Assembly: GCA_025060325.1 (NCBI GenBank)
Contig: JANXBW010000029.1
Location: forward strand, 1 to 57,819
Length of the DNA: 57,819 bases
Direction of reading: 5' to 3'
Origin: Thermoguttaceae bacterium
GTDB taxonomy: Bacteria; Planctomycetota; Planctomycetia; Pirellulales; Thermoguttaceae
A program made the position numbers and the translations under genes. Below, in pieces: positions 1-57,819 of the stretch; position 1 is the first letter of the stretch; every line of letters begins with the position of its first letter. The notes beneath the pieces were generated by a model. The model was not told the origin of the DNA and searched no databases. It saw nothing but the letters and a program-made list of their open reading frames with translations.

Positions 1-1
1 G

Positions 2-2656
2 GGGGAAAAGCTCAGCTGTCGGCACATTCTCATCGCGTTATTAGTCGAAAGTTTAGCGGTCGTCTTACTCGGCTTATTGAATCTGGGGAGGGTAACTCAT
101 GCGGCTGACGACGGGGCCCGCCCTCGTTTGTTTGCGGAGTTTGTCTCAGCGCAGGCTCGACCGGCAAGTGCGCCCATGTTAAGTGGTGTTTGTTTTTCAA
201 GTCGCTGGGTGCATCCCACTGGACCAAGTGATCCTTTTGACACCTTCCAGATCGCCGAGCAATTCGCAGCTACCGATTTTGTGTGGACGTACTCGCTTGA
301 TCCAGAATTTGTCAAGCGAGCCAAACAGTTTGGCGGCAGAGTTTTCCTGGCCATCAACTCCTTGGTCCCCGACGAACCAGACGGCAACACCCGGCGGCGG
401 GGGCGCATCGTGGATTTAAACGGCAACCCCGTTACCGCCCCGTGGATGCGATCCTCTGGCGAACGGTGGTGGGGATGTGTCAACAGTCCGGAATATCGGG
501 CAAGTTACTTGGGTTACGCCAAACGATGTATTGACGCGGGGTGTGACGGCCTCCAGATGGACGATCCTCTTACCAATTTGCATGCGGTCCAATGGGGCGC
601 TTGTTTTTGCGAACATTGCATGGTCGGATTTCGCCAATTTCTTTTATCGCAACAAGAGCAGCTAAATCTTGCGGAGCTCGGAATAAGTGATTTGACCTCC
701 TTTGACTATCGCCAATACCTCCGCGAACAGAAGGCGCCGGTAGGTGATGCGTTTCGGCAATATCACGGGGGCAAGTTGAAGGAGCTTTTTGTTCAGTTTC
801 AGCGCCAGTCGGTAGAACGATTCTTCCATGATATGCGAGCAGCAATCGATGCTTATGCCGGTCGGCATGTGCCATTTGCAAGCAACAACTACCGCGGATC
901 GTGGGATTTTCCCTACGATCTTTTCGAGATCGGCATGGCCGAACTGCCCCAGAAAGACGCCACTCCGGCCAACATGTATCGCTTGTTTTCTGAGGCACGT
1001 CAACGCAGGAAGCATCAGATCTTCACGCTTGTGCCCGCAGCCGCCGACGGCTCCGAGGTGCATGTTACCCGCTGCGCTATTGCCACAAGCTATGCCTGCG
1101 GAGGCCATCTTATTGTCCCTTGGGATGTTTACACCGGGCCGAATAAACCACGGTATTTCGGCAAGCCCGAGCAGTACGCGGATCTTTACCAGTTTGTCCG
1201 CAGGAATCAACATCTATTTGATGGCTTCCAAGAGGTTGCCGCCCGGATACCGGGAGAGCTTTCCTCGGACGAAATCATCTGGCATATCGAAGGAGGTAAC
1301 ACTGTACTGGGGGTGCTCCGGGCAAAGCCGGGGGACTCACGCTGCGGTGTTGTGATTCATCTTGTGGACTGGGCCGAAAAACCGGCAGGTCTTACCCTTT
1401 GGATTGATAGTCGCCCAATTGGGCGGCCAATGACAGCGACGCTCTATCGGCCGGGACAAAAGCCCGAGGATGTCCCTGTACTCTGGGGGCGGCATATGAT
1501 CGAGGAGGTTGTCGCCCTTACCCTTCCTGCACTTGACCCCTGGGGCGTGATCTGGCTTCGGCCTACAGGAGACAAAACTGAAAAGCAAGTAGTTCCTATC
1601 GTTTACAGCACAGATCTCTATCATCCACACGACGACCCGGATGATCACTTCGATTTGGCAACCCTCTTTAGCCTCCCGGAATTTGACATCCGCGGGATCA
1701 TTCTCGACGGTGGTCGCCGGCAAAAGGAGCGCCCTGGAGCTATCCCCGTCGAACAAATGCTAAAACTTACCAACCGTCAAGTCCCGGTAGCCATCGGCCT
1801 TGCTGATCCGCTTCGCGGTCCTAACGACGACGGGAGCGGACAACCGCCGGAATTCCAGGCCGGTGTTAACTTACTTCTAGAGATCCTAGAAAAAAGCCAG
1901 GAAAAGGTCACCGTGTTTACGACTGGTAGCCTCCGCGATATGGCGGCCGCATACCTGCGTCGGCCCGAACTGTGCCGGCAAAAGATCAATCGGCTTTATA
2001 TCAACATCGGGGATGCACTAGGCGGCCAGGAGTATAACGTCAATCTGGACCCGTGGGCCTACCGGATCATTATGCGGAGCGATCTTCCTCTTTACTGGTG
2101 TCCGTGCTTTGCCGGCGGGTTATGGAAGCGGGAGAAAGGCCTTGCTACCTACTGGCGCTTTCGCCAGGGGCAGGTCCTGGCCAATGCCCCTCTCCCAATT
2201 GTCAACTTCTTCCTCTATGCCCTGCGGCAGGAAAAAACGCCGGCGTTGGGCTATCTTAGCGCCCGGCATCCGGAAGATCAGTACCAATGGCTTTTTGCGC
2301 TAGAGCGAAACATGTGGTGTACAGCACCGTTCCTCCACGCTGCCGGTCGCCATATTTGGGAAGTGGCTCCCGGGAAATTTGCGGTCCTGCCAACTTCCAC
2401 AAAGCCGGAGGGCGAGTTAGGAAAAGGGGGCACGCCAGGCTTCCCCCGTCTGGCCACCCCCTTCCGCTTCCAGTGGCATTGGGTCAAAGAAACACCCGAT
2501 GGCCAGTTCACCGTTTGCGAAGCGCCGGCCGAGCCTGCAGACTCGCTTCGCAAAATCCACTGCTTCGAAATTGTCGACTTAGACCGCTACGATGCCATTA
2601 TGACAGACGTGTTGACGGAATTGTTCTGCAAGTTTGCTCTTACCCCTCCCCAGTAG
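2..2656 (+). CDS. Secreted hydrolase-like barrel fused to a nucleoside-hydrolase-like domain, 5'-truncated
   Basis: The reading frame is open to the first bases of the window. Codons from base 2 give a hydrophobic signal-peptide core ending in a THA/AD cleavage site (about residue 35), so the true start lies outside the window. The first ATG/GTG/TTG codon in frame, a TTG at base 77, falls inside that signal peptide and is unlikely to be the start. After export the protein has a barrel-like region (visible residues about 60-420) with a CDGLQMDDP stretch and a CEHC pair, as in GH42-like or uncharacterised glycosidase-like families. A second region (about 530-790) has an Asp-rich start (STDLYHPHDDPDD) and a TTGSLRDMAAAYLRRPEL stretch resembling inosine/uridine nucleoside hydrolases. 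The substrate is unknown and I did not identify catalytic residues in the barrel. The next gene, an oxidoreductase, starts about 270 bases downstream on the same strand. Confidence 0.75.
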   Translation, partial: GEKLSCRHILIALLVESLAVVLLGLLNLGRVTHAADDGARPRLFAEFVSAQARPASAPMLSGVCFSSRWVHPTGPSDPFDTFQIAEQFAATDFVWTYSLDPEFVKRAKQFGGRVFLAINSLVPDEPDGNTRRRGRIVDLNGNPVTAPWMRSSGERWWGCVNSPEYRASYLGYAKRCIDAGCDGLQMDDPLTNLHAVQWGACFCEHCMVGFRQFLLSQQEQLNLAELGISDLTSFDYRQYLREQKAPVGDAFRQYHGGKLKELFVQFQRQSVERFFHDMRAAIDAYAGRHVPFASNNYRGSWDFPYDLFEIGMAELPQKDATPANMYRLFSEARQRRKHQIFTLVPAAADGSEVHVTRCAIATSYACGGHLIVPWDVYTGPNKPRYFGKPEQYADLYQFVRRNQHLFDGFQEVAARIPGELSSDEIIWHIEGGNTVLGVLRAKPGDSRCGVVIHLVDWAEKPAGLTLWIDSRPIGRPMTATLYRPGQKPEDVPVLWGRHMIEEVVALTLPALDPWGVIWLRPTGDKTEKQVVPIVYSTDLYHPHDDPDDHFDLATLFSLPEFDIRGIILDGGRRQKERPGAIPVEQMLKLTNRQVPVAIGLADPLRGPNDDGSGQPPEFQAGVNLLLEILEKSQEKVTVFTTGSLRDMAAAYLRRPELCRQKINRLYINIGDALGGQEYNVNLDPWAYRIIMRSDLPLYWCPCFAGGLWKREKGLATYWRFRQGQVLANAPLPIVNFFLYALRQEKTPALGYLSARHPEDQYQWLFALERNMWCTAPFLHAAGRHIWEVAPGKFAVLPTSTKPEGELGKGGTPGFPRLATPFRFQWHWVKETPDGQFTVCEAPAEPADSLRKIHCFEIVDLDRYDAIMTDVLTELFCKFALTPPQ

Positions 2657-2928
2657 TCTCTGCCTCGGTTTTTGACCACCAATTTTGGGCAATGCCCGAC
2701 TCGGCTCCTCCACAAGAGCACTTTGTCGCTTTGGACCAAGCTAGTCCCGGTGTTGGCGGCCCGAGTCAGACGCCCCAATAGTCGAGGGATTTGACGAGCT
2801 AGCCTCCCCGTGGTGAAATGGTTTGGCAGAGGGGGGACCTCGATCCCTCCGCTTTCGTACTCAGCCTACCCGGAAGCAAACCGGTTCGACTGCCCGCCGA
2901 GCAATTTCCGGTTGAAAGGAGCATCCCG

Positions 2929-4383
2929 ATGCGACCGATTAGTCGACGTTGTTTACTTCGCGCTACTGCTTCGGGAGTGGGCCTTGGGGGATTGGCTCCG
3001 CTTTTCCTGCCGGCCAAAACAGTCTTTGGTACACAGGCCAACGCGAGGCTCCGCGTGGCCCTTGTGGGCGTTGGTGGTCGGGGCCGCTGGTTCGTGGAAA
3101 CCATTCCCCGCATGGAAGATGTTGTTGCCTTGTGCGATGTCAACGAAGTGCGAATCGACGAGGCATTTCGCTTCTGGGAGGAACGAGCTAGCGCATGGGA
3201 AAATTCTCCCCAGCCTTGGGAGCGGGAGGCGGCCGCGATTTACCGGCGCCATCTCAAGAACCGACCCAAAACCTTTGTCGACTTTCGCAAGATGTTTGCC
3301 GAGATGAGCGATGGGATCGATGCAGCCGTAGTGGCCACCCCGGATCATACCCACGCAGTAGCCTCAGCAGCAGCAATTCGGGCCGGCAAACACGTCTTTT
3401 GCGAAAAACCACTTACCCGAACCGTACACGAATCACGAGCGTTGCGCGATCTTGCCCGAAAGTTCCGCGTGGCCACGGCTATGGGCAATCAAGGGACCTA
3501 CAGCGGTCCCTTCCGCCGAGCAGTGGAACTTATTCGCAATGGCACCCTGGGCGAAATTCGGGAAGTGTATGTGTGGAACGACGGCGGCGGGGCCGATCGG
3601 GACAGTCCCCCCCAGGGCCAGATGCCAGTCCCGGAACGGCTCCACTGGGATCTTTGGCTGGGGCCAGCTTCCTGGCGGCCTTACCACCGCGACTGGATGA
3701 ACCGAAATGCCTGGCGGGATTTCGGCACCGGGCAGCTGGGCAACTGGGCCTCGCACACTGCCAATCTGGCATTTATGGCCCTGGAAGTGTACACGCTTTG
3801 GGAAAGCACCGAGCCGCCCGAAAAGCGACTCATTCGTGTCCGCGCCGAGTGCTCACGGATTAATCGCCTCTCATTCCCCCGGTGGGAAAAGGTCTTTTGG
3901 GAGGTACCGGCTAGGGGGAACTGGCCACCAATTACCATCCAGTGGATCAACGGGGCGGCTCCGGGGTTCGAAGAACTTGTCGGCCCGGTGATCGCAGACG
4001 CCCCCACTAACCAGCGAAATCTTTGGCACTTTGCTGGTACACTAATCGTGGGAACCAAGGGAAAAATCCACACAACCGGTCACAATATGTGGTGTCGACT
4101 ATTACCAACGGAACAATTTGCCGGCGTTCAATGCGATCGGCCGGAAACACTGCCCAGTTCCCGGGGACCGGAACAAGACTGGTTTGCCGCCTGCCGGGGT
4201 GGCCCAGCGCCCTGGTCCAACTTCGACTATGCCGCCGCACTCAACGAATTTTTGATGCTGGGTAACATCGCCACCCAAGTTAACGATGCTATTGAATACG
4301 ACCCTGTGGCGATGAAAATTGTCAACAACACAGAGGCCGATTCGCTCCTTCGCAGCCAGTATCGCGAGGGGTGGTCACTGTGA
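2929..4383 (+). CDS. Gfo/Idh/MocA family oxidoreductase with Tat signal
   Basis: A 484-residue NAD(P)-dependent sugar or cyclitol dehydrogenase of the Gfo/Idh/MocA family, predicted to be exported folded by the Tat system. The N terminus has a twin-arginine motif (ISRRCLLRA) followed by a hydrophobic stretch. A Rossmann motif (GVGGRGRW) lies near residue 48, and the family signatures ATPDHTHA and CEKPL follow. The ATG at 2929 is chosen because GAAAGGA lies just upstream and the Tat signal starts there; the open frame continues upstream without protein-like content. It sits 41 bases ahead of the ThuA/DUF1080 gene with the same orientation, so the two are probably cotranscribed. It is a paralogue of the protein at 27399: both end with a similar NN.EAD.LLR..YR.GW.L tail. 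The substrate cannot be read from sequence. Confidence 0.93.
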   Translation: MRPISRRCLLRATASGVGLGGLAPLFLPAKTVFGTQANARLRVALVGVGGRGRWFVETIPRMEDVVALCDVNEVRIDEAFRFWEERASAWENSPQPWEREAAAIYRRHLKNRPKTFVDFRKMFAEMSDGIDAAVVATPDHTHAVASAAAIRAGKHVFCEKPLTRTVHESRALRDLARKFRVATAMGNQGTYSGPFRRAVELIRNGTLGEIREVYVWNDGGGADRDSPPQGQMPVPERLHWDLWLGPASWRPYHRDWMNRNAWRDFGTGQLGNWASHTANLAFMALEVYTLWESTEPPEKRLIRVRAECSRINRLSFPRWEKVFWEVPARGNWPPITIQWINGAAPGFEELVGPVIADAPTNQRNLWHFAGTLIVGTKGKIHTTGHNMWCRLLPTEQFAGVQCDRPETLPSSRGPEQDWFAACRGGPAPWSNFDYAAALNEFLMLGNIATQVNDAIEYDPVAMKIVNNTEADSLLRSQYREGWSL

Positions 4384-4424
4384 AAATCCGCGACACCGAT
4401 CGCGTCCTAAGAGGAGGCTTTCCG

Positions 4425-6050
4425 ATGGCACATTTGGCGCGGGGGACTTTGTTGACTATTGCTCTCCTAGCTCCTTTTGTTTGGCATCCAGGTTTGCTTT
4501 ACGGGCAAAGCATTCCTCCCCGCGAGGAGCGGCAGATTCGTCAGGCAGCGGAGAAGGTTCGGCCACAGGTGAAACCAGCTCGTCCGCGGGCCGTCCTTAT
4601 CTGGAATACTCCGCCGCATCTGATGGAGAAAGATCCTCATAAAGGCTACTGCATTCCATACGGGGAGGCTGCCTTTCGCCTTTTGGGAGAAGTGACTGGC
4701 GCCTATCGTCCGTTGGTAAGCGACGATCTAGCCGCCATGGCCCCGGAAAACCTGGAGCGGCTGGATGCCATCGTACTTAACAACGCTTCCGGTCCGTGGA
4801 TCAGCCCGACCGAGGCGGACCTCGCCAAACCAGCTCTTCGTGCCTTAGGGCAAACCCGCCAAGAGGTCGAGGCCAAGCTGCGCGAGGCCTTCCTCGCCTT
4901 CGTCCGCAACGGAAAAGGTGTTGTGTGTATCCACTATGCTATTGCCGCCAATCGCCAGTGGCCGGAGTGGCAGGAACTTTTCGGCGCTACTTTCGTAGGG
5001 CATCCGTGGACGGAAGAGATCGGCGTCACGGTCGAGGAGCCTGACCATCCGCTTGTGGCTGCGTTTGGCGGGAAGAATTTTCGGATCTTCGATGAAATTT
5101 ACGAATACGGGCCGCCCTATGATCGCTCCGCCTTAAGGGTACTTTTGTCCATCAACCCGGCGGAAACAAACATGGGGGCGCGATGGATCCGTCGCAAAGA
5201 CGGCGATTTCGCCCTGGCCTGGGTCAAGAAGTTTGGCCAGGGTCGGGTTTTCGTCACCAGCTTCGGCCATATGACCGAGCTGTGGTGGAATCCACAGATC
5301 CTCCAGTTTTTCCTCGATGCCATTCAGTTTGCCTGCGGAGATCTCGCCGCCCCTACAGACCCTCGACCCACCCGGCCTGTTTACGAAAATGTGCCGGGCA
5401 CGCAACCTGTGCCCAACCTGCCGGGGTTTGTCTCGCTCTTTGACGGAAAGACTTTAGCCGGCTGGCAGGGGCATCCGGACATCTGGTCGGTGGAAGATGG
5501 GGCCATCACCGGAAAAACTCTAGCGGAAAAACCGCTCCGTCATAACGAGTTTTTGGTGTGGAAGGACCAGGTGGAAAACTTTGAGCTCAGGCTCAAGTTC
5601 CGTTTAGTCAACGGGAATTCCGGCATCTACTTCCGGGCCCAAAAATCTCGGCCAGGTAGCAAGGACACAGACCCGCTCATTGGGCCACAAGCGGATTTTG
5701 ATGCCACGGGGAGGTGGACGGGCGTATTAATGGAGTACCTTGGCCGGGGGCCTGTGGCCGAAAGGGGCGAGCGTGTCCGAATCGACGAAAAGGGTCAGAA
5801 GCATGTGGTAGGCGCGCTGGGCGATCCGGCCGAGCTACTTAAAGTCGTCCGGCTAAATGAGTGGAACGAATACCATATTCTCGCCCAAGGTGGGCACATC
5901 GTGCTTAAGATCAACGGCGTCACGATGAGCGAGGTTGTAGAAGATCGGGATCCAAATCGGCCACAACATGGCTGGCTTGCTCTTCAGGTTCACGTGGGGC
6001 CTCCCATGAAAGTGCAGTTTAAGGATATCTTCCTGCGACGATTGGAATAA
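4425..6050 (+). CDS. ThuA-like domain fused to 3-keto-disaccharide hydrolase (DUF1080)
   Basis: A 541-residue exported protein with two domains. After a signal peptide (residues about 1-30, ending LLYGQS) there is a ThuA-like, glutamine-amidotransferase-fold domain (about 50-310) of the type linked to trehalose/trehalulose use. A C-terminal concanavalin-like DUF1080/PF06439 domain (about 330-541) starts FVSLFDGKTLAGWQG and includes the typical NSGIYFR motif. Characterised PF06439 members act on glycosides whose C3 hydroxyl has been oxidised to a ketone. The preceding Gfo/Idh/MocA oxidoreductase is the kind of enzyme that could make such a substrate; this pairing is inference. The start at ATG 4425 is supported by GAGGAGG 8 bases upstream. 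A longer frame starts at 4371 and overlaps the preceding gene, but it lacks a ribosome-binding site. Confidence 0.92.
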   Translation: MAHLARGTLLTIALLAPFVWHPGLLYGQSIPPREERQIRQAAEKVRPQVKPARPRAVLIWNTPPHLMEKDPHKGYCIPYGEAAFRLLGEVTGAYRPLVSDDLAAMAPENLERLDAIVLNNASGPWISPTEADLAKPALRALGQTRQEVEAKLREAFLAFVRNGKGVVCIHYAIAANRQWPEWQELFGATFVGHPWTEEIGVTVEEPDHPLVAAFGGKNFRIFDEIYEYGPPYDRSALRVLLSINPAETNMGARWIRRKDGDFALAWVKKFGQGRVFVTSFGHMTELWWNPQILQFFLDAIQFACGDLAAPTDPRPTRPVYENVPGTQPVPNLPGFVSLFDGKTLAGWQGHPDIWSVEDGAITGKTLAEKPLRHNEFLVWKDQVENFELRLKFRLVNGNSGIYFRAQKSRPGSKDTDPLIGPQADFDATGRWTGVLMEYLGRGPVAERGERVRIDEKGQKHVVGALGDPAELLKVVRLNEWNEYHILAQGGHIVLKINGVTMSEVVEDRDPNRPQHGWLALQVHVGPPMKVQFKDIFLRRLE

Positions 6051-6281
6051 GCCTCTGGCGGTCGCACTCCACGGGCGGAAAGCTATTCGCTACCCGAACA
6101 GGCTAGGAGACTTGTACAGCGGAATTGTTCCGCCTATTGCGCCAACGGAAGCACATTTTACTATAGGCAAGCCCGGCTTCTAGGGACAACAAAGAGGCCG
6201 CAAACAAGCACCGCCGTGGCGCGATCGCAAACAGGAAAGCTTCCGTTACCTTGGCCGAAGACCGGCGAGAGGGTTATCCCC

Positions 6282-6929
6282 ATGCGGCTTGCTTCCACGT
6301 TATTTGCCCTTCTCTGCGGCATGGGAGGGGGGTAAGCTTCCCACGATCTGAACCACACCCGGGAGCACCGTCGGCGCCTGCTAGCCGACCCAATATCATC
6401 ATCATTTTGTCCGATGACATGGGCTATTCCGATTTAGCCTGTTAGGGTGGCGAACTCCATACGCCCACGCTTGATCGCTTAACAATGGAGGGATTTCGCT
6501 TCAGCCAGTTTTACAATGGCGCCCCTTGTTCTCCGGCGCGAGCCGCGCTCCTTACCGGCGTTTATCCACACCAAGCGGGTGTGGGTCATATGATGGAAGA
6601 CCGAGGTTATCCCGGTTATCTGGGCGAACTAAAGCGGCAAATGGTTACCATTGCGGAGGTCCTCCGCCAGGCTGCCTACCGCAATTGTGCCGTGGGCAAT
6701 TGGCATGTGACGCGTTTTGCCCGGCCGGAAGGACCAAAACACAATTGGCCGCTCAAGCGGGGTTTCGTACACAAGGCCCAATCCCGTTTGTACCGGAAAG
6801 GGCCTCTGCGGCTTCTGTCCACTACTGCCTTTTGCCGCCGGCCTTTGCTTCCTGTTTGCTAATACGCAACCCCCGGTTAACTGCACGGCGCCTTAATCGA
6901 ATATCGCGATCCTTTTGCCGGCCGCAGGT
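6282..6929 (+). pseudogene. Broken arylsulfatase gene (5' part only)
   Basis: This is the decayed front part of a type I sulfatase gene. An ATG at 6282 opens a signal-peptide-like frame that closes at 6333-6335 after a G-rich run. The sulfatase sequence resumes in another frame with PNIIIILSDDMGYSDLAC. A TAG stop at 6443-6445 then replaces the residue that is usually Tyr in this family, and the same frame continues through the formylglycine motif CSPAR (Cys codon 6527-6529) and LLTGVYPHQAGVGHMMEDRGYPGYLG. The conserved GKWH motif reads GNWH, losing the usual Lys. Similarity ends soon after KHNWPLKRGF near 6765, where a normal protein would run about 300 residues more. A short tail (ALIEYRDPFAGRR) is open to 6929 but is not recognisably sulfatase. 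Several independent lesions argue against a sequencing error. Confidence 0.85.
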
Positions 6930-6982
6930 AATTAAGAGACTTTCTTGCGTCTACAAGCAGCTGGCCCAAGGTCCGCGCCCAG

Positions 6983-8965
6983 TCATTCCACTTGAATAAC
7001 CATCTCGGCAAATTGCGGAAGATCCCACGAACCAAAATGCACGTCTATGGGCAGGACATAGCGACCCGGTCTAACGGAAGCAGGCACGGCAATGCGAAGT
7101 GGGAGGCCTTTTTCCGTTTTTGCTGGGACCGATGACCGACTCCAATCGGTTGGGCCCGTCCCCCACGCACTGGGCAAAATGGCTCGCACAGCTGCATCCC
7201 GCGGTTCTGCCGCGTGGTTAGTGATGACAACCTCAAGCACTGCCTGTTGACCAGGCTTGATCTTTTGTTCATATGGGAAGGCTCTCACCCATGATTCGTC
7301 CATGCCGAAGTTGGGATGATCCCACGGCATGAGTTTTGCGAAAAGCTTCTCCCGCTCGGCTAGGTTCCTGCGCATAAAACGGATGTCCTCTTTGCGGAAG
7401 GAAAACGCGCCGTCCACATGGCAGTTAAACAGATGGGTCGGCTCGATCTCCTCTAAAAGCGCAAGACAACGATCAAACCCGACATTTTGCCCCAGCCAAT
7501 TCCTATTCTGTGCACAATAGTCGTCGATGCCTCCCGGCGTGTGCGAGTCACCCACAAAAAGCATTTTTAAGTCACCATGTTCAACAAGGAGGGCGGAGTG
7601 ATAAACCGTTTGCCCGGGATAGTGATAAGCCGTCAACTTGTATTCGTGCCAGGTCCAAAACTCACCATGCTTTGTGGGGCGATCGACACGAATTGGCTCC
7701 TGCCAAATACACGGCAAGCGCCACGCAAGCGGTTGCGTCAACACAGCCGCCAGATGCTCATCCGTAATACATGGGCAGTCGAAGGTCTTCTGAAATTCCC
7801 CCACACCGGCCACATGGTCGTTGTGATAATGGGTGATCCACAGCCCCTCGATCGGGCCCAACTCGCCCCGCTCCTGCATGGCTTGGATCGATTTAACCAC
7901 GCCCGGATGACCGCAATCCATCACCAGGGCCGCGTTATTCTCACGGGAAACAAGGATCCAGGTCGTACCGAGGTGACGAAGGCACTCCGGCACCGGCAAA
8001 AGCGGCCGAAGTGGCATATGTCCGGGCCGCCCCTGAAATTCCTCGAAAAGCTCCGGGAAATAGTGCCGCAGCGCGGATATCGCCACGTACTTGTCGTAAC
8101 AAATGTCCATCTGAGTGACGAGAGCATCGATCGCTTCAGCCGGCTGATCGATCAAGTTACCATGAGAGGGGATAAGAAGCTGCGGCTTAAGCTCGCGGAG
8201 CCGGCCGAGGCTAGCCTTCACTTCCCACTGGGCACCCATAAAACCATGGTAGTCGCTAATTTCCCGTTTACCGCGTCGAAAACCCTTCTGCAAGCTGTAA
8301 AGTTCCCAAAGCTGGCCCCGGTCGTAAATGAGATCACCGCAGAAAATGATGCGGCTGCCGTCCACTTCGACCACAAAACTGACCGAGCCGTCGGTATGCC
8401 CCGGGGTGGCTAGCACGCGGATCCGCGCCGGGCCCCAAGTGAGATCCTTTCCCTCTTGACACACGTCGGCCACCGGCAGCGCTTCCACCAGCATCAACCG
8501 ATGCGGATGAAAGTTATAAAAATTCCAGCGATGCTTCGGATCCTGCCAATAGCTTTGGGGATTTTCGAAGTAAACGCGCTCAGCTGCCGGGACCAAAAGC
8601 TTTGTGCCTTTTTGCGTAAACCGACTTGCCCCACAGGCTTGGTCCCGATGATGATGCGTAAAAAGAATACATTCAACTTCGTTTACGCCCAAGCTCGGCA
8701 GGGCATCTGCCACGCGGCCATCACCACAGTCGATAAGCCACGCCTTACCGCGGCCATCCACAATGATTCCGACATTGATCGGCCCACGGAAGATAGACAG
8801 GTGTTGAGAAATCGGAACGATTTGGCCACTCGTTTGGCCTGCCACCCCAGGAACCGTGCCAGCATGGGCGCCGTGATCGGGCATTAAAAACCTTGCCCCC
8901 AACCCGGCCGACAGCCCACCCATCAACTGCCCGAGAAACTTTCGCCGCGAAGGACTACCTGCCAT
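6983..8965 (-). CDS. Tat-exported protein with two tandem metallo-beta-lactamase-fold domains
   Basis: A 660-residue protein beginning with a Tat signal (SRRKFLGQL, residues 6-14). Two MBL-fold domains follow. The first (about 50-290) has H104-H-H106-R-D108-Q109 where the family signature HxHxDH would have a final His, plus ATPGH190 and CGD211 as later ligands. The second (about 325-560) has an intact H379-Y-H381-N-D383-H384 and a later FVGDSH motif. Residues about 565-660 look like a beta-sandwich. MBL hydrolases use one or two metal ions to cleave esters, thioesters or phosphoesters; the substrate here is unknown. The ATG has a GGGGAG ribosome-binding site upstream. The gene converges on the sulfatase relic, with only about 50 bases between them. 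The first domain may bind metal differently or be structural. Confidence 0.9.
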   Translation of the reverse strand: MAGSPSRRKFLGQLMGGLSAGLGARFLMPDHGAHAGTVPGVAGQTSGQIVPISQHLSIFRGPINVGIIVDGRGKAWLIDCGDGRVADALPSLGVNEVECILFTHHHRDQACGASRFTQKGTKLLVPAAERVYFENPQSYWQDPKHRWNFYNFHPHRLMLVEALPVADVCQEGKDLTWGPARIRVLATPGHTDGSVSFVVEVDGSRIIFCGDLIYDRGQLWELYSLQKGFRRGKREISDYHGFMGAQWEVKASLGRLRELKPQLLIPSHGNLIDQPAEAIDALVTQMDICYDKYVAISALRHYFPELFEEFQGRPGHMPLRPLLPVPECLRHLGTTWILVSRENNAALVMDCGHPGVVKSIQAMQERGELGPIEGLWITHYHNDHVAGVGEFQKTFDCPCITDEHLAAVLTQPLAWRLPCIWQEPIRVDRPTKHGEFWTWHEYKLTAYHYPGQTVYHSALLVEHGDLKMLFVGDSHTPGGIDDYCAQNRNWLGQNVGFDRCLALLEEIEPTHLFNCHVDGAFSFRKEDIRFMRRNLAEREKLFAKLMPWDHPNFGMDESWVRAFPYEQKIKPGQQAVLEVVITNHAAEPRDAAVRAILPSAWGTGPTDWSRSSVPAKTEKGLPLRIAVPASVRPGRYVLPIDVHFGSWDLPQFAEMVIQVE

Positions 8966-9170
8966 GAGATCGGTCTCCCCTCAACAAATGGATAGCTAGC
9001 AACCTGGGTTGACTTTCGGCGGATGGACCACGGAGCTTGGGCCATCTTGCGATAAGGCAGTGCTATTGCCCAGGGTTCTCCCCAGTGCGGGCGTCGAGTT
9101 GGTGTTTACGCAATTGGGCTTTTTTAGGCGGTTAGTTTTGCGAACTATTCTCCCCCGCTTGCGGGTCAAC

Positions 9171-9410
9171 TTAGCTTGCCGATTGTTCCAACTCGCGGAT
9201 GGCCTGGGAGGCAATCGCCAGGATCGCTTCCACCGTGCTTTTGGTCCTCTCCAGATCACCGGCTCCGGCAAACTGAACGGCCTGCTCGGCCAAAGCCCGA
9301 ACCCGTCGCCACCGTGCCGAGGGGCTTGCTTTTCCTGGCGTGTATCGGCCCTCGTTGGCCCATGTCGATTTGGGGGAAGCAGATTGTTTACGCTCAACCT
9401 GTTTTTTCAC
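9171..9410 (-). CDS. Small hypothetical protein, helix-rich
   Basis: A possible 79-residue protein starting at GTG 9410, chosen because GGGAGGG lies 10 bases upstream; the frame can also start from a TTG at 9452. Basic, Lys/Ser-rich residues come first, then an amphipathic helical half (RWRRVRALAEQAVQFAG and TVEAILAIASQAIRELEQS). It lies 116 bases after the large cytochrome gene on the same strand, so the two may be cotranscribed. I recognise no family. It could be a chance frame, although the helix pattern and ribosome-binding site favour a real gene. Confidence 0.4.
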   Translation of the reverse strand: MKKQVERKQSASPKSTWANEGRYTPGKASPSARWRRVRALAEQAVQFAGAGDLERTKSTVEAILAIASQAIRELEQSAS

Positions 9411-9526
9411 GTCGGAAAACCCTCCCGATTTGCCAATGGAGGCACCTGTCAAACCAAAAACACCTCAGACGGCCAGCTTTGCCCCCTTCCGAGTATCCAT
9501 CACACGGCGAAACAATCCCCGTGCTA

Positions 9527-12500
9527 CTAGTCCACGGGACCGGGCCGAATCACCCGCGGGGCCGTCTGGATTCGGGGCCTTACGGCAAGCCAATCTACCC
9601 CTTGGAATTCCGGGTCCGGAATGGCCCGAATTTCTTCCTCCCCATTGTAGGGACACATCGCGTCAATCCAAGCGATTAGCCGGGCAAGGCTTTCTTCGTC
9701 CACTTTCACTCCGTAGTGTTCACCGCTTGAACAAATTTCCACCAACCGGCTTCGGAAGGAAAGGGCTTTCATTGGCTCGGGCGTGCGATAGGCCGCCGGG
9801 TCACGCTGATCGTATCCTTCCACCATCAACATGCCGGCAATCCCAAACCCTGGCGGCACAATTGGCGGCGGGATATAAGGGCGGCCCCAGGTGGGATTGC
9901 CAGTTAGAAGAAAGTATGGCTCCGCAAACCCGAGCAACCCAGGCCGCGATGTAAAGTCCACAACCTTGACCGCTTCCCCCTGACCTTGATGACATCGGCC
10001 GCAGTAGCGGTCCAAAACAGGCTGCACATACCGCGGGTAACTGACCGTGTTATCTTCCCACGGCGGTGGAGTGATATGACGGACCGGTTGACGAAGGGGA
10101 AGGAAGCGAACGTCCGGCAGGGGGGCTCGGCTATGAGCTTCATGACAGCCGAGGCAGCCCCGGCGTTCCCCGGGCATAACGTGTACAAAGCTCCGCATGG
10201 TCTGGAGGGCTCGTCCCCTTTCGTCTAACAATTGGAAATGGAGCGGAAGACCTGCCGGGGCAAAAAAGGCCACCGATCCGTCCCTTTCCACCGGCACTGT
10301 GCCCAAAAGCCTTTTGACACCATCCGACTGAACCGCCGACACCACCGGTCCAGTGGACACATAGGGGCGCTTGTACCAATAGGTGTACGTCTTGTAATCG
10401 ATAGTCCAGACACGCAGGGCATGAACACGCCCCTCAAGTTCCGGTGGGGCATTTTGGTAAACACTGCCACTATACAGGACCCCAGGTTGCGGGTTTGCCC
10501 GCTCCGCGCGGGTGGGCCACAAAACCTCATCCGGCAGTACAGGCGGGCGAGGCCTCTTCCGCACCGGCTGAGCATAGAAGATGTTATGCACACCTTCGTA
10601 AATAAGTTCACGATTGCCGTGGATGTCCATCAGGTAAAGCACAAACTTCCCGCCCCGCTTGGCTGATACAAGGAAATCCTTCTCTCCCAGCGGATAGGGG
10701 GAATAGTAGGCGTCATATCGCCCTGGGCAATAGTAATCATTGGTCAGACAGGGGTTTGTGGGCCCATCGCCCGATTCCGGCCAGGGAAGTTCCTGCGTGA
10801 TTTTGTAAACGCCCTGGGGGAAATTAAATCCTTCCCGCGGATCAAGCATCCCCAAGCAGCCAGCAAACCAGTCGTGATGCGCCGAGCCGGTGAAAAGAAT
10901 CTTGCTTGTTCCCGGAATAACCCGGGCATCCTTAAGCAGATCAGGCCAAACGCTTTGGTTACCCCACACAACCTGAAGCTGTGTACCATCCGGTCGGACC
11001 GTCCACAAGCCCTGTGCTCGCCAAACCGGTTTGTCGGTGTATTCCCACCTTGTGTACAGGATCCGACCTTCCGGGGTTAATACCGGCAGATAATCCGGCT
11101 CGTTATTGGCGGAAATAAGATAAATATTTTTCCCATCGCGATCACACCGCGCCAATACGAAAGCGTTGGTGGGCGGCATACATCGCACATAAGTGTGGCC
11201 CCGCGTCGTCGAAAAAATGATGTGTCGATCATCCGGCAAATAAATCGGATCCAAATCGTCGTAGGGTCCGTCGGTAAGTTGACGAAGCTCCGACCCATCG
11301 ACTTTTACCTCATAAAGATGGAAGGACTTTTCATTATGAGGCTTAAAGCAAAAGAGCACCCGATCGGCATCAAAGGATAAGTCCGGCCGCCAAAACGAAC
11401 CATGAAGTGCCCCCTGCGGTGCAAGTTGACGTAACCGCCCGCCGGGATGGAGGCCTTCCAAAATGAGCAATCGGCCCCCCGGCACAGCCATGTAACCCAG
11501 CCGATGGCGGGTTTGATGATTCCACTCGCTCCCCTGAGGAAAAGGCTGATCAATGAAAAGCACACTGTCAAAGTCAACAACTGGGTTGCGGAAGAAGATC
11601 CGGCGTTTGAGCTCCCGAAGCCGGAAATAAAGTTCCCGATCCTCCCCTTCGCTTGGAACGGCGTTGCCCAAGCTGGCCAGCTCTGCCTGCTCGCTGGAAA
11701 GATCAAGCTGAGGGAAGTCCTGCTGTAAACGCCGCAGAAGTTTCCCCGCTTGCTCAAACTCCCGCCGAATCACCTCTGCCGTTGGTCGGCCGTCGGCCTG
11801 GTGAAGCCAATCGGCTTCTAAAACTGCCCGGGCCTCAGCCGGCGAAAGCGTTCGAGTCTTCGGGGTCACAGGCCGCACGTATGGCGCCACTGCCTCGTAG
11901 ATCTGTGGACGAAATGCAATCAACGGCCCAGCTAGGAGGATAAAATCCACAACGGACTCGACATTCGGCGATATCTCGCTTCGAAGTTGCAGGAATCGGG
12001 CAGCCAGAGCGTCAACGCGTCTCCAGTGCTCCCGATCTTTATCGGACTGCTTGGCCCATTGCTCAGGAGTAATGGGCCGATATTCCACAAGAAGTGCGGC
12101 CAAATGGTCGGCCGATGCCAGGAGTTTTTCTTGCCCGCCGCTTGAGAAAAGATCAACTAACCGGAGTCCTGTGTAGGCGGTTAACTGCTCTGCCTCCGTT
12201 CGAAAGTCTTTCGTCACAAGCTGAGCCAAAAGGGCTCGCGTGGCAGGTGACGGTGCCTCAATTCCATTGCAGGTCAATGCGGAGATCATCCACGCTAGGG
12301 TGGACGAAAAACTACCATGTTTACGGTACCCTCCCAGCAATTGGCTTGCAACGGGGTCTTTGCGCACAAGCTCGGTTAGCCCCAAGTGCCAAATGGCCGC
12401 AATAGCAGATGGCTCGAGCGGCCGATCAAACACAGCCAATTCGTCCATTAGCCCCTGGAAATTCTCGGTCCCGCTAAGAGAACCAAGGTAGGGAGCCGCC

Positions 12501-13186
12501 TCGCCACCCGAGTGAAGCCGTCCTGGCCGTTCAAGCGAGCCGATAAGCATCCCATCCAGATAAACCCGCATGGTCTGGCCGTCGAAGGTTGCTGCCACAT
12601 GGTGCCATGCCCCGTCGAGGACATAAGCAGGTTCAATCGGCGCATCACATTCAAGGTAAACGCCGTCCACATTAAGGCCTAACGCTAGATGCCGGCCATG
12701 GTCTTGAAATGAAAACAGAATCCGCCGGTCGCCATCTTCTTTGCGGAGAATCTCGCGATATGTGGAAAGCTCGCGGGGCATCACCCAGGCCATGATGGTC
12801 AGTCCCTCCAACTGGCCCCACCAAGGGCTGTTGGGAATGGCCAGGTGATGTTCACCCTCAAGGAGGATCGCTTGGCCGAAAACACCTGGTGCCGCCTGAT
12901 AGGCTCCGCGATGGGCAGGAGTCGGTCGCCCGTGCCAACCTGCAGGCCCAGCATCTTCCAAAATTCCCGCAGGGGGCGGGCCATCAAATGACCAATAAGC
13001 CACCGGCGGAGTACCTGCCGGAGCAAGCGAGGGCGGAAGCTTCGCCGGCTGATCCGCTAACACAGGATCGGTAAAGCCCCCGGCCAGAACACAAGCCATA
13101 AAGCAGCACACCAGATATGTGCGCCGCTTTGGGGCACCGATTCTCCGGTGGTAGCGTTGACGTAATACCGCAAAAGAGCAGCACAT
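9527..13186 (-). CDS. Secreted LamG / hydrazine-synthase-alpha-like diheme cytochrome
   Basis: A 1219-residue exported protein. A signal sequence (YLVCCFMACVLAGG, ending VLAD near residue 45) is followed by a LamG/concanavalin-like domain (about 60-265: VAYWSFD, AWVMPRE, WHHVAATFDGQTMRVYLDG). A helical linker and a long beta-propeller-like section follow (LYEVKVDGSELRQLTDGPYDDLDPIYLPD). The C-terminal part has two haem c motifs, CLGCH near residue 1010 and CGRCH near 1062. The propeller-plus-haem arrangement resembles hydrazine synthase alpha subunit-like proteins, which are widespread in planctomycetes that do not perform anammox. A hydrazine function should therefore not be assumed, since no beta/gamma partner is nearby. 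The ATG is preceded by a GGAG element. It probably acts in the periplasm in electron transfer or binding; its partner is unknown. Confidence 0.88.
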   Translation of the reverse strand: MCCSFAVLRQRYHRRIGAPKRRTYLVCCFMACVLAGGFTDPVLADQPAKLPPSLAPAGTPPVAYWSFDGPPPAGILEDAGPAGWHGRPTPAHRGAYQAAPGVFGQAILLEGEHHLAIPNSPWWGQLEGLTIMAWVMPRELSTYREILRKEDGDRRILFSFQDHGRHLALGLNVDGVYLECDAPIEPAYVLDGAWHHVAATFDGQTMRVYLDGMLIGSLERPGRLHSGGEAAPYLGSLSGTENFQGLMDELAVFDRPLEPSAIAAIWHLGLTELVRKDPVASQLLGGYRKHGSFSSTLAWMISALTCNGIEAPSPATRALLAQLVTKDFRTEAEQLTAYTGLRLVDLFSSGGQEKLLASADHLAALLVEYRPITPEQWAKQSDKDREHWRRVDALAARFLQLRSEISPNVESVVDFILLAGPLIAFRPQIYEAVAPYVRPVTPKTRTLSPAEARAVLEADWLHQADGRPTAEVIRREFEQAGKLLRRLQQDFPQLDLSSEQAELASLGNAVPSEGEDRELYFRLRELKRRIFFRNPVVDFDSVLFIDQPFPQGSEWNHQTRHRLGYMAVPGGRLLILEGLHPGGRLRQLAPQGALHGSFWRPDLSFDADRVLFCFKPHNEKSFHLYEVKVDGSELRQLTDGPYDDLDPIYLPDDRHIIFSTTRGHTYVRCMPPTNAFVLARCDRDGKNIYLISANNEPDYLPVLTPEGRILYTRWEYTDKPVWRAQGLWTVRPDGTQLQVVWGNQSVWPDLLKDARVIPGTSKILFTGSAHHDWFAGCLGMLDPREGFNFPQGVYKITQELPWPESGDGPTNPCLTNDYYCPGRYDAYYSPYPLGEKDFLVSAKRGGKFVLYLMDIHGNRELIYEGVHNIFYAQPVRKRPRPPVLPDEVLWPTRAERANPQPGVLYSGSVYQNAPPELEGRVHALRVWTIDYKTYTYWYKRPYVSTGPVVSAVQSDGVKRLLGTVPVERDGSVAFFAPAGLPLHFQLLDERGRALQTMRSFVHVMPGERRGCLGCHEAHSRAPLPDVRFLPLRQPVRHITPPPWEDNTVSYPRYVQPVLDRYCGRCHQGQGEAVKVVDFTSRPGLLGFAEPYFLLTGNPTWGRPYIPPPIVPPGFGIAGMLMVEGYDQRDPAAYRTPEPMKALSFRSRLVEICSSGEHYGVKVDEESLARLIAWIDAMCPYNGEEEIRAIPDPEFQGVDWLAVRPRIQTAPRVIRPGPVD

Positions 13187-13918
13187 TTTGAATATCTCCG
13201 CTTTTCTTATTGCCGCTCTCTCCCGAGAAAGCTGCTAGCTATTCTGAGCCGGTGAACCCGTGTAGGTCAAGCAATTAGCCGAACAGCGTTGGTAAAAGCA
13301 AGGATCATGGGTGCCCTTCGCACTTGCCAAAGACCGCCGACTTCCCTCGGCCTTTACCTTGCCGAGCTACCCGAGCACGTGCCCGGTTTATTCGACGGTG
13401 CCCATTATTCCCATCTTTAAGGTGCGCTACGAACTATCGGCATAACCTAATCTCGCGGAAAATGCCGGCCCTCCATGGCAAAGACAAAACATGTCGACAA
13501 AAGGCAACACTGCCTCCTGCCGGTTGGACAATCCTTTACTTTTGGCCTAAGTTTGCTTGGGGTAATCATGCCATAGCTTGCAAACAGTCCCTACTTTGTC
13601 GGCAAAATCGCTTCATCGAATCTGCGACTTGCCGAGGTGCTGGTGTACACCCCTGGTACGGGACGGAGGACCACCGAGTAGTGGACAAACGGGGCAACGA
13701 GATCGCCAAGCTCTTGGCCAACTGCCCAGGAAACACGATTTTGTCAATAACGCGTGCCAATCAGGCGAATGCCTGCCCAAAGGTCGCGCAGGCTTTGCGC
13801 CCAAGCGGCTTCCCTTTGCCGCCTGGCGCTAGCGGCGACCATGCCCAGCTAGCGCCGGGCGAAGGGGACCCAGGAGTTTTCAAAAACCCCTTCACGAAAT
13901 GAAGATTGAAGGATCACT
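13187..13918. other. Spacer between divergent genes with a strong hairpin
   Basis: This 732-base stretch separates the cytochrome gene (- strand) from the histidine kinase gene (+ strand), so it must hold promoters for both. A 192-codon open frame covers part of it, but its composition is not protein-like. The one clear structure is the hairpin at 13821-13860, listed separately. Confidence 0.6.
13821..13860 (+). promoter_or_regulatory. 12-bp inverted repeat upstream of the sensor kinase gene
   Basis: The left arm GCCTGGCGCTAG (13821-13832) pairs with the right arm CTAGCGCCGGGC (13849-13860) around a 16-base loop, with a single G-T pair in the stem. It lies 58 bases before the kinase start codon. 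It could be an operator, a leader hairpin or a terminator-like barrier. There is no T-run after it, so a simple terminator is unlikely. Confidence 0.45.
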
Positions 13919-15607
13919 ATGCGAGAAGGAGGCGGTCTTCGTCAACACGCACGATGCCTTCTTGCGGTGGTGTTACCGCTTCTAGGTGGCGTGGGCGGAA
14001 GCCTGGTGTTGGGCTTCCTGGAGAAGGAGCTGCCCGGGGTATCTTCCCCGCTAGGCACCCTGGGAGTGCTCGCCGGGGCACTTGTCGGGGGCGGAGCGGG
14101 CCTTTTCCTTCTTGTTCACGATCGAAAGAAAGCTCTTGTCCACTTCCGTTCCCTGTGTGAACCTGATACTTATGTCCACAGTGGGGGAACCGGCCCCGAT
14201 TTCCTCCCGCCATTGCCCTCGGATTCCTTTTGGGGCCGATTAAGTCAACTGGTTAGCCAGGCGCTTGGCCGGCTTGGCCGGGAGCTTGCTCACAGCCAAC
14301 AGGCTCGGGCCGCCATGGAAGTGCGAATCCGGCGGGCCCAAGAGCAAGCCCGGCGGGCGGAGCTTGTCCTGGGAAGTTTACCCCACCCGGTGTTTATCCT
14401 CGATGCCAATCGCCAGCTTGTGTATGCCAATCGGGCGGCACAGGAGACACTGGGGTGGGACGCCCAAGCTTTCGGCCGGCCGATCGACGAGATCGTCCGC
14501 TGCGAACAACTGCGTTCTGCCATCTCCGCGGGATGGCGACGCAACTTTTCACTTCCCCGCGTGGAGGAAGTGGAGATTACCCTCCCCAGTGGTGCGCGGG
14601 AATCATTTTGTTGCCGGATTGTCCGCTTCTTAGCAGGGGGCTCCCCGCAAGAAGGTAGCGGGGCCAACCAGCCCCCGGAGTCAAGCGAGTCACCGGCCGG
14701 CCCGGTGCCCAGCGTGAAAGAAAGCGGAAATGGCTCCTCCGGCACCCTAGCACCCGTAGCGGGAGCGAGGAGCCCATCGTGTGGAGCTCTGTCGGATGTG
14801 CTCGGTGAGAAGCCAGTTGGTCCCGGCCGTCCATGCGGCCCGGAGGAGTCGGCCTTTACCGGCATGGCGGTGATTCTAGAGGAGCGGACTGACCTTCGGG
14901 CACTCCGCAGTCAGGAAGCAGCTTTTCTCTCGGCCGTTAGCCACGAGATGAAAACACCGCTTGCCAGCATCCGGGCCTATGCGGAACTTCTGGCCGACAG
15001 TGATGGCCAGGACAGTACCGCGCGAGAGGAGTTTCTGACAGTTATCAACACACAAGTGGAACGTCTTCAGCGGCTGGTCCAAGGCCTTCTGGACCTTGCC
15101 AAGATTGAGGCCGGGATCCTTCAGGTCAACAAAGCGGTTTACTCCATAAACGAGATATTAGAGCAAGCTGCCAATGTCGTTCGCCCGGCGGCTGAGGCAA
15201 AATCCATTCGATTGGTAACCGATCTTAGCCCGCTTTTTCTGCCGGTGTGTGTCGACCGCGACCTGATGCTTCAAGCGGCGATCAATCTCCTTTCCAATGC
15301 CGTCAAATACACGCCCACAGGAGGCCGAGTTACCCTCCGCAGTCGGCTTGATAACAACGAGGTGTTCTTCCAGGTGGAAGACACAGGGGTCGGTCTGACC
15401 GAGGAAGAATGTCGACGAATCTTCGAGCGTTTTTACCGGGTCAAACGCAACGAACAAATGGCTGAGGGAACCGGACTAGGTCTTGCGCTTGTGAAATCAA
15501 TTGTGGAGGACCTGCACGGCGGCAGGATTTCGGTGGAAAGCACCGTGGGCAAAGGCACAACCTTCACGGTGCGTCTGTCCGTTCAGCAAGTCTTACCGGT
15601 TAACTAA
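13919..15607 (+). CDS. PAS-domain membrane sensor histidine kinase
   Basis: A 562-residue kinase. Two N-terminal hydrophobic segments (about residues 10-32 and 43-65) anchor it in the membrane with almost no external loop, so it probably senses an intracellular or membrane signal. A coiled linker leads to a PAS domain (about 150-235). Next is a Pro/Gly/Ser-rich stretch of about 70 residues that looks like an insertion within or after the PAS region. The kinase core has an H box (SHEMKTPL, His near 341), an N box (NLLSNAVKY, near 456), G1 (DTGVGL) and G2 (GTGLGLAL, near 516). AAGGA precedes the ATG. The stand-alone receiver about 170 bases downstream is the likely phosphorylation partner. Confidence 0.93.
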   Translation: MREGGGLRQHARCLLAVVLPLLGGVGGSLVLGFLEKELPGVSSPLGTLGVLAGALVGGGAGLFLLVHDRKKALVHFRSLCEPDTYVHSGGTGPDFLPPLPSDSFWGRLSQLVSQALGRLGRELAHSQQARAAMEVRIRRAQEQARRAELVLGSLPHPVFILDANRQLVYANRAAQETLGWDAQAFGRPIDEIVRCEQLRSAISAGWRRNFSLPRVEEVEITLPSGARESFCCRIVRFLAGGSPQEGSGANQPPESSESPAGPVPSVKESGNGSSGTLAPVAGARSPSCGALSDVLGEKPVGPGRPCGPEESAFTGMAVILEERTDLRALRSQEAAFLSAVSHEMKTPLASIRAYAELLADSDGQDSTAREEFLTVINTQVERLQRLVQGLLDLAKIEAGILQVNKAVYSINEILEQAANVVRPAAEAKSIRLVTDLSPLFLPVCVDRDLMLQAAINLLSNAVKYTPTGGRVTLRSRLDNNEVFFQVEDTGVGLTEEECRRIFERFYRVKRNEQMAEGTGLGLALVKSIVEDLHGGRISVESTVGKGTTFTVRLSVQQVLPVN

Positions 15608-15779
15608 TGTCCCAGGCGGGGTTTGTGGATAATGTGCTGAGGCAAACGGCCACCACCTATGCTGGGCGAGGACCGAAACGTTTCCTGTACCGCCCGGAAG
15701 CGTTTGCCTGCTTCGTCCGATGGCGGTATTGGTCAAAGGGTGAGCAAGCCCCACGTCCTTAGCAAAAGGAACAACACGC

Positions 15780-16178
15780 ATGAAAGGAAGAATCCTCCTA
15801 TGTGATGACGAAGTCACCATCCTCCGGGCGGCGGCGTTCAAGTTGGCCCGGGCAGGGTTTATTGTCGAGGAAGCTTACGACGGGGAAGAGGCGTGGAGCA
15901 AAATCGTGGTTAATCCCCCGGACGTTTTGATAACCGACTATCAGATGCCCCGGCTTACTGGGCTTGAGTTAATCGCCCGGCTCCGCAGCCAACCCCAGTT
16001 CTCAGAAATAGCGATTGTGCTCCTAACCGCCAAGGGGTTCGAGTTGCCGTGCAAGGAACTTTGTGCCAAGTGGGCGATTCACCGGATTGTGGATAAGCCG
16101 TTTAGTCCCCGGGAACTTCTCCAGATTGTGGAAGCAATCTTCGCGGAGCGACCAAAGCCGGCGATTGCCGCGGTTTAG
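15780..16178 (+). CDS. Stand-alone response regulator receiver (CheY-like)
   Basis: A 132-residue single receiver domain without an output domain. The acidic pocket D9/D10, phospho-acceptor D53 (DVLITDYQMP), T83 (LLTAKG) and K106 (VDKPF) are all present, so it should be phosphorylatable. AAGGA precedes the ATG. It lies between the sensor kinase and the STAS gene on the same strand, which suggests a phosphorelay or partner-switching role feeding the secretion genes downstream; that link is inferred from position only. Confidence 0.93.
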   Translation: MKGRILLCDDEVTILRAAAFKLARAGFIVEEAYDGEEAWSKIVVNPPDVLITDYQMPRLTGLELIARLRSQPQFSEIAIVLLTAKGFELPCKELCAKWAIHRIVDKPFSPRELLQIVEAIFAERPKPAIAAV

Positions 16179-16263
16179 CGGCCACAGGGAAGCCTGCCTG
16201 GAGGCTGGGACGCCCGGGGGTGGAGCCTTCGGGCCGGACTGCCTTCATATGGAGTGAGACATC

Positions 16264-16611
16264 ATGATGGCCACTCCCCTTTCCGCAGAAACTTTTGGGC
16301 CAGTCACAGTGGTGCACGCTCCTGAAGAGCTTAGCGGGGATCAGGTGGAGAGCTTCCGGCAAGCTGTGCTGGCCCTTCCCCAGCGGTGCATTGTGCTTGA
16401 CCTTGACCGGACCGAACTTTTGGACAGCGCCGGCCTAACGGCGATTGCTGACTTAGGGGATCAGATTCGCTTGCAAAGTGGACAGCTAAAAATCGCTACG
16501 TCCGACCCGATTAATCGCAAGATCCTCGAAATTACCCGGCTTGATCAGGAACTAGAGGTCCTGCCCAGCGTGCTTGAGGCGGTGCGTAGCTTCCGCCAAG
16601 AACTGGGGTAA
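16264..16611 (+). CDS. STAS-domain anti-sigma-factor-antagonist-like protein
   Basis: A 115-residue STAS-domain protein of the SpoIIAA type. The conserved switch motif is present as ELLDSAGLTA, with Ser55 at the position phosphorylated by partner kinases in SpoIIAA-like proteins. No cognate RsbW-like anti-sigma kinase is adjacent; the upstream histidine kinase has a different architecture. The start is one of two consecutive ATG codons after GGAGTGAG. It shares strand and spacing with the receiver upstream and the GspE gene 81 bases downstream. Confidence 0.9.
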   Translation: MMATPLSAETFGPVTVVHAPEELSGDQVESFRQAVLALPQRCIVLDLDRTELLDSAGLTAIADLGDQIRLQSGQLKIATSDPINRKILEITRLDQELEVLPSVLEAVRSFRQELG

Positions 16612-16692
16612 AACTTTGGATAGTAAGTCAACTGACGCATGTGCTTGCGACTCCCGGTTCCTGGTGTTGACGACTAAAACGGAGGAAACTCA

Positions 16693-18420
16693 GTGGCGGC
16701 GGTAACGACCTTAGGCACGCGCCGACGGCTGGGCGAAATTCTCGTAGCCAAGGGGTACTTGTCGCCCGAGGCCCTGGAGCAAGCTCTCAGCAAGCAAAGG
16801 GAGCTTGGTCCGGGCAAATTGTTGGGCGAACTCCTGGTGGAAGAGGGTCTCTGCACAGAAGAGCAAATCCTCGAATCCCTTGCCGAGGAGACGGGGATTC
16901 CCTTTGCCCGAATTGAGGGCCGACTCTTCGACCCGGCGGTGGCCGAACTTCTTCCCCGCGAATACATCGAAAACAATTTAGTCTTGCCCCTCTTCCGCGT
17001 GCGCGACAAGCTCTTTGTCGCCACGTGTGAACCAACGAATGCCTTCTTGGCCGACGAGCTTCGGCTGCTTACGCATTTGGACGTGCACTTAGTGGCGGCC
17101 ACCGCTCGAGATATCCGCCGGGCGATTACAACCCTACCTAATGCCCGCGTGTTTGTCATCGACGATATCATCGGCGATTCAGCCGAGGCCGATCTCACCC
17201 TTATTGAGGAGGCGATTGAGGACCTCGGCAACGTGGAGGAAATTGCCGGCCAATCGCCGGTCATCCGATTAGTCAACTACATCATCTACAATGCTGTCCG
17301 CGAGGGGGCAAGCGACATTCACATTGAGCCGGCCGAACGCTGCGTGCGGGTACGCTATCGAATTGACGGCCGATTGCACAAAGCGCTGGAAGTTCCTCTC
17401 CACCTTTTGCCCGCCCTCACGAGCCGCATCAAAATTATGGCCTCGCTGGATATCAGCGAGCGCCGGTTGCCCCAGGACGGCCGTATTCAAGCTGCCTTGG
17501 AGGGCAGAAAGATCGATCTGCGAGTGAGCATCTTCCCCACCATTCGCGGCGAGAAAACCGTCATCCGGGTTTTGGATACCCGGAATGTCTCGCTCAACCT
17601 CGAAGAACTTGGTTTTGCCGAAGAGGTCCTTAGCAAATTTCGTCAACTTATCCATGCTCCCAATGGCATCATCTTAGTGACGGGCCCTACAGGCAGCGGC
17701 AAATCGACCACGCTTTATGCTGCACTCAATGAAATCGCCTCGATGGAAATCAACATTTGCACCGTCGAGGATCCGATCGAGTACCACTTACCTCTTATCA
17801 ACCAATTCCAAGTACAGGAAAAGATTGGCCTAACCTTCTCCCGAGCCCTTCGTACACTTTTGCGACAAGACCCAGATGTGATCATGGTGGGCGAAATCCG
17901 GGACGAGGAAACAGCTCGTACAGCCATTCAGGCCGCTCTTACCGGCCACCTCGTTCTCAGCACACTGCACACGAATGATGCTTGCGCGACCATCACCCGG
18001 CTAGTCAACATGGGGATTGAACCATACTTGATTAGCGCGTCGCTGAATGGGGTGCTGGCTCAGCGGTTGGTTCGCCGGGTGTGTGTTCGCTGTCGAGAGG
18101 CGACAGAAATCCCCCGGCCGATGCGAAAGATCTTCGAACGTCTCCAGCTTCCCTGCGAAGCCCTCTACCGGGGCGTAGGATGTCGCAGCTGCCGCAATAC
18201 CGGGTACAAAGGTCGCCTCGGCCTTCACGAGCTCCTTGTGTTGACCGAGGAAATCCGCGATGCCATTGTCGCCGGCAGTAACGTGGGACAATTGCGTCGG
18301 CTAGCCTCCGCGGCGGGCATGATTGAGCTTCGCGTGGACGGTTTGCGAAAGGTCCGCGAGGGACTAACCACCGTGGAAGAGGTCTTTCGTGTTGTCGGCG
18401 AATTGAGCGACAGTGCCTAG
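16693..18420 (+). CDS. Type II secretion / type IV pilus assembly ATPase (GspE/PilB family)
   Basis: A 575-residue secretion ATPase starting at GTG, with GGAGGAAA placed correctly upstream. The N-terminal MshEN/T2SSE_N region (about 1-150) begins with the typical GEILVAKGYLSPEALEQAL helix pattern. The ATPase core has Walker A GPTGSGKST (about 331-339), the Asp box EDPIEY, Walker B DVIMVGEIRD (about 393) and a His box TLHTNDA. A zinc-binding C-terminal element has CVRC (about 464) and CRSCRNTG (about 497). It would power pseudopilus or pilus assembly at the cytoplasmic face. The inner-membrane platform gene follows directly. No pilin, secretin or prepilin peptidase gene is in the window, so GspE and PilB roles cannot be separated. 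Confidence 0.95.
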   Translation: MAAVTTLGTRRRLGEILVAKGYLSPEALEQALSKQRELGPGKLLGELLVEEGLCTEEQILESLAEETGIPFARIEGRLFDPAVAELLPREYIENNLVLPLFRVRDKLFVATCEPTNAFLADELRLLTHLDVHLVAATARDIRRAITTLPNARVFVIDDIIGDSAEADLTLIEEAIEDLGNVEEIAGQSPVIRLVNYIIYNAVREGASDIHIEPAERCVRVRYRIDGRLHKALEVPLHLLPALTSRIKIMASLDISERRLPQDGRIQAALEGRKIDLRVSIFPTIRGEKTVIRVLDTRNVSLNLEELGFAEEVLSKFRQLIHAPNGIILVTGPTGSGKSTTLYAALNEIASMEINICTVEDPIEYHLPLINQFQVQEKIGLTFSRALRTLLRQDPDVIMVGEIRDEETARTAIQAALTGHLVLSTLHTNDACATITRLVNMGIEPYLISASLNGVLAQRLVRRVCVRCREATEIPRPMRKIFERLQLPCEALYRGVGCRSCRNTGYKGRLGLHELLVLTEEIRDAIVAGSNVGQLRRLASAAGMIELRVDGLRKVREGLTTVEEVFRVVGELSDSA

Positions 18421-18427
18421 CCCAAAC

Positions 18428-18469
18428 ATGAAAAGGAATGCCTGCCTAAATGTAAAAAGGAATCCCTAA
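18428..18469 (+). promoter_or_regulatory. Possible 13-codon leader ORF between gspE and gspF
   Basis: In the 52-base gap, an ATG at 18428 opens a 13-codon frame (MKRNACLNVKRNP) whose TAA ends 3 bases before the platform-gene ATG. The frame contains the direct repeat AAAAGGAAT twice, the second copy serving as the ribosome-binding region of the next gene. This geometry would allow translational coupling, but an opening this short can occur by chance. Confidence 0.25.
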
Positions 18470-18472
18470 GCC

Positions 18473-19666
18473 ATGCCGCCGGTGAAAGCGCGCGATCCGC
18501 TGGCAGCACTGCGGGCCCAAAGTCGCCAAGCAAAAGGCAAACCGGCCCAGGTGACCCCTTCCACAGGTCGAGTGGCTTCTCCCCCGTCTAGTAAGCCAAG
18601 TCCACTGCCTGCCACATCGGCCCTCCGGTGGCGACGCATAAATCGTGGTCAAATTGTCTACCTTACCAGCCAGCTCGCCATCATGGTTCAGACGGGGATA
18701 AGTCTTGGTCAAGCTTTGGAGGGGATTCGTCGCCAGGAAAAACATCCGGTTTTGCGGGAGGTTCTGGGGGAACTTGAAGCGGCACTGGAGCGGGGCGAAG
18801 CCTTTTCCGCCGCGCTGAGCCGCTTCCCTCGCCTTTTCGACAAGAGTTACGTGGCAATGGTGAAGGCGGCCGAAGCCTCCGGCACACTCGGCCCGATGCT
18901 AGAACGGCTTGCCACCTCCCTCCGCAAGTCTCAGGAGACAAAGGCCCGCGTCCGGGGTGCCCTTGCCTATCCCGTCGTGATGCTGGCCTTGGCAATCGGG
19001 GTCACTGTTTTTCTGCTAACTTACGTCCTGCCCCGGTTTACACCGCTCTTCCAGTCCCGAGGAGCGCTTCTTCCTACCCCCACTCGAGTGGTATTGGCTG
19101 TCTCTCAAGCGATTACTGACTGGTGGTTTATCTGGGCGGGGGGAATTGCAGCACTGGTTGCCGGATATTTTGTGGCCGGGAAGTACCCCGAAGGCCGACG
19201 GTGGATCGACGCAGCCAAACTCCTTATGCCCATTATCGGACCCGTCCTTACAAAGTTTGCAATCTGCCAATCGGTGCGGACATTGGGAACCCTTCTGTCG
19301 GGGGGAGTTTCAATGCTCGAGGCCCTCCGCTTGACAGCCGAGGCTGCCGGTAACGCCCACTTCTCTCAGTTCTGGAGCCGGGTGGAAGAGGAGGTGACCA
19401 CCGGGAAACCACTATCGGAGCTACTCGGAGCCTCTTCCCTCATACCCCCCACGGTGGCCCAAATGGTGGCAGCGGGCGAAGAAAGCGGCCGTCTGCCCGA
19501 GGTCCTTACTAAGCTCGCCGACCACATGGAGGCGGACGTCGATATTGCGGTCAAAGCCGCCACCAGCTTACTTGAACCGGTGCTTATTGCTGTGATGGGG
19601 GCCATTGTAGGGACGATTGGGCTAGCGGTACTGCTGCCCATTTTCAGCCTAAGTCGCCCGATGTAA
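18473..19666 (+). CDS. Type II secretion / type IV pilus inner-membrane platform protein (GspF/PilC family)
   Basis: A 397-residue integral membrane protein. The cytoplasmic N terminus is a Pro/Ser-rich region of about 55 residues. Two GspF domains follow, with the recurring GISLGQAL / GVSMLEAL and G.PLSELL patterns. Transmembrane helices occur near residues 162-185 (VVMLALAIGVTVFLLTYV), 215-235 and at the C terminus (VLIAVMGAIVGTIGLAVLL). It forms the membrane platform on which the preceding ATPase acts. The start is the ATG after an AAAAAGGAAT element. No further secretion genes follow before an 866-base spacer. Confidence 0.94.
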   Translation: MPPVKARDPLAALRAQSRQAKGKPAQVTPSTGRVASPPSSKPSPLPATSALRWRRINRGQIVYLTSQLAIMVQTGISLGQALEGIRRQEKHPVLREVLGELEAALERGEAFSAALSRFPRLFDKSYVAMVKAAEASGTLGPMLERLATSLRKSQETKARVRGALAYPVVMLALAIGVTVFLLTYVLPRFTPLFQSRGALLPTPTRVVLAVSQAITDWWFIWAGGIAALVAGYFVAGKYPEGRRWIDAAKLLMPIIGPVLTKFAICQSVRTLGTLLSGGVSMLEALRLTAEAAGNAHFSQFWSRVEEEVTTGKPLSELLGASSLIPPTVAQMVAAGEESGRLPEVLTKLADHMEADVDIAVKAATSLLEPVLIAVMGAIVGTIGLAVLLPIFSLSRPM

Positions 19667-20532
19667 GGCGGATGAACCGCGAGTAACTGGGCCGCCGAGA
19701 TCGGCCATTGGCCTTGGCATTTTGGGCCTACCATCCACGAGGTTACTCTTCCCAAGACCGGCACTTAATTGTCCCCGCGGTTTTACCTCTCTATATTCGG
19801 GGTTGCCTATCCTACGTGCGTGGTTGGTCATCCCCCGCTATGTGAGGGTAACGGAGAAGGCAATTTCCTCGGTGACGCCGCCCACATCTTTGCGGACTTA
19901 CGGGGGATGTGAAATATCCGTCAACACGGAGCACCTGGAGGTCGTGGGTCGCGCAAGCATCGAGGGGAACCGCCAAATCTCTTTCAAAGGAGAGATAACT
20001 CCGGAAGGGCGGCCGACTATTTGGAGGAATAGCAAAGGCCACGGTGGGCGCTTTTCAACTCTGTCTGTACGACACACTAATAATAAAAAGCCAATTGTGT
20101 GGCCAATTGTGGCACCAAGGCTATGCGAGGATGTGATGCAGCACTGGCAAAGTGTGGGGCTTGCGCAACGTCGATTTTGCTGCAATAACGATTCAGCCGG
20201 GATCTTCCTGCCTCGCGGCCGAGGTAAACTCAGCTAGTTCGAAGCCGGCCCCCTGCGGTGAGTAGAAACCTCGCCGGCTACTCCCCCCAACTGAGGTGCC
20301 TGGAGCTTTTCCTATGCCCGGGCCACCCGGTGCCGTAAAATCATTTGGTCCTTTTTCTTGGGGGGAGGCACCGCTAAAACGCTTGTGGCCGAAGTGACCC
20401 AACTAGCCCACTTGTGATCGCCCCAGCTGTAACCCGTTTGGTCCCTCGTTACGTAATTAAGTTGACGACCCGGGATTAAGTTGACGACAAGTTTATCAAT
20501 TGGAGTTTGTCCATCGGACGGAGGAAAGGTGA
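19667..20532. other. Long spacer before the phosphohexomutase gene
   Basis: I see no convincing gene in these 866 bases. An open frame of 171 codons at 19722-20237 has an unusual composition and matches nothing I recognise. Two small direct repeats are present: GCCAATTGTG at 20090-20099 and 20102-20111, and the 14-base repeat listed separately just upstream of the next gene. Confidence 0.5.
20456..20488 (+). repeat. Two 14-base direct repeats, 19-base period, ahead of the phosphohexomutase gene
   Basis: ATTAAGTTGACGAC occurs exactly at 20456-20469 and again at 20475-20488, a 19-base period close to two helical turns, with the second copy ending 44 bases before the start codon. Each copy contains TTGACG, so one may act as a -35 element and the pair could also be a regulator binding site. 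A related GTTGACGAC lies upstream of the GspE gene near 16668. Confidence 0.4.
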
Positions 20533-22368
20533 ATGGCAAGCTCAGTCTTTGTGGAGGAAGTTGACGCAATCATACAGACAGTTAACCACGCTGCCGCCCT
20601 AGGGAAAATAAGCGCGGATGCTCAAAAGAACATTCTTCGCTGGCTGAGAGAGCCTGGATACGAAGACGCCCGGCCGGAGTTGGTCCGCCATATTCGGGAA
20701 GAAAAGTGGGAGCTCCTTGAAGACCTTTTCTTCACGATTATTCCGTTTGGGACCGGCGGGCGCCGCGGACGCATGTACCCGATCGGCACCAACGCCATCA
20801 ATGATCGCACAATCGCCGAAAGTGCTCAAGGACTGGCCAATTACGTCCGTCAGGTGGTAAAGAAAAACGAGCTCTCTTGCGCTATTGCTTATGACACGCG
20901 TCATCGGTCCCGGCACTTTGCTGAACTTTGTGCGGAGGTGATGGCGGCAGGGGGCTTTCGCGTGTTCTTCCTCAACGGCTATCGCAGTACCCCGCAGCTT
21001 TCGTTTACAATTCGGCATCTTGGCTGTGACTGCGGCATCATGGTCACCGCCAGCCACAATCCGCCGTCGGACAACGCCGTCAAAGTATACTGGTCCGATG
21101 GTGGCCAGCTTGTTCCGCCCCACGATGACGGTGTGATCAAGGCGGTGGAAAAGGTCAACACCATTCACCGAATCCCGTTCGGCGAAGCGGTCAGTCGAGG
21201 ACTTATCCAATTTGTCGAGGGAGAAGCAGACACCGCCTTTGTGGAGGCAGTGCTCCGTCAAAGTCGGCCAGGGCCGCGGGATTTGCGGATTCTCTATTCG
21301 CCACTTCATGGGGTGGGAGCCTCGGCGGTTGTTCCGGTGTTAAAGGCGGCTGGCTTTGGCGATATCTTCGTTTATCCACGCCATGCCGAGCCAAGTGGCG
21401 ATTTTCCCAACGTCCCCAACCACATTGCCAATCCGGAACTGCCGGAGGTCTTCACGGAATTAATCCACTACGCCCGGGACATCGGTGCCGATATTGTTCT
21501 TGCCACCGATCCGGATTGCGACCGGGTGGGCTGCGCCGTTCGGGAGACACTGGACCGAAATAGTCCGTGGCGGCTTTTGACGGGCAATCAGATCGGGGCG
21601 CTGCTTGCCCAAGCCGTGATTGATCGGACCGCCCACAAAAACCAGGATCGCGACCACTTCTACCTGGTCAAGACTATGGTGACCACAGAACTTATCCGCG
21701 AAGTGGGCGAGGCGCATGGGGTCCGCGTCATTGGCGACCTGCCGGTCGGGTTCCGCTGGATTGCTCACGAAATTGAAAAACGTGGCCCGGAAGGATTCCT
21801 CCTTGGAGCCGAAGAGTCCTACGGATTTTTGATCGGCACTCATGCCCGGGATAAGGACGCGGCGGTAGCCAGTTTGGTGATTTGCGAACTTGCCGCCCAA
21901 CTCAAATCAAAAGGCAAGACCCTGTACGAGGAATTAATAAGTTTGTTTATGCGCTACGGTTGGTATCGCGAACGGACGATCTCCGTCAGCCTCCCGGGCA
22001 AAAAAGGGTTGGCGGAGCTTGAGCTCCTAATGGCTTCTCTCCGCAGCGAGCCACCTCGTAAACTTGGAGAGTTACGTGTGACCAAAGTGCGGGACTATGG
22101 CCGGGGAATTCAGTTCCTACCTGGCGGTCCACAAGAACCGCTCGTTGGCCCGTCAACAAATACACTCTTCTTCGAAACGGAGCGACTCGGCAATCGGGCG
22201 GCTGTGAGGCCTTCAGGCACCGAGCCAAAAGTGAAATTTTACTTCTTCGCCTTCGAGCCGCCCCAAATGTTTTCCGACGCTAAAGAGGCCGAGGAGGCAC
22301 TTGAAGCCCGCCTCACTACCTTCGAGGCCACCATGCGGGAGGAGGTCCGGCGTCGCACCAGCGGGTAG
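20533..22368 (+). CDS. Phosphoglucomutase/phosphomannomutase family phosphohexomutase
   Basis: A 611-residue alpha-D-phosphohexomutase that interconverts hexose 1- and 6-phosphates through a phosphoserine. Visible family motifs are the catalytic serine loop TASHNPPSDNAVKVYW, the metal-binding loop ATDPDCDRVG, the sugar-binding GAEESYGF and the phosphate-binding AVRPSGTEPK near the C terminus. The length and the extended N terminus fit the larger phosphoglucomutase-type subgroup (PgcA/PGM2-like) better than short PMM/GlmM enzymes. Exact substrate preference is not decided by sequence. GGAGGAAAGG precedes the ATG. It converges on the rhamnogalacturonan lyase gene, with about 95 bases between them. 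Confidence 0.94.
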   Translation: MASSVFVEEVDAIIQTVNHAAALGKISADAQKNILRWLREPGYEDARPELVRHIREEKWELLEDLFFTIIPFGTGGRRGRMYPIGTNAINDRTIAESAQGLANYVRQVVKKNELSCAIAYDTRHRSRHFAELCAEVMAAGGFRVFFLNGYRSTPQLSFTIRHLGCDCGIMVTASHNPPSDNAVKVYWSDGGQLVPPHDDGVIKAVEKVNTIHRIPFGEAVSRGLIQFVEGEADTAFVEAVLRQSRPGPRDLRILYSPLHGVGASAVVPVLKAAGFGDIFVYPRHAEPSGDFPNVPNHIANPELPEVFTELIHYARDIGADIVLATDPDCDRVGCAVRETLDRNSPWRLLTGNQIGALLAQAVIDRTAHKNQDRDHFYLVKTMVTTELIREVGEAHGVRVIGDLPVGFRWIAHEIEKRGPEGFLLGAEESYGFLIGTHARDKDAAVASLVICELAAQLKSKGKTLYEELISLFMRYGWYRERTISVSLPGKKGLAELELLMASLRSEPPRKLGELRVTKVRDYGRGIQFLPGGPQEPLVGPSTNTLFFETERLGNRAAVRPSGTEPKVKFYFFAFEPPQMFSDAKEAEEALEARLTTFEATMREEVRRRTSG

Positions 22369-22463
22369 GTCATCCTGGCGATCTGATGGGGCGGGCACGA
22401 TCCGCCGTCAGCGGCCGCCCTGCCGACCTATTTGGCCCACGGGGACTATTTTGAGGCTTCGCC

Positions 22464-24272
22464 CTACTTAGCGGGAGTGCTAGCCAAATCGTAGCTAAGG
22501 AGCGGGCACTGGTAATATCCCATGGCTCCGATGACGACATCCATGCGATATATGGGATCGGCCATCAGCGTATGCCGCCGGTCCCGAGCTGGGATAGTAG
22601 TCACATAGATCCGCATCTCGCCCGGGCGGGTAACGATCACTTCTTCTCGCCAGTCACCTAAAATGTCGGCCACGGCGACGAACGTCCCGTCCAGTGTGTC
22701 GAGGGATTGCTCGCCCTGATAGTCCACAATACGTCGACCTATGATTAATTCCCGCTGCGGGTCGGCATCCCAGTATGCGACCCACGGGCCGAAACCGGCG
22801 AGGTTCGTTTTGGCGATCTGCTTCCCCTGAGCTGACCAGAGAATGCCCCAAGCAAAGTCCTTCCGTTCGTCCGTATCGGCGCTATAACACTCAGCTCCTG
22901 GGTGTTCGGCCATAATGTCGCTACACATTCCGTGGCTGTGGACGTGCCGAGTTGGACCTTCGTAGCCCCAGAGGATTTTGCCGGTGGCTGCCTCCACAAA
23001 GCACATGCCGTTTCGTTCGCGTTGCCGCGTTTCAATTCCGTAGTACAGCTCAAGCCCCGGCCGGGTCGGATCAAGATCTCCCACATAAACATGATCCGGA
23101 TGGCCTAAGCCGATCGTCCACATCGCTGTTCCATCGTCATCAAGCACGGCAGAACCGAGGATCACCTCGTCGCGACTGTCGTTGTCGATATCGGCCACTT
23201 TCAGTGTATGGGCACCTTGCCCCCAATAGGTGCGAGGCTCTTTGGTATTGTCCCAGCGCCATAGCTCCTGGAGCTTTCCTCCGTGGAACTGATAGGCGAC
23301 CACCTTGATAATCGTGTAAGTCCCCCTGTTGACGATCAGGCAAGGTGTTTTGCCATCAAGATAAGCCACGCACATCAGGTTCCGGGAAGCGTAGTTATAT
23401 CCGCGCAAATCTTCCCCGAAGCCCTCGCGAGAAGGCCAAGGCACGCGGTCGCGCAGCTGGCCCGTTAGCCCATCCAAAATGGCCAAGTATTCCGGCCCGG
23501 AGCGAACCCGCCCATCCGGACCACGAGGATCGCCCTCCCCGATTTTTACCGCCACCTCCGCCCGACCATCACCGTCTAAATCGTATACAACGTAAGGGGA
23601 ATACCATATTCCCCGTTCAATCGCCCAACCCAAGTCGTAGCGCCAGAGGAATTGACCATCGCTACGGTAAGCTTCGAGCTTGTAGGTGTCCGGACTTGGT
23701 CTCCAGTAAAGTTCGTAGGGATCAATGTTTTCGTTCGGCTGCTTGATGACAAAGTCATACCGACCGTCGCCATCCACATCGGCGATACCAGCTTTTTGGA
23801 ACGTGTGATTCCCATCCAATTTGATCGACACATAATTCTGCCGACGATCAAGTGCGGTTACTTCGGCGACGGCTCCTCCTTCCGGCTGATCCCTTCCCAC
23901 AATGCGCACCTCGTAGCGATAGCTTATCCCCGGTTGGGCTTTGCTGTCGACAAAATCGGTGGTCTGCCGAATGGGAGCCAAGTTAAGCTTTTCCGGCTTG
24001 CCGTCAGGAAGCTGCGTGCGATACACCTCGAAAGCAATATCCTCCGGATCCTGGGGAAGGAACCGCCATGACAAATAAACTTGCCCGGGACCGGCTGGCA
24101 CCGCCACTAGTCCCCGATCTAACTTTTCCACCACCCGGGTCGTAGCAAAACCCTGGACCTTTCGACCGGTCTTGCCCTCCTGCGCCCAGGCAGTCGCAAA
24201 AGCACACAAAACACAAAGGGCGAAGGCCACACAGCATGCAAGGTCAACACGGTGCAAAAATCCTCTCCTCAT
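22464..24272 (-). CDS. Secreted rhamnogalacturonan lyase (polysaccharide lyase family 11)
   Basis: A 602-residue exported pectin-degrading enzyme that cleaves the rhamnogalacturonan I backbone by beta-elimination. A signal peptide (about residues 1-31, ending AWAQ) is followed by a fibronectin-like beta domain (about 50-145). An eight-bladed propeller then carries repeated calcium-binding loops of the family (DVDGDGRYDF, DLDGDGRAEVAVKIGEGD, DIDNDSRDEVILGSAV) and the active-site-region sequences YWGQGAHTLKVAD and HSHGMCSD. These match PL11 enzymes such as YesW/YesX closely. The ATG has a GGGA element upstream. No pectin uptake genes lie beside it. Confidence 0.93.
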   Translation of the reverse strand: MRRGFLHRVDLACCVAFALCVLCAFATAWAQEGKTGRKVQGFATTRVVEKLDRGLVAVPAGPGQVYLSWRFLPQDPEDIAFEVYRTQLPDGKPEKLNLAPIRQTTDFVDSKAQPGISYRYEVRIVGRDQPEGGAVAEVTALDRRQNYVSIKLDGNHTFQKAGIADVDGDGRYDFVIKQPNENIDPYELYWRPSPDTYKLEAYRSDGQFLWRYDLGWAIERGIWYSPYVVYDLDGDGRAEVAVKIGEGDPRGPDGRVRSGPEYLAILDGLTGQLRDRVPWPSREGFGEDLRGYNYASRNLMCVAYLDGKTPCLIVNRGTYTIIKVVAYQFHGGKLQELWRWDNTKEPRTYWGQGAHTLKVADIDNDSRDEVILGSAVLDDDGTAMWTIGLGHPDHVYVGDLDPTRPGLELYYGIETRQRERNGMCFVEAATGKILWGYEGPTRHVHSHGMCSDIMAEHPGAECYSADTDERKDFAWGILWSAQGKQIAKTNLAGFGPWVAYWDADPQRELIIGRRIVDYQGEQSLDTLDGTFVAVADILGDWREEVIVTRPGEMRIYVTTIPARDRRHTLMADPIYRMDVVIGAMGYYQCPLLSYDLASTPAK

Positions 24273-24772
24273 AGCGATTGCTCCCTGTCAACAAACTGGG
24301 CTTCCGTGAATTACTGCCGGAAAAAGGGAGGAGCCTCTTCGCACCGAACCGGCCGAGACTCCCGCATCGGTCATCGACATCAACACAACTGCCAACAACA
24401 AGACGCCCGGCTAAAGTTTTGCCACGAAGCTCAATCATGGCGTGGGCGAAAGCAGGAGGTGGGATCTTACTCGCTTCTTGTGGTCGACCTATCGGCGGGC
24501 AAAACCGCTTGCGCAGTAATTTGGCCGGCAAATCACACGCATATTTTGGCGATCGCTCTGGGCACATTCAAGTAACCGCCGGCAAGGAGTCCCACCTCAA
24601 GCCCCCTAGAGTTTTTCTTGCCCCCTGCGTGCCGCAGCTTTACGTTGGAATTAGTCTTTGACTCACATCATTTAAAAGAAGCGAACTTGCGGACACAAAA
24701 CCTGGCAGGACAAACCCTACCGGACGGTTACCCCTTTTGGCCTAAAAAACCACCTAGCTGGAGGGCTAAGCG
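24273..24772. other. Spacer between divergent secreted-enzyme genes
   Basis: These 500 bases separate the rhamnogalacturonan lyase (-) and the GH20-like gene (+) and must contain both promoters. I see no gene, tRNA or strong hairpin in it; the open frames have no protein-like signal. Confidence 0.5.
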
Positions 24773-26875
24773 ATGAGAACCCGTGCGCGCTGTGGGTGGC
24801 TTCGGGTTGGCAAATGGAGGCTGGCCATTTTCCTAACCACTTTTCTAAGTACACTTGCGCCCAGCTTCGCCGACCAGGCCATGCCCTTCGGGGAAGCGGA
24901 CGTCCAGCTCCTTATTCGGCATGTTGTTCCCCTTCCCAAGAAGATAGAAGTCATAGGTCTCGCGACGCTTCCGGGGGATGAGCTTGTTTTGTTTATGCCG
25001 GCGAGATCCTCCGCGATCCTTGGACAACTGGAAGCTGACTGGCAAAAGACCTTCGTTGGGGCCTATGGCGTTAACATAAAGATCACGCGAACCGATGCCC
25101 TTTTCCGGCACATTGTGTTGACAAATAAAGCCCGCAAGCTTTCCGACATAAAAATCGACCCGGCAGACCCGGCTCGCCTTAAAGAGCGACCGAACGTGCA
25201 GGAGGCCTACCTCATTGTGCCTTTAATCGATTCGGGTAAGCCCGCCAAATGGCAAGCGACCGTCCTATCTGCGGTGGATGACCGCGGGCTCCTATACGCC
25301 TGCCGGACATTGCTACAGCTTGTGCAGGGAGCTGGCAAACTTGCAAAGGGCCCGCCAGGGGTAAGAATCCCGATTTGTGCCGTTGAAGATTGGCCGGACC
25401 TCCCCGAACGCGGTCTGTGGGGTGCTTATGCTCTCGCATCTTTGCCGTGGCTATCCGAGCGCAAGATGAACCTGGTGGAAACGCACGCCACCCGTCTTTT
25501 CGTAAACGTCGACGGCCGCGGCGAAGCTGCAATTGATCCACAGCTTATCGAGGAGGCCCGCCCTCTGGGGATTCGCATTGTGCCCATCATCACCCACTTG
25601 GATCAATTGCGGCGAACTAGGCTTTTCGAACGTTACCCGCATGTCCTAGGGAAGGGCGATCCGAAAAGCTGGCCGGACTGGGTGGACGGGCCGGTGTGCT
25701 GGTCGCAAGCTGATGCCCGCCGGGTGTTGACCGATTGGGTGTGCTCCTTGGCTGCCAATCCCTCTGTGGATGCCGTCACGATCTGGCTCAGCGAGGCACC
25801 CGTCCAGTGCCGCTGTGAGGAATGCCTCCGCGAAAATCAGTATGTGCAGGAAGTTCGCGCAGCTTTGGCGGCCTGGGAAGAAGCCAGGAAAGCCCGCCCG
25901 GAACTCAAGCTGCGCATTCTCCTCACACAGGGCAGTTATCCTGTGAACGATCGCCTGCTTGACCTTATGCCGCGAGAGGTCCAAGTTATTTACTATGACG
26001 GAGGGCGAACCTATACAAGCTCTCATGCTCCGATGATCGAACCGCGGCTAGAGAAGTTTGTGGCGGCCGGCGGATGGCTGGGGGTGTGTCCTCAACTAAC
26101 AGCCTCCTGGCGGATTGTCAGCCCGTTTAGCGGTGCTCATTTTATTCGCGCCCGGATGGAGGAATTTATCAACAAGGGCCTACGTTGCCTCTACGGTTAT
26201 GCCACGCCCGGGATTGCTTACTGGCAATTCAATGTGGAAGCTGCCGCAGAGTGGAGCTGGAACATATCCGGCCGGTCCACGCGAGAGTTTGCCGCCGCCT
26301 GGGCCGTGCGGCAAAATATTGGCCAGCCGGAGTTAGTTGCCGATTGGTCGGAGCGGTTAGGACCAGTCAGTTGGGATGTTTACGCCTGCGGCATCCCCTA
26401 CCCGTGGTTTTTTGGTAGGGTAGCGGGCGAGGTTCGAGCCGGCCGACCAATTCGGCCAGGCCAAGGGCCCCTTGCCGAAATCCCCACCGCCGAGCGACTT
26501 GCCCAGGACAAAAAGTCGGCCCAAGAAGCGCTGGCCCTTGCACACAAAATTGGCCATCCCCAACTGATTAACGAGTCCCAGGTAATCCTAAGTTACGTCG
26601 AGATCCTAGCTGCCCTTCCTGAAATAACCGCGCTACTAAACAAGGTGCGGAACAAGGAGCCCCTGTCGCAAGAAAAGACGGAGCGACTCAAGGAACTTTC
26701 ACAACAGGTGGAAGAGGCCGGTGCCCGCCTGCAAGAAGCCCTTTGGTCCTGGGCCAGGACGTGCCATCCTGATGTTGACAAAAAACCCCCTAGCCGGTTT
26801 GTCGACACCGTTGATGTCTGCCGGCAAACGGCCTCCGCCACCGTCGAAGCGATTAAAGCCGCCCTCGGCAAATAA
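24773..26875 (+). CDS. Secreted GH20/GH67-N-like glycoside hydrolase family protein
   Basis: A 700-residue exported protein. A signal peptide (about 1-33, ending SFAD) is followed by an alpha/beta domain (about 45-200) like the non-catalytic N-terminal domain of GH20 and GH67 enzymes, including the DDRGLLYACRTLLQLVQ helix. A TIM-barrel-like region follows (about 210-530). A CRCEECL cysteine cluster near 345 and the preceding IWLSEAP lie where GH20-like proteins carry their acidic pair, but I cannot assign D-E catalytic residues with confidence. The C-terminal 120 residues are helical. GGAGGG precedes the ATG. It may be a hexosaminidase- or glucuronidase-like enzyme, or a non-catalytic homologue. 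Confidence 0.75.
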   Translation: MRTRARCGWLRVGKWRLAIFLTTFLSTLAPSFADQAMPFGEADVQLLIRHVVPLPKKIEVIGLATLPGDELVLFMPARSSAILGQLEADWQKTFVGAYGVNIKITRTDALFRHIVLTNKARKLSDIKIDPADPARLKERPNVQEAYLIVPLIDSGKPAKWQATVLSAVDDRGLLYACRTLLQLVQGAGKLAKGPPGVRIPICAVEDWPDLPERGLWGAYALASLPWLSERKMNLVETHATRLFVNVDGRGEAAIDPQLIEEARPLGIRIVPIITHLDQLRRTRLFERYPHVLGKGDPKSWPDWVDGPVCWSQADARRVLTDWVCSLAANPSVDAVTIWLSEAPVQCRCEECLRENQYVQEVRAALAAWEEARKARPELKLRILLTQGSYPVNDRLLDLMPREVQVIYYDGGRTYTSSHAPMIEPRLEKFVAAGGWLGVCPQLTASWRIVSPFSGAHFIRARMEEFINKGLRCLYGYATPGIAYWQFNVEAAAEWSWNISGRSTREFAAAWAVRQNIGQPELVADWSERLGPVSWDVYACGIPYPWFFGRVAGEVRAGRPIRPGQGPLAEIPTAERLAQDKKSAQEALALAHKIGHPQLINESQVILSYVEILAALPEITALLNKVRNKEPLSQEKTERLKELSQQVEEAGARLQEALWSWARTCHPDVDKKPPSRFVDTVDVCRQTASATVEAIKAALGK

Positions 26876-27398
26876 CTGGCACCCCGGACCGCAAGGAAGA
26901 CCTTCCGCTATCGCTAGGGAGCTCAAGCGCTCATCCCCCGCCGGCTCATGGCTACCTTACCGGCGATCCGGATCGGGCGGGGACACGTTTTGCGCACAGC
27001 GGCTCATCTGGCAGGAGGATCCCTGCCGGTCCAGCTTGGGAGCCAAGTTAGGCTTGGTTTTCCTGGCGGACTAAGCCGCGGACCAATCGGCCGAGCTATT
27101 GTCGACCCCAAAGCAAGTTTGGCGCTCGGGGCGCAACCGCGCACTGAGGGGGAAAGTCGGGGGAGCTTCCCCATTGTTGCAACAAGGGGGTTACCGCAGT
27201 AAAAAGGCATAAAGAGGTGCCCCCTTACATCCGCCATTATCCCCACCAAATGCTGCTGCTTACCAGGGAGCGATCCCGCCGGGACATTTGATCACTTAAG
27301 AAAAGTTTATCGCGCCACCAAGCCGGCGATTTGAGCGTAAATCTTCCTTGCCGATTGCTCCGTCACACCAGGTAAGATTGTCAATAGGAGGGGAAGCC
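26876..27398. other. Spacer with a palindrome ahead of the second Gfo/Idh/MocA gene
   Basis: No gene is evident in these 523 bases. The notable element is the near-perfect palindrome at 27169-27190, listed separately. The rest holds only short, non-protein-like open frames. Confidence 0.5.
27169..27190. promoter_or_regulatory. Palindrome centred on TTGTTGCAACAA
   Basis: The 12-base perfect palindrome TTGTTGCAACAA (27174-27185) is extended by CCCC on the left and GGGG on the right after one A/G mismatch, giving a 22-base near-perfect palindrome. It lies about 210 bases before the oxidoreductase start. A dimeric repressor site is a plausible reading, but no regulator gene is nearby. Confidence 0.35.
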
Positions 27399-28784
27399 AT
27401 GACCCGGAAGCTCAGGCGGCGAACTGTCCTGCGGCAGGCTTTCATGGGCGGCGGTGCGTTGATGATCGTCCCCCTGGCCCGAAGCGTTTTTTCTTATCAA
27501 GCCAACGAAAAGGTGGCCTATGCGGCCATCGGGCTAGGCAATCGTGGCAGCTATCTTGCGCAAACATTTGCGCGGATTGGTGGCCAGCCGGTCGTATTCT
27601 GCGATGCCAATCGGACCAAGGTAGCGCCGCTGGCCGAGAAATTTCCCTCGGCTCATGTGTATCAAGATTTTCGACGAATGTTTGACGAACGGGAAAAACA
27701 AATCGATGCGGTGATCGTGGCCACACCTGATCATACCCATGCGGTGGCCTCGGCCATGGGGATCCGGCGAGGTAAACACGTTTACTGCGAAAAACCGATA
27801 GCTCACGACGTTCGGGAGGCGCGGACGTTGCGGCTTTTGGCGGCCGAGTATAAGGTCGCTACGCAAATGGGTAATCAAGGGATGGCGAGTGACTCGTTCC
27901 GGCGGACTTTGGAAGCCATCGAAGACGGTGCCATTGGCCCGATTCGCGAGGCCCATGTCTGGTTTGTTGCTGGCGGCACAGGCCCCCGACAGTTGCCGAA
28001 AGATACACCGCCCGTACCACCGGAACTGGACTGGGATGCCTGGCTGGGACCGGCAGCCGATCGGCCTTATCATCCACAGTATGTCTTTGGCTGGGGTGGC
28101 TGGTGGGATTTCGCCACGGGAATGCTTGGCGGGGGTGGTTCACACTCGCTCAATTTGACCTTTAAAGCTTTGCGACTTCGTCAACTTTGGGAAGGACCCG
28201 CAAACCCGGGAAAGTATATCCGCGTCGAAAGTACCATCCCCGAAAAAGCCCCTCATGGCTTCCCGCGGTGGCAATTCCTTCGCTATCACATCCCCGCTCG
28301 GGGTGGCCTTCCCCCGGCGATTATTTACTGGTACAACGCTGAGGAAGGCGAGCTCCGGCGCCAAGGCGTGTGGGAAAAACTGGAGCACATAGCCGGCCGA
28401 GACCTCGAGTGGAAAGACGGAAGTTGGACACCCCGCTCGGGCACCCTTTTGGTGGGGGAAAAGGGAGTCGTCCACACCAATGCTCATAATTCTGTGTGCC
28501 AGCTTCTACCCGTTGATAAATTCGCTGATCAATCCGGCCCGCCACGGCGGTATCCTCACACGCCAGGCCATGAGTACGAATTTATCGCCGCTTGTCGGGG
28601 GCAGGCACGCTGCTTTTCCGAGTTTGATCACTCAGGGCCGGTGATCGAGCTTTTGCTCCTCGGTAACGTGGCCGGGCGGTTTGACGACCCCCTCGAGTTT
28701 GACCCGGTCGAAGGCCGAGTTGTCAACAATGAGGAGGCTGATGCCCTCTTGCGGCCTCCCTATCGCAAAGGGTGGGCGCTGTAA
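27399..28784 (+). CDS. Gfo/Idh/MocA family oxidoreductase with Tat signal (second copy)
   Basis: A 461-residue exported oxidoreductase. A Tat-like N terminus (RKLRRRTVLRQAF) precedes a Rossmann motif (GLGNRGSY, near residue 45), the nucleotide/substrate signature ATPDHTHAVASA and the catalytic-lysine motif YCEKPIA. It shares long stretches with the protein at 2929, such as VATPDHTHAVASA and the MGNQG region, so the two are paralogues within one exported subfamily. The ATG at 27399 follows TAGGAGGGG; a longer frame upstream (27348) lacks such a site and would bury the Tat signal. No hydrolase partner is adjacent, unlike the first copy. Confidence 0.93.
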   Translation: MTRKLRRRTVLRQAFMGGGALMIVPLARSVFSYQANEKVAYAAIGLGNRGSYLAQTFARIGGQPVVFCDANRTKVAPLAEKFPSAHVYQDFRRMFDEREKQIDAVIVATPDHTHAVASAMGIRRGKHVYCEKPIAHDVREARTLRLLAAEYKVATQMGNQGMASDSFRRTLEAIEDGAIGPIREAHVWFVAGGTGPRQLPKDTPPVPPELDWDAWLGPAADRPYHPQYVFGWGGWWDFATGMLGGGGSHSLNLTFKALRLRQLWEGPANPGKYIRVESTIPEKAPHGFPRWQFLRYHIPARGGLPPAIIYWYNAEEGELRRQGVWEKLEHIAGRDLEWKDGSWTPRSGTLLVGEKGVVHTNAHNSVCQLLPVDKFADQSGPPRRYPHTPGHEYEFIAACRGQARCFSEFDHSGPVIELLLLGNVAGRFDDPLEFDPVEGRVVNNEEADALLRPPYRKGWAL

Positions 28785-28805
28785 CCGGTCCCCTACCGGG
28801 CCTAT

Positions 28806-28821
28806 AGGCGGACGGCCGCCT
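28806..28821. terminator. Small GC-rich hairpin between convergent genes
   Basis: AGGCGG (28806-28811) pairs with CCGCCT (28816-28821) around a four-base loop, in the 124-base gap between the convergent oxidoreductase and DUF255 genes. No T-run follows, so its role as a terminator rests on position. Confidence 0.25.
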
Positions 28822-28908
28822 GCGAGTTTGGAAAAACACCATCGGCGGCCGGGATGCCTGTTTTGCTCATACCTGCGACGGGAAAAACCGTCCGTTTGAC
28901 CCTTAGGT

Positions 28909-31002
28909 TTATCGGGCGGGGGAAGACTGCTCGGAAAGAAGCTTGCCAATCTGCCCCAGCCCGACGGCGGGACGTTGACAAGTGCGATTTCGGCACAGGA
29001 AGAGGACCGGCTGCTGGCCGGCTGCTAGACGCTGGGCTTCCTCGGCTATCGGACTAAGCCAACTTGCCACCAAGTGTGTGGGTGGCACCTTTCCCGTTTC
29101 GTCCACGGGAAGGAAAACAACAAGCCTAGCCGGCAGGAAACGCCCGTGCACTTCTTGAAGCGCTCTCTGCGTGCCCGGGTCTTCCGGTCGACCGACAACG
29201 ACCATCTCCGTCACACCGCAGGTCATGGCCTCATGCGCTAGGATCGCTTGTGTACACGCAACGGGGGCGGCACTGACATACGCCAAGCAGACTCTAAGGG
29301 CTCTCTCCGCCCAGTCGACAAAATCGTCCCGCTCCAAGAGTAAGCCAAGGTAGTAAAGCCCCAAAGCAGCCAGGGCGTTGCCGCTCGGGGTTGGGGAATC
29401 GAGCACATCTTTTCGGCGGAAAAGTGGGGGGTTAGCATCAGCTGGTGTGGCAAAGAACCCTCCGCCAACCGGATCGGCAAAATCGGCAATCATCCCCTGG
29501 GCAAGTTCGCTGGCCCAGGAGAGATAGGCCACAGTGCCCGTAACTTGATACATCTGAACAAGCGCCCAAATGAGGGCCGCATAGTCTTCCAGATAACCCT
29601 GCCCGCCGCGCCGACCATCCCGCCACACACGATAAAGTCGGCTATCGTCCCACAAATGGTTGTGGATAAACGAAAGGCAGTCTCTGGCCGCCTGAAGATA
29701 AGCCTGCTGGCCAAAGGCGGCACCGGCCAGCGCGAAAGCCTCTGCCGCCAAAGCGTTCCAGGAAACAAGCACCTTGTCATCCCGTAAGGGCCGACAGCGC
29801 TTATTTCGCAATGACAAAAGCTGTGCCTTGATTTGGCCGAAAAGTTCCGCCATTTCCTGAGGGGATACCCCAGTTGCGGCCGCCAATTCATCAACAGAAC
29901 GAGCTTGATGGAGCACGTATTTGCCATCCACCTGGGCAGCGGGACTTGTCCACGCAAGAAGGACCAATGCCGCCTGCTGCGGTCCCAGCTGCTCCGCTAA
30001 TTCCGTAGCACTCCAAAGGTAAAACTTCCCCTCTTCGCCTTCGCTGTCGGCGTCCTCACTTGTTGCAAAAGCCCCGCCGGGTAACCGCATATCAGCTAGC
30101 AAGTAATCCAGCGTTCGGCAAGCAGTGGCCTTGAAGCTCGGGTTCCCCCAGGCCTGCCAGGCTTCCAGATACGCCAGCGCCAGCATTCCGTTGTCGTAGA
30201 GCATCTTTTCAAAATGGGGAATCAACCACGCAGCGTCGACACTATAACGGTGAAACCCACCGCCGAGCTGATCATGGATTCCCCCTGCCGCCATCGCCGC
30301 AAGGGTTTTCTCCACCATATGCCGGGCTCCGTCGTCGCCCGTTCGATGCCAGTATCTTAAAAGGACCCGAAGCTCAAGTGGCCGGGGAAACTTAGGTGCA
30401 CGGCCAAAGCCACCGTTATGTGGATCAAATTCCTGGCGGAGAAGATCCACTACATGGGGAAGCATCGACGAAGCAGGCACACTCCCCACTGGCGGCTTTG
30501 TGTTTGCCCGTTCCAAAGCGGCGCGGACTTGCCGTGCTACCCCGAGGATCTCCTGGCGCCGATTCTCCCAGGCTTCGATTACCGCCTGGAGGACCTCGTC
30601 GAAGCCGGGCATGCCACCTTGCCGACGGGGCGGCCAATAGGTGCCCCCGAAAAAAGGCTCAAGGTCCGGCGTGAGGAACACACTTAGCGGCCAACCGACA
30701 TGCCCTCCGAGGGCCTGGACCGCCTCGCAATACGTCTGGTCAACATCGGGCAATTCTTCGCGATCAACCTTGACCGGGATGAAATGCTCGTTAAGAAGTC
30801 GAGCGATTTCCGGGTCGCGAAAGCTTTCCTTTTCCATCACATGGCACCAATGGCACGCGGCATATCCGACCGAAAGGAAGATCGGTTTCTGTTGACGCCG
30901 AGCGGCTTCGAAGGCTTCTTTGCCCCAGGGGTACCAGTCCACCGGATTGTCCGCATGCTGCTGCAAATAAGGGCTAAGACTTGACCAAAGGCGGTTGGCC
31001 AT
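28909..31002 (-). CDS. DUF255 thioredoxin-fold protein (YyaL / SPATA20 family)
   Basis: A 697-residue cytoplasmic protein of the widespread YyaL/SPATA20 family. The N-terminal thioredoxin-like domain begins [25 protein letters not shown] and has a C-H-W-C pair (AACHWCHVM, near residue 50) followed by [10 protein letters not shown]. The remaining 500 residues form an (alpha/alpha)6-barrel-like region similar to N-acylglucosamine 2-epimerase folds ([49 protein letters not shown]). The biochemical function of the family is unsettled. The ATG is preceded by AGGA. No functional link to its neighbours is visible. Confidence 0.93.
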
Positions 31003-31823
31003 GTTGATTTTTCCTATGTGGATAAATCAAAGGTTCCTTGTTCCCAATTTGTCGCGAAGTACCACCGCAGGGTCCGCTCGCAAGCGTCAAGAAGCTAGGT
31101 GCTGCGTGGAAGCGGGCAAATGTGCCGCGGGTTGCCCTTCGCCTCCCCCCCTCAACACCTGCAAGGTGCGAATTAGCAGCCAAACCCCGCGTCACACTTA
31201 TGTCAACCTTCCTTGGCAAAATTCTAGATGGATTGATCTATGGCGGCTCAAATTTGTCCCGCCCTTGGATAAGCAGGGTGCCAACATAAACGCGGGCTGG
31301 ACCCCCTGCCGGAAGAAACCCAACTTGTCCCGCCAGCTCCCCTTCCCGGGGGAGGAGCCGCGTCCCTTCCGGCCATGAAAAGCGTTAGGACAGCAGCCCG
31401 GCGGCAGGGGGCATCGCGCCAAGTTCCCCGCATTGGACAAGACGCTCTTCCCGCTACCCCCGTCACGCCCCCCGGCTCCCGAATTTCCAGCATTCTGGGG
31501 AAGCGCGTCGGGCGCAAATCCCCCGCATGTGCGTGGGCTTCATGAGCTCGTCCTTATCAGGGACGCCCGAACCAATAGTCCCCTGCCTGTGCACGGGCTT
31601 CCTCCGTGGAGAGTCCTACCGAAGTGGGCGAAGTCGCATTCCTACCTACGGCACATTACAATAAGGGGTCGCCGGCTGTCCGGAATGAGCGTTTTTGCGC
31701 GGAGGATGGGCAGAATAGACAAAACAGGAATAAGATTGCGCCCCATTTATGGCTTTTTGTCCGCCTGGACCCCGGTGACTTCCGGTGACTTGGCGGCCCT
31801 TAAGCTCCCAGAGGTAGCCTGAG
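31003..31823. other. Long spacer before the lipid-type cluster
   Basis: I recognise no gene in these 821 bases. Just before the ACP gene a 45-codon frame (31685-31822) ends one base before the ACP ATG, but it resembles nothing known. A 10-base tandem duplication is listed separately. Confidence 0.45.
31772..31791 (+). repeat. Tandem 10-base duplication upstream of the ACP gene
   Basis: CCGGTGACTT is repeated exactly twice in tandem (31772-31781, 31782-31791), ending 32 bases before the ACP start. It may be replication slippage or part of a binding site; nothing else decides between these. Confidence 0.35.
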
Positions 31824-32084
31824 ATGACGGAAGCGGAAATTCGGCAGCTTGTCCTGGGAATAATCGCCGACATCGTCCCCGATCAAGATTTGTCGCAAAT
31901 ACGCGATGACGAACCGCTTCGCGACCAGCTCGGTCTCGACAGCATGGACTTCCTAGACATAGTCATGGAGCTCCGGCGTCGGTATCGAATGCAAATCCCG
32001 GAGGAAGATTATCCCCGCCTGGCCACCGTGGCAGGGACAATTGAGTATCTCAAGCCGCGGCTTGCCCAGTTGGCTCCGGGGTAA
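31824..32084 (+). CDS. Acyl carrier protein
   Basis: An 86-residue acyl carrier protein that would carry acyl chains on a phosphopantetheine arm. The attachment motif is GLDSMDFLD with Ser40 as the modified residue, and the four-helix pattern and length are typical. It differs clearly from a housekeeping AcpP (DSL motif replaced by DSM, more basic helix II-III), so a specialised pathway is likely. GAGGTAG precedes the ATG. It is the first gene of a four-gene + strand cluster with two CrtI-like oxidoreductases and a FabZ-like dehydratase. Confidence 0.93.
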   Translation: MTEAEIRQLVLGIIADIVPDQDLSQIRDDEPLRDQLGLDSMDFLDIVMELRRRYRMQIPEEDYPRLATVAGTIEYLKPRLAQLAPG

Positions 32085-32135
32085 CCGGTGGAGGAGGTCG
32101 GCGCGGACCGAAACTGGGCGGGATGGCCGGTGACG

Positions 32136-33539
32136 ATGACAGATTTCGACGTGGTAGTTATCGGAGGGGGGCTGTCCGGCCTGTCAGCCGCACTTCGCCT
32201 TGCGCTTTTCGGCTATCGGGTGTGCCTAGTTGAGCAGCAGCCCCGTCTTGGGGGCATGAACACCTATTTCGAAAGAGACGGGAAGACAATTGAGACAGCG
32301 CTTCATGCGCTCACCAACTGGCCGGGGGGAAATGGGCCGGCTTCGCCGTGGCGGCTCATCTTGAGGCAGCTCCGGCTCCCTTCCGCGGAGTTTCCCCTTG
32401 CCCCGCAAGCTTTTTCCCAAATCCGCTTGGGAGGAACCTTCCTTAACTTCGGGAACGATTTTCGGCTTTTTCTAGAAGAGGCAAAGCGGTTTCCGGCGGG
32501 TGATCAGGTGGGGCTTTTCGTCGACAGAAGTCTTCTTCCGTATTCTTTATGGGCTTGTCCGGCGGGCTTTGGGTCGGCTCGCAAAGTCCTCCTGGAGTGG
32601 CTTGGTAATTCGCCTCTTTTGCCAATGATCTATTTGCCGGTAGCTGCTTTTGGGGCAGCCACGGAAGGGGACATGCCGTTTGGTGTCTTTTCCATGCTTT
32701 TCCGGGCCATTTTTGCGGAGGGGCTTTGCCGGCCGGTAGGCGGCATTAAAGCCCTGCTTACACTTCTTCATCGCCAGTTAGAGCGGTACGGGGCTTTCCT
32801 CTTATTGAGACAGCGGGTTGCGGCGATTCGAACCGCAGGTGATCAGGTGCTGGCAGTCACCCTGCAAAATGGAGAATCGATAACGGCTCGGCAGTTTGTC
32901 AGCACTATCGGCTGGCCGGAGACGTGGGCACTCCTTCAGGACAACGCCGGGACGGCTCGACAGAGCCAATCACCCCCTGCCGGCCGGATCAGCTTCCTGG
33001 AAGTGATCGCGGAGCTATCGTGTCCCCCGGCGGAACTTGGGTTCCGGCCAAGTATGCTCTTTTACTGCTTAAAGGACGAGTGTGACTTCCGTGCTCCGTC
33101 GGAGCTTATTGAGCCGCGACTTGGCGCCGTGTGTGCCCCGGGGAACTTCCAGTATCCTGATCCTGCCTCCGAGCCGATGGCCAAAACGATGCGGTTAACT
33201 TGCTTGGCAGCTTATGACCAGTGGGCGAGCCTACCGGCCGGCCAGTATCAAACGGAAAAGATGAAAGCAGCTGAAAAACTGCTAACCACTTTGGCCAGCT
33301 TAGGCTGGGATATTCGGCCCGCGATTGTCAACATCGAGGTGACCACTCCGCTTACGCTTGCCCGCTACACCGGTCGCTCCCAGGGGGCTGTGTACGGTAG
33401 TCCGCACAAGCTTTGGGACGGGAAAACACCGTTTGCGAACCTTTTCCTGGCAGGTACCGACCAAGGTCTACCGGGAGTAGTGGGGGCCCTCCTTAGTGGC
33501 ATAATCGTGGTCAATCAACACCTGCTCCCTAAGGCCTAA
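32136..33539 (+). CDS. CrtI-like FAD-dependent oxidoreductase (first of two)
   Basis: A 467-residue FAD-dependent protein of the phytoene desaturase/carotenoid isomerase-like superfamily. The dinucleotide motif VVIGGGLSGLSAA lies at residues 7-19, followed by the PRLGGMNTYFE stretch usual in CrtI/CrtISO-type enzymes. A C-terminal FAD loop reads NLFLAGTDQGLPGVVGALLSG. It could desaturate, isomerise or saturate a polyene or acyl chain; the reaction is not fixed by sequence. The start is uncertain: the frame opens at GTG 32088, 4 bases after the ACP stop, and a GTG at 32130 is also possible. The ATG at 32136 starts just before the FAD motif. The close spacing argues for cotranscription with the ACP gene. 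Confidence 0.85.
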   Translation: MTDFDVVVIGGGLSGLSAALRLALFGYRVCLVEQQPRLGGMNTYFERDGKTIETALHALTNWPGGNGPASPWRLILRQLRLPSAEFPLAPQAFSQIRLGGTFLNFGNDFRLFLEEAKRFPAGDQVGLFVDRSLLPYSLWACPAGFGSARKVLLEWLGNSPLLPMIYLPVAAFGAATEGDMPFGVFSMLFRAIFAEGLCRPVGGIKALLTLLHRQLERYGAFLLLRQRVAAIRTAGDQVLAVTLQNGESITARQFVSTIGWPETWALLQDNAGTARQSQSPPAGRISFLEVIAELSCPPAELGFRPSMLFYCLKDECDFRAPSELIEPRLGAVCAPGNFQYPDPASEPMAKTMRLTCLAAYDQWASLPAGQYQTEKMKAAEKLLTTLASLGWDIRPAIVNIEVTTPLTLARYTGRSQGAVYGSPHKLWDGKTPFANLFLAGTDQGLPGVVGALLSGIIVVNQHLLPKA

Positions 33540-33810
33540 AATTACCATACCCGCCTTTTGGCCAAATATTGGCACGGTAGGCCAGGTACTGAAATGCTAA
33601 CTAACAAGGGCGCTGCGACTGTGTTTTGGGGAGGCCGCCGGCCGCTTGAGCCACATAAGTTATCTTCTTCGTCAGCGCAGGGGTGGGGACGATAAAAATT
33701 GGTTTTTTGGCCGAAGAATCGCACCGCTTAAGCGCCGATCGGTAAAGCCATCGGTCTTTTTAGACGGGAGCAACCGGTCGAAACCACTTAGACCTTCACA
33801 TAATGCTTTT

Positions 33811-35271
33811 ATGCCGGCAGATTCGCACTGGGGTATTCGCCGAGAGTATGATGTCATCGTGGTAGGCTCGGGACTTGCGGGCCTAACGGCAGCCTACCGA
33901 CTCGCCCAGGCGGGTTTTTCCGTTTTGATCCTCGAAAAGCATCACCTCATTGGAGGGCTGGCTACTTATTTTCGTCGGCCGGGGGGAATTATCTTCGATG
34001 TCTCCCTTCACGGATTCCCCAGAGCCATGAGGAAAAGTCTATCCCGATACTGGGGCGAGGAACTGGCCGGGCCAGTAACGCGACTTGAGGATATTCGCTT
34101 TGACAATCCCCAGTTCCAGCTGAGCACATCTTTTGACGTGGATGATGTGCGAACACTCCTCGTTGATCGCTTCCACGTATCAGAGGCACAATTGGAACGG
34201 TTTTGGCAAACCATCTGCCGGCGCCAGTTCTTCGACGATTGGCGCTTATCGACAAGGCAGATGCTGGAGGAGTTTTTCCCCGGCCAACCGGAGGTGATCC
34301 GCTTCCTGCTCGAGCCTATTTGCTATGCCAATGGGAGTAACGAGGACGATCCGGCCGTCACATTTGCCGTGGTGCTAGCGAATTTTCTTCGGGGAGGTGT
34401 TTACTCGTTTCTCGGAGGTACCGACCGGTTTGTTAATCTCCTGCGGGACAAGCTCCGTCAAGCCAATGTTGACATTCGCACCTCTAGCCGGGTAGAGAAA
34501 ATTATCGTCCACAAGAGGCATGTTCAAGGTGTGCAAGTAAACGGCCGAATCATTCGGGCACAAGCGGTCCTATCAAATGCCCATTTGCTTGCCACGGTCT
34601 TTGAGCTTGTCGAGCCCGATGAGTTCGGAGAGGACTTCCTGCAAGAGGCACGAACCGTTCGGCCGGCTTGTTCTAGCACCCAAGTTTATCTGGCCTTTCA
34701 GCCGGGGTATAAGCTCCCGCGGAAGGAGCTGGGGGATTTGCTCTTTCGGTCGAAGGAAAAGGACTTCAGCCCTAGTGGACTTAGCCGGTGGCCGCCGTCA
34801 AGCCGAACTTATACTTTCTACTACCACGATTTTCGCCCAGGTCACCCCCGGTGTTATGCTGTCTCCAGCACGAATGCCAGGTACGAAGATTGGGCAAATC
34901 TGTCTCCCGCCGATTATCAGTCGGCCAAGAGCCGGTTGATTGAGGAGACGATTTGCGATTTAGAGGAATTGGTGCCCGATGTCCGCAAGGCCATCGATTG
35001 GGCCGAAGCAGCTACGCCGCGAACTTTTGCGCGGTATACCGGGCATCCAGAGGGAGCCAACTTCGGCACGAAGTACGAAGGACTAGCCATTAGCCGAGCC
35101 ATCCCTCGGCAGATCGCTGGTCTCTTTCACGCCGGTAGTGTAGGGATCCTCATGTCCGGCTATTTGGGCACAGTCAACTACGGCGTGCTGGTTGCTTCCG
35201 AAGTGGAAGCTTTCCTCAAAAGATTGCCTTCTCCAAACCTCGAGGATAATTCCCAGAGCTGGAATTCCTAA
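33811..35271 (+). CDS. CrtI-like FAD-dependent oxidoreductase (second of two)
   Basis: A 486-residue second CrtI-like flavoprotein, only distantly similar to the one upstream. The FAD motif VVGSGLAGLTAAYRL is at residues about 18-32, and the motif HHLIGGLATYFRRPGG follows. Near the C terminus PRTFARYTGHPEGANFG and a FAD-binding segment FHAGSVGILMSGYLG match carotenoid-isomerase-like proteins. The open frame extends 55 codons further upstream, but that part is low-complexity and basic, so ATG 33811 is preferred; no strong ribosome-binding site precedes it. Two such enzymes in one ACP cluster suggest successive redox steps on one substrate, which is inference. Confidence 0.85.
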   Translation: MPADSHWGIRREYDVIVVGSGLAGLTAAYRLAQAGFSVLILEKHHLIGGLATYFRRPGGIIFDVSLHGFPRAMRKSLSRYWGEELAGPVTRLEDIRFDNPQFQLSTSFDVDDVRTLLVDRFHVSEAQLERFWQTICRRQFFDDWRLSTRQMLEEFFPGQPEVIRFLLEPICYANGSNEDDPAVTFAVVLANFLRGGVYSFLGGTDRFVNLLRDKLRQANVDIRTSSRVEKIIVHKRHVQGVQVNGRIIRAQAVLSNAHLLATVFELVEPDEFGEDFLQEARTVRPACSSTQVYLAFQPGYKLPRKELGDLLFRSKEKDFSPSGLSRWPPSSRTYTFYYHDFRPGHPRCYAVSSTNARYEDWANLSPADYQSAKSRLIEETICDLEELVPDVRKAIDWAEAATPRTFARYTGHPEGANFGTKYEGLAISRAIPRQIAGLFHAGSVGILMSGYLGTVNYGVLVASEVEAFLKRLPSPNLEDNSQSWNS

Positions 35272-35350
35272 ACAGCCCTTACGCTGGGACCTTGCCTAGT
35301 TAGTCCGGTAAGTGTGTTTTCAAAATAGAGTAAGGTGTCGACTGCCTGAT

Positions 35351-35863
35351 ATGGACATTCGCAGCCTCCTTCCCCACCGAGAACCATTTCTATTTGTAGA
35401 CAATCTGGTGGCAATAAGTGACCGGCACGTGATTGCAGAGAAGACCTTCACGGGGACCGAAGCGTTCTTTGCGGGGCATTTCCCGGACATGCCGATCGTG
35501 CCCGGTGTTCTTCTATGTGAATGCGCCTTTCAAGCAGCGGCCGCTTGGTTGGCCACGGTTGGCCGTAACCGAGAAAAGGGGCCGCCGGACGCGGCGGCCA
35601 CCTCCCCCGCCGTCGTTAAACTCGCACCACAGGAGTCCCGGTCATACTTACCGGTTGTCACTCGGGCTAGCGATATTCAATTCCGCCAGCCGGTTTACCC
35701 GGGGGATACGGTCCGAATAGAGGTATCGCTGGAAGATATGGCCAGCAACGCCTACCGGTTCGTCGGCCGGATATTTAAAAACCAAAAGCTAGCGGTTCGG
35801 TTGGAATTTATCTGCATGCTCGTTGATAAATCGGCGCTTGTTGACCAAAAAGGGCAAAGCTAA
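35351..35863 (+). CDS. FabZ-like 3-hydroxyacyl-ACP dehydratase
   Basis: A 170-residue hot-dog-fold dehydratase expected to remove water from 3-hydroxyacyl-ACP. The catalytic pair is visible: H43 in AGHFPDMPIVPG and E57 in GVLLCECAF. The N-terminal LLPHREPFLFVD is the standard FabZ opening. A basic/Ala-rich insertion of about 25 residues follows the central helix, making it longer than typical FabZ (about 150). The start at ATG 35351 removes 13 unlikely upstream residues. It ends the ACP/CrtI cluster, 79 bases after the second flavoprotein. No ketosynthase or ketoreductase is in the cluster. Confidence 0.9.
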   Translation: MDIRSLLPHREPFLFVDNLVAISDRHVIAEKTFTGTEAFFAGHFPDMPIVPGVLLCECAFQAAAAWLATVGRNREKGPPDAAATSPAVVKLAPQESRSYLPVVTRASDIQFRQPVYPGDTVRIEVSLEDMASNAYRFVGRIFKNQKLAVRLEFICMLVDKSALVDQKGQS

Positions 35864-35970
35864 ACACAGAAAGTTGCACCGCGATCAGCGGAAAGCCGCC
35901 AGCTGCTCCTGTGCTAGCCAAAATTGAGCCACTTTGGCCCACCAAAAGTTTGCACCCGAACCGGTTCTCA

Positions 35971-37416
35971 TCAGGCTAGCCAATTGTCGACATTTTTCAT
36001 CGTCCACGGCTCGCGCTGCGGTCTCGTCAACATGCGATTGGCCTCCTCATCGTCGGGGAAACACTCCCGATCCGGATCCCAGCGGAGCTTTCGGCCAAGC
36101 ATCATGGCAATGTTGCCGATGTGGGCGATGTTAATCGTCTTGTGCCCAATGATGGCTGGGGCATAGCACGGCTTGCGAGACTTGATGCAGTCAAGGAAGT
36201 TGCGGTGCTCGCCGCCGAGGTGGCCCGCCTCGCGAGGAACAATTTCGCCGGGTACGTAAACGCCGACCTCTTGCGGCTCCACAGGGATGTCCAAGAGCTC
36301 CCGACGCGATGCCCGCAAGCCCCCGCGCCAACGATGCGACTCAATCCACCCATCCGTCCCTTCGAAACGAATGCCCGGCTGCGAAGTCCGACCGACCACG
36401 GGAAATTCGTACTGGCCGTCCGGGCTTAAATCGCCCGGGCCGGCCGAAACCCGCATCGTCACCCCGTCGCTGTAACGATAGTGGATGTCAAAGGTGGGGG
36501 CGGTATTATAAACAGCATCTCGCGGCGGGAAATCGCCTTTGCCCTCCACTTCCACCGGGCCACTTAATTCCGTCTGATGCCCCCACTGTGCTAAATCGAT
36601 CATGTGAGCGCCCCAATCGGTCAACACTCCGCCGGAGAAAGCCAAATTCCACCGGAAATTGCCGTGAACTCGCGCAGCGATATAAGGCATCCACGGGGCT
36701 TGCCCCAACCACATGTCGTAATCCAGGTGCGGTGGCGGATCGGATGGTTTAATCACCCCAAAAAGCTGGGCCGCTTCGGCAGCAAGCCGGGCACCAGTGT
36801 TGCCCATCGGCAGCCGAACCTCGATGTGCCGCAGTTTCCCAATCACCCCTTTACGGACTAGACAAATCAGCCGAATGTAGGCATCGATAGAGCGATTCTC
36901 CGAAGCGACCTGGAATACCGTCTTTCGCTCCTCGACGGTGCGGCAGAGGACCTGCCCCTCCTCAACAAACAAAGTCAACGGTTTTTCACAGAGCACATCC
37001 TTTCCGGCTTTGGCTGCCATCAGTGCCGGGATCACATGCCAGTGATCCGGAGTACAATTCATGATGGCGTCAACGTCTTTCCTGTTGATGAGCTCGCGGA
37101 AATCTTTATAGGCAGCACAGCCCTTCCAGTTTCCCCCAAGCCGCTCCTGATAAAAAGCATCGACCTTCCGCTTAGCATCGGCCAAGTGATTGGCGTCGAC
37201 ATCGCAAACGGCGATTACCTGGGCATCAGGATGCCGAAACACTTGGTCGAGGTTCCAACCCCGGCCATGACCGCCACACCCGATAAGCCCGAGCATCACC
37301 CGCTCACTCGGCGGAGCCACACCGCCAAGTCCCAAGGTGGAAGCTCGCAGGAAAAGCGGACAGCTCACTACTGCCCCACCGAGAAGCTTTCGCCGAGAAA
37401 AACGGGCAGGCTTCAT
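35971..37416 (-). CDS. Gfo/Idh/MocA family oxidoreductase with Tat signal (third copy)
   Basis: A 481-residue exported oxidoreductase. The N terminus has a twin-arginine motif (FSRRKLLGG) and a hydrophobic segment. The Rossmann motif is GCGGHGRGW, followed by NCTPDHWHVIP and the catalytic-lysine motif LCEKPLTLFV. It belongs to a different subgroup from the copies at 2929 and 27399: it has MNCTPDHWH instead of VATPDHTHA and a different C-terminal tail. A GGGGAG site precedes the ATG. It converges on the FabZ-like gene, with about 107 bases between them. The substrate is unknown. Confidence 0.93.
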   Translation of the reverse strand: MKPARFSRRKLLGGAVVSCPLFLRASTLGLGGVAPPSERVMLGLIGCGGHGRGWNLDQVFRHPDAQVIAVCDVDANHLADAKRKVDAFYQERLGGNWKGCAAYKDFRELINRKDVDAIMNCTPDHWHVIPALMAAKAGKDVLCEKPLTLFVEEGQVLCRTVEERKTVFQVASENRSIDAYIRLICLVRKGVIGKLRHIEVRLPMGNTGARLAAEAAQLFGVIKPSDPPPHLDYDMWLGQAPWMPYIAARVHGNFRWNLAFSGGVLTDWGAHMIDLAQWGHQTELSGPVEVEGKGDFPPRDAVYNTAPTFDIHYRYSDGVTMRVSAGPGDLSPDGQYEFPVVGRTSQPGIRFEGTDGWIESHRWRGGLRASRRELLDIPVEPQEVGVYVPGEIVPREAGHLGGEHRNFLDCIKSRKPCYAPAIIGHKTINIAHIGNIAMMLGRKLRWDPDRECFPDDEEANRMLTRPQREPWTMKNVDNWLA

Positions 37417-37657
37417 AGGCGTAATCTCCCCAATGACTGCCGATCGGCTGGCGACAAAGTTCCAGACTTCTCAAACGGCGGGCCAACTTCCTTTCGCTGC
37501 AGCGGGCAAGCAGCTCTGAGTTGTGAAAGATACAAGGATGGTTATATAACAAGGCAGCGCTACTTGCAACCCAGCAAGGCAGTGTTGCCAACCGACTCGA
37601 AGGGAGTGAGACACGCTTCAACCCGACTTTGCTCACGCCCCCTGGCCGAGCTTTCCG

Positions 37658-39637
37658 CTATTGGCTGGAACCCAAAAAGCGGGCGACTTCCGCCAAAAAT
37701 TGGGCACGATCCACTGGTTTAGGCATAAATCCGTCAAACCCCCGACGCAGACACTCCTCCCGTTCCTCGGCCGTCGTACATGCCGTCAGCGCCACGATGG
37801 GAGTGTTGCACCCTTTGCTCCGCAAGATTTGTGTTGCCGTAAACCCGTCCATTTCGGGCATCTGCAGGTCCATCAAAATAAGATCGAAATGAGGTTGCGG
37901 GAGGGTAACCTCCTCGCCTCCAGCCAAGGCATAAGCGGTGATGATTGCTCCCCGGACTTGAGTACCATACTCATCCACCCCGGCCCGCATTTCGGTTGGT
38001 ACACTCGCCAAAGATTCTTCCGGGTGAAGGAGCTTCATCTGGGCGAGAATAATTTCCACGGCCTCGCGGCCATTGGTGGCCAGGACCACCTCCGCACCAG
38101 CTAGCTCGAGGAAACGCTGGAGGATAAGCCGATTGTCCGGCGAATCGTCCACAACAAGTACGCGGCCTTGAAGGCGGGGGAGTTCTGCTGGGCGTCGGCA
38201 TTCCGACTCAGCCTGCCGGGGAACCTCATGCTCCACGTCCACCGGCAAAATCACGCGGAAGGTGCTTCCGACATGGGGGGTACTTTCGGCCTCGATCCTC
38301 CCGCCTAAGAGTTCACTAAGACGTTTACAAATGGCCAGGCCCAGGCCAGTTCCGCCAAAGCGTCGGGCGATAGACGAGTGAGCTTGCTCAAATGGCCGGA
38401 AAAGCCGCTGGAGTGCTTCCGGGGCAATGCCCACCCCCGTGTCCACAACCTCAAGCACCAGCTGGCCACGCTGGGGCGACTCCGGCCGAAAGCGAGCGCG
38501 AATGAGCACCTGCCCTCTTTCGGTAAATTTGATCGCATTCCCCACCAGATTGATCAAAATCTGTTTTAGGCGGGTGGGATCGGTCACAACCGCGGGGGGA
38601 AGATCTTGGCTGTCAACAAGGAGCGGCAAACCCTTCTCGGAGGCACGAACCTCCATAAGCTCCACAACCTGCTCCAAAAGTTGCTCAATCGCAACGGGGA
38701 CAAGTTCAACGGTAAGCCGGCCGGCCTCCGCCTTAGCCAGGTCTAGCAAGTCGTCGATGATGGCCAAAAGGTGACGTCCGTTGCGGCGAATGACCTCAAC
38801 CGAGTGGGCCGCTACACTTCCCGGCGAAACATGCTCACTTAGCAGGTCGGCATGTCCCAAGATGGCTGTCAACGGCGTTCGCAGCTCGTGACTGATGTTG
38901 GCCAAGAATTCGCTTTTTGCGCGGCTGGCCGCCTCGGCGGCTTCCGTCAACTGCTCATGGGCGATCAGGGCTTGCTCCAGGGCCGCGGAATAAAGGCGGA
39001 GCTGCTCGGCCTGCCTGGCCGCATGCTCTGCCGCCTCGCGGAGGGCTAAACTCCGTGCTTCCACTTCCCGCTCCAAGCGAGAAGAGTATTCCTGCGCCTG
39101 GCGGAGGCGATTCTCTTGCTCCCGGTTTACCTCCTCAAAAAGTTGGGCGTAGGCCTTCTCGAGGGTCACGCATTGTTGACGAAATTGCTCTTTCCGGGCC
39201 AAGGCCCGCCGAGCTTCCGCCTCTTTTTCCTGAATCGCCCAAACTAATCGACCACACGTCTCCAAAACAGAAAGCCATTTGTCCACTTCCAGCGGCTTAT
39301 TCGGCGAGGGACAGCACACTCCGCCGAGAATCGCCCCCAACGTATCGCAGGAAAGCCGAAGCCCAAAAGCCGTCCCCGGCTGGGCGCTTTCCGGAAAAGG
39401 AAAAGTGGCAAAGCGGCGAAGCTGCACTCGTCTGACTAACTCCCGGGCAAAAGACGCGGTATCCGGAGGGGCAAGCTCCGGGCGAACATAGTCTGCCACG
39501 AGAACTCCGCCGGCACAATCGGTCAAGACAAGGAGCACCGGGGAAAATTCTTGCAATACTTCTGCCACCCACGCCAACGGGCGGTACCGACCTTGCGGAG
39601 CTGGCAAGGAGGGGAAAAGCTCCGACAAATCTATCAT
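37658..39637 (-). CDS. Hybrid sensor histidine kinase with C-terminal receiver
   Basis: A 659-residue cytoplasmic hybrid kinase. An N-terminal sensory region (about 1-150), possibly PocR- or GAF-like, carries several cysteines (LTDCAGG, LSCDTLG, GGVCCPS). It is followed by a long coiled coil (about 155-250). The kinase core has an H box (SHELRTPLTAILGH), an N box (LVGNAIKFTERG) and G boxes (DTGVGIAP, GGTGLGLAICKRL). The C-terminal receiver has the acidic pair VVDDS, the phospho-Asp in LILMDLQMPEMDG and the Lys in MPKPVDR. The start at ATG 39637 follows AGGAGAG; an upstream extension of 29 codons lacks a site. No membrane segment is seen, so it senses inside the cell. Confidence 0.92.
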   Translation of the reverse strand: MIDLSELFPSLPAPQGRYRPLAWVAEVLQEFSPVLLVLTDCAGGVLVADYVRPELAPPDTASFARELVRRVQLRRFATFPFPESAQPGTAFGLRLSCDTLGAILGGVCCPSPNKPLEVDKWLSVLETCGRLVWAIQEKEAEARRALARKEQFRQQCVTLEKAYAQLFEEVNREQENRLRQAQEYSSRLEREVEARSLALREAAEHAARQAEQLRLYSAALEQALIAHEQLTEAAEAASRAKSEFLANISHELRTPLTAILGHADLLSEHVSPGSVAAHSVEVIRRNGRHLLAIIDDLLDLAKAEAGRLTVELVPVAIEQLLEQVVELMEVRASEKGLPLLVDSQDLPPAVVTDPTRLKQILINLVGNAIKFTERGQVLIRARFRPESPQRGQLVLEVVDTGVGIAPEALQRLFRPFEQAHSSIARRFGGTGLGLAICKRLSELLGGRIEAESTPHVGSTFRVILPVDVEHEVPRQAESECRRPAELPRLQGRVLVVDDSPDNRLILQRFLELAGAEVVLATNGREAVEIILAQMKLLHPEESLASVPTEMRAGVDEYGTQVRGAIITAYALAGGEEVTLPQPHFDLILMDLQMPEMDGFTATQILRSKGCNTPIVALTACTTAEEREECLRRGFDGFMPKPVDRAQFLAEVARFLGSSQ

Positions 39638-39774
39638 CCACGCTCTCTCCTGGGTTCGATGGTACACTGCTGCGACATTCGAGGTGGAGGGCACGTCGTG
39701 GAGAGTTTTTGCCCCCGTGGGCAAAGATGTTTTGGCACTGGAGCCCCTTCCTCCGCCCAGGTAAGCCCCCTTAT

Positions 39775-40668
39775 TTAGTCCAGCACAAATAATCCCACTT
39801 GCCGAATCATCTCATCCCGGAAGTCCTCAAGGAGTGCTTCCACTTCTGGCCGGGTGAGATTTAAGGCTTGTACCGCTTCTACCGGAGCACGGACAACTGC
39901 CTTGCCGACAGAAGGCGTGCCTTTTAGCGTCACCAGATAGTTGGCCAAGGCCACTGTGTGGACAAAGAACTCGTATTCGGCCAACGGACAACCGGTGGAG
40001 TGATGCCAACGGATAGCGGCCAACGCCGACGGCGGGAAGTGCCACTCTATACCCACGGCCGCTCCAAGCTCCGCATGGGTGTAACCCAAGTAGGCTTGCT
40101 CCCAGTTCTCAAGCGCCGTTCGCTCCGGAAGCTCAAGAATCATTTTGCGAAAGCGCTCATGATCGTATTGGTCGGCCAGCACAATCCCCACGTCATGGAG
40201 CAGCCCGGCGAGGAAAAAGTCCTCAAAATCCGTACGTCCCTCGCGAACGGCGATCATTCGCGCCAGGATGCCCACCGCTACGCAATGGTTCCACAGTTGG
40301 CTGCGCCGGTAGTGACCGAAGGCTTCCCCGCTTCGGAAAAGCTCCGACACAAAGGCGGTCCAAGCTAGATTGCGTATCTGGCGGACCCCCAGATAAGCCA
40401 CGGCCATTTGTAAATTGGTGATGCGGTTGGCCAAGCCGGTGGCAGCTGAGTTGACAAGTCGAATCACCCGGGCCGTCAACGCGGGATCTCCTTCTACGGC
40501 CTCTTTCAGCTCCTGAGCGCCGGCTCGCTCGTCCCCTGCCACTTGAAGGATGCGCCTGACCACTTGGGGAAGTGTGGACATCTCCCCAACGCGTTGGCTT
40601 ACTGCCCAAGCTGTGTCAGAGATCCGAAAATCGACAGGCATTTGGATAACACTATTGGCCAAGGCCAT
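39775..40668 (-). CDS. HDOD-domain signalling protein
   Basis: A 297-residue protein made of an HDOD domain, the regulatory relative of HD phosphohydrolases. Typical features are LPQVVRRILQVAGDERAGAQELKEAVEGDPALTARVIRLVNSA at the start of the domain, a partly retained HD motif (LLHDVGIVLAD) and a downstream WHH. HDOD proteins often act with two-component systems or cyclic-di-GMP signalling. It lies 137 bases upstream of the hybrid kinase on the same strand, which supports a shared pathway. The ATG has only a weak GAGAG upstream. Confidence 0.9.
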   Translation of the reverse strand: MALANSVIQMPVDFRISDTAWAVSQRVGEMSTLPQVVRRILQVAGDERAGAQELKEAVEGDPALTARVIRLVNSAATGLANRITNLQMAVAYLGVRQIRNLAWTAFVSELFRSGEAFGHYRRSQLWNHCVAVGILARMIAVREGRTDFEDFFLAGLLHDVGIVLADQYDHERFRKMILELPERTALENWEQAYLGYTHAELGAAVGIEWHFPPSALAAIRWHHSTGCPLAEYEFFVHTVALANYLVTLKGTPSVGKAVVRAPVEAVQALNLTRPEVEALLEDFRDEMIRQVGLFVLD

Positions 40669-41497
40669 GACACGCTCTCACTCAAACGCGAGCAAGAATG
40701 TGCCCATTAAACCGGTTTTCGCCCCGTCGAACGCGTCAACGGCTGTTTCGGTGAGCTAATCTCGGCGGGCATAATGCGTCAAGGCGGGCAACAAAGCCAC
40801 CGGACCAGGCACTTCGCTGTCCTAGCGGATGGCCCGGGAAGGATCTTAAAAACATGCCGAGCTGGTAACCCCGCCCAACGAGAGTGCCCGCTTAAACTTC
40901 CTATCTGGCAGGAGGCTGCCCCCGGTCGTCAAAGGCCGGCAAAAAAGGCAACCACTCAGGGTGGTGTGGCGATACCCTTCCTGATAAACATAGCTCACAA
41001 CCCGGACCCAAGCCTCCCTGGTAGGGTGGTGGGGAGGCAAGCCCCAAAAACCTGGCCCGGGTCATCGACTCTCGTGGGTGCAAGACAAGACCGCGCAATC
41101 GACGCCCTTGGAGCAATCGGCACAACCCGCCGCTTCGTGCCGCCCTTGGAGTTCTTCCCCTCTAGCGGCCACCTGGCAAATAAGTCAGGTTACGCCGAGG
41201 ATGAGGCATGCTGGGAAGCCGCTTTCAACAAGAAAAACTGCCATGCTCTTTCCCAAGATACACCGCACAGGACCGAGAAGCTTTTGCCGGCTATGAGGCC
41301 ATTTCTTGGCCCGCATGCGGGTGTTATTGATCAGCGGGCGGAAAGTATGACCGATCTTCGGGCGGCCGTAAAACCTAAGCAAATTTGGTAAGCAGCCAAA
41401 CCCCTGCGATAATGGTGGAATCACGAACTTCTCCATGACACCCGCAACAATTTGTTCGTGACCGGAGGCAGCTTAGGAATTGTGGGGAGGCAAGGCC
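40669..41497. other. Spacer between divergent HDOD and DUF4091 genes
   Basis: No gene is evident in these 829 bases; a 205-codon frame (40774-41391) has no protein-like pattern. Promoters for both flanking genes should lie here, but none is obvious by eye. Confidence 0.5.
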
Positions 41498-43285
41498 ATG
41501 CGTTCAGGATGGAACTGGGCGTGGTGGGTCGGAAAGTGGAAGATCCACTCGGTGGTATGGACTGGGGGACTTGTGTTGTGGACTGTGTACGCGCTGGGAT
41601 TTCCGTGCACAGCGATGGCTCAAAGCCAGGCGGAGCGGGGGGCAGATTTGCGGGTGTGGACGGTTGTAGAGACGCGGCGGGTTTTGCGGGAGGAATTGCC
41701 GGGGGAACTTCGCCCGGTGAACCTGGCCGCTGCTCGCCGGGAATGGGAAAGCTTCCAAGTCCTGCTGCGTGCCGACCGGCCTGTGCCTGGCATTAGCATT
41801 TCGCTTTCGGAACTTGCTGGTCCTCATGGGGCGACAATTGGGCGGGAAAATGTCAGGATCTTCCGGCAGCACTATCTTCACATTACCGAAGGGACTTATC
41901 GCAATGACCAATTTGTGCCCGGCTGGTATCCGGATCCGCTGATCCCGGCCGAGCATCCCCTCACCCGCCAGCCTCTCACCGGCGGCAAGTATGTGGCCAT
42001 GCCATTTGACTTGCCGGCGGGGGAAACACACGGGTTTTTTGTGGATGTTTACGTACCGGAGGGAACACCGGCGGGGACCTTCCGCGGGAGCGTCAACGTG
42101 CGCCAGCAGGAACAGGTCCTGGCACAAGTGCCGGTGGAACTGGAAGTTTGGGACTTTGAGCTGCCCCGAGTGTCAACGCTCAAGACCGCCTTTGGTTCGC
42201 CGGCTGGTCGTCTCCGGGACTATTATCGTCAACGGGCAGAAGAGGGAATAGAGCCGGAACCTGCCGATTGGGCTTTGGTCGAGCGACAATGCGCCGAACT
42301 TGTCTCGCGACACCGAATCAATGCCGTCCCTCCGGGGGCGTGGCTCCGGCCGGTTGAAAAGCCCGACGGGACGTTTACCTTTCCGGCGGAAAGGATAGCG
42401 GCACTCAAGGAATTCATGGCCAACTATCACGTCAACGCAATCCAGATTCCCCATCCCCGCTCGGTGGTCAAGGATCCTGAGCAGGAAAAGGCTCGGCTCG
42501 TGGCGTGGTTGAAGGCTTTCGACGAGCTGGCGGCTGCCCTCGAGGATCCTAACCTCATCTTCTACACCTATCTTCGCGATGAGCCGAACGATCCGGAAGC
42601 TTACGAATATGTGCGGCAATGGGGCCGGGTGATTCGCCAAGCCAAAAGCGTTGTTAAAGTCCTGGTCGTCGAGCAGCCGCAACCCCAGGATCCAAAGTGG
42701 GGCGACCTATACGGGGCTGTTGACATCTGGTGCCCCCTGTTTTGTTTATTCGAAGAGGAACCCGCCCGAGCACGTCTCCAATTAGGGGAAACGATCTGGA
42801 CGTATACGGCACTGTGCCAAGGGCGCCTTAAAAGCCCATGGTGGCATATCGACTATCCGCTTCTTCACTACCGCGTACCGGCGTGGATTAGCTGGCGGTT
42901 TGGCATTACCGGCCTTCTCTACTGGGGCGGAATGTCCTACTGGCGACAGGTGAGCGATCCTTGGGTGGAGAGCTGGACCTACGGCCGGCGGGAAACAGGT
43001 CGTGGGCTCGTTTATCACGGCGAAGGCACGCTCGTGTACCCTGCCCGGCCCGTCGGCTACGATGGGATCGTGTGTAGTCTGCGGCTAAAGGCACTTCGGG
43101 ATTCGATCGAGGACTATGAATACCTTGCCATCCTCGAGCGGCTAGGTAAACGCGAAGAGGCTCTAAAAATTGTCCTGCCACTGGCCACAAGCTGGTTTGA
43201 GTGGGAACCGGATCCAGGCAAATATCTCGAGGCCCGGGCGCAACTTGCCCGGCTCATTATCACTTCTCGTTCCAGCCGAAATTAG
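41498..43285 (+). CDS. Secreted DUF4091 (GH123-like) protein
   Basis: A 595-residue exported protein. A signal peptide (about residues 1-43, ending TAMA/QSQ) precedes a beta-sandwich domain (about 50-200) and a barrel (about 210-590) of the DUF4091 family, related to GH123 N-acetylgalactosaminidases. The motif YTYLRDEPND holds the acidic DE pair that corresponds to the catalytic region of GH123, and SIEDYEYLAILE near the C terminus is typical of DUF4091. The substrate is unknown; related enzymes act on amino-sugar glycans. GGGGAGG precedes the ATG at 41498. Confidence 0.87.
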   Translation: MRSGWNWAWWVGKWKIHSVVWTGGLVLWTVYALGFPCTAMAQSQAERGADLRVWTVVETRRVLREELPGELRPVNLAAARREWESFQVLLRADRPVPGISISLSELAGPHGATIGRENVRIFRQHYLHITEGTYRNDQFVPGWYPDPLIPAEHPLTRQPLTGGKYVAMPFDLPAGETHGFFVDVYVPEGTPAGTFRGSVNVRQQEQVLAQVPVELEVWDFELPRVSTLKTAFGSPAGRLRDYYRQRAEEGIEPEPADWALVERQCAELVSRHRINAVPPGAWLRPVEKPDGTFTFPAERIAALKEFMANYHVNAIQIPHPRSVVKDPEQEKARLVAWLKAFDELAAALEDPNLIFYTYLRDEPNDPEAYEYVRQWGRVIRQAKSVVKVLVVEQPQPQDPKWGDLYGAVDIWCPLFCLFEEEPARARLQLGETIWTYTALCQGRLKSPWWHIDYPLLHYRVPAWISWRFGITGLLYWGGMSYWRQVSDPWVESWTYGRRETGRGLVYHGEGTLVYPARPVGYDGIVCSLRLKALRDSIEDYEYLAILERLGKREEALKIVLPLATSWFEWEPDPGKYLEARAQLARLIITSRSSRN

Positions 43286-43334
43286 CCGGGTGCCTACGGC
43301 TCAAACACCCCGGCTCGGCCGGTAGCGGGCCGCC

Positions 43335-43380
43335 TTTAACTAAACCGGCTCTCCCAAGGCTGAGAGAGCCGGCAGTTAAA
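43335..43380. terminator. Long hairpin downstream of the DUF4091 gene
   Basis: CCGGCTCTC (43345-43353) pairs perfectly with GAGAGCCGG (43364-43372), and outside it TTTAACT (43335-43341) pairs with AGTTAAA (43374-43380). The nested stem of 9 plus 7 pairs, 50 bases after the stop codon and facing an opposing gene, fits a bidirectional transcription stop. Confidence 0.5.
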
Positions 43381-43508
43381 AGCCTGGTCTTGTTACAGGG
43401 CCACGATGTCTTGCGGCCTAAGGAGTCTAAGACCGTTTCAGCTTATGTCAACAATCGTGGGTACAGCCGATGCTCCCCACCGAGGGACCGGTCCCCCGGC
43501 TGCTTACC

Positions 43509-43530
43509 GCCCGCTTCCAGCGGGCTCTTT
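43509..43530 (+). terminator. Intrinsic-type terminator
   Basis: GCCCGCT (43509-43515) pairs with AGCGGGC (43519-43525) around a TCC loop and is followed by TCTTT. It reads as a rho-independent terminator for + strand transcription and lies just short of the end of the decayed protease gene on the opposite strand. Confidence 0.4.
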
Positions 43531-43572
43531 GCCCACCGCCTTGCTCTAAGGGACTTGGGTTGCCACCGGTGT

Positions 43573-45051
43573 TTACTGGCCGTCGATGCTTACGCCCAAG
43601 GCCAGTAGGACATCTTCGATGCGGTTGGCCACTGCCGTAGTGCCGTTTGAATTGCCCGCGAAAAGCAGCCCGACCGGAACCCCCGCAGGAATCTGTCGCG
43701 AATCATCTCTGCAGGTCATAAGGAACGATCCGGAATCGCCTCCGGCGATGAAGCCGCCGGGCGGTTGGCTCACCGCAATCTAGTTCACAAATCAAGCGGT
43801 GCCACGCGAGTAGGTCACAAGGATTGTCGTGTCTATGCTAGTGACCATCCCCTGAGTGAAGCCGGCGGTTCGACCAAACTTCTGGACGGCGAAACTGCCG
43901 CCGGCAAAAATTGTGGACAGCGCCTGATTTGTCAGATGATTTGCTTTGGGTGTGCCATAGCCCGCCGGTAGCGTTGATGTGTCAACCAGGGGTTTAGCGA
44001 AGGCCCAATCCACGGCGGCAATGGCTCCGTCCACTCTGTTACTGGCCACCCGGCTAAAAGTGATTGAGATGAACTTGGAAAGCGTGCCTACCCGCTGCCA
44101 CGCGTAAGGAATCCCGCCGCCTGTATCATAAAGCCCCGGCTGGAAGATCCATTCGCCGACCTTGGCCAGGTTCTCGCGAGGCATTACGGGATTGTTGCTC
44201 AGGATGTAGAGCCTTTGGAGTCTTTAACGCGGCAGCCAAGTGTCCCCGCCGCCAGCTCGTATTGGTTGCCAATAGAAACCCCGATAGGTGCCACAGGCTC
44301 GATCATGGGACGCAGTTCGGACCAACGCTCCGGGGAATAATCCGGAGGCTCTCCGGCAGCGTTGTCCACAAAAACAGCGATGTTGTGGCTAGCCTTCTGA
44401 CCCTTGGTGTCGGTGGCCTCGGCCCGAAGTATGTAACGGGCATCGGTGTAGCTTGTGCTCGGCCAGGGTAAACTCCACTCATCCGAGGCCGTAATGTCCA
44501 CACCCAACAAAATGGGGCTGGCCCCTCCGTAGAAGGCATTCCATTCTTGGTAGCAAAAAGCGACACTTACTACCCCGCGGTCATCGGTTGCTTTGAACCT
44601 GTAAAGTGACATTTCCCACAAGGGTTCGGCCGTCGACAGGCGAAATGAATCGCACCGTTGGTGGTTTGTCCGAGGACCGCTGACCAGCTGTCAACACGGC
44701 CGCTTGCCGGACAAAGGGCAGGTAACCCAAAGCAAAAATCTCCCCCGTTTCTACCACCTCGACTTCCACATCTTCCACAGCCTTCGGCACGCCAGCAGGC
44801 CGACCCTTGCGGGTCAACACCTCTAAGACCGGCCGATCCTGGGCACCCAAGCCGATACCCACACCCACCACGTCAGTAACCTCAAGCAACCGATCGGCAT
44901 GCCGTGCGTGTAGAGCTTGTGCACGAACCAGCGCCTCGAGCCGGGTCTTCCCCGGGCCTTAAGCCATGGCCGGAACCTGCCCCCACGACACCCACACAAC
45001 AAACCCCGCTACCAGCCACGTGAACACGCGCCGACAAATCTCGCGGAACAT
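43573..45051 (-). pseudogene. Decayed trypsin-like serine protease gene with an inserted Ig-like domain
   Basis: An ATG at 45051 opens a signal peptide (FTWLVAGFVVWVSWG, ending AMA) that stops at TAA 44959-44961, where Gln is expected. In the same frame comes VGVGIGLGAQDRPVLEV, then an Ig-like domain (SPVDGRTLVGNVTLQV, ILRAEATDTKGQ). A frameshift lies near 44596 and a second near 44215. The protease part reads PIGVSIGNQYELAAGTLGC, LYILSNNPV, ENLAKVGEWIFQPGLYDTGG, DGAIAA, FGRTAGFTQG and GGDSGS. The codon for the catalytic His of LSNNHV is a Pro codon (44188-44190). In-frame TGA (43792-43794) and TAG (43780-43782) stand where homologues have Arg and Gln (ARFVNQI). Three stops fit C-to-T changes (CAA, CGA, CAG). 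The Ser motif and the final residues survive. Confidence 0.85.
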
Positions 45052-46232
45052 GATCGGCCCCTCCCGCATGGATGACTGACAGGCGTTCTCCCTCTTAAAG
45101 ATGCCCACCACACCGCCATATGGCAGCCATCATTTAGGGGGATATCAATACCCCGGCGACAAGCAGTTCATCGGCCGGTCCTCAGCACCTATGAAAACCA
45201 TTTGCGCGCTCTTGGTTTGGCCGGGTGATTGCAGGGGGTGGTTGATGCGCTCTGATGTAGGCAAATCCTGGACCTTTGGCCCTTGCTGCTCGAAATCCCG
45301 AAATTTAAACCATCCCAATCGGCCCAGAATAAACCAGCACAATCGGACGACAAGTTTTCGGCTTTCACCTAAATTCCCCAACTTCTCACAAGCGGGAATC
45401 TTCTCGCTAGCCGTATTTCCGAGGCGGCCGGCATTGAGACTCCGAGCAATGGTCCCTTAAGACGGAGCTGGGTGGCGCAAGGCTAATCTTTAACCGGCCG
45501 GTTAAGAAAACCCACCGGGAAACACCAAGGCGGTTGCACTATCCGCGGCGCTGGCTCGGGGAGCATCCCTCCTTTCGCCCGATCGGCCACCTTCTCGGCC
45601 CCTAGCGTCCGCGGGGGGGCGAAGAACGCCCATTTCGCTTGGACTTGCCGGAGGATTACCACCTGAGAGACTGACGGGCCAAACTCGGGAATATGTTCTT
45701 GCACGAAACCCACCAGGGCCGGGATCGCCGGAGCAACTTAAAGGGCAGCCGAACCTCGACGGTTTTTGTGGACTTTCGCTGCAAAAATTTGGGACCTCGC
45801 CAGGGCGACTAGGACGATTGGGCAAAAGTCTCTAACAAGCTGCAAGTTGCCAAGAGGCAGCAGCGGAATTTGTTCGATACCCAATCCTGAGTGACACTGG
45901 CACCTGGCTCCCGCCCGAAAGACAAGATCGAATGTCCCCGGTAGAGGGGCATGGAGCTACCACCATCAGCTAAGCGCCCTGCAAACCCTCCGCACCCATA
46001 ACTACCCAAAAAAGACGCGACTTTTTTTGGGCTGAAACTCCAATGCGATGCAGCCGCAGATAGGCGGCGACAGTCAGTGGGAAGTCAGCCAGCTAGTTTC
46101 GCGTTGCCTCCCAGAGCCAGAATACCTTGAGCTTCCCCAAATTCTTTCTATACTGGCAAAGTGCTGGCACAGCCGGCTTCCGCCCATGCCGGTAGGTTTA
46201 GGTGACCTAGCTTGTTGCCGGGGAGTAAAGCA
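45052..46232. other. Long spacer with possible gene fragments
   Basis: I can support no intact gene in these 1181 bases. On the - strand at about 45483-45800 two overlapping frames look faintly protein-like (STKTVEVRLPFKLL, then PALVGFVQEHIPEFGPSVSQVV) as if split by a frameshift, but I cannot name a family. A hairpin with A/T-rich arms lies at 46005-46031. Confidence 0.4.
46005..46031. repeat. A/T-armed inverted repeat upstream of groES
   Basis: CCCAAAAAAG (46005-46014) faces CTTTTTTTGGG (46021-46031) across a six-base loop. The T-run is inside the stem, so it could act as a terminator for either strand. It lies about 200 bases before the GroES start. Confidence 0.4.
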
Positions 46233-46517
46233 GTGAAACTCGTCCCACTCGGTGCAAGTATCATCGTACGGCCTCTTCGGGCCTCGGTGGGTTCGGGTCA
46301 ACTTGTAATGCCGGAGGATTTCCGCTCCGGCGTTTCGCGGGGACGGGTTCTTTCGGTGGGTGATGGACGTTTGCTCCCCAATGGTGGGCGAGCAACTCCC
46401 CAGGTGGCCGAAGGGGATTGCGTCCTTTACGAAGATTTCGCCGGCATCCCGGTAGAGATTAACGGCGAAAAACTTTTGCTTCTTACCGAAGACGAAATCC
46501 TGGCCATCGAAGGCTAA
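46233..46517 (+). CDS. groES: Co-chaperonin GroES
   Basis: A 94-residue GroES (Cpn10) subunit that caps the GroEL folding chamber. The N-terminal strand KLVPLGASIIVRPL, the mobile-loop region near residues 15-30, the GRVLSVGDGR stretch and the C-terminal EDEILAIEG match the family, and the length is normal once the GTG start at 46233 is used; GGGGAG lies 7 bases upstream. The mobile loop (RASVGSGQLVMPEDF) departs from the usual S-x-GGI-V pattern, and the usual GD.V.Y..Y.GTE is GDCVLYEDFAGIPV. No GroEL gene is beside it, so it may be an extra, divergent copy. Confidence 0.88.
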   Translation: MKLVPLGASIIVRPLRASVGSGQLVMPEDFRSGVSRGRVLSVGDGRLLPNGGRATPQVAEGDCVLYEDFAGIPVEINGEKLLLLTEDEILAIEG

Positions 46518-47013
46518 ACCCACAGTCAAACCCACGTAACGGGCTGCTCTTTTCGCCGAAAGAGGCTGTCCGAATCCTCTCAGTCTGTGATTCTGTCGCG
46601 CTCTACCTAATTTGATTAAACGGAAGGGGCTAATGGGGCAGGGACTCTTGCAAAAAGTCGGCATTCCGCCACCCTGATGTGTTCATTCCCTTGCCGAAAG
46701 TGTCTAATCGGTTCAATTTGGTCAAGTTGCGATGGCCTAGTACCCGTGCGCCCTGCGATGATCTAATCCCATGCCCTCGTGGAAAGTTAACGGGTTTAAA
46801 GAGTAAGAACTGTAAGGGTGAAAGCCGATCGCAACCTGCTGTTAGGTCTGCCAAAGCGTAAACTTCTTTAGGTGAGGCGGTCCTTCGTACTTCTCGGTAG
46901 GCGGGAATGCGTGGCTGTCGTCGGCCGGTTAACCCGCAGGACCTTGGGCGGACTAGGAGGCGAAATCGCAGTAGAGTTCGTAAACGAAGCTTATTGAAAA
47001 GAGGAGGGAAGCA
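46518..47013. other. Spacer after groES
   Basis: No gene is supported in these 496 bases. A 60-codon + strand frame at 46679-46861 contains NRFNLVKL, which faintly resembles the start of RNA polymerase omega subunits, but the rest does not follow that family. The opposite-strand frame that covers the region is a shadow of the next gene. Confidence 0.4.
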
Positions 47014-48210
47014 ATGAAATGTGCTCATTTTCGCCGGGCTTTGCGCAGTTGGCCTCTGCCGCGATTTGCTTATTATGCAGCTTTGCTCACGGTGCTCCTT
47101 TCGCCGGGTGCCTCCTATTTTTCTCCTAGTGCTTTCGCCCAGGGGCAAACCGTTGGCACTGGTGCCGCGGACGAAGCAACGCTTTACCGGCAAATGGTCG
47201 AGCGGGCAAGTGGCTTCCTTGCCCGAATCCAGGCCGAGGACGGATCTTTTGCCGCTTATGCCAGTCCCGCAGTCACTGCGATCGTGGCCACCGGCCTGAT
47301 GCAGAACGGATTTGCCCCGGACCATCCCGTGGTGGCCCGCGCACTTAAGTACTTGGAAGGTTTCGTGCAAGAAGACGGCGGCATTTATCGACCAGGCACC
47401 TATTACCAAAACTATGAAACTTGTATCGCGATGATGTGTTTCAACTTGGCCAACGCAGACGGCCGGTACAAAGCCATCTTGGAGAAGGCGGAACGCTTCG
47501 TTAAACGTGAACAGTGGGACGAGACGGAAGGGATCGATCAAAGCGACTTTCGCTACGGGGGAGCAGGCTATGGACGAAGTGCCCGCCCCGACCTTTCCAA
47601 CACCCACTTTCTGATCGACGCTCTGCGTGCGGTCGGCCGCGGGCCCGACGACGAAGCCATCCGCAAGGCGATCATCTTTGTCTCACGTTGCCAGAACTTT
47701 GAAAGCGAACACAATACAACTCCCTTTGCCGCCAAGAACCCCGACGGTGGCTTTTACTACACCCCGGCAAGTGGAGGCGTCAGCTTCGCTGGCCAAACGC
47801 CCACCGGAGGGCTGCGGAGTTACGGGTCAATGACTTACGCGGGACTTAAGAGCATGATTTATGCTGGGGTCGGGCCGGAAGACCCTCGCGTTAAGGCGGC
47901 CTGGGAGTGGATTCGTAAACACTACGATCTCCAGAGCAACCCCGGCCTGGGCAAGGCTGGACTTTACTACTACTACCATGTCTTCGCTAAAGCCCTCGAT
48001 GCGATCGGGGAAGACATCGTCGTCGACGAAGAAGGCATTGCCCACGATTGGCGGCGGGAACTCCTTCGCGAGCTTGCCAAACGTCAACAGCCCGATGGCT
48101 CCTGGGTCAATGAGGAAAGCCGCTGGATGGAAGGCGAACCGGCACTTGTCACCGGCTATGTCCTCATGGCCTTGGCCTACTGCAAGCCGGAAAAGTTGCC
48201 AAAAAAGTAA
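47014..48210 (+). CDS. Secreted prenyltransferase/squalene-oxidase-repeat protein
   Basis: A 398-residue exported protein. A signal peptide (about residues 1-42, ending AFAQ) is followed by an alpha/alpha toroid built of repeats like those in squalene cyclases and prenyltransferases (AEDGSFAAYASPAVTAIVATGL, EDGGIYRPGTYYQNYETCIAM, NPDGGFYYTPA, QQPDGSWVNE). The DxDD catalytic motif of squalene-hopene cyclases is absent and the protein is only about half cyclase length. A scaffold or protein-binding role is therefore likelier than terpenoid cyclisation. GAGGAGGGA precedes the ATG. Such proteins are common and uncharacterised in planctomycetes. Confidence 0.9.
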   Translation: MKCAHFRRALRSWPLPRFAYYAALLTVLLSPGASYFSPSAFAQGQTVGTGAADEATLYRQMVERASGFLARIQAEDGSFAAYASPAVTAIVATGLMQNGFAPDHPVVARALKYLEGFVQEDGGIYRPGTYYQNYETCIAMMCFNLANADGRYKAILEKAERFVKREQWDETEGIDQSDFRYGGAGYGRSARPDLSNTHFLIDALRAVGRGPDDEAIRKAIIFVSRCQNFESEHNTTPFAAKNPDGGFYYTPASGGVSFAGQTPTGGLRSYGSMTYAGLKSMIYAGVGPEDPRVKAAWEWIRKHYDLQSNPGLGKAGLYYYYHVFAKALDAIGEDIVVDEEGIAHDWRRELLRELAKRQQPDGSWVNEESRWMEGEPALVTGYVLMALAYCKPEKLPKK

Positions 48211-48455
48211 GCGCAAAACAAACCCCTCAATCCTTTCTGCCTTCCCATATCGACCGGTTTTGCTAGCCGGTGCCCGGGTAAGCTGCAGATTTTCCTTCGC
48301 AAGCGGGAGTGTAAAAACAAAGATCCCGCTGGCAACTCGGTGCCACACCCGACAGCTCATGGCCGGAGGGTGGCTCTTGCGCTATTTCATCGACAAAACC
48401 AAGCCCTCCGGCAACCGGGCGGCTTAAGGACCCTAGCAACTATGTTCACAAGGGA

Positions 48456-50324
48456 TCAAATCACCCGGCCATCCCAGCGGCGGAAGGCCTCCAGGGCGAA
48501 GTACTCCGGCAGACCAAACTGGTTAAACTGCTCGGCGGTCTGGCGGTTTCTTTCCTCAGCTCGCTGCCAGAATTCCCGCGGATCGTCTGGGCCGGGGAAA
48601 AGGGCCGTGTCCTTTTGCGATTCGTGCCGAAAGATCGCTTGCTTCTTCAAGTTGAGGTCTCGCGGGCTAAGCGGCACGGCAATATCAATCTGGTGCGGCG
48701 CCCATTCTTCCCAGGCACCCCGGTAGAGAAGCACATCCGGCCGACTGCCCGTCTGCAGCTCAATCTGCCGCAACGCCTCAAAGATCAGTCGGGCGCAGAC
48801 GCGATGCGTGCCGTGAGGATCGGACAAATCGCCGGCAACATACACCTGAGCAGGGGCCACCTTTTCGATACACTGCCGGACGACAGCTACGTCTTCCTCG
48901 CCCGGTGGACGCTTGGCCACTGTACCTGTGCGGTAAAACGGTAGGTCGAGAAAGTGCAGATTCTCCTCGCGAACACCGCAGACGGCGGCAGCGGCCTTAG
49001 CCTCGCTCCAGCGAATCAGGGCCTTCAGCTCTAGGACCACTGGATCGTCCGGCTGGCCCGGCTCTTTGGCCAACAAACTCTGGTGGACCTTGGCCTCAAG
49101 ATCGGCCGACTTTTGTTCGTCGATACCAAACCGTCGGTTGACCTCCCGCACCAAATCAGCCAGCTGGGCGGCATCGTGATCGTAAACAGCAATATTGCCG
49201 CTTACCATGTAGGCCACGTGGACTTCGTGTCCGTCTTCCACCAACCGGATCATCGTTCCCCCCATGCTGATCACATCGTCATCCGGATGGGGGCTAAAGA
49301 TAAGCACCCGGCACGGCTGTCTCCCGGCGGGGTGGTACTGAATCGTTTCCATTAGTTGACGAAAGACGCGATGAGCCAGCCTGGCCGCCGGACCATGATG
49401 CCGGAGGAGCTGGTGCAAATTGTGATTGCGAAAATCTTCCCCATCGAGCTTCAAAAGGGCTTTGCCAGTCCGTTGACAAAGCCACAGTACTGCCCGCTTT
49501 ATCATGTCATCGTTCCACACCACGTTGTGCAAAAGCCACGGAGTAGCCACCGCGGTGAGGCGACTGGCCGCCGCTTCGTCCAGATAAAATGCCGCATCCT
49601 TATGCCCCTGCAGGAAGCTTGCCGGCACCGCATTTGTGACCGGCTCCTCCAAGGCGGCTCGGATCACCCGGGCATACTCTTCCCCATAAGCGATCACCGC
49701 CACTTGTCGGGCAGCCAAGATTGTCTCGATGCCCACAGTAATTTTCTGAATGGGCACGTGCTCTTCGTGAAAGAAATCGGCCGCGCATTCCCGCCGTGTA
49801 ATCGGGTCAAGCACCGCCAAGCGCGTCCGGCTGCTTTCGACGGCAAACGGCTCATTGCCGGCAATGCGACCATTCCGCCCGATTGTCAACAATAGGAAGT
49901 CAAAGCCGCCCATCCGCTCAATTTTTTCCTCATAACGATAGCAAAACTCTTCCACCTGCTCGGCCGGCAGCGAGCCGTCCAAAAGGTGAACATTCTCCGG
50001 CCTTATGTTGACATGCGACAAAAATACCTCCCGCAGCCACCGCCCATAGTGCTGAAGCCGCCTTTCGTCAAGCCCGTGGAATTCCTCCAAGTTAAAGACA
50101 ACTACCGATGAAAAGTCCAACCCCTCCTCCCGATGGAGACGGACAAGTTCGCGGTAAACCCCCGTCAGCGCCGAGCCAGCCATCAGCCCAAGCACTGCCC
50201 GCCGACCCACGGCTTTACGCTCCTGGATTAAGTGGGCAATCAGTCGAGCGACATAGCCCGCGGCTGCTTGCTCGCTTTCGAACAAATAACAGGGGATCCG
50301 CGTGCCAAGAAGCGGAACGGCCAT
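48456..50324 (-). CDS. NagB-like domain fused to PIG-L-type deacetylase
   Basis: A 622-residue two-domain cytoplasmic protein. Residues about 1-265 resemble glucosamine-6-phosphate deaminase, with the phosphate loop as GLMAGSALTGVYREL. The catalytic positions are changed: the usual NMDEY reads NLEEF (Asp to Glu80), and the usual DGH-IAFNEP reads NGRIAGNEP (Asp to Asn151, His to Arg153). Glu158 is kept. Residues about 340-620 form a PIG-L/LmbE deacetylase with an intact zinc motif SPHPDDD and DPHGTH. The fusion itself is known in Bacteroidetes and planctomycetes. The start is ATG 50324, 10 bases after AAAGGA; a GTG lies two codons upstream. The deaminase half may be inactive or act on a modified sugar; the deacetylase half looks functional. 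Confidence 0.9.
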   Translation of the reverse strand: MAVPLLGTRIPCYLFESEQAAAGYVARLIAHLIQERKAVGRRAVLGLMAGSALTGVYRELVRLHREEGLDFSSVVVFNLEEFHGLDERRLQHYGRWLREVFLSHVNIRPENVHLLDGSLPAEQVEEFCYRYEEKIERMGGFDFLLLTIGRNGRIAGNEPFAVESSRTRLAVLDPITRRECAADFFHEEHVPIQKITVGIETILAARQVAVIAYGEEYARVIRAALEEPVTNAVPASFLQGHKDAAFYLDEAAASRLTAVATPWLLHNVVWNDDMIKRAVLWLCQRTGKALLKLDGEDFRNHNLHQLLRHHGPAARLAHRVFRQLMETIQYHPAGRQPCRVLIFSPHPDDDVISMGGTMIRLVEDGHEVHVAYMVSGNIAVYDHDAAQLADLVREVNRRFGIDEQKSADLEAKVHQSLLAKEPGQPDDPVVLELKALIRWSEAKAAAAVCGVREENLHFLDLPFYRTGTVAKRPPGEEDVAVVRQCIEKVAPAQVYVAGDLSDPHGTHRVCARLIFEALRQIELQTGSRPDVLLYRGAWEEWAPHQIDIAVPLSPRDLNLKKQAIFRHESQKDTALFPGPDDPREFWQRAEERNRQTAEQFNQFGLPEYFALEAFRRWDGRVI

Positions 50325-50477
50325 CGCCACCAGTTCCTTTCACCAGGCGAAGACTGCTAGCAAATCATCCGCCACCGTAAACAAAAAGGGAGCCTCCCGA
50401 TTTGTAGACAGCAACCGGCACTCGCGACGAGGCTCCACCACTTTAGTCCCGCAGGGGTTGACCACCTTCCTCAGCAG

Positions 50478-51617
50478 CTAGTTGACCACCACCATATTGT
50501 CCCGATGAACCACCTCCTGATAGGGGCACTGGCCGAGCACCCGGGTAATTTCCGATGTCTTTAAGCCTCGGATTTTCCGCACTTCTTCGGCCGAATAGTT
50601 AGTCAGCCCGCGGGCCAGCTCCCGACCCTCCAGATCGCACAAAGCAACCACGTCCCCTTTGTGGAATTCCCCCTGAACATCGACAATTCCCGCCGGCAAC
50701 AAGCTTCGGCCGGCATGAAGGACCGCTTGACAAGCTCCGGCATCGAGGATCAGTTTGCCCCGCGGTTTGACGGTTAGCCCAATCCACCGCTTGCGAGCAC
50801 CCAGCACGCCACCTTGGGCAAGGATAAGGGTGCCGACCGGCTCGCCGGCCAAAATCCGCCTGAGGATATTCGGCTCCTTGCCACGCGCGATAATCACGCT
50901 GCCGCCGGCCAAAGTGGTCTGCCTGGCTGCTTCCAACTTGCTTGCCATTCCACCTCGGGTCAGACCTGTCACCTTATCCCGCACCAAATCGAACACCGAG
51001 CGATCCACCTTCTCAATCGTCGGAATGACCCGGGAAGTCGGCTCGGCCGGGTCACCGTCATACACGCCGGCTACATCGGATAGCAAGATAAGCAGCGGTG
51101 CCTGGATGAGGTTTGTGACGATAGCCGCCAAACGATCGTTGTCGCCAAAAGTTAGTTGCAATTCTTCGACGCTGACCGTGTCATTCTCGTTGATAATTGG
51201 CACCGCTCCTAAGTTGAGCAGAGTTACCAACGTATTACGGGCATTGAGGTAACGCACACGGTTTTCCACATCTTCGGCGGTGAGCAGGATTTGGGCGGCA
51301 TGCCGGCCGAATCGCGTAAGCGATCGCTCGTAAGCTTCGATAAGGGCACTTTGCCCGATAGCGGCTACCGCCTGAAGCATGGCCAAGTCAGTGGGCCGCT
51401 GCTTCAAACCCAGCCGGCCCATCCCCGCCCCGACGGCACCAGAGCTTACGACCACGACCTTCCGTCCGGAGGATATAACATCATTAAGCTGCTCACAAAA
51501 ATGATCAATCCACTCCGTGTCAAGGATCCCTCCTTGCCGGGTGATTACCCTTGTTCCCACTTTGATCACGATAACCGACGCCCCGGCCGCTATTTCCTGC
51601 CTAACTAGATCAACCAT
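50478..51617 (-). CDS. proB: Glutamate 5-kinase
   Basis: A 379-residue enzyme that phosphorylates glutamate for proline synthesis. The amino-acid kinase domain (about 10-255) shows IVIKVGTRVIT, SSGAVGAGMGRL, INENDTVSVEEL, FGDNDRLAA and the nucleotide-site GMASKLEAAR. The C-terminal PUA domain (about 280-370) has GKLILDAGACQAVLHAGRSLLPAGI. The ATG at 51617 is preferred because GGAG lies 6 bases upstream; in-frame ATGs at 51620 and 51635 are alternatives. The partner proA is not in the window. Confidence 0.95.
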   Translation of the reverse strand: MVDLVRQEIAAGASVIVIKVGTRVITRQGGILDTEWIDHFCEQLNDVISSGRKVVVVSSGAVGAGMGRLGLKQRPTDLAMLQAVAAIGQSALIEAYERSLTRFGRHAAQILLTAEDVENRVRYLNARNTLVTLLNLGAVPIINENDTVSVEELQLTFGDNDRLAAIVTNLIQAPLLILLSDVAGVYDGDPAEPTSRVIPTIEKVDRSVFDLVRDKVTGLTRGGMASKLEAARQTTLAGGSVIIARGKEPNILRRILAGEPVGTLILAQGGVLGARKRWIGLTVKPRGKLILDAGACQAVLHAGRSLLPAGIVDVQGEFHKGDVVALCDLEGRELARGLTNYSAEEVRKIRGLKTSEITRVLGQCPYQEVVHRDNMVVVN

Positions 51618-52609
51618 CATTGACTCCAAGGTCATAGATGCAAGTTCGCTTATCGGAACTATTATCGACGCTTGAATCTGGTCCGTATTAAGGCTCGCCT
51701 TGCCGGACTAGCACCGGCCGCGGAATAACTGCCTGCGCGGGCAATTCCTCCAATGATCCGCCACCTAAACCAGTGCGAAATACCCACGGCAACACGCGAG
51801 ATGGCGGCGGATTTTTTCGGGACCAATCCCCCCCAATGGGCGAACGTCAGGTGCTCCCCAAAAGCCGAAGTGAGGTAAGCTATCGGCTAAAGCCGGGTTT
51901 GTTCTGAGGATCCTTTCGGGATTCCGCCTTTCTCCGTCGCGTGAAAGCAGCTCGCCCCGGTACTGGCAGCTTGCGACTAAGCCGAATTTGCCGGTCGCAT
52001 CGGCAAACCATTCTGCCCAAGCTGCCAATGGGTTGTCGAGACCGACCAAACTCGGGCACATATCGGCCTTCCCGGTGAGGAAAGATCGCCAATTTGGGCG
52101 GAACCGGGTTTCCATCAAAGACGACCGACCCCGACACCCCGCTTTATGCCGCCAAATTCCCACCAAGACATGCCGGCTACCGTTTTAAGGCACATGACTT
52201 GCGTTCCGACCCCTTTCACCGGCGCTTTAGCCGAAAACCAAAAGCGGCACCGGCCAGGAAATCCTGACCAATTCGGGTCCGTGTCCGGGGAAGCGCGCGT
52301 ACCTGCGCATGGAGCACCGGGGGAAGACTCCACAGTTGGCCGAACTGTCGCCGGCCACCGGCCTGCAAAGGGCGTCCCCCAGAATCCGCTAATTCACAAG
52401 AAGACCTCCCGGGGGGCAGAAACACGCGGTGAGCGCTTTTCGGTTGACATGGCCATGCAGGCGAGGGCATCTTTTCGGCCCGGCGAGTTGGGTGGGCCAA
52501 ATCCAGCCCCTTACCGTGCTGGAACGGCTAGGCGGGAAGCTTCGCACAAAGCGGGCTAGAACTTCTCCGTTAGGCTTTTTTGCGATCTTTTTGGGGAAGG
52601 GACCAATCC
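51618..52609. other. Long spacer between proB and glmS
   Basis: Nothing recognisable in these 992 bases. Open frames of 133 codons (-, 51765-52166) and 137 codons (+, 52146-52559) match nothing I know and have no convincing start signal. Promoters for the divergent proB and glmS genes must lie here. Confidence 0.5.
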
Positions 52610-54478
52610 ATGTGTGGCATTGTGGGGTACATTGGCACTCAAGAGGCTGCCCCGATTCTCCTTCAGGGACTCCGCCGGCTTGAGTACCGCGGTTACGACA
52701 GCGCGGGCCTGGCCACGCTCAGCGGCCCTGGCCAATTTCACATAGCGAAGCTTGCCGGGCGAGTTGACAAATTGGCCGGCCTCCTCGCCCACCGACCTTG
52801 CCCGGGAACCATCGGCATCGCTCATACGCGCTGGGCTACCCACGGCCCACCCTCCGATGCCAACGCCCATCCTCATCTTGGCGGAGAAGGCGAAGTGCTT
52901 GTCGTCCACAACGGGGTGATTGAAAACTATGCGGCCCTCCGGCACCGTCTCGAGGCGCAGGGATTTCCCTTCCGCTCTGCTACGGACACCGAGGCCATCG
53001 CCCACCTGCTGGCCGCCGAGCTTCGCCGCGAATCTTTTCCCGACTTCCTCGGCCCAAACGATATCGCACGCCTTGCCCAGCTTTTCCTGCACGTCTTAGG
53101 GCAGCTGCGGGGGACTTATGGTCTAGCAATTCTCTTGCCGCGCTGGCCCGATGTCCTTATTGCCGCCCGATTGGGAAGCCCCGTGCTTCTTGGGATTGGC
53201 GATGGCGCTTACTTTATAGCCAGCGATCCCGCTGCCCTTGCCGGCCAGGCGGATAAGGTTGTTTACTTAGCCGATCATGAGCTTGCCGTTCTGACCCGCG
53301 ACTCGTTTCTTGTTTGCCACCGCGACACTGGTCCCACCCAAGTCGCCTGCCGCCCGCTTGATATCGATGTCCGCGACATCGAGCTGGGCAATTTCGCCCA
53401 CTACATGCTCAAGGAAATCTTCGAGCAACCCGAGGCCATCCGCAACTGCATGCGCGGTAGACTGGACAAAGATACAGCCACGGCTCGTTTCGGCGGTCTC
53501 AACCTCTCCCCTCGGCAACTGCGTCGTGTAGATCGGATCATTATGACCGGCTGTGGCACAAGCTGGCATGCCGGCTTAGTTGCCGAATATCAGATCGAAA
53601 CACTGGCCCGCCTAGCCGTGGAAGTTGAATACGCAAGCGAGCTGCGCTATCGCAATCCCCCAGTTGGTCCCAATACCCTGCTTTTTGCCATCACCCAAAG
53701 TGGCGAGACAGCCGACACCCTCGCCGCCCTTCGGGAAATGAAACGCAAAGGCAATCCCACCCTAGCTATCTGCAATGTCGTGGGAAGTTCCATCGCTCGT
53801 GAAGCCGACGGCGGCATTTACCTCCACGCCGGCCCGGAAATCGGCGTCGCCTCCACCAAAGCTTTCGCCTGCCAGTGTACAGTCACCGCGATGCTTGCCC
53901 TCTACTTTGGCCGACTTCACCACCTGGGCTTTGACGAAGGCCTTGAGATCATCTCCCAGCTAGAGTCTTTACCCCAAAAGGTCGAAGCAGCCCTCGAAGT
54001 CGACGCCCAAGTCCGACGCATCGCCGAAAAATACGCCCACTGCTCTAACTTTCTTTATCTGGGACGTCACATCAACTTTCCCACTGCCCTGGAAGGTGCT
54101 CTGAAGCTTAAGGAAATCAGCTATATCCATGCCGAAGGATACCCCGCCGCGGAAATGAAGCATGGCCCTATTGCCCTTGTGGACAAAAATACACCCAGTG
54201 TCTTCATCATTCCCCAAGGCCCTGTCTACGACAAGATCCTCGCCAACATGCAGGAAATTCGGGCCCGCGGAGGCCCCATTATTGCCCTTGTCAACTACGG
54301 CGACCAGGAGGCAGCCAAACTTGCCGACGATGTCCTCTATTTGCCGCCGGCCCCCTTCTACCTCCAGCCGATCATCTTCGTCGTGCCGCTCCAGCTCCTG
54401 GCTTATCATATCGCCGTCTTGCGGGGCTGCGATGTCGATAAACCCCGCAACTTGGCCAAAAGCGTCACTGTGGAATAA
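52610..54478 (+). CDS. glmS: Glutamine-fructose-6-phosphate aminotransferase (isomerising)
   Basis: A 622-residue enzyme that makes glucosamine 6-phosphate from fructose 6-phosphate and glutamine, the entry to amino-sugar and peptidoglycan synthesis. The ATG at 52610 is fixed by the catalytic Cys following it (MCGIVGYIG), with GGGGAAGGGA upstream. The glutaminase domain includes RLEYRGYDSAGLA and HTRWATHG. Two SIS domains follow (TGCGTSWHAG, ITQSGETADTL, EVGVASTKAF-type and LEGALKLKEISYIHAEGYPAAEMKHGP), and the C-terminal tail NLAKSVTVE is standard. It is slightly longer than average because of a loop in the glutaminase domain. I see no glmS ribozyme upstream. Confidence 0.96.
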   Translation: MCGIVGYIGTQEAAPILLQGLRRLEYRGYDSAGLATLSGPGQFHIAKLAGRVDKLAGLLAHRPCPGTIGIAHTRWATHGPPSDANAHPHLGGEGEVLVVHNGVIENYAALRHRLEAQGFPFRSATDTEAIAHLLAAELRRESFPDFLGPNDIARLAQLFLHVLGQLRGTYGLAILLPRWPDVLIAARLGSPVLLGIGDGAYFIASDPAALAGQADKVVYLADHELAVLTRDSFLVCHRDTGPTQVACRPLDIDVRDIELGNFAHYMLKEIFEQPEAIRNCMRGRLDKDTATARFGGLNLSPRQLRRVDRIIMTGCGTSWHAGLVAEYQIETLARLAVEVEYASELRYRNPPVGPNTLLFAITQSGETADTLAALREMKRKGNPTLAICNVVGSSIAREADGGIYLHAGPEIGVASTKAFACQCTVTAMLALYFGRLHHLGFDEGLEIISQLESLPQKVEAALEVDAQVRRIAEKYAHCSNFLYLGRHINFPTALEGALKLKEISYIHAEGYPAAEMKHGPIALVDKNTPSVFIIPQGPVYDKILANMQEIRARGGPIIALVNYGDQEAAKLADDVLYLPPAPFYLQPIIFVVPLQLLAYHIAVLRGCDVDKPRNLAKSVTVE

Positions 54479-54771
54479 ACGCCGTAGCGCCGGGCAAAGC
54501 TTCGCCCGTAAACGAAATTCCTTTTTCGCCCGGCAAAAAGATCGGGGTATGGCAAACTCTGCCGCGGTCGCAATCCGGCTCCCTTGGGCCGTCTGTCGGA
54601 GAAGTTAACGATCCCCTGAAGCCCCTCCCGACCCATCTTGGCCGGATTCCCCACAGCGGACACTTCCGCCCCCATCACCCATAGGGCGTGTCTTAATGTA
54701 CAATTTCATTTGGCAAGACAAGGTCCCTTTGCGTCGGAAAAGCCGCCGCTTTTTCCCGAAGGACTGTCACC

Positions 54772-56253
54772 ATGAGCGACCAATGGTACGTGCGGATCGG
54801 CACGGAAATTCGTGGTCCGCTCACCCGTGCTCAGGTATTGGGACTCCTGACCCAAGGCCTTCTCTCCCCGGAGGACGCCCTCAGCCGAAGCCCGAGCGGC
54901 CCGTGGACTTTAGTAAAAAATGTGCTTCCTGGGGCGGGAGCGCCCGCGGGCGATTCCCCTTCCGCCCCGACCTCTCCACCAGCCGAGCGGACTCCCCTCC
55001 GGCCTCAATCGCCCCAACCACCGGTCGCCGCACCCGTTCCCCCGCCGGACAGCCCCCCGCCGCCTGTCCCTCCCCAGGCGGGTCTTACCCCAACCGCAAC
55101 GGCAACTTCTTTTTCCAAAGCCCGGCACCCTGTAACCTCCACCCCCTCCGGCGAGCATCTCTCCCCGGCTGAGATCCGGCGGGAGAAGCGCGCCAAGCAA
55201 TTTGCGCTAGTTGGCGTACTTTGTGCCCTCTTGCTCGGCTCGCTGGTCTCCGGGGCGATCCTTGTGTTTGCCGTTTACAAAATCCGCAGCTGGCTTGCGA
55301 CCTCGGCTCAGCAGCCCAAAGAGCAACGACGGTCCGCCCAGACCGGTGCCCTGCAAGTTCCCCCCGTCAAAGCCGAGCAAGACCTCGATGAACTGCTTGC
55401 CGGCGTGGGATCACTCCTTGCCGAGCAACCCACCGGCCCAACTGACCAAGGCCAGTCTACTCCGCGGTGGCTGAATGCCAGTACCGAAACCGCCCAGCTC
55501 GGACCGTTTACGATTCGCGTGCTCAAGGCGGAAATTGGCTTTGGCCGGCTCATTTCCCCCGCAGGCCGTGCCGTCCGCTTTCGCGATCCTTGCCTCCTTG
55601 TGACGCTCCAGTACACGGTGGATACCCCTGGTAAGCAGGCGGCCTTCCGGGGCTGGACGCAAACCGCCCGCTCGGGCTCCCTCCCCATTCTCCAGGATCA
55701 CGCCGGCCGACAGCTCCCCCTGAAACGCTACGGAGGCTTCCGGTTGGAAGGTCAGGCCGAACCGGCCGAGCTTAGCCCCGGCGAATCCCTCACCGACGTG
55801 CTTGCCTTCGAGGCCCCCGCCGGCACTGTCCGCTCCCTTCGCCTGGTGATACCCGGCGAACCCTTCGGCGCTAAAGGCCAAGTGGGCTTTATCCTCCCGG
55901 CCGACATGGTCGCCGATGCCCGCCCCGCCGGTGGCACGCCTCAGCGGCTAAGCACACTAAGGACTAGCGATCGCTCCACAGAAGACTCTCCGGAGGATCG
56001 CGACTCTGCCGGACGAGCTGCTCCCGTTGCGGCCGCCAAACCGGGCGACAGTGCCGCCCCGGTGCCCTCCGATCAACCTGACGAGCGAATTCCTATCCCG
56101 GGTCTAGAAGAAGAGCACGCCCCCCAGGGCGAACAAGCCGGCCAGCCGCCACGCGAATTTGCTGACGATCCCAAGTTGCAAGCTTTGGGCGAAGAGACGT
56201 CCCGGCAACTCCTCCGGCAGCGTCCCGCCTCGGACAGCCGCCGCGGACGCTGA
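54772..56253 (+). CDS. GYF-domain membrane protein with Pro-rich linker
   Basis: A 493-residue protein of unknown function. The N-terminal GYF_2/DUF4339-type domain (about 1-52: QWYVRIGTEIRGPLTRAQVLGLLTQGLL) usually binds proline-rich peptides. A Pro-rich segment (about 60-105) could be an internal ligand. One transmembrane helix (about residues 145-170: FALVGVLCALLLGSLVSGAILVFAVY) separates this cytoplasmic part from an outer region. That region has a beta-rich domain (about 240-385: LGPFTIRVLKAEIGF, FRDPCLLVTLQYTVD), which resembles DUF4352-like folds, and an acidic disordered tail. AAGGA precedes the ATG. The architecture is common in planctomycetes; the function is not known. Confidence 0.88.
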   Translation: MSDQWYVRIGTEIRGPLTRAQVLGLLTQGLLSPEDALSRSPSGPWTLVKNVLPGAGAPAGDSPSAPTSPPAERTPLRPQSPQPPVAAPVPPPDSPPPPVPPQAGLTPTATATSFSKARHPVTSTPSGEHLSPAEIRREKRAKQFALVGVLCALLLGSLVSGAILVFAVYKIRSWLATSAQQPKEQRRSAQTGALQVPPVKAEQDLDELLAGVGSLLAEQPTGPTDQGQSTPRWLNASTETAQLGPFTIRVLKAEIGFGRLISPAGRAVRFRDPCLLVTLQYTVDTPGKQAAFRGWTQTARSGSLPILQDHAGRQLPLKRYGGFRLEGQAEPAELSPGESLTDVLAFEAPAGTVRSLRLVIPGEPFGAKGQVGFILPADMVADARPAGGTPQRLSTLRTSDRSTEDSPEDRDSAGRAAPVAAAKPGDSAAPVPSDQPDERIPIPGLEEEHAPQGEQAGQPPREFADDPKLQALGEETSRQLLRQRPASDSRRGR

Positions 56254-56278
56254 CAGGCCTCCTGCCCCCTCCTCCAGA

Positions 56279-57271
56279 CTAGTTGACGATATTTCGCAGC
56301 GGTTGCCCTAGGATCGCTCGCCGGCAGGCAAAAGCCGTCTTTTGCCGCATCTCCAAAAAGCCCTCTTCGCAATAAAACGCCGCATGCGGATTAATGATCA
56401 CCCGATGGTGGGCCGGGTGCTCCGGGTCGCGCCACGCCCGAATAAGCGGATGATCTTCTGGCGGCGGCTCAAGCTCCAAAACATCTAGCCCCACACCAGC
56501 CAAATGCCCCCGCGCCACAAACTCAGCCAGCACCGACGTGTCCACAATTGCCCCCCGCGCCGTGTTGATCAAGAACGATCCCCGCGGCATCATTTCGATC
56601 GTGCGACCGTTGAGCATCTGCCGCGTCTCCTCCGTTAACGGACAGTGGACACTTACCACAAAACTCTGCCGTAATAGCTCCTCCAACGTTTCCGCCCGGC
56701 GAATCCCCAACGACTTGTCATACCCATCCGGTTTGTAGGGATCGTAAAATACGACATCCATCCCCAGCGCCTTACCGCGAAGGGCCATCGCCGTACCGAT
56801 TCGCCCCAGACCAATAATCCCCAGCACCCTCCCCCGGATCCGCCACACGGGCGCCGCCAATTGATAGGTCCATGGCCGCTCGCCACCGCGCAATCGCGAA
56901 TTCATCAACTGCACCCCCCGCACCAACGCCAACATCATGGCCAGGGCCGTATCCGCTACCTCCTCCGAGCCATAGTCCGGCACATTGACCACCGGTATCC
57001 CCCGCTCCCGAGCAAATGCACAGTCCACATTGTCAAAACCCACTCCCGCGCGCACAATCACCCGGCAAGCTTCCAACCGCTCCAGTGTCTGCCGGGTAAT
57101 GTGTATGGCATGGTAGACCACCAAAGCCACCGCCTTTTCCACCCGGCCCACTAGCTGCTCTTCCCGAGTGGCACCCAATGCCACTACCTCCGCTAGCTGC
57201 CCGAGGATCTCCTTTTCCGGGCAGAGATCATCGTCAACAAAATCGGTGATCACCACAAGTGGTTTGTCCAT
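56279..57271 (-). CDS. D-isomer-specific 2-hydroxyacid dehydrogenase (CtBP-like)
   Basis: A 330-residue NAD-dependent dehydrogenase for D-2-hydroxyacids or related substrates. The Rossmann motif GIIGLGRIGTAMA lies near residue 150. The catalytic residues are Arg in INTARGAIVD, Glu in LDVLELEPP and His in INPHAAFY. The NPHAAFYCEEGF stretch is typical of the C-terminal-binding-protein-like subgroup. The open frame extends 52 codons upstream to 57427, but that part is Cys/Gly-rich and not family-like, so ATG 57271, with GGGAG upstream, is used. Its substrate is not evident. Confidence 0.92.
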   Translation of the reverse strand: MDKPLVVITDFVDDDLCPEKEILGQLAEVVALGATREEQLVGRVEKAVALVVYHAIHITRQTLERLEACRVIVRAGVGFDNVDCAFARERGIPVVNVPDYGSEEVADTALAMMLALVRGVQLMNSRLRGGERPWTYQLAAPVWRIRGRVLGIIGLGRIGTAMALRGKALGMDVVFYDPYKPDGYDKSLGIRRAETLEELLRQSFVVSVHCPLTEETRQMLNGRTIEMMPRGSFLINTARGAIVDTSVLAEFVARGHLAGVGLDVLELEPPPEDHPLIRAWRDPEHPAHHRVIINPHAAFYCEEGFLEMRQKTAFACRRAILGQPLRNIVN

Positions 57272-57708
57272 GGTCGCTGTTGCCACTCCCAAAAAACTAA
57301 CGCCAAGTTCTTGCAGCACCTGACCAGCTAAGCCCACTCCTGGCACAATAGGCCCCCGACAAAGGCACAGAGTATCTGGCCTGAGGCAAGAAGCGCCCAT
57401 CATGCCCGGCCCCTTCGAGCTTTGCAACCCACCCCCATGCAGTGGTAATCAAGGCTTAGGGCAAGCTTCCCGGCCAATCCGGTTCACTGCCGCCAACCGT
57501 CCCCACTGACAAACCCTGCTTAGGCCAAAAGAGGGAAAAACGCCTCCGGCACATTGACAGAAAAGCACCTTTCTGATAACCTATGACCGTGCAGTGCCGT
57601 GGTCTTTGACAATCCAAACGGCAAGAAGAATGATCGGTAAATTGACCGCGAAAATGCCGGTTAATGCCACCTAAGGGGGAATTTAAACCCCTTTGGCGAA
57701 GGATAAAA
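57272..57708. other. Spacer at the window end
   Basis: These bases hold no recognisable gene. A small hairpin pairs AAGGGG (57673-57678) with CCCCTT (57688-57693) around an A/T-rich loop, just before a possible gene start. Confidence 0.4.
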
Positions 57709-57819
57709 ATGGGTGGAAAAGGGGGGACCTTTTCCGGAAGACGTAAGTTGAGGTGTGGTATGGGTTTGTGGCGGAATTTTACCCAGTTTAACGTGCCATT
57801 TGTGGACGAAGTCCATCCC
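57709..57819 (+). CDS. Possible start of a gene cut by the window end
   Basis: An ATG at 57709, 6 bases after an AAGGAT ribosome-binding-like site, opens a frame that stays open for 37 codons to the window edge. An alternative in-frame ATG at 57760 gives MGLWRNFTQFNVPFVDEVHP. It is too short to name, and it could be chance. Confidence 0.35.
   Translation, partial: MGGKGGTFSGRRKLRCGMGLWRNFTQFNVPFVDEVHP

Follow-up and report, generated by a model that had tools for sequence, protein, structure and literature searches.

What is left of the gene on the minus strand between positions 45051 and 43573 of this stretch of DNA, what did it once encode, and by which events was it lost? The stretch that we analysed, referred to as the window, is the 57,819 nucleotides of contig JANXBW010000029.1 from a Thermoguttaceae bacterium (assembly GCA_025060325.1; genome G000 in our comparisons). 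We conclude that the locus is very probably a recently inactivated gene for a secreted serine protease, and that a relative (G026) lost the same gene separately.

Direct reading recovers the remains of a serine-protease gene from 45051 to 43573, readable in three frame pieces. In the list below, alignment rows are sequences from a 32-row alignment that comprises the window, two parts of the G026 copy and 29 other homologues; all of the features are on the minus strand.

43573–45051, minus: whole pseudogene, derived from a NAL1-like secreted serine protease that carried an Ig-like insert; the three pieces match one homologue almost end to end
44590–45051, minus: frame piece 1
44205–44600, minus: frame piece 2, in a different frame
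43573–44214, minus: frame piece 3
44962–45051, minus: signal-peptide-like N terminus, with a hydrophobic run and an A-x-A end (direct reading; hydropathy maximum 2.1 over 12 residues)
44959–44961, minus: premature stop TAA at codon 31, right behind the signal peptide (codon reading)
44722–44955 (approximate), minus: N-terminal module (HARH..L, VVGVGIG, VEVVETGEI..AL) that is common to homologues (alignments A1 and A2)
44427–44661, minus: Ig-like domain (Pfam Big_7), broken by the first frame break (E 8.7e-6, 26.7 bits)
44590–44600, minus: first frame break, net +1 relative to the G026 copy (alignment to G026)
44205–44214, minus: second frame break, net -4 relative to the G026 copy (lengths by direct reading, used instead of the gaps of the aligner, which were split and partly an edge effect)
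43576–44309 (start approximate), minus: trypsin-like, NAL1-like protease core (profile match to NARROW LEAF 1 chains, best E 1.1e-8)
44188–44190, minus: position of the catalytic His, now CCC (Pro) (all 30 readable homologue rows of alignment A2 have His)
44029–44031, minus: position of the catalytic Asp, GAC, kept (Asp in 30 of 30 readable rows; role assigned from the fold family)
43792–43794, minus: premature stop TGA (Arg in G026 and in 11 of 30 readable rows)
43780–43782, minus: premature stop TAG (Gln in G026 and in 25 of 30 readable rows)
43726–43743, minus: GGDSGS motif (direct reading)
43732–43734, minus: catalytic Ser within GGDSGS, kept (Ser in 30 of 30 readable rows)
43573–43575, minus: natural stop TAA

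The read-through protein, searched in 60 genomes including G000, matched four: G000 itself, G026, G054 and G034. The match in G026, which belongs to the same family but to another genus and which we infer to be Thermogutta terrifontis R1, covers query residues 15–371 at 54% identity (E 2.7e-108) and residues 360–490 at 60% (E 1.2e-36), too strong a match for the chained reading to be a product of chance. G054 matches only the core (42% identity, E 8.9e-23) and G034 only the Ig part (37% identity, E 4.7e-9). Across the phylum, at least 33 of 392 genomes match at E 1e-10, a lower bound because up to four candidates were scored per genome. Twenty-eight of the 31 other genomes from that search (three lacked a locus), together with G054, supplied the 29 other homologues of the alignment. 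The original prediction, which named no strand, had described a decayed protease gene that is readable end to end, with two frameshifts, a signal-peptide-like start, a catalytic His codon changed to Pro and a terminal GGDSGS; each of these features is borne out. The core read-through also shows GLLFAG in addition to the GGDSGS motif.

Five disabling lesions (three internal stops and two frame breaks) are found in 491 codons, in addition to the change from His to Pro. Homology runs across the disabling lesions and none of the 29 other aligned homologues contains an internal stop, so that the alignment to homologues, a check proposed with the original prediction, supports a pseudogene. Of the catalytic triad, Asp and Ser survive and His has become Pro. 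A ribosome that begins at the original start would stop straight after the signal peptide, and no single open frame contains both the His/Asp part and the Ser. Judged from its sequence, the gene is a descendant of a NAL1-like protease, yet should be unable to work as one; with its early stop, two frame breaks and lost His, the window copy could no longer yield a catalytic protein.

The original prediction went further on two points. It took the three stops to have replaced Gln, Arg and Gln, each through a single C-to-T change. The residues in G026 agree for the second (Arg) and third (Gln) stops; at the first, 20 of the 31 other rows are gapped and Gln is found in none of the remaining 11, and Gln at this site was a guess. 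A mutational bias is not shown by three C-to-T changes. Twenty CAA, CAG or CGA codons remain and 3 have been lost, compared with 10 TGG codons (20 G-to-A routes), which gives a chance of three out of three of about (23/43)^3 = 0.15 if all three stops arose by transitions. To call the locus a clear record of how genes decay here is too strong: we have a single young pseudogene, with five disabling lesions and without its catalytic His, in which no bias can be demonstrated and homologues do not show which residue stood at the first stop.

Could the gene be intact, and only look broken? Sequencing or assembly errors might be suspected in a draft genome of 89 contigs; for the gene as a whole this explanation is very unlikely, although a single site could be in error. 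The 25 long open reading frames (ORFs) of the window total 14,445 codons, about three quarters of the contig, and at the same density of breaks (5 per 491 codons) would contain roughly 150 breaks, yet they are open. They were selected for that property; Pfam families are matched by 23, the exceptions being 24773–26875 and 54772–56253. One of the two breaks is a net loss of 4 bases, no run of bases at either break exceeds three, and the change from His to Pro is a further lesion that errors would have to explain. The frames that flank the breaks are well conserved, as they would be if the stops were recoded or the frames were bridged by programmed frameshifting and a protein were made. We consider this extremely improbable, and recoding of stops is rejected on two counts: TAA, TAG and TGA terminate 11, 9 and 5 of the 25 long ORFs, and all 11 trypsin-family matches elsewhere in the genome are free of internal stops. 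Recoding would also leave unexplained the Pro at an otherwise invariant His, and why a single gene should have three different stops as well as two breaks.

Inactivation could also have taken a particular order, in which the His was lost first, the protein was kept as a pseudoenzyme for binding and the stops came later. The Ig domain and the core are indeed still well conserved, but the data do not order the lesions, and changes at conserved sites in the window copy (Ala to Pro at a site that is 76% conserved and Thr to Ala at one that is 97% conserved) could equally reflect a general loosening of constraint; we regard such an intermediate as improbable, although less so than either of the explanations by which the gene is intact.

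Recent inactivation, the reading that we favour, agrees with how little extra divergence the gene shows. A tree built from 31 core sequences, in which G026 was represented by the 5' half of its core (45% of columns), places the window and G026 as sisters (100/98), on end branches 0.45 and 0.46 long. The ratio of changes at codon positions 1 and 2 to those at position 3, measured against G026, is 0.46 in the pseudogene, compared with 0.47 in the neighbouring GH123 gene and 0.56 in the HDOD gene, both intact, that served as controls; the PIG-L gene, compared with L025 (ratio 0.70), was left out of the controls because the comparison covered only a paralogue-like part. The GC content at third codon positions is 0.65, within the range of 0.58–0.67 of the 25 ORFs of the window. 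Where conservation across the remaining 29 rows reaches at least 80%, the window has retained 45 of 49 residues and the two parts of G026 keep 21 of 23 and 26 of 27 (47/50), the other rows ranging from 50/50 to 34/48 and 36/51. At thresholds of 60, 70 and 90%, the window keeps 69/84, 56/64 and 29/31, and the two G026 parts together 75/86, 58/65 and 31/31; the window is thus slightly worse than G026 at 60% and 90%. As branch length, codon positions and GC content reveal no extra divergence, and conserved sites only slightly more, the pseudogene appears to be young, with a history mostly under selection and a recent breakdown. Codon statistics alone would fit an intact gene, and the case for a pseudogene rests on the lesions.

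The nearest copy found, that of G026 (L012/L015/L016), shares the domain order of the window copy, including the Big_7 insert (E 3.6e-14), and is its sister in the tree. Unlike the window copy, it has His, Asp and Ser, and its two parts are without internal stops; the gene is instead split, between the Asp part and the Ser part, by an IS630-like element of 1,275 bp (G026:C1 3185643–3186917, equal to L016 11644–12918; the CTAG at both ends is counted in the length). The element encodes a DDE_3 transposase with a helix-turn-helix (Pfam) and, by direct reading, has inverted ends with CTAG/TA at its borders, a combination that we take to be the signature of the IS630 type. Three further copies in the G026 genome are 100, 100 and 99.8% identical to it, and two more places hold partial, diverged copies; a search for its transposase in G000, G001 and G002 at E 1e-20 gave no match. 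The G026 copy is therefore dead too, through a lesion that is independent of those in the window: point changes and small indels in one copy and a transposon in the other indicate that the two were broken by unrelated events. Beyond the original prediction, what is new is that the closest relative found is also dead, by an independent transposon insertion.

The two copies have an unusual architecture in common. The Big_7 match of the window (read-through residues 131–210) scores 26.7 bits against a Pfam cut-off of 24.1, and the family is found in 2 of the 32 aligned rows, identified from their scores as those of the window and G026, confirming that an Ig-like domain in this place is unusual. 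Other Ig-type families occur in the alignment, with Big_1 in three rows and Big_2 in one. The spacing between the N-terminal module, for which a Pfam scan of 44722–44955 found no match, and the core is 147 residues in the window and 138 in G026, compared with 2–84 in the 29 others (a figure that is less meaningful for L051–L053, in which the module sits elsewhere). Proteases of the same phylum without the insert (L044, L046, L047 and L049 are examples) resemble the window copy in having the N-terminal module and the core, with SNNHV and GDSG, and differ in their short module-to-core spacing (18–30 residues in these four) and in their freedom from internal stops. By eye, L051, L052 and L053 carry a VVGVGIG-like module at the C terminus of the protein, and the module thus appears to move around the protease core.

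The core itself is related to a plant protein. When profile A1 is compared with PDB chains, the core is similar to those of NARROW LEAF 1 (NAL1). The Pfam family Nal1_C matches 20 of the 32 rows at E 0.01; the window (21.9 bits) and the C-terminal part of G026 (22.7 bits) stay below its gathering score of 26.1, and from these scores the protease core would be a relative of Nal1_C rather than a filed member of that Pfam family. The core of rice NAL1 (PDB 7y77, 8hau, 8pme and others) aligns from profile position 220 or 251 to 448. The plant protein differs in having no match to the Ig part, and the window has Pro where the His of the profile meets the second His of NAL1. NAL1 is termed a serine protease in a passage that cites a paper on the degradation of a TOPLESS-related corepressor (PMC11647526; reference also PMC10970654), and a maize relative of NAL1 is described, in the relevant passage of another article, as degrading a TOPLESS-like corepressor (PMC12915138). 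A non-exhaustive search of the literature for bacterial NAL1-like proteins showed no paper on them among the matches listed.

The profile alignment also bears on an allele of the rice gene. When window positions 44188–44193 are set against 7y77_A, 8hau_A and 8pme_A, the invariant bacterial His meets the second His of the NAL1 motif TN(H/R)HV, and the His/Arg site that differs among the three chains meets a variable bacterial column (N in 22 rows, S in 4, H in 2, Y in 1 and G in 1). A His/Arg allele of rice NAL1 is mentioned in PMC4498882. This allele is presumably the site that varies among the PDB chains and, because the invariant His meets the second His of the motif, the alignment suggests that it adjoins the catalytic His rather than being located at it. 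A literature search for this site in relation to the catalytic His returned nothing on point among the matches listed.

How widely is the gene distributed among closer relatives? Within the family, a profile search of 119 genomes at E 1e-5 picked out 7. The protease core is present in five of these (G000, G026, G459, G522 and G524), and in the other two, G034 and G463, the match is confined to the Ig part. The three other same-family homologues of the core are ORFs of 369, 367 and 331 amino acids with SNNHV and, read by eye, look too short for the Ig insert. No other copy was found at E 0.01 in the genome of the window, which is 95.6% complete. An intact gene in sister genomes had been proposed as a check: neither of the two genomes of the same genus, G001 (92% complete) and G002 (98% complete), contains a match to the gene, and the nearest copy, that of G026, is itself interrupted. 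When the matching place in G001 and G002 was sought from both flanking genes, the flanks were on different contigs; the stretches gave DNA matches only on the neighbouring genes and the three protein pieces reached a best E of 0.14, one G002 stretch being ended by the contig end (2,853 bases). Pattern scans of genome and viral contigs returned no relative, although homologues such as that of G026 do occur in the genomes searched above; the result carries little weight because few patterns were used and near records may have been skipped. Among plasmid records there were two weak matches, both restricted to the core.

To the right of the pseudogene, the order of GroES-like, SQHop-like and PIG-L genes is common to G001, in which an extra ORF lies between them. 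The approximately 1.1 kb beside the pseudogene (45060–46204) is without a convincing gene and most of it is without a DNA match in 39 relatives; three ORFs tried there have no Pfam match, and the region may hold older debris. It is followed by a small Cpn10/GroES-like gene (46206–46514, plus strand) that is also found near the same neighbours in G001 (L037 3813–4115). Cpn60, sought among the 25 long ORFs of the window, gave no match.

Taken together, the ancestral product would have been an exported protein with a signal peptide, a small N-terminal module, a Big_7 domain and a trypsin-like, NAL1-related core. Given the signal peptide and the intact triad of its relatives, it presumably cut proteins or peptides outside the cytoplasm. 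The window copy would have lost this capacity through its stops, frame breaks and missing His, and G026 separately through insertion of an IS630-like element. The simplest reading of the two genomes is that these bacteria came to be able to do without the function and are losing the gene. Both of the Ig-bearing protease copies found (2/2) are dead. It is conceivable, although less likely than not, that NAL1-like proteases with the Ig domain form a distinct variant of this one bacterial family, shared with T. terrifontis, that is now useless or costly there and is disappearing repeatedly through independent events.

In kind, this is an ordinary pseudogene, of a rare domain variant. A single pseudogene matters little; the modest value of this one lies in the pair, in which the same rare variant was lost twice by unrelated lesions. 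Our results suggest that at the T. terrifontis locus a single gene has been called as several fragments. Should further pairs of this kind exist, they would reveal exported functions that these bacteria can spare.
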